From a virus, in the IMG/VR virus record IMGVR_UViG_3300009431_000366, positions 1-31,915 of that record: 31,915 nt of DNA. The stretch is one strand, 5' to 3'. A program made the position numbers and the translations under genes. The first letter of the stretch is position 1, and every line of letters starts with the position of its first letter. A model generated the notes under the pieces. The model worked only from the letters and a program-made list of their open reading frames with translations, was not told where the DNA came from and did no database searches. Positions 1 to 31,915 of the stretch are shown here, piece after piece.

Positions 1-1
1 G

Positions 2-274
2 ATGAGGCCACGCGTCTTATATCACTGCACGACCCCAAAGAAGTTGGCCAGATATGCGGCTAGCGGGCACACCATATTTCCCCCAGTGAGGGGCTTTGAC
101 ACGATGGGAGGCGCAATGACGTGGGGGCAACGTACCGGACGAAGCATCGTGCTCCGTGTCGTCGTGGATCCTAACAGAACGCACCTGCTCCCGGATCATC
201 ATAACAGCGCAGGGGCGGCGTGGTGGTGCGAACGCCCATGCAGCGACTACAGCAAGTGCGAGGAGAGCAAATGA
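2..274 (+). CDS. Small conserved phage protein of unknown function
   Basis: A 90-residue protein beginning at an ATG two bases from the window edge. The pattern YHCTT near the N-terminus, then PVRGFDT, a mid-region TGRSIVL strand and a C-terminal LPDHHN...AWW signature matches, from memory, a small single-domain protein found in many phages, usually among early or accessory genes. No function is established that I can name. A distant relation to phosphotransferase or ADP-ribosyl folds is only a guess. The family core seems complete, but the tail after AWW is Cys-rich and may be divergent. Its stop overlaps the next start (ATGA at 271), so it heads or sits inside a translationally coupled operon. 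The start could lie further left, outside the window, although the N-terminus fits the family without extension. Confidence 0.75.
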   Translation: MRPRVLYHCTTPKKLARYAASGHTIFPPVRGFDTMGGAMTWGQRTGRSIVLRVVVDPNRTHLLPDHHNSAGAAWWCERPCSDYSKCEESK

Positions 275-456
275 CCACCAGCGAACTGATCACGGAAGTC
301 CGAGCCAAGCTGAACGCTACTGACTACAACGAGTTCGCCATATGCCTCGATATCGCAGAAGAGGCGCTCAAGGTCGCCAAGGGCTTCGAGGACGACGAGC
401 CGGTGGACTTCACGGAGTTGAACCGGGCCTACGGCGAGCTGGACGGGCTGCTGTGA
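271..456 (+). CDS. Hypothetical 61-residue acidic helical protein
   Basis: A small acidic protein starting [13 protein letters not shown] and ending ELDGLL, predicted mostly alpha-helical. The ATG at 271 was chosen over the upstream in-frame GTG at 220 because GAGGAG lies just upstream and because it forms the ATGA overlap with the previous stop. Its own stop overlaps the GTG start of the methyltransferase (GTGA at 453). This suggests co-translation with that enzyme and perhaps a related accessory role. I do not recognise a family. Confidence 0.7.
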
Positions 457-1568
457 GCGTCAAGATCCTCATCGGCGACTGCATTGAACGTCTGCGGGAG
501 CTCCCGGACGAGTCCGTGCATTGCTGTGTGACGTCGCCGCCCTATTGGGGACTGCGTGACTACGGCGAGGATGGTCAGATCGGACTGGAAGACAGCCCCG
601 AGGCGTTCGTGGGGCGATTGGTCGAGGTCTTCCGCGAGGTCCGGCGGGTGCTCCGGGACGACGGGACGCTATGGTTGAATCTGGGGGACTCGTACAACGG
701 AAGCGGAGGTGCTGGCGGCGACTATGGCAAGGGCGGTCTCAAAGAGGGACAGCCGAGGTATCCAGGCCGGAAAGTCGGGACACTCAAGCCCAAGGATCTC
801 GTCGGTATCCCGTGGCGCGTCGCCTTCGCCCTGCAAGCGGACGGTTGGTATCTGCGCCAGGATATCATTTGGCACAAGTCCAACCCCATGCCTGAGAGCG
901 TTCGTGACCGTTGCACGAAGGCCCATGAGTATGTCTTCCTGCTGTCGAAGTCAGGCCGGTACTTCTGGGATCAGGAGGCAGTGAAGGAGCCGACCAGCGG
1001 CACGGCTCATGGCCGCGGTAACGGCGTCAACCCCAAGGCGAAGATGAACGCTGCCGGTAGCAAGCAGAATGAATCGTTCTCGGCTGCTGTATCTGGATTG
1101 GTTGACGAGCGCAACGCCAGATCAGTCTGGACCATTGCGCCCAAGCCTTTCAAGGCGCAGCACTTCGCGACATTCCCGCCTGAGTTGCCGGAGCGATGCA
1201 TCAAAGCGGGCACCAGCGAACAAGGTTGCTGCGAGAAATGCGGAGCACCGATGAAGCGGGAAATAGAACGGACGACGATGGCTATAGCCCGAAGCGAGCG
1301 CACGCACGAAAAAGGCAGAACCCGGTCGTCTGGCACCATGCTGAATCCGCCGCCGACGACGACGACGGGATGGTCCCCTTCCTGCGAATGCGATGCGTCA
1401 ACCGAGCCCTGCACCGTCCTCGACCCGTTCTTCGGTACTGGCACCACGGGTCTCGTGGCTGACCGGCTGGGCCGCTATTGCATCGGGATCGAACTGAATC
1501 CCGAGTACGTCGATATCGCCCGGAAGCGCATCAGGGACGATGCCCCGCTGTTCTCGGAGGTGACATGA
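453..1568 (+). CDS. DNA methyltransferase, SPPY (beta) class, with zinc-ribbon insert
   Basis: A 371-residue site-specific DNA methyltransferase. Motif IV is TSPPYW at residues 27-32, and the SAM-binding motif [10 protein letters not shown], lies near residue 324, followed by [16 protein letters not shown]. Motif IV before motif I is the beta-class order. SPPY is usual for N4-cytosine enzymes, but some SPPY proteins methylate adenine, so the target base is not settled. A Cys-rich insert (C259, C260, C263, then C311 and C313) looks like a zinc ribbon between the catalytic and SAM halves. The GTG start at 453 overlaps the preceding stop and puts residue 1 directly before the first conserved strand; the longer reading from 342 only adds an antisense-like Arg/Gly stretch. 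Likely roles are protection of phage DNA from host restriction or regulation. No cognate nuclease gene is visible beside it. Confidence 0.93.
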
Positions 1569-2008
1569 CCCCCTGGCTGGCCCTCATCCTCTGGACCTGG
1601 ATCCCCGACCAGGCCGCGCTGGAGGTCTACACCTGCGCGTTCGCTGCGATCTACGACGTGGACTGCGACGAGGCGCTCGCCGTGGCCTGGGTCGAGAGCA
1701 GGCACCGGCGCAACCCGACCAGCTCCTACCGCCCGCATCCCTGGAGCCCTGAGCACCCCTGGCGGATCTGTGGGGTGTATCAGGTGACGGGCGGGAGGTA
1801 CGGCAAACCGCACTGTGCGCTCATCGTCGGCTGGCTGTGGATCGGCGTATGGGCCGGGGTGTCGCATATAGCGTACTGGCAGGGGCGATGCCCGAAAGTT
1901 TGGCCCTGTGCGTACAACAAAGGCAATGCTGGCTGCCGGGTGGATGGGTGCGACTATCAACGAAAAGTTGAGACGCGGGCGCGGTGGAAGCCTTGGAGGC
2001 GGATATGA
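1565..2008 (+). CDS. Lytic-transglycosylase-like (SLT/lysozyme-fold) protein
   Basis: A 147-residue protein with a hydrophobic N-terminus ([14 protein letters not shown]) that could act as a signal or membrane anchor. The core resembles SLT-type transglycosylases: [13 protein letters not shown] supplies a candidate catalytic Glu at residue 44, followed by GVYQV (the usual G-x-x-Q step), a helix with GVSHIAYW, and a late CAYNKGN that matches the AYN-G motif. It would cleave the glycan strands of peptidoglycan, either in lysis or, if packaged, during DNA entry. Several extra Cys residues suggest disulfides and export. The start at 1565 forms an ATGA overlap with the methyltransferase stop and has GGAGG upstream. 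The match rests on motif spacing only. It is short for the family, so function is moderately supported. Confidence 0.7.
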
Positions 2009-2238
2009 TTGATATCTTATTGACGGGGATGCTTGTTGGCCTAGTCGTCTTCCATGTCCACTGGCACCGCGAGTTGGCGCGGGCTGTTTGGCGACACAAG
2101 GCTCTTTGGCTGGAGACGCATGTCCTGTACGACGAACTTGAAGAGGCGCTTGAAATGCTAGAGGAAAAACTCGAAGAAGAATTGGCGGCGGAAACTGGAT
2201 TGCCAGAAAAACGCAAAACGCCGTCACTTTCTTGTTGA
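2005..2238 (+). CDS. Small membrane protein with coiled coil (holin or i-spanin candidate)
   Basis: A 77-residue protein: one N-terminal transmembrane helix (about residues 3-20, [15 protein letters not shown]), then a long charged helix rich in Glu and Leu (residues 45-67) that should form a coiled coil, and a short basic tail. The ATG at 2005 overlaps the stop of the transglycosylase-like gene and follows GGAGG; an in-frame GTG at 1984 is a weaker choice. Its layout, and its place directly behind a muralytic gene, fits an inner-membrane spanin or a single-span holin, but no family-level match was made. The lipoprotein at 5421 could be an outer-membrane partner. This pairing is inference. 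Confidence 0.6.
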   Translation: MIDILLTGMLVGLVVFHVHWHRELARAVWRHKALWLETHVLYDELEEALEMLEEKLEEELAAETGLPEKRKTPSLSC

Positions 2239-2268
2239 CTCCATGCGGATACCTGTCAAACTGGCTGC

Positions 2269-2673
2269 ATGGACGGTCATTCTTACAACTGGTATCGTTG
2301 CTCCGAATGCGGGTGTCGCTGGATGGAGGAATACCTTGAGCCCTGTCCGCGTTGCGGCCACATGCGAGAGCCGCCCGACCCGTGCGACGACTGCACCGAG
2401 CTGCGGGGATTGCGAAGACATGAAGGAGGAACCATGAGCGACAGAATCTTGGAAAAAATCACAGTGAAGGCACTGGCGGAGCTGTTGTCTACGCAGCAAA
2501 GTTCCTATGGCGGCAATGGTGCCGTTGCGCAGGCGCGTCTCCTCGGTGCTCTCGCGCTGGAACTCCGTGGCCTCGACCGTGACGGTAGACCGCTGGGGCA
2601 TATGGCGAAGCCTGCCACCGAGGTCATCACCGCCGCCGAGGCCGCGCCTCAAGAGGTGTCCGATGAGTCGTGA
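2269..2673 (+). CDS. Zinc-ribbon protein with a strong in-frame internal start at 2434
   Basis: This 134-residue reading frame has two parts. Residues 1-55 form a zinc ribbon (C11, C14, C16, C26, C29, then C39 and C42) with the typical spacing CxxC...CPRCG. Residues 56-134 are a helical region starting MSDRILEKITVKALAELL. The ATG at 2434 (residue 56) is preceded by a near-perfect AAGGAGGA ribosome site, while the ATG at 2269 has no clear one. Either the true gene is the 79-residue 2434-2673 product, or both a long and a short protein are made from one frame. The Cys spacing argues that the upstream part is really coding. The stop overlaps the RecT start by 11 bases, so it belongs to the recombination operon. 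Function unknown; DNA or RNA binding is plausible. Confidence 0.6.
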   Translation: MDGHSYNWYRCSECGCRWMEEYLEPCPRCGHMREPPDPCDDCTELRGLRRHEGGTMSDRILEKITVKALAELLSTQQSSYGGNGAVAQARLLGALALELRGLDRDGRPLGHMAKPATEVITAAEAAPQEVSDES

Positions 2674-3475
2674 GATAGCGCAGTTCCAGGCGGCGCTTGT
2701 GCAGCGTCTCCCGCAGATTGAGTCAGTGCTCCCGGCGAATATGGACGCAAAGCGCTTCTGCCGGATCGCCACCGGGCTTGTGGAACGCAACCCGAAGATC
2801 CAACAATGCACACCTGCGTCATTCGCTCTCTCTGTCCTCGGAATAGCGGAGCTCGGCCTGGAGCCAACGCTCGGGATGGTCTACGTGATCCCGTACAAAT
2901 CCACGGCGACTTTGCAGATCGGCTACCAGGGCATGATCCAACTCGCCCGCAACAGCGGCGACGTGCTCGATATCTACGCCGTGGTAGTCCGAGAGGGCGA
3001 CGAGTTCGAGGCTACCTATGGCACGCAACGTTCTTTGACCCACCGCAAGACCGCTCCGAAGGAAGCGCCATTCACGCACGTCTACGCCGTCGCCAAATTA
3101 CGGGACACGGAGCCAACTTTCGTGGTCCTGGACCGCGAGGACGTGGAGAAGCGTCGCAAGGTGAGCAAGACGGGCGACAGTTCTTCCTCGCCATGGGTTC
3201 AGTGGCCCGAAGAGATGTGGAAAAAGACAGGAATCCGCGCGCTGTTCAAGATGCTCCCGAAGTCCACGGAGATGCTGCGGGCGGGCGTCATGGACGACGA
3301 CGGGGCCATGGGGCGGCAGACGCAGGTGATCGATGTGGACGCAGCACCCGCGCCGAAGCCATGGGACGGCCCCGCCCCCGTGGACAACGAGGATTTCATC
3401 CCGGTGGACGGTGACGACCCCGACGAGCCGCCGCATGAGGATCCTGAGACGAAGAAGAAGGGAGGTCTGGTATGA
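2663..3475 (+). CDS. recT: RecT-family single-strand annealing protein
   Basis: A 270-residue recombinase of the RecT family, which binds single-stranded DNA and anneals complementary strands in phage recombination. The family signature is clear: ALSVLGIAELGLEPTLGMVYVIPY (about residues 55-78), then TLQIGYQGMIQLARNSGDV, VVVREGDEFE, and later WVQWPEEMWKKTGIRALFKMLP. The last 45 residues are acidic and proline-rich (DPDEPPHEDPETKKK), an expected variable tail. The ATG at 2663 was chosen because the family begins near here and a GAGGTG site precedes it; the upstream extension is Arg/Pro-rich and overlaps the previous gene. It stands 220 bp from a RecE-like exonuclease, the usual partner, with one small gene between. 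Start-stop overlap at 3472 indicates coupled translation. Confidence 0.95.
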   Translation: MSREIAQFQAALVQRLPQIESVLPANMDAKRFCRIATGLVERNPKIQQCTPASFALSVLGIAELGLEPTLGMVYVIPYKSTATLQIGYQGMIQLARNSGDVLDIYAVVVREGDEFEATYGTQRSLTHRKTAPKEAPFTHVYAVAKLRDTEPTFVVLDREDVEKRRKVSKTGDSSSSPWVQWPEEMWKKTGIRALFKMLPKSTEMLRAGVMDDDGAMGRQTQVIDVDAAPAPKPWDGPAPVDNEDFIPVDGDDPDEPPHEDPETKKKGGLV

Positions 3476-3696
3476 GAAAGCGATACGGCGACGTGACGGT
3501 AGAGCAGGTGGAGAGCGGGAAGGCATGGGTGGGTGTCGCATCCATCGACGGCGGCAAGGACGACGCAAAGAAGTGGATCGTGGAGAATGGCGTTCTCGGC
3601 GAGACCTACCGTATCGCCCGGATTTACCCTGAGCGAATCACGGTCAAGGCCACGGAGCGACGATTCCTGGCGTCCACCGCCGAGCCCTCCGAATGA
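3472..3696 (+). CDS. Hypothetical small basic protein between recT and the exonuclease
   Basis: A 74-residue, Lys/Arg-rich protein of predicted mixed alpha/beta structure (MRKRYGDVTVEQVESGKAWV through AEPSE). The start forms ATGA with the RecT stop, and its own end overlaps the next start at 3693, so it is expressed together with the RecT/exonuclease pair. I do not recognise a family. Its place suggests a recombination accessory role, but nothing in the sequence proves it. Confidence 0.7.
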   Translation: MRKRYGDVTVEQVESGKAWVGVASIDGGKDDAKKWIVENGVLGETYRIARIYPERITVKATERRFLASTAEPSE

Positions 3697-4490
3697 CGCC
3701 CTACTTCACCGACATCGAAATCGTTGAGGAGATGCCCTCCGCGGTCTACTTAGACCGCCCCGAAATCAGCCGGTCGGAACTGGTATCACTGCTCCAGTCC
3801 TCGGCGAAATTTCCTTGGAACCGAGAGCACCCGAAAGAGGCGACGCCCGCCATGGTCTTCGGGAGCATGGTGCATTCGCTGATGCTGACGCCGGGGGAGT
3901 TCGACGCTGAGTTTTTGGTGTCGGACAGTCCGAGCAGGCGCACGAAAGACTGGAAAGAAGTGGTACTTGAGGCAAAGAGGCGAGGCGTTATTGCTGTCCT
4001 CGCATCCGATCTGGAGCCGACACAGGCTTGCGCCGACGCAGCAACGGAGGCATTTGGGCCGATCCTTGAGGTCTGCCGCAAGGAGGTCGCCGTCTTCGGC
4101 ACGCACGCGGAGACAGGTGTCCGGGTCAAGGTACGATTGGATCTCCTGCATGACGATTATATCGCAGATCTCAAGACGACGAAGGACGCCTCGAAAGACG
4201 CTTTCAGTCGATCAGTGGCGAAGTTCCGCTACGACATCCAGGCGGCGCTCTACGGCGATCTGGCGGGTTCCTTGATGGGCCTGGAGTATTTGCCGTTCCT
4301 ATTCGCGTGCGTTGAGACAGAGCCCCCATACCTCACCGCAGAATGGGATCTGTCTGAGGAGTGGATCGAGAACGGCCGCGCCGACTATGAGTGGGCGCTG
4401 AATTTGTACAAGACCTGTGAGGCTGACGGCTATCCGCAGACGCTCGGCAAGGGCACGTTGGAGCCGAAGCCTTGGCAGATCGGGGGATGA
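3693..4490 (+). CDS. RecE-like PD-(D/E)XK exodeoxyribonuclease
   Basis: A 265-residue nuclease of the RecE/exodeoxyribonuclease VIII-like PD-(D/E)XK group. GSMVHSLML (H61) is the conserved helix of this group. The catalytic set is visible as D150 in VKVRLDLL, then D159-L-K161 in IADLKTTKDAS, and Q183 and Y187 in DIQAALYG, the QxxxY motif. These enzymes degrade one strand of a double-stranded end 5' to 3', giving single strands to RecT. It is shorter than E. coli RecE and corresponds to only the C-terminal nuclease part, as is common in phages. Start by overlap with the previous stop. Together with recT it forms a two-component recombination system likely used for replication, concatemer formation or repair. 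Confidence 0.9.
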   Translation: MTPYFTDIEIVEEMPSAVYLDRPEISRSELVSLLQSSAKFPWNREHPKEATPAMVFGSMVHSLMLTPGEFDAEFLVSDSPSRRTKDWKEVVLEAKRRGVIAVLASDLEPTQACADAATEAFGPILEVCRKEVAVFGTHAETGVRVKVRLDLLHDDYIADLKTTKDASKDAFSRSVAKFRYDIQAALYGDLAGSLMGLEYLPFLFACVETEPPYLTAEWDLSEEWIENGRADYEWALNLYKTCEADGYPQTLGKGTLEPKPWQIGG

Positions 4491-4491
4491 G

Positions 4492-4719
4492 ATGAAAACC
4501 AAGATGGCTTTTGCGATCCGCGCGCTGATGGCAAAGGCCGGGCTCGACACAAAGCAGGACCTAGTCAGCCGAGCGAGGATCTCGCACGGCGCGCTTCTGT
4601 CGCTGGAGCAGGGCAGGGCCAACCAGGCCACGCTCGCGAAGGTGGCTGGAGCTTTGGGCGTCACCGAGTCGGAACTGTACCTGATGGCTGAGGACATAGG
4701 CATGGGCGGCGACGAATGA
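4492..4719 (+). CDS. XRE-family helix-turn-helix regulator
   Basis: A 75-residue Cro/CI-like DNA-binding protein. The five-helix pattern is visible: FAIRALMAKAG, TKQDLVSRARISHGALLSLEQGR (the helix-turn-helix, with the typical S...L..E.G), then TLAKVAGALGVTESELYLMAE. There is no extra dimerisation or cleavage domain, so it would act as a small repressor or transcription modulator. It sits between exonuclease and resolvase with an ATGA overlap to the next gene, so it may control the recombination genes. No operator is evident within the packed operon. The start at 4492 follows GGGGGATGAG and fits the domain boundary. Confidence 0.88.
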   Translation: MKTKMAFAIRALMAKAGLDTKQDLVSRARISHGALLSLEQGRANQATLAKVAGALGVTESELYLMAEDIGMGGDE

Positions 4720-5219
4720 TCACCGTCTTCTCCGTAGATCCGCCTAACGCGTGGGCGCTGATGACTGAGCGGGAGGTATTCAGGTATGGCCGCATCCCTG
4801 TTATTCGCACCGCTGGCCGCATCAACTACGAGGCATGGGCGCAGAGGTGGCGGGGCGTAACCGCCGCAGTGGGCGAGGCTGACGTGTTCGGCATCGAAGC
4901 TATCTATCTGCACGACCGCGGCGACGATGACCCGCACGTCCGCAAGGGCAAACAGCGCGGATCTTTGGTGTTGGCTCGACGAGCGGGGATGATCGAGGGG
5001 TTCATTCGGTCGCAACATCCAGCAGGGAGCGTGGAGATCGTCACGTCGGGCGACTGGCGGAAAACGAGCGGTTTCCTTGAGCGCACGGGGCGGGAGGCGC
5101 TGAAGGCTGCCTCAGTCGCCTTGGTCAAGCAACTGTACGGGCTGGATGTCTCGCACGATGCGGCCGACGCCATTTTGATAGGACGCCACCTGGCTATTGT
5201 GACTGCGGTGGCGCCATGA
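4716..5219 (+). CDS. RuvC-like Holliday junction resolvase
   Basis: A 167-residue endonuclease of the RNase H-like RuvC group. The four acidic catalytic residues fall where expected: D8 in FSVDPPNAWAL, E61 in VFGIEAIY, and D148 and D151 in SHDAADAILIG. KQRGSLVLARRAGMIEGFI is the conserved helix after the catalytic Glu. It would resolve branched DNA made during recombination or cut junctions before packaging. Compared with E. coli RuvC, as remembered, the loop after E61 is longer by roughly ten residues (about 63-80). This loop contains a 38-base tract that recurs at 31365-31402 (see findings). Located directly behind recT, the exonuclease and the XRE gene, it completes the recombination module. 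Confidence 0.9.
   Translation: MITVFSVDPPNAWALMTEREVFRYGRIPVIRTAGRINYEAWAQRWRGVTAAVGEADVFGIEAIYLHDRGDDDPHVRKGKQRGSLVLARRAGMIEGFIRSQHPAGSVEIVTSGDWRKTSGFLERTGREALKAASVALVKQLYGLDVSHDAADAILIGRHLAIVTAVAP
4903..4943. repeat. Copy A of a 38-base tract shared with 31365-31402
   Basis: Bases 4903-4922 and 4926-4943 are identical to 31365-31384 and 31385-31402, apart from three extra bases (GAC at 4923-4925) here. Here the tract codes on the plus strand for the loop YLHDRGDDDPHVR of the RuvC-like protein. In the other copy the coding gene lies on the minus strand. Confidence 0.9.
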
Positions 5220-5386
5220 TGCGGCGATGGGCATGGGATTATAGGGGGCGTCCTGTCCCTGAGATGGCCCATGTGCCGTCGTCCTCGCCGTGGCGGGTCA
5301 ACGGGTTTGGACTGCCCGCAAGGCAGGGAGAGGCCCTCACACCTCCGGGCTCGCTATTATCCCCGCCTGCCCGCAGCGGCCTGTGA
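5216..5386 (+). CDS. Possible small protein, 56 residues
   Basis: An ATGATG at 5216 overlaps the RuvC stop and opens a 56-codon frame (MMRRWAWDYRGRPVPEMAH onward, ending PPARSGL). It is rich in Pro, Arg and Gly, with no recognised domain. The coupling overlap is the main support, and the stretch otherwise would be a gap of about 200 bases. GC-rich codon choice resembles the neighbours, but a random open frame in GC-rich DNA is possible. Confidence 0.4.
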   Translation: MMRRWAWDYRGRPVPEMAHVPSSSPWRVNGFGLPARQGEALTPPGSLLSPPARSGL

Positions 5387-5420
5387 GCAATTGACGCCCG
5401 TGGAGGGCGAAGGAGGAACG

Positions 5421-5741
5421 ATGAAGATGATCACGATGATGCTCACCCTGGTAGCGCTGGGCGCGTGCTCCGCGTCGCACGCTCTGGCCCCGGTCATGGA
5501 TCCTGCGGGACTCGCCGCGGCCGCGGGCCTGACCTCAGAGTGTATCGCAGCGGAAGAGGCCACGGTCGCCCCCGCGTTTGACGTGGACTGGGGCGACGGC
5601 GATGTCACCTATGGTGGCGGCGTGTTCCTGGGCTGCGGGTCGTATCTCTACCGCTTCCGATGTACGCAGGAGCGGGACGAGGACGGCCGCAAGAAATGGG
5701 TTTGTGAGCCGCTGTCGCGGTGGACCGAGTTGGTCGACTGA
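5421..5741 (+). CDS. Predicted lipoprotein
   Basis: A 106-residue protein with a type II signal peptide: a short charged start, hydrophobic TMMLTLVALGA, and a lipobox LGAC with the modified Cys at residue 16. The mature part is small and acidic to neutral, with four further Cys (SECIAA, FLGCGSYLYRFRC, WVCEP) that may form disulfides. The ATG at 5421 follows a very strong AAGGAGGAACG ribosome site. In a Gram-negative host it would be tethered to the inner or outer membrane. Candidate roles are o-spanin partner of a membrane coiled-coil protein, or superinfection exclusion. It lacks the Pro-rich look of Rz1-type spanins, so neither role is shown. Confidence 0.78.
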   Translation: MKMITMMLTLVALGACSASHALAPVMDPAGLAAAAGLTSECIAAEEATVAPAFDVDWGDGDVTYGGGVFLGCGSYLYRFRCTQERDEDGRKKWVCEPLSRWTELVD

Positions 5742-5747
5742 ACGACC

Positions 5748-6110
5748 ATGAGTGGACGCCAGATCCCCTACGTCCGTTGCGACGAGTGTGGGAAGTTGAA
5801 ATCAGAACGGACCATGTATCCGTGGGCCGAGAAGCAATACTGTATGGACTGCCTGATCCCGGTCATGCGACGGGATATGGTGTCCGACGAAGAGACGAGG
5901 GGGCCAAGCCCTGCCGCCGATGCGTTGCACATGCCGACCCCCGCTGACCCGCTTGACGACATGCTCATCATCCTGCGCCTCTACGCGGATGGCAAGAACT
6001 GGGGGTCGGTCAACCAGCACGCGACGGCGCACCGCTGGAAGGGTAACGGCGGGCCTGGTTACGGGCCCGCGCGGCGGCTGCTGAAGAGACATGGACTGGA
6101 GGAGGGATAA
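5748..6110 (+). CDS. Small zinc-ribbon protein
   Basis: A 120-residue protein with an N-terminal two-CxxC zinc ribbon (C11, C14, C32, C35; YVRCDECGKLK...YCMDC). A disordered linker follows, then a C-terminal segment with DPLDDMLIILRLYADG and a basic GYGPARRLLKRHG. It probably binds nucleic acid or a partner protein, but no family is recognised. Its TAA stop overlaps the start of the peptidase gene by one base (TAATG at 6110). Confidence 0.75.
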   Translation: MSGRQIPYVRCDECGKLKSERTMYPWAEKQYCMDCLIPVMRRDMVSDEETRGPSPAADALHMPTPADPLDDMLIILRLYADGKNWGSVNQHATAHRWKGNGGPGYGPARRLLKRHGLEEG

Positions 6111-6667
6111 TGAGCCTGCAGGATAGCATCGTAGCCGCGGCGCTGGCAGATGTGGCGAGAGGTCCGGTCGAAGGCCCTGACGACGACTGGATCACCGAGA
6201 ACATCATCGAACCGAGCTTCGGCCCCGGCCACACGCCGAAAGGAACCCAATACTGCGCCATGACCGTCGCCCGTTGGTATCGTCTGGCGGGCTTCGGAGA
6301 CACGGCGGGGATGCACAGCGCAGGAAAGGTGCTCTACAAGTGGGCCAAGCGCGTCGGAGCGCACGTCTACCGCAACGACGCCAAGGCCCGCGAGCGCCGC
6401 TTCCCCCGGTCTGGTGATATTGTGATCCACCAGAACAAGCCGGGGAGCTGGCACGGCCACGTCATGCTTTGCGTCGCCGCTGGCCCTGGTACCGATCGCA
6501 TCCTCATCGCGGAGGGCAACCACAGCAAGTCCATGGGTCCATCGCAGATGTGCTACTACCCCGGCACCCTGGGCGAGGATCTGGAGCGTCGCGCGGGGAT
6601 CGGCCTGCGCTGGCTGTCGCCCCAAGACGCGTATATCGCCGCATGGGTCAGGGTTTCCGATGGCTGA
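6110..6667 (+). CDS. CHAP/NlpC-like cysteine peptidase, probable endolysin
   Basis: A 185-residue protein with the CHAP-type amidase layout. TQYCAMTVARWYRLAGF holds the candidate catalytic Cys49 at the start of a helix, SGDIVIHQNKPGSWHGHVML holds the His (H117) in the second strand, and ILIAEGNHS provides the third polar residue. Such enzymes cut amide bonds in peptidoglycan. With no signal peptide it would need a holin, as endolysins do, or could be virion-carried. A strong GGAGGAGG ribosome site precedes the ATG. Together with the transglycosylase-like gene at 1565 the phage may have two cell-wall enzymes of different chemistry, spaced 4.5 kb apart. No cell-wall-binding domain is seen. Confidence 0.82.
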   Translation: MSLQDSIVAAALADVARGPVEGPDDDWITENIIEPSFGPGHTPKGTQYCAMTVARWYRLAGFGDTAGMHSAGKVLYKWAKRVGAHVYRNDAKARERRFPRSGDIVIHQNKPGSWHGHVMLCVAAGPGTDRILIAEGNHSKSMGPSQMCYYPGTLGEDLERRAGIGLRWLSPQDAYIAAWVRVSDG

Positions 6668-6992
6668 GTGGGTCGGAAACAAGACCGCGCAGAGGATGTT
6701 TCGGCTGACTGATAAAGCCGTGGCAGTTCTCGGCGCAAGGGGCGTAGTGAGGCGCAGGCTCGACCGTGAGCAGCGAGGCAAAAAACGAGCATTCGTCTAC
6801 AGCGTCGCAGACCTGGCGGCATGGGTCAGAGTCAATCGGCCTGAGATCGCCGCCGACATGAGACCGTGCCTCCGATGTGATCAGGAGTTCGCGTCCGAGG
6901 GATCGCACAACCGCGTTTGCCCGCCCTGCCAGAGCGTCAACGCCCGTCATTCCCAGGGCGGCAATTGGGATTACTGCGTTGAGGGGTGGTAG
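6660..6992 (+). CDS. HTH plus zinc-finger DNA-binding protein (small terminase candidate)
   Basis: A 110-residue protein in two parts. Residues 10-58 resemble a winged or MerR-like helix-turn-helix module (FRLTDKAVAVLGARGVVRRR, then KKRAFVYSVADLAAWVRV). Residues 68-92 are a zinc finger with C70, C73, C87 and C90 (PCLRCDQEFASEGSHNRVCPPC). Two DNA-binding units in a small protein placed just before the large terminase suggest a small terminase subunit or a late regulator; neither is proven. The start overlaps the end of the peptidase gene by eight bases. Confidence 0.75.
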   Translation: MAEWVGNKTAQRMFRLTDKAVAVLGARGVVRRRLDREQRGKKRAFVYSVADLAAWVRVNRPEIAADMRPCLRCDQEFASEGSHNRVCPPCQSVNARHSQGGNWDYCVEGW

Positions 6993-6993
6993 C

Positions 6994-7200
6994 ATGCAAT
7001 GGAGTAGGAAAGTTCCCGACGTGGGAGGTGATTATTGGGCGGAGATCGCGGGCCCTGAAGAATCTTGGATAGCAGTCGTGAGGCATTACTGCGAGCACCT
7101 GGTCTATGTCGCAGGTTGTGAGAACGGCGTCCTGACAAGAAAGGTTCTTCGCTGGTATGGTCCACTTGTTCCACCACCGATGGACGACGACTCTGAATGA
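6994..7200 (+). CDS. Hypothetical 68-residue protein
   Basis: A small protein (MQWSRKVPDVGGDYWAEIAG... ending PPPMDDDSE) predicted to form several beta strands with an acidic tail. The pattern of Trp/Tyr residues and G-x-YW-A resembles small phage proteins that adopt a compact beta fold, but I do not recognise a family. The ATG at 6994 follows GAGGGGTGG, a good ribosome site; the upstream extension overlaps the preceding gene in another frame. It lies directly before the terminase gene. Confidence 0.65.
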   Translation: MQWSRKVPDVGGDYWAEIAGPEESWIAVVRHYCEHLVYVAGCENGVLTRKVLRWYGPLVPPPMDDDSE

Positions 7201-7216
7201 TGCTACTTTGCCCGCA

Positions 7217-9187
7217 ATGGGCAGGCGCAAAAAACCCCACGTCAAAAAGCCTCCGATACCTGAAGGAACCAGGCAAGGTTCCGACGATTTCCACGAGGCG
7301 CTGTCCAAGAACGCTGAACTTGCATGGCAGTGGTTCCGCTACTACGAGGTGACACCTGACGAGTTCCTCCGCGACTGCATCAAGATCGTCGATAAGGATG
7401 GCAACTACATCCCTCTGGACATCAGGGATCCCCGCTACAGCCGGGCTCAAAAGTACTACTTCAAGCTCTTCATGCAGGAGTATTTCAAGACAGGGCGTTT
7501 CCGAGCCATTGTCCTGAAGGCCCGTCAGTGGGGCTGTACGACGCTCACTAAAGGCATCGAAGTGTGGGCGATGATGTTCAATTCCTATCACCGAGCACTA
7601 TGTCTGGCGGATAGTTCGGAAGGGTCCGAGGGCATCCTGGAGATCCTGCGCGACATGGTCCACGGGCTCCCTGATTGGATTCGTCCGCGCTTGAGCGTGG
7701 ACAGAAATAACCGCGTCCGCTTCGACGGCTGGCCCAAGGATTCGCCGCTGCACCTCCTGGAAGACGGACGCAAGCACAAGAACCGCTCCTGGATGCGGGT
7801 CGGGACGGCCGCAAACGAGAAGGCGGGCCGTAAGTGGTCCGTTCGCAGCTTTACGGGTAGCGAAGTTTCGTTTTGGGGCAAGGTCGCATCAAAGGTGCTC
7901 GGCGGGATCTCGCAAGCGCTGGCGAAGACGGATGGCTCAATCGGCGTACTGGAGTCTACAGGAAACGGTTGGGGCGGCGAGTTCTATGATCGTTGCCAAC
8001 GCGCCCGCACGGGCGAGTCGCCTTGGAAGTTCGTTTTCATCCCGTGGTTCTTGATCGGTGAGTACAAACTCTACAGGAGCAACAAGGCAGAGTTGGAGTT
8101 CCTGGGCGTGAACTACGACGAGTTCTATCAGCACGTCTACAGGGGCCGCTATAAGGAGGCGGGACTGTCGCAGCGGGAGCGATCCTTCGCCGAAGAGCAC
8201 CGCTGCGACGGCGGGCAAATCCTCTGGTGGCGATACACGCTCGAAGACTCCTGCAACGGCGATGAACTGCTCATGGCGCAGGAGTACCCTGCAACTCCCG
8301 AAGACGCGTTCATGGTGGACGGAGACGCCGTCTTCGACCCATCCGCTATCTTGCGCCAGATGCCGAAAGCGCTACTCGGTACCAGGTGGGATTTCGCCAA
8401 GGAACCGGATGAGCAAAGAGATCTCCTCTACAAGCGCGACTCGGCGGCCTTTGACCTTGAACCGCAAGCAACCGGCCGCATCCATGTGTTTCATGAGCCC
8501 GAGGTGGATCATGAATACATCGTCTCCATCGACCCCTCAGAGGGTGCTGAATCCTACGTGGACGCCAAGAAGGAAGGCGACAACACCGCAATTGTCGTAT
8601 TGGACAGGACCGCTCACAGAGTCGCTGCGCGAGTGGCGGGCCGAATCGTCCCCGACCATACGGCGCTTCTCGGATACGGGCTGACCCTCTGGTACAACAG
8701 CGCCGTACTGGCACCCGAGAACAATGCGGGGTTCGGCACGTCAATCATCGAACTCGCGAAGGAGTGGGCTTACCCCAATACGTTCTTGCAGCGCATCACG
8801 GACGATGTAAAGAAGACGCATACGTTCAAGATGGGCTGGAACACCAACCCGAAGACCCGCAAGGAAATGTTCGACACCGCCAGGTCGGATGTGCGCCGGG
8901 GCAAGTGGGAGATCCTCGACGAGATGCTCCTCCGCGAACTGGCAAGTATGGTGTTCAAGAAGCGCGAGGGCGGGCGCATGAAACCCATGGCAGGCGGCGG
9001 GGCGAAGGATGATGTCTGCCTGGCGTTCGTGATCGGGTGCAGGGTGGACTATCTCCTGGGCGAGATGGAGCGCGAAGAGGGCAACGCAGAGAAGAAACCG
9101 AAACTCGATCCTGAAAACATCCTGTACCACGAGTGGATGCGCATTCGGGAAGAGGAAGAGAACCCGCACAAGTATTCGCCCTGGTAG
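7217..9187 (+). CDS. terL: Terminase large subunit
   Basis: A 656-residue packaging motor protein. The N-terminal ATPase has a Walker A-like VLKARQWGCTTLTKG (about residues 99-113, with the ARQ-G-T/S form usual for terminases), and later GSIGVLESTGNGWGGEFYD around residue 240. The C-terminal RNase H-like nuclease has the first acid in YIVSIDPSEG (D439), a middle strand AVLAPENNAGFG, and the last acids in GGAKDDVCLAF (D598/D599). It cuts concatemers and pumps DNA into the prohead through the portal encoded at 10185. Translation may start at the ATG at 7217, which has a basic MGRRKKPHVKK start but a weak ribosome site, or at the ATG at 7157 overlapping the previous gene. The length is somewhat above the common 450-600 residues. 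Confidence 0.95.
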   Translation: MGRRKKPHVKKPPIPEGTRQGSDDFHEALSKNAELAWQWFRYYEVTPDEFLRDCIKIVDKDGNYIPLDIRDPRYSRAQKYYFKLFMQEYFKTGRFRAIVLKARQWGCTTLTKGIEVWAMMFNSYHRALCLADSSEGSEGILEILRDMVHGLPDWIRPRLSVDRNNRVRFDGWPKDSPLHLLEDGRKHKNRSWMRVGTAANEKAGRKWSVRSFTGSEVSFWGKVASKVLGGISQALAKTDGSIGVLESTGNGWGGEFYDRCQRARTGESPWKFVFIPWFLIGEYKLYRSNKAELEFLGVNYDEFYQHVYRGRYKEAGLSQRERSFAEEHRCDGGQILWWRYTLEDSCNGDELLMAQEYPATPEDAFMVDGDAVFDPSAILRQMPKALLGTRWDFAKEPDEQRDLLYKRDSAAFDLEPQATGRIHVFHEPEVDHEYIVSIDPSEGAESYVDAKKEGDNTAIVVLDRTAHRVAARVAGRIVPDHTALLGYGLTLWYNSAVLAPENNAGFGTSIIELAKEWAYPNTFLQRITDDVKKTHTFKMGWNTNPKTRKEMFDTARSDVRRGKWEILDEMLLRELASMVFKKREGGRMKPMAGGGAKDDVCLAFVIGCRVDYLLGEMEREEGNAEKKPKLDPENILYHEWMRIREEEENPHKYSPW

Positions 9188-9196
9188 GTCGCTTCC

Positions 9197-9269
9197 AAAA
9201 AAATCTTGCAAGCGGGTGTGGCGTTGTGCAACATGGTGTTGTAAAATGCCACACCGGGAGGCGCTTGCA
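9197..9269 (-). terminator. Possible minus-strand intrinsic terminator
   Basis: Read on the minus strand, the same hairpin is followed after three bases by seven consecutive T (complement of A7 at 9197-9203), the shape of a rho-independent terminator. It could stop antisense transcription entering from the right. No minus-strand gene lies nearby to the right, so the role is doubtful and the plus-strand reading may be the important one. Confidence 0.35.
9207..9269 (+). promoter_or_regulatory. Long RNA hairpin with the ribosome-binding site in a bulge
   Basis: In the 81-bp gap after the terminase, 9207-9214 pairs perfectly with 9262-9269. Directly inside, 9215-9232 pairs with 9238-9255 (18 positions, one G/A mismatch, two G-U). 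The loop is 9233-9237. The only unpaired internal segment is 9256-9261, GGGAGG, which is exactly the Shine-Dalgarno of the gene starting at 9269. The A of its start codon is the last base of the outer stem. As RNA this would present the ribosome site in a bulge of an about 26-bp stem, so it may control translation of 9269-9586. No transcription promoter is clear in the gap. Confidence 0.75.
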
Positions 9270-9586
9270 TGGACTCTCTCGGCTATCTTCTGACAGCAAT
9301 CATCGTCTGGTTGGTTTTACGTGAAGCCCGCATCATGGGCCAAGGCTGGCTGAAGCATGTTGAGTCGGAAGCGGACTTGGACCGACAATTGAAACATGAC
9401 CTCCTAGAGGCAGAGCAGACAGGGAAACTGGAACTCCTAGAAGCACAGGCGGAAGCAGAACGGGACGTGGCTGACAAGTGGTCGGAAACTGGAGCGAGAG
9501 TTTCTCGCTCCAACAATCCCCGCTCAGACGAGCCAGATGGGGCAGTGAACATGGAGATACCGGTTGAAGACTACCGCACGCCATAG
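9269..9586 (+). CDS. Small membrane protein with coiled coil
   Basis: A 105-residue protein: an N-terminal transmembrane helix (MDSLGYLLTAIIVWLVL, about residues 4-18), then a long charged helical stretch (residues 28-75, rich in Glu, Leu and Ala) predicted to be a coiled coil, and a polar tail. This is the layout of i-spanins and of some holins, and a second candidate beside the gene at 2005. It lies between terminase and portal, where podoviruses sometimes keep lysis genes. The start is the ATG after the GGGAGG held in the bulge of the 9207-9269 hairpin. No family match was possible. Confidence 0.7.
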   Translation: MDSLGYLLTAIIVWLVLREARIMGQGWLKHVESEADLDRQLKHDLLEAEQTGKLELLEAQAEAERDVADKWSETGARVSRSNNPRSDEPDGAVNMEIPVEDYRTP

Positions 9587-9842
9587 TCGCTTGCTGTGGG
9601 AGACTGGCGATCCCCTTGGGGTTCCGTCTGTTGGTGTTCCAGGGCAGAGCAGCATCGGAGATCCGGCAAAACTCAACGTGACTCCAGCGGCGGCGGCAAG
9701 GGCTGTTGTTACGCCCGAAAGCATGGCGCTTCTCCAGGTCGAAGAGGCGGCCAGCGAGGATCAGCATCTCGCTGGCCGGACGATTCAGGGCACTACTGGC
9801 CTGACGCAGACGCGACCGCTTGAGATGCAGGTGTGGGGGTAG
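9564..9842 (+). CDS. Hypothetical 92-residue protein, TTG start
   Basis: A low-complexity, Ala/Gly/Pro-containing protein with a predicted helix around TPESMALLQVEEAASEDQHL. The TTG at 9564 follows GGAG at a proper distance and overlaps the end of the preceding gene; an internal ATG at 9723 would give a 39-residue product. Its stop at 9842 is three bases from the next start. Function unknown; the position between terminase and portal suggests a small virion or assembly protein. Confidence 0.6.
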   Translation: MKTTARHSRLLWETGDPLGVPSVGVPGQSSIGDPAKLNVTPAAAARAVVTPESMALLQVEEAASEDQHLAGRTIQGTTGLTQTRPLEMQVWG

Positions 9843-9845
9843 ACC

Positions 9846-10184
9846 GTGTACGAAGTCACCCCCATGCAGCAGCGGAAACGCCGAGTGAAGAGGAACTGGC
9901 TCGGGGGCCTCTTGTCGAATCTCATCACGGCTCCGCTGTCACTTATACCAGGTGTGGGGCCGGTATTGCAGCAAGGGGCGTCCAATTTTCTGCAGCAGAA
10001 AACGGGCCTTGGCCCGCAGGTGTCAAACAGATGGGTTCCTGGCGGATCCGCGTCAGGTGCTTGGCAGGCTTCGCGAATGGACCCTGTTGACGAGTTCAAC
10101 CTCGGGTCCATAGCAGGCGGTGACTGGTGGCAGCGACAGCAGCGGCAGGACATCCTGGACAACTGGATGCCGCCGCTGGCGTAG
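9846..10184 (+). CDS. Hypothetical small basic protein upstream of the portal
   Basis: A 112-residue protein with a GTG start at 9846 or an ATG at 9864. The start is basic (QQRKRRVKRNW), followed by a hydrophobic, Gly/Pro-containing segment (LGGLLSNLITAPLSLIPGVGPVLQQGASN) that could be an amphipathic or membrane-active helix. The C-terminal part is Trp-rich (GGDWWQRQQRQDILDNWMPPLA). Small proteins of this type next to podoviral portals can be virion components or ejected membrane-active peptides, but I cannot assign one. The stop abuts the portal start directly. Confidence 0.6.
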   Translation: MYEVTPMQQRKRRVKRNWLGGLLSNLITAPLSLIPGVGPVLQQGASNFLQQKTGLGPQVSNRWVPGGSASGAWQASRMDPVDEFNLGSIAGGDWWQRQQRQDILDNWMPPLA

Positions 10185-12137
10185 GTGAATATGGCTGATG
10201 TTCAAGAGCTGATCCAGCGCATCAGGGCGAGTGAGCGGGCGAAGCGCGTTCACAAGGCCCAATGGCTCTTGAACACGCTGTACTTCAAGGGCTACCAGTG
10301 GCAAGCGTACAACGAGACGCTCGGGATCTTCCAGGACCTCGGCCCGCGGCACGAGTGGAAGGTCCGCGTCGTTGAGAACTACGTGCGCCCCATTGCTCTG
10401 ACAATGGCCGCGAAGCTCACGCAGAACCGCCCGACCTGGACGGTCCTCCCGGCAACGATGGACTCCGACGACCGCAACAAGGCGCGGGTCTCGCAGCGAC
10501 TCCTGGACTACACCTGGGACGAGTGTGAACTTCAGCCGAAGCTGTATGAGGCCGTGCTCTGGTCGGTGCTCACCGGACAGGGTTTCTGGGCGCTCTATTG
10601 GGACCGCAACAAGAACCCGCAGGAGTTCATTGACGACGACGGCAAGCGGGTAGTGAAACCCATAGGCTTTCCGTCCATCGATGTTGTGGCCCCGTTCGAT
10701 ATCGGGCTTGATCCACTGGCTGATTCCGTGGAGAACTGCGAGTGGGGTTACCGCGTCAGGCTTGCAAGTACGGAGTGGGTCAAGGAGCAGATCGGAAAGC
10801 GAGTCGATGGCTCCGACATGGCCGACTTCGACCCTGACCTAGACCCACGACAGCAGCGTTCAAGCCTGTTCAACGATGTCCAGACGGGCGACGTGTACGG
10901 AGACAAGTATACGCCTGTGTGGGAGTTCTACGACACCGTTGCACAAAAGCTCTACTGGCTCACCAAGGAGAAAATCCTTCGCGTCGATGACTGGAAGTGG
11001 CCGGTGCCGTTCGTAGAGTTCCCGTTCGTGAAGAACCTCGGGGACGTGGACGGTAACGTGCTCACCGCGGGCGGTGTGTGGGGCGATACGGTGATCTCCG
11101 ACATCATCGATCCGCAGCGCGAACTCAACAAGACGTCGAGTCAGATCCTCGAAATCAAGAACCTGACATCGTTCCCGCGTCTCCTGGTGACAAGAGCGGC
11201 AGCGGTGAGGCGGCAAGACGTGACGGACATGCCGGGGTCGATGGTCCCCTGGTCCGGCAACGGGCAGAAACCCGAGCAACTCAACATCGGGGCGATCCCC
11301 TCGTATTTGTATCAGCTCCCCGACAGGCTCATCCAACGGATGTTCGACCTCAGCGGGGTGCATGAGATAAGTCAAGGAACGTCGCCGGGTTCAATCCAGT
11401 CGGGACGCGGACTGGCGATACTGGCGGAGATGGATGCTACGAAGTTCGGTCCACCCGCCCGCAACATCAGCAGAGCGATTCGACAGGCGGCGATCCAGAT
11501 CCTCAAGCTCTGGAAGGCGTACAGCGAATACCCACAGATGCTACGCGTCGTGGGCGACTCAAACATGCTGGAACTCGACGAGTTCGATGCGGGCGACATC
11601 GAGAGCTTCGACGTGAAGATCCAAGAAGGATCAACGATGGCGACGAACAAGTCGCTACGGACCGATCAGATCCTCCAAATGTGGCAGCTCGGCATTGAAC
11701 AGGACCCGCGCAAGATCAAGAAAATGCTGGAATTTGGGGACATGGAAACGGTGGCTGGCGACTTCGACTTGGACAGGCTGAAGCAGCGACGCGAGATCCA
11801 GCGCATCCTGGGTGGCGAAGAGGTTGGGATCGACCCTTGGGACGACAACCACACGCACATTGACGAAACCGAGATGTACCTCAAGTCCACGGACTTCGAG
11901 AACATCGAAAACGACGTCATCAGGCAGCGGCTCGTGAAGCATTGGCAGATGCACAAGGAGGCCATGGCCGCGCAGCAGCAGGCGGAAGCCGTGGCCGCGC
12001 AGCAGCGCGGGATCGCATCGTCGGGAGCAGGGGCGCGACAGGAGATTCCGGACGTGTCCTTCATGCAAGGCATTGATACGGGGGGCGAGGCGAACCCCGT
12101 GGGGCGTGTTGACCAGATGATAGGAGAGGGGAGATGA
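10185..12137 (+). CDS. Portal protein, P22/SU10-like podoviral type
   Basis: A 650-residue portal (head-tail connector). Recognisable features are the N-terminal helix with the WLLNTLYFKGYQW pattern, VENYVRPIALTMAAKLTQNRPTW, a long mixed domain with DVVAPFDIGLDPLA, the stem-type segment DTVISDIIDPQRELNKTSSQ, and a C-terminal helical, Gln/Ala-rich region (KEAMAAQQQAEAVAAQQR) that may form a barrel. Length and motifs fit the large podoviral portals of about 600-750 residues. It forms the twelve-part ring through which the terminase pumps DNA and to which the adaptor at 18019 binds. The start is GTG at 10185 or ATG at 10191, ambiguous by two residues. Its stop overlaps the scaffold start (ATGA). 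Confidence 0.93.
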   Translation: MNMADVQELIQRIRASERAKRVHKAQWLLNTLYFKGYQWQAYNETLGIFQDLGPRHEWKVRVVENYVRPIALTMAAKLTQNRPTWTVLPATMDSDDRNKARVSQRLLDYTWDECELQPKLYEAVLWSVLTGQGFWALYWDRNKNPQEFIDDDGKRVVKPIGFPSIDVVAPFDIGLDPLADSVENCEWGYRVRLASTEWVKEQIGKRVDGSDMADFDPDLDPRQQRSSLFNDVQTGDVYGDKYTPVWEFYDTVAQKLYWLTKEKILRVDDWKWPVPFVEFPFVKNLGDVDGNVLTAGGVWGDTVISDIIDPQRELNKTSSQILEIKNLTSFPRLLVTRAAAVRRQDVTDMPGSMVPWSGNGQKPEQLNIGAIPSYLYQLPDRLIQRMFDLSGVHEISQGTSPGSIQSGRGLAILAEMDATKFGPPARNISRAIRQAAIQILKLWKAYSEYPQMLRVVGDSNMLELDEFDAGDIESFDVKIQEGSTMATNKSLRTDQILQMWQLGIEQDPRKIKKMLEFGDMETVAGDFDLDRLKQRREIQRILGGEEVGIDPWDDNHTHIDETEMYLKSTDFENIENDVIRQRLVKHWQMHKEAMAAQQQAEAVAAQQRGIASSGAGARQEIPDVSFMQGIDTGGEANPVGRVDQMIGEGR

Positions 12138-12874
12138 GCGAAGAGACAAGAACTGACGAAGCTGTTGATACGGAAACGCCGGAGACTCCCGAGGAGGAGA
12201 TTCCGGAGGTTGAGGAAGAGTTCGATTACGAGGAACTGCCCGAGCCTGAAGCCGAAGCGGAGGAACCCGAAGGGGATCTGAGGACCGCGCTGCAAGAAGC
12301 CCGCCAGCAGATGCTGGAGGAGCGTCAGAGCGGCATGGCGTTCAGAGGAGAGGCGGAACGTCTCATCCGAGGACTGCGCGAGCAACTGCAAGGGCAGCGG
12401 CCGCGGCAGCGACCCGAAGAGGATGAGGACCCCTGGAACGAACACCAGGAACAGACCACGGCGGAACCGCAGGGAGACGCTGCGGTAGCTCGGCAAATTA
12501 GCGAGCTGCGCCGAGAGATCCAGGGCATGAAGTCCGAGAGCCAGCAGCGGGACATGCGCAGTAACATCGAGAATGCCATGGGGGCACAGAACGAGAGGCT
12601 CGGCATGGAAGCCGTCTCCTTTCCCGATGTGGTCTACCTGATGCAGCAGAACCCCGGCATGACCGCGGAGGCTGCGGCGAGGACAGTAGCTCGTACAGAG
12701 GTCGCCAAGCTCCGCGACGCTGGCTACGTCAGACGCACGCCGAAGGAAGCGGCACCCGATCTCCCCGGCGGTCTGCGGCGACAGCATAACTATACCCTTC
12801 CGAAGGAACCTGCGAAGGACAGGGAGGGACTGGAAAGAGACATCGACGCGTTTTTGGATGGCCTCGAAGAGTAG
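12134..12874 (+). CDS. Capsid scaffolding protein
   Basis: A 246-residue very acidic protein: the first 60 residues are rich in Glu/Pro (EEIPEVEEEFDYEELPEPE), followed by long helical stretches (TALQEARQQMLEERQSGMAF and a Gln/Arg-rich coil) and a basic-to-mixed C-terminus (LPKEPAKDREGLERDIDAFL). Position between portal and major capsid, coupled start at 12134 and composition all fit a podoviral scaffold, which guides prohead assembly and leaves before or during packaging. No protease gene is visible, so release rather than cleavage is likely. Exact interaction sites are not visible. Confidence 0.85.
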   Translation: MSEETRTDEAVDTETPETPEEEIPEVEEEFDYEELPEPEAEAEEPEGDLRTALQEARQQMLEERQSGMAFRGEAERLIRGLREQLQGQRPRQRPEEDEDPWNEHQEQTTAEPQGDAAVARQISELRREIQGMKSESQQRDMRSNIENAMGAQNERLGMEAVSFPDVVYLMQQNPGMTAEAAARTVARTEVAKLRDAGYVRRTPKEAAPDLPGGLRRQHNYTLPKEPAKDREGLERDIDAFLDGLEE

Positions 12875-12900
12875 GGCACTAAACGCACTGGAGAATTTGA

Positions 12901-14190
12901 ATGGCGGTACTGGGACAGAGCAGAGGCTCAAGCGAATACGATGGCGTAGTTGCGAACACCAACATGGATGCCCTCCTGCGGGACATAGTGTCCAGCAGCA
13001 TCGTGTCACAGCTCAACCTGAGCACCCCGTCCCTCGACGTGTTCGGCGGGTTCAGCGAGAGCATGAGCGGGAGGCGGATGACCGCCCCCCTGGAGACGCA
13101 GGTCAGCGGCTCCTTCTCTGCCGCGGCCGAGGGTGAGACCATCATCGGCGCGGACAAGAGCGAGTACACCGAGTACGAGGTGCTCGCGAAGTACATCTAC
13201 GGGCAGATGGCGCTCACGGGCCAGGTCATGAACGCCACCAGAAACAGCAAGGGCGCGCTGAGGCGTGCGATCTCCGTCGAGACGGATGGCCTGGTGCGGT
13301 CCTTCCGGCACCAGCTCCAGCGGCAGTTCTGGGGTAACGGCGTGGGCTACATGGGCCTAGCGGATTCCGTGGATGGCGGCGACACCGTCACCATGGACGA
13401 CACGGCGACCTACCCCGTCCCGACCGACACCCGGCACTTCCTGAAGGGCATGAAAGTCGCGTGGGGAACCGCAGCCCAGCTCGCATCAAACGCCAACGAC
13501 GGCTACGGTGTTATCTCGGGGGTCACCTCCTCAACGGTGTTCACCATCACCAAGACCGGCGGCAACAACCCCGCGGCGTCCGACTACTTCGTCATGGGCG
13601 ACGTCAACGTGAACTCCCTCAGCAAGGAACTCATGGGTATGGGCGGCATGTCCGATGCGACCGCGGACCTTCAGGCCGTGGCGATTGCGTCGTATCCGTC
13701 CTGGGTGCCGACCGTGCTGCACGCGAACGGCGGCGGCGGCGTGGGCGTAGATCTCACGCAGGACCTCATGCTCCGCATGGTCAACAAGTTCGTGAACATC
13801 AACGGTGAGCAGCCCGACTGCATCTTGGCTCACTACAACATGCAGAACGAGTACATCAAGACGATCAGCCCCGACACGCGGTACGCGCCGCAGACCATGA
13901 AGGGCGGTCACAAGACCATCCAGTACGCGGCGGGGGCCGGTGACATCCTGTTCGTGTGGGATCGCTACGCGCCGTACTACCGGCTGCTCTTCCTGAAGAA
14001 GAACAGCTTCCGGTACGCGTGGTGGCAGAAACCTGGATGGATCACCACCGGGAACCCCAACGGACAGATCCTCCGGTTCGTACCCAACGGCGATCAGGCC
14101 GTCGGAATCTATGGTGCCTACGGCAACTTCTACACCAGGAACCGTCAGCACCTCGGGATCCTGGATGAAGTGAACTGCACCATAGACTAG
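12901..14190 (+). CDS. Major capsid protein (HK97 fold)
   Basis: A 429-residue protein immediately after the scaffold, the normal place of the shell subunit. The N-terminus (NTNMDALLRDIVSSSIVSQL) is a typical N-arm. GSFSAAAEGETIIGADKSEYTEYEV and QMALTGQVMNATRNSKGALRRAISVE match the long-helix and E-loop region of HK97-fold podoviral coats. The C-terminal part (GWITTGNPNGQILRFVPNGDQAVGIYGAYGNFYTRNRQHLGILDEV) matches the axial-domain end of such proteins. The start at 12901 follows GGAG at seven bases. It should be the most strongly expressed gene. The non-coding stretch behind it carries a GC-rich hairpin. Confidence 0.9.
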   Translation: MAVLGQSRGSSEYDGVVANTNMDALLRDIVSSSIVSQLNLSTPSLDVFGGFSESMSGRRMTAPLETQVSGSFSAAAEGETIIGADKSEYTEYEVLAKYIYGQMALTGQVMNATRNSKGALRRAISVETDGLVRSFRHQLQRQFWGNGVGYMGLADSVDGGDTVTMDDTATYPVPTDTRHFLKGMKVAWGTAAQLASNANDGYGVISGVTSSTVFTITKTGGNNPAASDYFVMGDVNVNSLSKELMGMGGMSDATADLQAVAIASYPSWVPTVLHANGGGGVGVDLTQDLMLRMVNKFVNINGEQPDCILAHYNMQNEYIKTISPDTRYAPQTMKGGHKTIQYAAGAGDILFVWDRYAPYYRLLFLKKNSFRYAWWQKPGWITTGNPNGQILRFVPNGDQAVGIYGAYGNFYTRNRQHLGILDEVNCTID

Positions 14191-14197
14191 GTGCCTT

Positions 14198-14237
14198 GAG
14201 GGGAGGGCGGGGTAGGGCATTGTCCTGCCCTCCCCTC
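14198..14237 (+). terminator. GC-rich hairpin after the capsid gene (terminator, attenuator or RNA-stability element)
   Basis: In the 118-bp gap 14191-14308, 14198-14208 (GAGGGGAGGGC) pairs perfectly with 14227-14237, and inner bases 14209-14214 also pair with 14221-14226, three of these as G-U. The loop is 14215-14220. No T-run follows, so it is not a textbook intrinsic terminator. A second small hairpin (TGCCC at 14246-14250 with GGGCA at 14255-14259) follows. The pair could lower read-through or protect capsid mRNA. The rest of the gap holds the ribosome site AGGAGGC before 14309. Confidence 0.6.
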
Positions 14238-14308
14238 TCCTGTAATGCCCTTTGGGGCAAACTGGGGGTTTGGGATTATGCCCGCCCCCTAAGAAGCAGG
14301 AGGCTTCA

Positions 14309-16390
14309 ATGATTCGTTCGCATAACATAGATTGGAACTACCTCGTCAAGACGCCCGAGACAGCGTCTTTCAACATCTCCAAGTACAAGGCTGGCGAAGT
14401 CGTGATGCTGGACCCGGCGAATGCGTCGGCCGACATCGAACTCACGCTGGACGCGGTCATCAACGGCCCGGTGTTCTTCGTCATCAAGAGTGCGACGACC
14501 ACCTACGCGGTGAAGGTGATGCACAACAGCCTGTGCTACTCCTTCGCCAGCGACCTTACGCTTGGCAGCGCCTCGCAGGACCTGGTCGGCAAGGTCTTCG
14601 TTCTGTACGGCGACGACACGAAATGGTCCTACGAGGGTCCGGAGGACGTGGACTTCGATGGCGACCTTTCGGTAGACAGCCTGACCTCAGCGGGCGACAT
14701 CACCATCGCCGACGGCAAAGGCGTCGTTGCAGCGGGAGCAAGCTACTTCAAGGGCACCGACGCGGCCGACGAGACAGCGGGCGACGATATCGACGTAACC
14801 CTAGCGGCTGGTGGCGACGCGGCAGGCGCGGCGGTCGGCGGCGATGGTGGCTCCCGGAACGTGACCGCTGGTGCAGGTGGAGCAGCGGACGATGCATTCG
14901 CCGCTGGAGCTGGTGGAGACCTAACCTACACGGCAGGCGCGGGCGGTGCTGGAGACGACGACGCTGGAGCGCTCGGCGTACCTGGCGCTGGTGGTACTCA
15001 GACCATCTCTGGCGGTGCTGGTGGCGCCGGCACCGCGGCTACCCAAGACGGGGCGGCTGGCGGCGACAACGTCATGGCGGCTGGCGCGGGCGGCGCGGGC
15101 GGCGTAGGTACCACAAGCGGTGCGGGTGGCGACGGCATTCTCCGTGGTGGTGCAGCAGGAGCCAACGGCGGCGGCGGCGCAGGCGACGACGGAAAGGTCA
15201 AGATCGGGGACCAGGACACAGACAGCATTGAGATCGGCAACGCGACCGATAATCCCGAGACGAATTTCCTTGGGACAGGGGATGTCAATCACGGCGGCGA
15301 TTGCGTTGTCGTCGCCACGAAGAAGTTCAAGGGACTGGGCGACGCCGAACTTGAGGCAGCAGAAGGCCCTGCCGAAACAAATGGTTTTGATACCACGTTC
15401 ATAGGCGGCGATGGCGGCGCAGCCGCAGGCGCAGCCAAGGGCGGCGTCGGTGGTGGCGTTCGAGGCTACGGCGGCGATGGCGGCGCAGCGGACGCAGCCA
15501 ACGGGGGCGGCGCAGGTGGTCAGGCGCTCCTGGTCGGTGGAGATGGCGGTGCCGGTTCCGCGGCCAAGGCAGCGGGCGCAGGCGGCGCGGGGGCAATCTC
15601 GGCAGGCGCTGGCGGCGATGACGGCGGTGCCAACGCGGCCGACGGCGGTGGTTTCGTGATCACGGCTGGCGCGGGCGGTTCGGCGAGCGTGGCCGATGTT
15701 CAAGCTGGCGGCGGCGGCGATCTGACGGTTGCTGCCGGTGCAGGCGGCGCAGGCGGCGCAGCGGCAGCAGTCGGTGGTGACGGCGGCGACCTGATCTTGA
15801 ATGCGGGTGCTGGTGGCGCGACCGGCGGCGCGGGTGCTGGCGTCCATGGACTCTTGCAGATTGGCGCAGCGAACACCGACAGCATCGAGATCGGCAACGC
15901 GACCGACAACCCGGATGTGGATTTCATCGGCACCGGGACTGTCGCCATGGACGGGCCGCTGGAAGCCCCGATGAAGGATATGTCCATCCTGGAGGCCCCC
16001 GACGACGAGGCATTCCGGGGGATCACGATGTCCGTGACCGCGGGGGAAAACGTCTCCGCAGGCGACGCGCTCTATCTCAAGAACGACGGGAAGTGGTGGA
16101 AGGCAGATGCGGACGTTGCGGCTGGACCGCTGGTGCCCAGCGCGGCGCTCGCTACCGCGGATGCGTTGGCAGACGCAGACCTCGTCGTGCTCGTGTACGG
16201 CACCATGCGGCAGGACGCCAACTGGGCGCTGGCGACAAAGGGTGGTGTAGTCTACCTGGGCGTCACCCCCGGCACTCTGACGCAGACGGCTCCCGCAAAC
16301 CCAGGTGATGCCAAGCAGCGCCTCGGGATCGTGACCGATCTGGCCGATACCGTGTTCTTCTGCCCGAGCATTGATGTTGGGATCGTATAA
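14309..16390 (+). CDS. Glycine-rich virion protein, fibre or capsid decoration candidate
   Basis: A 693-residue protein with clear modules. Residues 1-110 are a globular beta domain. Residues 162-297 and 362-514 are two Gly/Ala/Asp-rich blocks with runs of GGAGGxGG, interrupted every 15-20 residues by short beta words such as LTYTAGAGG and FVITAGAGG. Each block ends with the same unit, TDSIEIGNATDNP...F-GTG, coded by near-identical DNA at 15220-15257 and 15879-15916. Residues 560-693 form a C-terminal beta domain (ITMSVTAGENVSAGDALYLKNDGKWWKAD...) like the end domains of many marine phage structural proteins. Gly-rich runs of this kind may form polyglycine-II-type bundles, known from phage adhesins. 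It lies right behind the capsid gene, so a head fibre, decoration or receptor-contact protein is likely. The ATG at 14309 has a strong AGGAGGC site. Confidence 0.75.
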   Translation: MIRSHNIDWNYLVKTPETASFNISKYKAGEVVMLDPANASADIELTLDAVINGPVFFVIKSATTTYAVKVMHNSLCYSFASDLTLGSASQDLVGKVFVLYGDDTKWSYEGPEDVDFDGDLSVDSLTSAGDITIADGKGVVAAGASYFKGTDAADETAGDDIDVTLAAGGDAAGAAVGGDGGSRNVTAGAGGAADDAFAAGAGGDLTYTAGAGGAGDDDAGALGVPGAGGTQTISGGAGGAGTAATQDGAAGGDNVMAAGAGGAGGVGTTSGAGGDGILRGGAAGANGGGGAGDDGKVKIGDQDTDSIEIGNATDNPETNFLGTGDVNHGGDCVVVATKKFKGLGDAELEAAEGPAETNGFDTTFIGGDGGAAAGAAKGGVGGGVRGYGGDGGAADAANGGGAGGQALLVGGDGGAGSAAKAAGAGGAGAISAGAGGDDGGANAADGGGFVITAGAGGSASVADVQAGGGGDLTVAAGAGGAGGAAAAVGGDGGDLILNAGAGGATGGAGAGVHGLLQIGAANTDSIEIGNATDNPDVDFIGTGTVAMDGPLEAPMKDMSILEAPDDEAFRGITMSVTAGENVSAGDALYLKNDGKWWKADADVAAGPLVPSAALATADALADADLVVLVYGTMRQDANWALATKGGVVYLGVTPGTLTQTAPANPGDAKQRLGIVTDLADTVFFCPSIDVGIV

Positions 16391-16401
16391 GGGGGTGAGC
16401 G

Positions 16402-17223
16402 ATGACCATGAAACTGCAATCGCTGGACTTTGACGGCACCGATGACTTTCTCGATTGCGGGAACGGTGCAGCGGTCCAGGTCACCGACAAGCTCACTTTT
16501 GGCATCTGGTGGGAGTCTGGTGCTCAGGCCGACTACGAGCACATGGTCAAGAAGTGGGAATCCGTGGGCGACGACCGCGGCTGGATGATGCGAACAGCCC
16601 ACGTTTCCTACCCTGGCTGCGAACGCAGGCTGCATATCGTGGTGTCCGATGACGGCGTTGGCACGAATCAGAAGGACTGGGTCAGCGACATCGTCAACCC
16701 CGCCAGCGGCTACGTGTTCAACGTACTGACGTGGGACAGCGGCACCCTCAAGGCATACGCCCAGGGGACCGTTGTGCCTTCGTGGACCAAGACCCGAGAC
16801 GATGCCTTCACCACGATCAACAACTCGACAAGCCCGCTGGAGATCATGGGATCTTCTCCGCTGAAGGCCAAGTTCATCGGAGCGTTCCTGCTCGACACGG
16901 AGGTTGCCAGCCAAGCCGACGTGACAGCGCTTTTCAACGGCGGCACGCCCAAGGATCCTCGCTCTATCACCTGGAGCGGGAACCAGGTCCTCAAAGCGCT
17001 CATCGGCTTCGGCAAGGCATACCCCAAACTCCCCGGCGCTGATGATGTGCCCGATAAAGTAGGGACCAACCACGGGACCACGCAGGGATCCATGACTCAG
17101 GACGACGTAGCCGACACGGCTTACGACGCTCCCAATCAGGTGGGGCGGCTCGACAAGTACAACGATGCCGTGACACTATCAACCTGGAACGGGATAGCAC
17201 CGTCCACCTGGAACGGCGCGTAG
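16402..17223 (+). CDS. LamG/concanavalin-like domain virion protein
   Basis: A 273-residue protein with a jelly-roll lectin-like start: LQSLDFDGTDDFLDCGNGAAV and KLTFGIWWE are the typical first strands of LamG-type domains, and FNVLTWDSGTLKAYAQGTVV is the strand pair with the bound-ligand loop. The C-terminal 60 residues have a short repeat, STWNGIAPSTWNGA, at the very end. Such domains bind sugars and are common on capsid-decorating or tail proteins. It directly follows the Gly-rich protein by eleven bases, so both may decorate the particle. The ligand cannot be predicted. Confidence 0.72.
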   Translation: MTMKLQSLDFDGTDDFLDCGNGAAVQVTDKLTFGIWWESGAQADYEHMVKKWESVGDDRGWMMRTAHVSYPGCERRLHIVVSDDGVGTNQKDWVSDIVNPASGYVFNVLTWDSGTLKAYAQGTVVPSWTKTRDDAFTTINNSTSPLEIMGSSPLKAKFIGAFLLDTEVASQADVTALFNGGTPKDPRSITWSGNQVLKALIGFGKAYPKLPGADDVPDKVGTNHGTTQGSMTQDDVADTAYDAPNQVGRLDKYNDAVTLSTWNGIAPSTWNGA

Positions 17224-17231
17224 GGGGGAGG

Positions 17232-17585
17232 ATGTTCAACTCATTGCTTCTGGACAAGTCAACTGATGTGCGTCGGACAGCGACGTTCAAGATACCTCCG
17301 ACATGTGAGGGCATCCTGGTCTACATCCCGACAATCGACAACGCCGCTGTGCAGTTGGAGGTCTACACTGGCACGCCTCCGTCAGCGGGTGACGCCGCTG
17401 TGCTCGCGGCCGACCAAGACACGGACTGGAGCCTCGTCGAAACCGCAATCGCAGCGGCAAGCACCGGAAACAAGACCGTGAGGTTCAATCCTGTGCTTGC
17501 GGGGGGGCTCTGGTGCAGGATCTACACCAGCGCGGATCAATCAGCAGACCGGACTTTCAAGATCAACTGCCACGGACTGAGGTAA
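17232..17585 (+). CDS. Small beta-rich structural protein
   Basis: A 117-residue protein predicted to be mostly beta strands (RRTATFKIPPTCEGILVYI, AAVQLEVYTG, NKTVRFNPVLAGGLWCRIY, RTFKINCHGLR). The pattern of single-domain beta sandwich is like head decoration proteins. A short spacing to the LamG-like gene and a GGGGGAGG ribosome site indicate co-expression at high level. I do not recognise a family; minor head or decoration protein is a reasonable guess. A seven-G run lies within the frame near its middle and is decoded normally. Confidence 0.65.
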   Translation: MFNSLLLDKSTDVRRTATFKIPPTCEGILVYIPTIDNAAVQLEVYTGTPPSAGDAAVLAADQDTDWSLVETAIAAASTGNKTVRFNPVLAGGLWCRIYTSADQSADRTFKINCHGLR

Positions 17586-17589
17586 TGTC

Positions 17590-18018
17590 ATGTTGATGAT
17601 CCCCGATCCAGCCTTTGAACGAATTCTGCGGCAATACGACGACGAGTTGCGGATACGGTGGAACGCCCGGGCGGATCGATGGGTCATTGGTCGCATGATC
17701 AGTCTCGCAGAGAGAGAGGGGAAGATCGACGGTGCTACGCTCATGAACGTGCGCCGTCGGTTCCATCCCATCTTTCATGTGACGACGGACCAGGGAGGTT
17801 TCCGTCAGCCGGGACAGGATACCATCGAGCGACTCGCCATGATGGATCTATTGGCTGGCGATGGGAACATGGACGCCAACAAGCGACGCCTCATCGAGGA
17901 TCTGAAGGCAGCGGACGCGGCAAGACAGAAGGCGGCGGAAGATGAGCGGGACGACCTCGTAACGCAGGCGATTGTCCCGACAATCATCCGCTCCAACACC
18001 CCGACGATGGTGATGTAG
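17590..18018 (+). CDS. Hypothetical helical protein before the adaptor
   Basis: A 142-residue protein. The first half is basic and aromatic (FERILRQYDDELRIRWNARADRWVIGRM), the second is a predicted coiled coil (NKRRLIEDLKAADAARQKAAEDERDDLV). The N-terminal pattern of an acidic-basic segment with RIRW resembles small phage proteins located beside head-tail connector genes, but the function is not known. The start is ATG at 17590, or ATG at 17596 two codons later. The next start follows its stop with no gap. Confidence 0.65.
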   Translation: MLMIPDPAFERILRQYDDELRIRWNARADRWVIGRMISLAEREGKIDGATLMNVRRRFHPIFHVTTDQGGFRQPGQDTIERLAMMDLLAGDGNMDANKRRLIEDLKAADAARQKAAEDERDDLVTQAIVPTIIRSNTPTMVM

Positions 18019-18711
18019 ATGACGCTGGGCGACATACAGGATACCGCAAGGGTGCTACTCGCCACCAGGGACACAACGAACGTCTGGACGGACAGCATTT
18101 TGACGACCCTAGCGAACATGGCGCAGCGGCACGTCTGGCGCAGGGTAGCGGGCTACAACCCCAACCTCTGCGCGGCTCAGGGGCGCGTGACGTACTCCGC
18201 TGACGCTCTGAAACTCGACCTCGAAACCGCTCTGTCCGCCAATATAGACTCACTGTTGGCCGTGTACGCGCTGAACGAGGACGCAGACCCGAGCGCAAGC
18301 AACACCACATACAGCCTGCGCCCCGCGCATCTTGAGGAGATCGACGCTCCGAAATGGACAGGCGACCCTGGCGTAGCCGCTCTGACCACCTACACCACAC
18401 AGACGACCAGTTTCCGCTTCGCCATGCAGGGCCGGGAGATCGTTCTTCGACCAATCCCCACTGAGGACGTGTATCTGTGGCTGCGCTACATCGCACCGCC
18501 CGCTGACATGGCCTCCCCGACGGACAGCGTCTTTGATGGTGAGTTGGTCAGCCTGCACGACATGGTCCTCTATCGAACATTGGTGCTATGCGCAACGCGC
18601 AGCAAAGAATCGGCAGCTCAGTATGCCAACCTTGAGCAAGGCGCGTGGTCCGAGGCTCTGCCTCTTCTGGGTTCGCAGGACTGCGAACCCTTGCCACCGC
18701 GACAACTCTAA
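18019..18711 (+). CDS. Head-tail adaptor protein
   Basis: A 230-residue protein with the architecture of podoviral adaptors: an N-terminal helical bundle (LGDIQDTARVLLATRDTTNVWTDSILTTLANMAQRHVWRRV), a beta insertion (SLRPAHLEEIDAPKW, FRFAMQGREIVLRPIPTED), and a long C-terminal helix (HDMVLYRTLVLCATRSKESAAQYANLEQGAW). Such proteins bind below the portal and close the packaged head while supporting the nozzle. The start at 18019 abuts the previous stop. The stop overlaps the next ATG by one base at 18711, so it is co-translated with the nozzle-like gene. Confidence 0.82.
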   Translation: MTLGDIQDTARVLLATRDTTNVWTDSILTTLANMAQRHVWRRVAGYNPNLCAAQGRVTYSADALKLDLETALSANIDSLLAVYALNEDADPSASNTTYSLRPAHLEEIDAPKWTGDPGVAALTTYTTQTTSFRFAMQGREIVLRPIPTEDVYLWLRYIAPPADMASPTDSVFDGELVSLHDMVLYRTLVLCATRSKESAAQYANLEQGAWSEALPLLGSQDCEPLPPRQL

Positions 18712-20435
18712 TGTCTCCCCCTGTCCGACCGGTACCGTTCTGGAACCCATCAGGGATCGACGGCCGCGCCATTAGCGAATCGCCATGGGAGCTCCTGCTG
18801 AACATTTTTCCGATGCCCGACGGCTGGCGTTCTTTCGGGGGTTGGCGGCGATGCAGCACGGGCAGTCCTGCCGTGCAGAAATTTATGGGGGCGGGGGCGT
18901 TCTACGACGGACACGGCGAGGGACTGCTGCGCTTCGGTCTGGACGAGACCAACCGCCTGTTCTACCTGGAGACGTGCAACGGCCGTGGAAATGTCAAGAT
19001 GCACGGATACGTTGCGCCAGGCGTAGAGCCGGTGGAGCATATCGACAAGTACGCAATGGCCGCGCTCAACGGCCGCGTGTTCTTCACTGCCGACGGACGC
19101 ACCCTGTACGTGACGGCGATCCAGGGCGTAGACAACGACGACATCATTCCAATGACGCCCGAGGGTGGTGATGAGTACGGGGGATTGAGCTTCGCTCTGA
19201 CAGACTTCGTGGATGGAGTAAACGCTGTCAACTGGGGTTACATCAACGACGACTTTGGAGCCCCTGTTCTGGAGTCGCACGGACAACGTCTGTTCTTCGG
19301 TGGCTTCACCTCACGCATCGTCTCATTCTCGCAGGAACTCACCGACGATCAGCGATTCCTACTGAAAGATCTCGTTGTGACGAGCACGTCCGTGAGGCTG
19401 AACGCGCAGTGCATCGTGTTCACCGACGCGGACAACCCGTTCGCCATCGGCCTCGCCAATTTCATCCAGATCGGGACTAAATACCCGATCAAAGCGATGG
19501 TCTCCTGGAAGGAAACCCTCGTGATCTTTACTGAGGGAGATGTTTGGACCCTGACGGGCACGGACAATGCGACGTTCGATCTCAACAGGATCTCAGAAGG
19601 CGTCGGTTGCCAAGACGCGTACTCCGCGTGCGCGACACCCTACGGCGTGGTCTTCGGGGATCGCAACGGTATTCATCTGTGCGACGGCCAGAGCGTCAAA
19701 TCGCTGTCGTCCACCATTGAGCATCTCTTCTCGGAGCAGACGCCGATTGCGGATTCATTCTCTGGTGCTGGCCTGATCCCGACGCACTTGGCGAAGGACT
19801 GGGGAGGCTTCGGATATGTGGCAAGCAGAGAAGAGGTTTGGATTCCCGTGTCCTCATCCGGGGCACTGGACAGTAATCAGTACCTCCTCGTGTTTTCGTT
19901 CCGCACTGGGACATGGACGATGCTCACCAGTCCCGGCACAGAGTACATTGAGGCAGTGGTTCCGCTGGGGAGCCGAGTGTTCGCGGTGTCGGGAAAGAAC
20001 ATCTATGAGGCGATGATTTCAAAGGGTACCGCGACCTCGGTGAACTGCTACATGGTGACGAAGCCTTTGCTCATCTCCGAGCAGTCGGAGCAGATGGTTG
20101 TCGGTACCAACTGGTTGTTCCGAAAGACCCCCGTGGACGGCAAACTCCATATGTGGGGGGCTGAGTCGTGGGCCGACAGCGATGAGCAGTACGGAGAATA
20201 CGATATCCCCACTGCACCTGAGTGGGCCGACGCTGACACGCGTCTTTGGGGCACTATGCACTGGGGGGCCAGCAGAGGTGGAACCTGGACAGCGGACAGG
20301 AGTCGAACCGTGCGCATGGATTTCCTGGGGCGTTCCGGCTACTGGCGCATTGGCCTGTCCTGCACCAGCAAGAGCCAGACATGGTTGCGCGGAATGGAGT
20401 TCTTGACGCGTCCTGACGTGAGGCCGAAGGAATGA
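18711..20435 (+). CDS. Tail nozzle-like / hub protein (beta-propeller type)
   Basis: A 574-residue protein with a repeated blade-like pattern. WELLLNIFPMPDGWRSFGGWRRC at the N-terminus and the core KAMVSWKETLVIFTEGDVWTL...ISEGVGCQDAYSACATPYGVVFGDRNGIHLCDG are characteristic of podoviral tail nozzle proteins, which form the tube below the adaptor. The C-terminal part (LFRKTPVDGKLHMWGAESW, WRIGLSCTSKSQTWLRGMEF) adds more beta strands. Position right after the adaptor supports the call. The ATG at 18711 was preferred to the longer reading from 18645, which overlaps the adaptor gene. The stop overlaps the beta-helix protein start (ATGA at 20432). Confidence 0.8.
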   Translation: MSPPVRPVPFWNPSGIDGRAISESPWELLLNIFPMPDGWRSFGGWRRCSTGSPAVQKFMGAGAFYDGHGEGLLRFGLDETNRLFYLETCNGRGNVKMHGYVAPGVEPVEHIDKYAMAALNGRVFFTADGRTLYVTAIQGVDNDDIIPMTPEGGDEYGGLSFALTDFVDGVNAVNWGYINDDFGAPVLESHGQRLFFGGFTSRIVSFSQELTDDQRFLLKDLVVTSTSVRLNAQCIVFTDADNPFAIGLANFIQIGTKYPIKAMVSWKETLVIFTEGDVWTLTGTDNATFDLNRISEGVGCQDAYSACATPYGVVFGDRNGIHLCDGQSVKSLSSTIEHLFSEQTPIADSFSGAGLIPTHLAKDWGGFGYVASREEVWIPVSSSGALDSNQYLLVFSFRTGTWTMLTSPGTEYIEAVVPLGSRVFAVSGKNIYEAMISKGTATSVNCYMVTKPLLISEQSEQMVVGTNWLFRKTPVDGKLHMWGAESWADSDEQYGEYDIPTAPEWADADTRLWGTMHWGASRGGTWTADRSRTVRMDFLGRSGYWRIGLSCTSKSQTWLRGMEFLTRPDVRPKE

Positions 20436-21079
20436 TAGGGCTGAAACGACCGATCATCAGCCATCTCTTCGGGCCTCAGCAGGCCGCTGTGCTGCGTTCT
20501 GCAACCGCGAGGCCCGGTGTATACGTCGAGGAGTCGCAGGCCCTCACGGAAGCCCTGGGGCGGCAGGAGCGGTATATCTTTCTGAGCGAGGGCGAGTTCT
20601 ACCTATACAGCGACCTGGAGGTCCGCACCGACAACGTGCTCATCCAAGGGTGCGGGCCTGAGTCGATCATCAGATTCGCCGCTGACTGCGAGTTCCTATT
20701 CAGCGGGGATCATATCACCGTTCGGGACATGGTCATCAACGGGGGCGACACCTCGTTTGCGAAGACCTACTCCACGAAGGCAACGGGAGAGTTTTTCACC
20801 GCGGACAACGTATGGTTCAAGGACAGTGACGGGGGGCTCTCTCTTCAGGGCGAATTCGCAAGCGTCCATGCCTGCATGGTGACTGGCCATAGCACTTGCG
20901 GTATCCTGGTGAGCGGGGATCGGGCGCGTATCCACCGGAATTACCTCGATGCACAGGCCGGGGCGTTCGGTGATATCAGAGTGACTGGTGGGAATTGTCT
21001 TGTGAACCTGAACCAGATCCCTGGGGGCAACCTTGTGAACACAGACCCGACCAACGACACCGCCCACAACATGCTCTAA
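20432..21079 (+). CDS. Right-handed beta-helix protein (tailspike-like)
   Basis: A 215-residue protein with a pectate-lyase-like beta-helix: RYIFLSEGEFYLYSDLEV, NVLIQGCGPESIIRF, ITVRDMVINGG, FFTADNVWFKDSDGGLSL and VSGDRARIHRNYLDA are successive coils. Short beta-helices occur in tail spikes and in fibre tips, often with sugar-binding or cleaving activity. No clear catalytic acid pair can be assigned by eye, and the helix is short for a full tailspike, so it may be a structural tail protein. It is translationally coupled to the nozzle-like gene and followed by a fibre-like gene. Confidence 0.72.
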   Translation: MIGLKRPIISHLFGPQQAAVLRSATARPGVYVEESQALTEALGRQERYIFLSEGEFYLYSDLEVRTDNVLIQGCGPESIIRFAADCEFLFSGDHITVRDMVINGGDTSFAKTYSTKATGEFFTADNVWFKDSDGGLSLQGEFASVHACMVTGHSTCGILVSGDRARIHRNYLDAQAGAFGDIRVTGGNCLVNLNQIPGGNLVNTDPTNDTAHNML

Positions 21080-21088
21080 GGGGGCAAT

Positions 21089-21571
21089 ATGATACTCAGC
21101 CTGACGAACAACCTCACGAACGGCACGACAGCCGATGCCGATGAGGTGATGGAGAACTTCAACGACATCGTGGACTTCATCAACGACGGCGACATCGACG
21201 AGTCGAACCTCACGGACAAATACTATCGGCAGGTGCTCACGTTTACGGCGGCTGCCCCCGCGGACGCCGCGGCGTTCGACTTCGGCATGGTCGCTGTCCC
21301 CCCCGTGGCGCAGTACGCTGTCTGCGAGGGCCTCAGTATCGGCGTCGAGGCAATCACGGCCCACGACATCAGCGCGGATCTGGAGGTTGACGGGAACCCT
21401 GTGAGCGGTACAGCGACGGCAAGCGCCGCAGGGACACCCGTGTATGCGTCGCTTACCGGGACCACGGTTGCCTCGGGATCCACGCTGAAGGTGTCAATCT
21501 CTGGCAACTTCACAGGGGTTACGAACCTCACGGTCTGCCTGTTCCTGAAGCAGATCATCAAAGGGGCTTGA
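21089..21571 (+). CDS. Tail-fibre-like protein
   Basis: A 160-residue protein. The N-terminal NLTNGTTADADEVMENFNDIVDFIN is a phage tail/fibre start pattern (N-L-T-N-G ... A-D-V-N-N-F), seen in proteins that attach to the virion and then carry a beta domain. The rest is beta-rich and Ala/Thr/Val-rich (FTAAAPADAAAF, DLEVDGNPVSGTATAS, STLKVSISGNFTG). It likely forms a small fibre or fibre anchor with the preceding beta-helix protein. The ribosome site GGGGGCAAT is modest. Confidence 0.7.
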   Translation: MILSLTNNLTNGTTADADEVMENFNDIVDFINDGDIDESNLTDKYYRQVLTFTAAAPADAAAFDFGMVAVPPVAQYAVCEGLSIGVEAITAHDISADLEVDGNPVSGTATASAAGTPVYASLTGTTVASGSTLKVSISGNFTGVTNLTVCLFLKQIIKGA

Positions 21572-21572
21572 T

Positions 21573-22649
<1,077 letters not shown>

Positions 22650-22658
22650 GAGGGCGGC

Positions 22659-23819
22659 ATGTATAAGATATCACCTATCAGCAGACCTCCTCGTAAGCGC
22701 CCGACCTTCGGTGAGGCGTTCCGATCTTCATTCGGCGGTGCGCTCGGGCAAGGTCTCGTGCAACTGCCCATCTCTCTCGGTATGGAGGTGGCGCGTACAT
22801 CGCTGACACCTGGAGGCGGTTTCTGGCGCGCTATCACTCCTGAGAGCGAGGTCAAACAACACGACATTCTCGCCGAGCTCGATGTGACGGGAAAGCGACT
22901 GGCGCAAGACCTCACGCGGTCACAGACTGGTTACTACGACGTGCTCGGCACGGGCGAGAAGCAAGATATCGCGCAGCAGGAACTCCTGTTCCCGAGCAAA
23001 CTGGGGCGGGCACAGACGGCAGAGGAGCGCGAGAGGACACTGGCAGGACTTCTGACTGGCGGTGAACTCGACGTGAGAGAGAAGAGCGGCTACGACTTCA
23101 TGCGGGATATCCCGACGGGGGGTTGGCGTCGCCTTGGTCCGAAAGCCAAGCAGCGACGGCGCGGGACGGGCGGCGCAGCGCAGCCGAGTTACGACAAGCT
23201 CAGGGGTGAGTTCCTCAAGCGCATCGACAAGCTCAAGGGTGCTCCAGTGCAGAGGATCAGACAGAACGGCTCAGAACGTCTTGTGTTCGTGGGTTCCGAT
23301 CAGGTAAACCTGCGAGTAGCGGCTCAGCTCGCAGACATCGGACAACTCGCAGACGCCATGCAGGCCGCAGACCCCGAAAGGGCCGCTGACTTCATCAAGA
23401 AGTTGGCCGAGGGCGGTGAAGCGTTCCGGGTCCAGCCAGGACTGACGATATGGGATGCGCTCATGCTTTCCAAGGGGGCTGTACCAGGCGGCCGAGGCCG
23501 TGGGATTGAGGATGTTGGTATGGGCAACCGCGGAGGAAAGCCGTTGGTCAGCGAAGCGAGGCCCGAGAAGCCCTCTCGCGTCATCAACGCAGGAACTCTC
23601 AGGCAGCAAGGGATCAAAGCTCGGGAGACATACGACAACGCGCAGCAGGCAATCGCTGGAGTTGAGGACGCGCCGCTGATCTCCCAAAGCATGAAGACAA
23701 AGCTGATCGAGGGATTCAATGCCACGGCCTCGGCGGCGGCAAGGGACATTCAGAAGATCAACGTCGCCCTGGAAAACATGGGCGCTCCCGGCGTCTCATT
23801 CGAGGCCCCGGCCAAGTAG
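22659..23819 (+). CDS. Basic internal-virion protein candidate
   Basis: A 386-residue protein starting MYKISPISRPPRKRPTFGEA. The N-terminus holds a Gly/Pro region (GGALGQGLVQLPISLGMEVA) that may be membrane-active; then come helical stretches (KQHDILAELDVTGKRLAQDL), a basic island (RRLGPKAKQRRRGTGG) and a long C-terminal helical part. Composition and position just before the giant protein suggest an ejected protein of the podoviral internal core. No catalytic motif is visible. The start follows AGGAGGGCGGC. Confidence 0.65.
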   Translation: MYKISPISRPPRKRPTFGEAFRSSFGGALGQGLVQLPISLGMEVARTSLTPGGGFWRAITPESEVKQHDILAELDVTGKRLAQDLTRSQTGYYDVLGTGEKQDIAQQELLFPSKLGRAQTAEERERTLAGLLTGGELDVREKSGYDFMRDIPTGGWRRLGPKAKQRRRGTGGAAQPSYDKLRGEFLKRIDKLKGAPVQRIRQNGSERLVFVGSDQVNLRVAAQLADIGQLADAMQAADPERAADFIKKLAEGGEAFRVQPGLTIWDALMLSKGAVPGGRGRGIEDVGMGNRGGKPLVSEARPEKPSRVINAGTLRQQGIKARETYDNAQQAIAGVEDAPLISQSMKTKLIEGFNATASAAARDIQKINVALENMGAPGVSFEAPAK

Positions 23820-23833
23820 CACGGAGATGAGGC

Positions 23834-26800
23834 ATGGCGAACAGGCGGGACATCCTTGATGAACTTTTGAACCTGTCCGCTGTTGCTTCTGAGCAGCCCC
23901 CAGAGATGCTCCCGTCGTTGGCGGCGACCCCTATAGAACCGAGCATTCTTCCGCCCCTCGATCAAGTGCCCGTCATGCAAGAAACCCTCGGCGGCACACT
24001 TCCACCGCTTGAGGGGTCTGCGCTGGAGCCGGCCGCGGCGGTTGTCGGTGCAGGCGCGGGGCCGGTGGAGGTACCGTCCTCGCCTCCGGTGCTACCACCG
24101 GCCCCGCCAAGACGGCCAAGCTTCGCGGATCTGGCTCAATGGGGCGACGAAGCGGTTAGTCCCGTGGCTTCGCCTCCTGCGCCAGACTACGGGCCGTTTG
24201 GCCCCGAGATCACGGAAGCCCCCCCTCCCGTACCCCGACGCAAGCCTACGTGGGCGCAGACGGATATGGTGGGCCCGGTAGAGGATGAGGCAATCACGCG
24301 TGCGCTAAGAGAGTACAAGAAAGCACCATCCGCACAGAGGGCCAAGGCTGGTAAAGAGGCTGTTGAAGCGGCAAACGTGAAGCGACGGGAGATGTTCCTC
24401 GGTTCCAACCCGTTCAAATACACCACGGAAGGTTGGGATGTTCGGATTCCGCAGGAAGGCATTGAGATCGGTGGCGTGTTCGGTGGTGCTCCGAGCCTCA
24501 CGGCGAAAGCCAAACGCGGAGAACTTGCCGAGAGAGAAGCGGTAGAGCGCGGCATCTCAGAAACGCAAGCGGAGACGGGAGCGTTGCACCCTGCCATCGG
24601 ACAAAACGCATGGGCGGGAGCGCAATTCCTAGGCGGCGAACTGCCAGAGGAACTCACGTACTTGACCGATATCCAGATGACCAAGGGCAAGGGCTATGGG
24701 CTGGATCCGCAGAGTATTCTGGATGCGGCCGCCACTGATTACGACGGGCAACAACTCATCGGATACGGGAACTCATACGCGTTGATGCGCCTCGCCGCGT
24801 TCGCAACGGATCGCAAGGCGTACTATCAGATGCTCCAACTGCCCGAGGTACAGCAGTATCTCGGCGACCACAAGGCCGAGGGGCTCGAATGCGACAAGGC
24901 CGTGCGCGACCAGGTCAACGCAGACTTGGGGGGGCTCGCAGAGGTACTTCGGCCGCACATGGTCAAGGTCCATAAAGGGGGCACGCCGACCGACCCTCGA
25001 CCGGCCGAGCTCCTCGACGAAGAGGGCAAGGTCTTGTCGCGCAGAGCGGCAGCGGCAGCAAGCGCGGGCCTCCCGGTCGGCGGTGACATCTTCCAGAACG
25101 CGACATCGTATCTTGACGATCCCGAGGGCGTGGAGCACGGCATTGAGAATGCGCCGGTAGAAATGCTGCCGATGATCGGCGACAACGCAATCGCCCGCGG
25201 CGACGGCATGACAGCGAAACTGGCGCTCCAGCGGCACTCGCAAGAGGCGTTGCCGCGGCTCCTGACTGGCGGCGAGATCGTGGAGAACATCCCGCGGTCG
25301 GCGGGGCACATGGCGCTCGGGCTCCTCAATCTGACTGGCATCCCGATCTTCTCTCAGAGCGTAGCGGCGCATATCGCAGCCGCGTCGCAGGAGTCGGAGA
25401 CGTTCCGCGGCATTTGGAACGCGCTTGCGCCGCAAGCGTTTGAGGTTGAGCGGGTCGAGGGGGCGACGGGCTACGACGTAGAAGCCCGCTTCCACGAGGA
25501 TCTCGTTCGAGGCGCAGAGGAGGCCCTGGAGAGCCTCAAGCAGTGGCCGCGTAACTTCCAGTGGCTTGCACACAAGACAACCGGGGGCGTGGTCCCTATG
25601 GACATGCGCAAGGCTCGGGAGGTGCAGGCGCTCTATGAGCGAGAGCCCGTCATGATGGGGCTCGACGTGCTTATGGTGACGCAGCCCACCATGAAGCTCG
25701 CGGGGGGCCTGCGGGGGCTCTACGCTCACAGGATGACTGGCCTCGGGGGAGCTTTCCGTATCGGACTTGCGGAGGGCGGTGCGCTCTACAAGCGAATGGT
25801 CACGATAGACGGGATGCTCGGACGCCTCGCCCGCGGCGTTCGCAAGGCCATGGACAAGCGCGCCGCGAAGACGATGGAAAATTTCCAGGAGGCCATACGC
25901 AAGGGCGATCCCAAGGCAATCGACCGAGCGCGGCGCACGATGAGCAAGTGGGACGAGGGGACGCTTGCGGAACTCGCAGAGGGAGTTGTCGGAGAACTCA
26001 AAGATGTGCGCGAGATGCTCAAGAAGGATGCTGCGGGCGCAGCGCAGGAAGTCGGCGGGCTCACCAAGGCCGAGATCCTCGACAAGCTCATAGACCACGT
26101 CCAGGTCGTCAAGGAGTTGGACCAAGGTTATGGGAACGCCGTGCGCGCACTCGGCCACCTCGCTGAATCTGTCGCTGGCGGAAGATGGACCAAGCGGCTG
26201 ATGAACATGGCGAACCGCAACCTCAGTCGTCCATCTGAATTCGTCACAGAGGCCACGCGGGCGCTTGCTGATACCCTCAAGGGCAAGATGCCCGGAGAGA
26301 TCAGGGGCCACCTCGCACACGTCGAGAAGACGCGCCACCTCCTTGACGACTTCGGTGTACAGGGTGCGGACTCAACACGCACGGCGATCATGATGGCAGC
26401 GAACGAGGGCGATGTCGGCGCGCTGGCGCAATTGACGGTGGGCCAGGATCTCGCTCCCGCGCAGCTCGCAGAACTGACTCGGTTCAGGCACGAGTTGGCA
26501 TGGACACCCGACAAGGCATTCGCAGAGGCCGTCAACGCGGCAGCCAAGGGCGGCGAAGCGGCGGGGCAGACAGCATTCGATCTGGTGAGACGGGACATCC
26601 GCACGGCAATTGAGGAGGGGACCATCCAGGCCCCCATGTTCGAGAACGTACCCGCTGCGGTGGACGCAGCCGCGCTTGACATCGCCCTTGAAGCGGTAGG
26701 CCACAAGGGGCCGCGGCCAGGCGCTAACGAGTTCGTACGCATCTACGACGGGATCGAGGCGTCTCCGATAATGAAGGGCCTCACGGAGAAGAGTAAGCGC

Positions 26801-29800
26801 CAAGTGGCGCTCTACATCATGGGGAGACTGACTCCCAGACTCCAACGCAACAAGGCGTTCAAGGGCGCGACGATCAAGTACAAGAACTCCAGCACGGGCA
26901 AGATTTCCGAGGTCCCCGCCGCGACCATCGTGGATCGCTTTGAGGATGTGGTAACGGACATCGGGGCGCTGTGCTACGAGACCGGGCTCGCCGCTGTGGA
27001 TGCAGGGCTCATCGACATCAAGGCCCTGCGCGCTCATGGACTGGAGTACGTACACAACGTCGTCAATCAATGGGGGATGAAGAACGTCAAGGGCAAGGCG
27101 AAGCAACTCCTCCGGGAAGCCAAGGCCGCAGAAGACCCACATTCGGTAGCAATGCTTGACGACCTGGTGCAGCAACTCAAGAACAAGCGGTCCAAGATGC
27201 CCGCCCGCGAACAGGAGTGGGCGCGCCTCGCCATGGAAGGCCCTGAGTTCATAGCGGCCGTCTACGGGAGTGAGGGTCCAGCAGCGCTCAAGCAGCGGAT
27301 GATCTTGGAGTCATTCAAGTACGGCGCGGACTCCGTTGATCCGATGATGGCCGGCGCGGTCGGCAGGGACGTTCACCGCTATCTCCGTAAGGGTGGGCCG
27401 ATGGCGATGGAGGAGACGTATCGGCAAATCTTCCACGTCCGCACACTCGCCAAGACGATTCAGCACATGGATGCGTGGGCCGATGACGTGGCCGCGGTCG
27501 TCAGAGACATAACACACAGCCCCGTGGTCGGCGAGACGACGGCGAAGTTCTTGCAGGATCGTTTCGGTATCGACGGTGCGAAGCTCCCTGGAGATCCCGC
27601 GGCGAGAACGGTCCAGATCGCCCGTATCCTCGATGAGGCAAAGGCTGTTTCTGCGGGAGCGTTGCCGAACGAGCTCCTCGGACATCTCAAGAAGCGGGGG
27701 TGGAGACCCGCGTCTCAAGCGTTCAGAGAGATCGCGCCGGCCAAGGCGCGGATGCTTGCCAAGTACGGCAAGGATATCCTTATCCATCCTGACCAAGTGG
27801 CGTTCTGGAAAGTTTTGGAGCGGGCCAAGAGGCAGCCGAAGACAAAGCCTCAGAAACTGCAACGCTGGCTGGTAAAGCAGCTCAAGCAGCGCAAGATCGT
27901 CTTCGAGACGGCCCCGTGGGTGCGCGACGAGATCAGCAATAGGTGGGTAGTAGGGCCGACCGGTGGACTCATGCCGTGGTCTCCCGCCTGGACGCTGGCG
28001 TCAAAGGTAATTCAGACAAAGAATGTCTTCTTTGAGCGGCTGCGGCAGATGGGGCTCATTGAGTCGGGACTGGAAATGGAGATTGGCGCTGGCGTAACTG
28101 ACATCGCTTTCGGCACCCGCAATCGCCTCCTGCGCGCCCTTGATGACCACCACCACGGCAACCCGATGGAGGTCTCGGGACTCATAGCGAACGCCGTTGA
28201 TATCCGCAACAGGGCAGCGAAGACGATGCTCGGGACGCTTGAAGAGACGGCGGGCTTGGTCGCCATGCCGGGGGAAACGAGGCTCGGGCAGTGGCTTGTC
28301 TACGAGCGCAACCTGGTGGATGGACGCGCCCGTACAGCCCAGGCCACGCTGGATATCATGAAAGGGGTCCTTGACGAGGCGCTTACTGATCCAGCAACAG
28401 CAGCCAAGCTCGACGCGCTCGGCAAGCAGATCAAGATCAAGGCCAAACTTCCACACGAGGCTCCCGTAGACGCATGGATGGGGGCGATTCACTCTTACGC
28501 CACCAAGGGTGCAGGAAAGGCAGGCCGACGCGCTAGGAAGGCAGCGAGAGTCGCTGAGAGAGAGAAGGGGATCTTCAAGCGGGACATAACCGAAACCGGG
28601 CGGGTAGCACGGCAGGCCAAAGGCGAGGCTATTGGCTCAAGGCTCACCAGTGTGTTTGACGAGATCCTGGACATGCTTCCAGAGGATCGATTGGCCGCGG
28701 CCGTCGAGAAAGCACGCAAGCAGTTCGTGGATTACTCTGACACGCCCGCGTGGGTGGACTTCCTGAGCAGGAAGGTCTATGGGGTGCCGTTCATCAAGTA
28801 CAGCGCTCAGATGATACCTCGGCTCACGTCGCACTTCTTGAGAAATCCCGTACTCTCCGAAGGCATGTTTCACATGTCTAACGCAGCCAATACAATCGCA
28901 TACAATATCATGGGCGGCGAGGGGGCTTGGCTGGACGCATACCAGGAGCACCAGGACCCGTGGCAGACCCTCCTCCCGATGTTCCCCGGAGTCCCGTGGG
29001 CGACCTCGGTCGAGGAGATCGGGACGATCCAGGAGACAGGCGGGATCGATACGACATGGATAACTCCTTTCGGCGGCGGCCTCGGCGGCCTGAACCCCAT
29101 TTACTCGCCCGCCGCGCAGTCAGTAATTCCCTTGGCTCAGATGCTGGCGGGCAAGGATCCCCGTTCTGCGTACCCGTTGCGGTGGGAGAGCGTAGGCAAG
29201 ACCAGGATGGCCCCGGAGCCGGCCGGCGCGTCCATGGTCACGCGCGGAGCTCCGACATCGCAGAAGCTCGTTGAACTAGCGGGGCAACTCACGAAGCCCT
29301 GGCTCCACGGGTTTGTCCCGCCTGGTATAGTACCTGGCCCTGAGCCTACAGGCACAACGGTCTCCTCGACGTGGCAGCCAGCAATCGAAAGCCTGTTCGG
29401 TATCGCCTCGCCCAACAAGCTCCGCGGCCCACCCGCGCTGATGATGCTGAGGGCGCTCGGGATCAAGACGTTGCCGTTCGGTGAGCGCTCCACTACGGCC
29501 CGTCGAGCGCAGAAGCGGGCGTATACCGAGGAGAAAGCCGCGGCCACAAAGGGCATGGGGCAGCGGGTCAGACGTCGCAACTACTTTGACGCGGCGCGCG
29601 ACGCGTCCGGCGAAGAGGCCCGCTCAGAGATATCCGCGGTCAGGTCACAGGTCGGCACAGAAGGGTTGAAGCGTCGGCAGGGACTCGCTACAGACCCCGA
29701 AAGGGACGCGCACTATCTGGCCGAAAGAGCGGGCCTCGCAGAGGCCCAATGCGACGCAACAAACAAGAGGTTGAAGGAGGTTGGTGAAGCGTTCGCTGAC

Positions 29801-30355
29801 AACATGTTGCGTCAGTTGTCGCAGCCGATGGATGCTCAGATGTTCTTCCAGATCGCGCCGACGCAGCAACGAGCGTTCTTCCTGGCGATCAAGCACGGAG
29901 TAGCGGAGCGTCGAGGAATCAACGCCCGGCGCATCCTCCGCGGCGAGGAGTCGCTCGGCACGGAGTGGGAAATCGCGCCAGCTCAAGAGGTGCTCGGGAT
30001 CCCCGTCAGTGAGAAGGGGCCAGATCCTGCCGCGTTGCGCGATGAGCCGGTCATGCCGTCGTATCTCCAGTATGCCGGGAAGGATTACGTCATGGAATAT
30101 GTCCCCGGTGAGCCGGGAGGCACGTCTGAGGCGCAGCGCTACGGTAAAGCGGTCAGAAAGTACCGGGAGAAGAAAAAAGCCCGCAGAGGGGCTCTGGAGA
30201 CCTCGCCAGAGCGATACGTCGGATTCCCGGAGGAAAGAGAGCCTGATGTGCTCCTGTCCCCGGAGGAGCAAGCCAAGGAGTACGGCGAGAAGAGGAAGCG
30301 ATTCGTCAAGGAAGCAGAGGCAGAGGCAGCAGCAATCAGGAGGATACTGAGATGA
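23834..30355 (+). CDS. Giant (2173 residues) ejected virion protein candidate
   Basis: The largest gene of the window, a fifth of its length. Residues 30-130 are Pro-rich and disordered. Most of the rest is helical and charged, with long Ala/Lys/Glu helices. A hydrophobic, Gly-rich part occurs around 495-518 (ALGLLNLTGIPIFSQSVAAH) and 600-660. A distinct conserved-looking block near residues 1632-1672 (YSDTPAWVDFLSRKVYGVPF, then KYSAQMIPRLTSHFLRNP) resembles, from memory, a segment of phage large polyvalent proteins and giant internal proteins. The C-terminus is Glu/Lys-rich. I see no RNA-polymerase, transglycosylase or protease motif. Position after the two smaller candidates and size fit a podoviral ejectosome protein that spans the envelope. 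ATGA overlap couples it to the next gene. Confidence 0.75.
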   Translation: MANRRDILDELLNLSAVASEQPPEMLPSLAATPIEPSILPPLDQVPVMQETLGGTLPPLEGSALEPAAAVVGAGAGPVEVPSSPPVLPPAPPRRPSFADLAQWGDEAVSPVASPPAPDYGPFGPEITEAPPPVPRRKPTWAQTDMVGPVEDEAITRALREYKKAPSAQRAKAGKEAVEAANVKRREMFLGSNPFKYTTEGWDVRIPQEGIEIGGVFGGAPSLTAKAKRGELAEREAVERGISETQAETGALHPAIGQNAWAGAQFLGGELPEELTYLTDIQMTKGKGYGLDPQSILDAAATDYDGQQLIGYGNSYALMRLAAFATDRKAYYQMLQLPEVQQYLGDHKAEGLECDKAVRDQVNADLGGLAEVLRPHMVKVHKGGTPTDPRPAELLDEEGKVLSRRAAAAASAGLPVGGDIFQNATSYLDDPEGVEHGIENAPVEMLPMIGDNAIARGDGMTAKLALQRHSQEALPRLLTGGEIVENIPRSAGHMALGLLNLTGIPIFSQSVAAHIAAASQESETFRGIWNALAPQAFEVERVEGATGYDVEARFHEDLVRGAEEALESLKQWPRNFQWLAHKTTGGVVPMDMRKAREVQALYEREPVMMGLDVLMVTQPTMKLAGGLRGLYAHRMTGLGGAFRIGLAEGGALYKRMVTIDGMLGRLARGVRKAMDKRAAKTMENFQEAIRKGDPKAIDRARRTMSKWDEGTLAELAEGVVGELKDVREMLKKDAAGAAQEVGGLTKAEILDKLIDHVQVVKELDQGYGNAVRALGHLAESVAGGRWTKRLMNMANRNLSRPSEFVTEATRALADTLKGKMPGEIRGHLAHVEKTRHLLDDFGVQGADSTRTAIMMAANEGDVGALAQLTVGQDLAPAQLAELTRFRHELAWTPDKAFAEAVNAAAKGGEAAGQTAFDLVRRDIRTAIEEGTIQAPMFENVPAAVDAAALDIALEAVGHKGPRPGANEFVRIYDGIEASPIMKGLTEKSKRQVALYIMGRLTPRLQRNKAFKGATIKYKNSSTGKISEVPAATIVDRFEDVVTDIGALCYETGLAAVDAGLIDIKALRAHGLEYVHNVVNQWGMKNVKGKAKQLLREAKAAEDPHSVAMLDDLVQQLKNKRSKMPAREQEWARLAMEGPEFIAAVYGSEGPAALKQRMILESFKYGADSVDPMMAGAVGRDVHRYLRKGGPMAMEETYRQIFHVRTLAKTIQHMDAWADDVAAVVRDITHSPVVGETTAKFLQDRFGIDGAKLPGDPAARTVQIARILDEAKAVSAGALPNELLGHLKKRGWRPASQAFREIAPAKARMLAKYGKDILIHPDQVAFWKVLERAKRQPKTKPQKLQRWLVKQLKQRKIVFETAPWVRDEISNRWVVGPTGGLMPWSPAWTLASKVIQTKNVFFERLRQMGLIESGLEMEIGAGVTDIAFGTRNRLLRALDDHHHGNPMEVSGLIANAVDIRNRAAKTMLGTLEETAGLVAMPGETRLGQWLVYERNLVDGRARTAQATLDIMKGVLDEALTDPATAAKLDALGKQIKIKAKLPHEAPVDAWMGAIHSYATKGAGKAGRRARKAARVAEREKGIFKRDITETGRVARQAKGEAIGSRLTSVFDEILDMLPEDRLAAAVEKARKQFVDYSDTPAWVDFLSRKVYGVPFIKYSAQMIPRLTSHFLRNPVLSEGMFHMSNAANTIAYNIMGGEGAWLDAYQEHQDPWQTLLPMFPGVPWATSVEEIGTIQETGGIDTTWITPFGGGLGGLNPIYSPAAQSVIPLAQMLAGKDPRSAYPLRWESVGKTRMAPEPAGASMVTRGAPTSQKLVELAGQLTKPWLHGFVPPGIVPGPEPTGTTVSSTWQPAIESLFGIASPNKLRGPPALMMLRALGIKTLPFGERSTTARRAQKRAYTEEKAAATKGMGQRVRRRNYFDAARDASGEEARSEISAVRSQVGTEGLKRRQGLATDPERDAHYLAERAGLAEAQCDATNKRLKEVGEAFADNMLRQLSQPMDAQMFFQIAPTQQRAFFLAIKHGVAERRGINARRILRGEESLGTEWEIAPAQEVLGIPVSEKGPDPAALRDEPVMPSYLQYAGKDYVMEYVPGEPGGTSEAQRYGKAVRKYREKKKARRGALETSPERYVGFPEEREPDVLLSPEEQAKEYGEKRKRFVKEAEAEAAAIRRILR

Positions 30356-31053
30356 GCGAGGCGAAGAGACGAGGCCGACCCCCAGGCAGCAAGAACAAAC
30401 CAAAGCCGGGCCGCCCACCGACAGGCCAGCGAGGCCGCCCACCCGGCAGGCCGAAGAAAGGGGGCCACAAGAAACCTCAGCACACGGATCTGGAGTATTA
30501 CAGGCAGGCAGCGCGCGACCCGCTCAAGGAGGAGCACAGGAGCAAGGCGACTTCAGCGATTTGGATAACCGACACTCGCACGGATCTGCCAAGCGTCAGG
30601 TGCTTCGGGGTCCCGATGTCAAGTCCAGCGTCCATGGACAGGCCGACAAAGGTGCTGCTCAAGTGGCCGAGGTGCAGCACGCCGATCAACGACGCGATCG
30701 AGCAGGGTTATCTGAAGGCCAGCGGTAAGGGGCTCAACCCCAAGCCCCCGCATTTCGGGATCGGGCAGGGCGGGGAACTGGTGCAGTTCCTCGATCCGAC
30801 GAGAAACGGCTCAGCCATGGGGAAGGGCGCGTTCGACGAGGAGTGCAGGCAGTCCAGTACAATCGTGGTCGTCGCACTCCAGCCTAGGTCAGCGGGCAAG
30901 CGTCCGACCGTCGCCCAGGTCCGCACGACTGAGCGCCTGCTCACACTCCTGAGCCGGATCTACGGTTTCCGCGGTGGCTACCTCGTCGAGGAACTGGAGT
31001 GGCAGGAGGGGCGGCAATTCGTCAGGGACAACCCCGGAATAGCAGCAGCATAA
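30352..31053 (+). CDS. AT-hook protein with degenerate amidase-like domain
   Basis: A 233-residue protein. Its first 42 residues contain three AT-hook cores: RGRPP at 7-11, PGRPP at 19-23 and RGRPP at 27-31 followed by GRPKKG. AT-hooks grip the minor groove of AT-rich DNA. Residues about 95-205 resemble an Amidase_2/PGRP fold: KVLLKWPRCS, PPHFGIGQGGELVQFLD, STIVVVALQPRSAGKRPTVAQVRTTERLLTLLSRIYG. The usual first zinc His is not present (KWPRCS instead of H-x-T), and a second His also looks lost, so it is probably non-catalytic or I have misjudged the fold. It is coupled to the giant gene by ATGA and ends the plus-strand block, so it may be packaged with DNA or be ejected. Confidence 0.72.
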   Translation: MSEAKRRGRPPGSKNKPKPGRPPTGQRGRPPGRPKKGGHKKPQHTDLEYYRQAARDPLKEEHRSKATSAIWITDTRTDLPSVRCFGVPMSSPASMDRPTKVLLKWPRCSTPINDAIEQGYLKASGKGLNPKPPHFGIGQGGELVQFLDPTRNGSAMGKGAFDEECRQSSTIVVVALQPRSAGKRPTVAQVRTTERLLTLLSRIYGFRGGYLVEELEWQEGRQFVRDNPGIAAA

Positions 31054-31096
31054 ACAGGCCAGCCCATAGAGAGAGCCCGAGCAGCCGCGTAAGCAT
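31022..31096 (-). CDS. Hidden 24-residue single-span membrane peptide
   Basis: On the minus strand, CGAGGAGGTAGACC precedes an ATG at 31096 that opens MLTRLLGLSLWAGLFMLLLF followed by RGCP and a stop. The peptide is one hydrophobic helix with a short positive end. The ribosome site overlaps the stop of the minus-strand gene at 31100, so it would be the third gene of the same operon. Its last ten codons overlap the end of the plus-strand AT-hook gene in antisense. Small membrane peptides of phages can be holins, antiholins or host-inhibitors. Evidence is the strong ribosome site, spacing and hydrophobic pattern. Confidence 0.5.
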   Translation of the reverse strand: MLTRLLGLSLWAGLFMLLLFRGCP

Positions 31097-31099
31097 GGT

Positions 31100-31477
31100 C
31101 TACCTCCTCGGGTCGTTGGGGTCGCTATTGCGTTGGTCGTGGTCCTCGTGATCCAGCCATGGGAATCGCTTCAGGCGCGCCTTGTGCGCCCCGCGGCGAC
31201 GGTTGCGAAGCGCTAGTGTGCCCTGCTTGCGCGGCTTGCCGGCGGCGCGCCTGCTCTGCTCCAGCCGCATATGCGCGTCGTGCTGATCCAGGTCCAGCCA
31301 ACGATCAGGGAAGCGCGCTTGCAGGAGTCCGTTGGACCATTGCACGAGCGCGCCAATCTCTCCGTCTATCTGCACGACCGCGGCGATGACCCGCACGTCC
31401 GCTGGCAGATCTGAGCAGAGATCTCGCGCTGCCTCGACGGCCGCGGGGATCGTTGTGATTTTCATTGATTCAGGCAT
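31100..31477 (-). CDS. Hypothetical 125-residue protein of the minus-strand operon
   Basis: A mixed protein: residues 1-60 have predicted alpha and beta (MKITTIPAAVEAARDLCSDL, VRVIAAVVQIDGEIGALVQW), and the rest is basic and polar with a charged tail (GKPRKQGTLALRNRRRGAHK ... DHEDHDQRNSDPNDPRR) that may bind nucleic acid. Its ATG overlaps the end of the upstream repeat-protein gene and follows GGAGG; an internal ATG at residue 5 is an alternative. Residues 26-38 (DVRVIAAVVQID) are coded by the minus strand of the 38-base tract shared with ruvC. No family recognised. Confidence 0.68.
   Translation of the reverse strand: MPESMKITTIPAAVEAARDLCSDLPADVRVIAAVVQIDGEIGALVQWSNGLLQARFPDRWLDLDQHDAHMRLEQSRRAAGKPRKQGTLALRNRRRGAHKARLKRFPWLDHEDHDQRNSDPNDPRR
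31365..31402. repeat. Copy B of the 38-base tract shared with 4903-4943
   Basis: Identical to copy A apart from lacking three bases. Here it lies in the minus-strand 125-residue gene, coding DVRVIAAVVQID. The plus-strand reading would give YLHDRGDDPHVR, as in RuvC, within a short 47-codon frame (31271-31414) that has no ribosome site. Confidence 0.9.
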
Positions 31478-31913
31478 CCTTCGCCTCCCTCCAGGACTCG
31501 AGCATCCACCGCTCGGTCCTGCTCCAGCACCGGCGACGCAGCAGCTTCGGGATGTCTAGACGGGCGAGGATCTCGTCATAGCATCCCGTCGTGTTCACGC
31601 CCAGGCGCTCGCCCCAGTGCTCGCGCTGCCATGAAGGTGGCAATACGCGACCGTGGGCCAGGGTGCCGGCGACGCGTGGCATGGACGCGTGAGACCAGCG
31701 CAGATTCCCAACGCAGTGCAGAGACCCACCGCAGTGCAGATTCCCGCCGCAGAACAGAGACCCATCGCAGCGCAGATACCCGCCGCAGCGCAGATCCCCA
31801 TCGCAGTACAGATTCCCAACGCAGTCCAGATTCCTGATCCTCTCCCCGGCACCTGCGTACGGGATACCGCACGTTATATGAGCATCGCCATCAATGGCGA
31901 TGCAGCCGTCCTC
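31470..31913 (-). CDS. Hexapeptide-repeat (xGxLxC) protein, 5' end beyond the window
   Basis: The visible 147 residues continue past the right edge, so the start is missing. Eight tandem hexapeptides follow the consensus x-G-x-L-x-C (NLDC, VGNLYC, DGDLRC, GGYLRC, DGSLFC, GGNLHC, GGSLHC, VGNLRW), coded by eight 18-base units at 31695-31838. Regular six-residue turns with a fixed Leu and Cys suggest a beta-solenoid with a Leu core and a Cys ladder. A conventional C-terminal domain follows (WQREHWGERLGVNTTGCYDEILARLDIPKLLRRRCW onward, split here by position), ending WMLESWREAKDA. Function unknown; DNA-mimic or binding solenoids are possible comparisons only. It is coupled to the next gene (eight-base overlap). 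Confidence 0.75.
   Translation of the reverse strand, partial: EDGCIAIDGDAHITCGIPYAGAGERIRNLDCVGNLYCDGDLRCGGYLRCDGSLFCGGNLHCGGSLHCVGNLRWSHASMPRVAGTLAHGRVLPPSWQREHWGERLGVNTTGCYDEILARLDIPKLLRRRCWSRTERWMLESWREAKDA
31695..31838. repeat. Eight tandem 18-base repeats
   Basis: Eight imperfect copies of an 18-base unit (plus-strand form GCAGNNCAGATTCCCNNC) run without spacer from 31695 to 31838. They code the hexapeptide repeats of the minus-strand gene. The lack of spacers, the three-frame openness and the protein pattern exclude a CRISPR array. Confidence 0.92.
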
Positions 31914-31915
31914 GT

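Follow-up and report, generated by a model that had tools for sequence, protein, structure and literature searches.

A hairpin beside the ribosome-binding site ahead of the structural genes of a podovirus-like phage is probably a small gene-control element

Introduction

The gene 43 operator of phage T4 is a hairpin lying upstream of a site that overlaps the ribosome-binding site, and the top 10 hairpin bases are identical between the T4 and RB69 operators (PMC3014915). In the T4 genes e, soc and 49, leader helices sequester the Shine-Dalgarno (SD) sequence or the start codon (PMC3014915). Here we describe a hairpin beginning at position 9207 of the 31,915-base virus record IMGVR_UViG_3300009431_000366, the whole of which was analysed and is called the window. 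Probably the 9207 element is a small gene-control element. It is most likely regulatory, its general kind is known, and by analogy it is best compared with the T4 translational operators (PMC3014915).

As in the gene 43 operators of T4 and RB69, a hairpin stands upstream of the ribosome-binding site, its apical bases are conserved, here in one relative (L079), and its base varies (PMC3014915). The differences concern length, at 41 nt here versus 16–18 nt in T4/RB69, and the gene served; the gene 43 operator lets the DNA polymerase control its own synthesis, whereas the gene here encodes a small protein near the portal gene, and the binder is putative. As in the leaders of genes e, soc and 49, the start region is partly covered by local pairing within a read-through transcript (PMC3014915). 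In contrast to those leaders, the best short fold leaves the SD unpaired and pairs just the spacer and the A of the AUG; a downstream late promoter is only putative.

Results and Discussion

The window encodes RecT, an exonuclease-like protein, a DNA methyltransferase, an endolysin-like protein, the large terminase subunit (TerL), a portal protein and major head proteins. Annotated phages, several of them with podovirus names, are only ~25% identical to the window in terminase and portal even where they are closest; by sequence comparison, the source phage belongs to an uncultured podovirus-like group without a close relative among annotated phages. The recognisable genes (~342 to 30355) all run rightward, and a convergent block seems to occupy the right end of the genome (31053–31915). 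The homologous gap was compared at three independent loci, namely the window, L079 (same sequence as L074 and L076) and L078, and L079 is the one informative relative of the gap in the collections. Searches of viral contigs with the terminase, portal, capsid and 105-aa proteins, with a profile and with DNA patterns returned the same few contigs, and scans of genome contigs found no homologues. At the junction read in the annotated phage ctEqG8, there is no gap after the terminase gene and no significant fold. The genes around the gap are as follows.

7157–9187, + strand: TerL gene (PHROG phrog_2, E 5.4e-17; protein identity 73% to L079 and 64% to L078); the start is putative, being the first ATG of the frame, and the gene ends in TGGTAG
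9188–9268, + strand: non-coding gap of 81 nt, from sequence and reading frames (78 nt in L079, 74 nt in L078)
9269–9586, + strand: gene of a 105-aa protein (identity 51% to L079 and 23% to L078)
10185–12137, + strand: portal protein gene, first of the structural block (phrog_156, E 6.7e-40; identity 77% to L079 and 73% to L078)

The 105-aa protein begins with a short hydrophobic stretch followed by a charged helix-like region, and neither Pfam, above the cut-off, nor PHROG gives a match for it. It could conceivably have a spanin-like role, given the hydrophobic N-terminus, the charged tail and the endolysin-like gene nearby (6110–6667).

The gap folds into a hairpin far more stable than expected by chance. 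Its parts are the following.

9190–9196, + strand: CGCTTCC, which in alternative, context-dependent folds can pair with GGAGGCG (9257–9263), covering the SD, or with AAGCG (9210–9214)
9197–9203, + strand: A7 run, read from the sequence (A6 in L079, AAATAA in L078), giving U7 on the minus strand beside the hairpin
9207–9214, + strand: 5' arm of the outer stem, TGCAAGCG, from sequence and folding; not kept as a stem in the relatives
9215–9233, + strand: 5' arm of the inner stem, from folding
9234–9236, + strand: apical loop TGG, from the sequence alignment (TAG in L079)
9237–9255, + strand: 3' arm of the inner stem, from folding
9256–9261, + strand: SD GGGAGG in the bulge between the outer and inner stems, from folding; paired in alternative folds
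9262–9269, + strand: 3' arm of the outer stem, CGCTTGCA, from sequence and folding; it ends on the A of the start codon, ATG at 9269

The outer stem comprises 8 perfect pairs, and the inner stem pairs 18 of its 19 positions (2 of them G-U) around one G-A mismatch. All coordinates given for this hairpin in an earlier note on the sequence match, and the hairpin is stronger than chance, the + strand folding 4.2 standard deviations below shuffles. The best fold of 9188–9271 on the + strand (−37.6 kcal/mol; z = −4.16, none of 200 shuffles as good) is exactly the structure listed above, and the longer stretch 9190–9290, which the note had proposed for folding, is also more stable than shuffled sequence (z = −3.69). 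Among 2000 shuffled versions of the gap, 2 had an ungapped-hairpin score as high; within the 31.9-kb window the score ranks second, behind only a hairpin after the major capsid gene. A second contig matches the window over 10,106 bases with zero differences, so a sequencing slip is unlikely.

The display of the SD in the bulge is a feature of one phage. Ensemble pairing probabilities were calculated across 25 flank-length combinations. The inner stem had a probability of 0.94–0.96 in all 25 contexts; the outer stem, in which the A of the AUG pairs, ranged from 0.01 to 0.97 with flank length, and the paired probability of the SD from 0.002 to 0.85. The outer stem varies because the SD pairs alternatively with 9274–9279 or with upstream bases such as 9192–9196, its competing partners being CUCUCU within the gene (9274–9279), CGCUUCC (9190–9196) and 9175–9182 in the terminase gene. 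When the leader was shuffled with the SD and the gene held fixed, the fraction of shuffles at least as paired at the SD was 0.53 in the window, 0.54 in L079 and 0.02 in L078. Pairing of the SD is thus not above the shuffle level in the window or L079 and is unusual only in L078. Opening the start region costs 19.4 kcal/mol in the window (rank 4 of 28 genes), 15.6 in L079 (rank 3 of 11) and 14.7 in L078 (rank 6 of 13). In L079 and L078, CCCC(UU)/AGGGGG or UUCCCUUG/CAAGGGGG can cover the SD instead, the pairing of L079 being at shuffle level. SD-sequestering pairing is therefore not kept in the relatives, as the outer stem is absent in both and the other pairings exceed shuffles only in L078.

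The earlier note had held that so exact a placement of the SD was unlikely by chance and pointed to translational control, and had proposed a search for compensatory changes in homologues. Both L079 and L078 lack the outer stem around the SD and show no change that compensates for the loss, an outcome that the note had named as refuting its reading. The argument from placement is thus not supported; the arrangement is peculiar to this phage and comparison does not support it as a translational control. The displayed SD may not be what selection acts on. Temperature control, also suggested there, is not supported either; an RNA thermometer (ROSE, fourU) was rejected because no Rfam family reached the gathering threshold anywhere in the window and the SD is unpaired in the best short fold.

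Conservation is concentrated in the inner hairpin, in one ungapped block.

9205–9254, + strand: conserved block, 38 of 50 bases (76%) identical to L079 1532–1581

Four-fold degenerate sites of the window and L079 are 43% identical in TerL, 45% in portal and 57% in the capsid gene. The binomial P for at least 38 of 50 identical bases is ~8e-6 at a 45% baseline and 0.004 at the 57% of the capsid gene, values that are somewhat optimistic, as the block ends were picked after viewing the alignment. Since the block exceeds the four-fold-site identity of TerL and portal, the core of the inner hairpin is probably under selection, most clearly when measured against these flanking genes. CTTGCAA, GTGnGGCGTT, GCAACATnGTGTTG and TGCCACAC are invariant between the window and L079, and the apical GCAACATNGTGTTG is identical at 13 of 14 positions in L079 and lost in L078. 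The substitutions in L079 are found in three places, namely the base, the internal mismatch with its surroundings and the centre of the loop. They have no three-base rhythm, and coding of the gap in another frame was rejected on this ground; an upstream mini-ORF (ATG GTG TTG TAA, 9233–9244) was also dropped, as it is not kept in L079.

What is conserved is sequence rather than pairing. L079 keeps 13 of the 18 inner pairs, almost all of them with the same bases, and has C-G in place of one mismatch; no existing inner pair shows a compensatory double change there. Under random mutation to an equal extent, P is 0.18 for pair retention and 0.055 for + strand energy. The inner hairpin of L079 folds slightly better on the minus strand (−18.6) than on the + strand (−15.9), and its gap folds only 1.3 to 1.8 standard deviations below shuffles. 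In L078 the inner hairpin sequence is lost and almost the whole element is gone. Of the control element claimed earlier, the inner part thus appears selected in L079, and what is kept there is its sequence, not compensated pairing. Judged from this comparison, either the + or the minus strand fits as the acting strand; an argument from G-U pairs favours + in the window but minus in L079 and was dropped.

The hairpin downstream of the major capsid gene shows the reverse pattern. This strong, GC-rich hairpin (14195–14235), with no U-run on the + strand, directly follows the capsid gene. Across the region (window 14191–14310, L079 6508–6637, L078 9986–10096), its structure is kept and its sequence changed in all three phages; 3' of it lies a conserved CCTGTAAYGC...AAACTGG, followed by the SD of the next gene. 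Both hairpins are strong, GC-rich and located in gaps of the same gene block, but the 9207 element keeps its sequence whereas the post-capsid hairpin keeps its structure. This difference argues for sequence-specific reading by an RNA- or DNA-binding protein and not for a purely structural role such as termination.

Our preferred reading, which we hold tentatively, is that a cis-acting leader element of the portal–capsid transcript lies in the gap that separates the terminase and 105-aa genes and works as a T4-like translational operator or damper. Where mRNA continues out of the terminase gene into this gap, the 41-nt inner hairpin would form beside the SD. A phage or host protein would read the apical GCAACA-UNG-UGUUG and the lower GUGNGGC/GCCACAC arms, as suggested by the retention of both parts as sequence. 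The hairpin, together with phage-specific basal pairing (the outer stem here, CCCCC/GGGGG in L079), would lower or gate initiation at the 105-aa gene, which appears too distant from the terminase stop for simple translational coupling. Under this proposal, GCAACAUNGUGUUG, like the inner-stem pairing, would matter for expression of the 105-aa gene. We infer each of these steps, namely that the element works as RNA of the + strand, that translation is its target and that a bound protein mediates the effect. A protein-read operator would be the first control point for the structural genes of this uncultured podovirus-like group and would supply a defined RNA bait for finding its regulator; if the element were only a terminator or a decaying palindrome, it would be ordinary.

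A double-stranded DNA site is an unlikely but serious alternative, in which the inverted repeat GTGnGGC-N6-CAACA-N3-TGTTG-N6-GCCnCAC would be an operator, perhaps overlapping a promoter of the portal–capsid block. L079 conserves both arms as sequence, as such an operator would predict. With its A/T-rich upstream stretch, the arrangement of the candidate promoter (A-tract, TTGCAA, 17 bp, CAACAT) is unique on the + strand of the window; TTGCAT-18-AATCAT, a similar arrangement in the homologous gap of L078, is likewise the only one on that phage's + strand. However, the promoter criteria were set with the site already in view, and the minus strand of this A/T-rich gap has matches that are just as good. 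The −10 element matches at 3 of 6 positions, and for a sigma-70 promoter with an UP element the best arrangement reaches 7 of 12 hexamer matches; a standard promoter scan finds none. Further against an operator, the dyad is single-copy in each genome fragment, and the half-site GGTGTGGC..CAACA occurs in 70 viral contigs, the inverted repeat only in this phage.

Another unlikely but serious alternative is a leftward intrinsic terminator, with a hairpin followed by U6–U7 on the minus strand, shielding the terminase gene from antisense transcripts. The resemblance to a Rho-independent terminator is shared by two phages: on the minus strand, U7 lies 3 nt from the hairpin in the window and U6 directly follows AGGGG in L079, whose only A6 run sits at the position homologous to the A7 of the window. 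The tail scores (4.7 in the window, 4.52 in L079) are among the best of either phage, the minus strand likewise forms a stable fold (z = −3.54 and −7.33), and the minus-strand energy of the L079 inner hairpin is better than that of 99% of random mutants. The right end of the window does have minus-strand frames, but these are confined to that far end, and a leftward stop seems needless among rightward genes. In terminators it is usually the structure, not the sequence, that is kept, and the post-capsid hairpin of these phages follows that pattern. In addition, AGA intervenes between stem and U-run in the window, only AAUUAUUU is left in L078, where the U-run is degraded, and a consensus terminator scan finds none here. 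The earlier note had offered this alternative on the strength of the A7 run; the A6 directly beside the L079 hairpin speaks for it, and the negative scan and the lack of a leftward gene nearby speak against it.

Compared with the leader read by a protein, three further explanations are improbable. Late transcripts of phage T7 carry hairpins that are processed by RNase III or stabilise the 5' end. The irregular ~26-bp duplex of the window, with its internal mismatch and intergenic position, would suit such a role, which we regard as doubtful, given that the L079 duplex is broken into short helices and the length fits the window but not L079. A two-way start switch of a podovirus structural operon is equally far-fetched; read-through transcripts would fold the hairpin and give little translation of the 105-aa gene, and late transcripts, made from a weak promoter (TTGCAA-17-CAACAT) in the 5' arm of the hairpin, would lack the arm and be freely translated. 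The logic is that of T4 gene e, except that promoter and hairpin arm are here the same sequence. There is likewise little probability that the element is a functionless chance palindrome decaying in the relatives; the outer stem and SD bulge are unique to the window, L078 lacks the element and pair retention in L079 is not beyond chance, but the 50-nt block is far more alike than the four-fold sites of TerL and portal.

N4-type virion RNA polymerase uses hairpin promoters, and such a promoter was considered because of the stem with a 3-nt loop and a 2173-aa protein encoded in the window. It was rejected; the hairpin is single-copy, Pfam, PHROG and PDB yield no match to the 2173-aa protein, and a search for polymerase motifs in it found none.

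Several other features of the window were recorded. Minus-strand reading frames lie at its right end (31053–31915), e.g., 31100–31477 (125 aa), after which an SD and ATG occur at 31096. The same end contains an 18-bp tandem repeat (CAGCGCAGATTCCCAACG-like, at least 6 copies, 31696–31848), and a near-identical 25-nt repeat (24/25) is shared between a resolvase-like gene (4903–4927) and this right-end block (31365–31389). An inverted repeat with 10-bp arms, GGCCAGCGAG...CTCGCTGGCC (9749–9778), lies within the gene of a 92-aa protein. The 712-aa protein encoded after the capsid gene has imperfect Gly/Ala-rich repeats (14801–15850), and its counterpart gene in L079 has a 443-nt repeat at 7212/7773.
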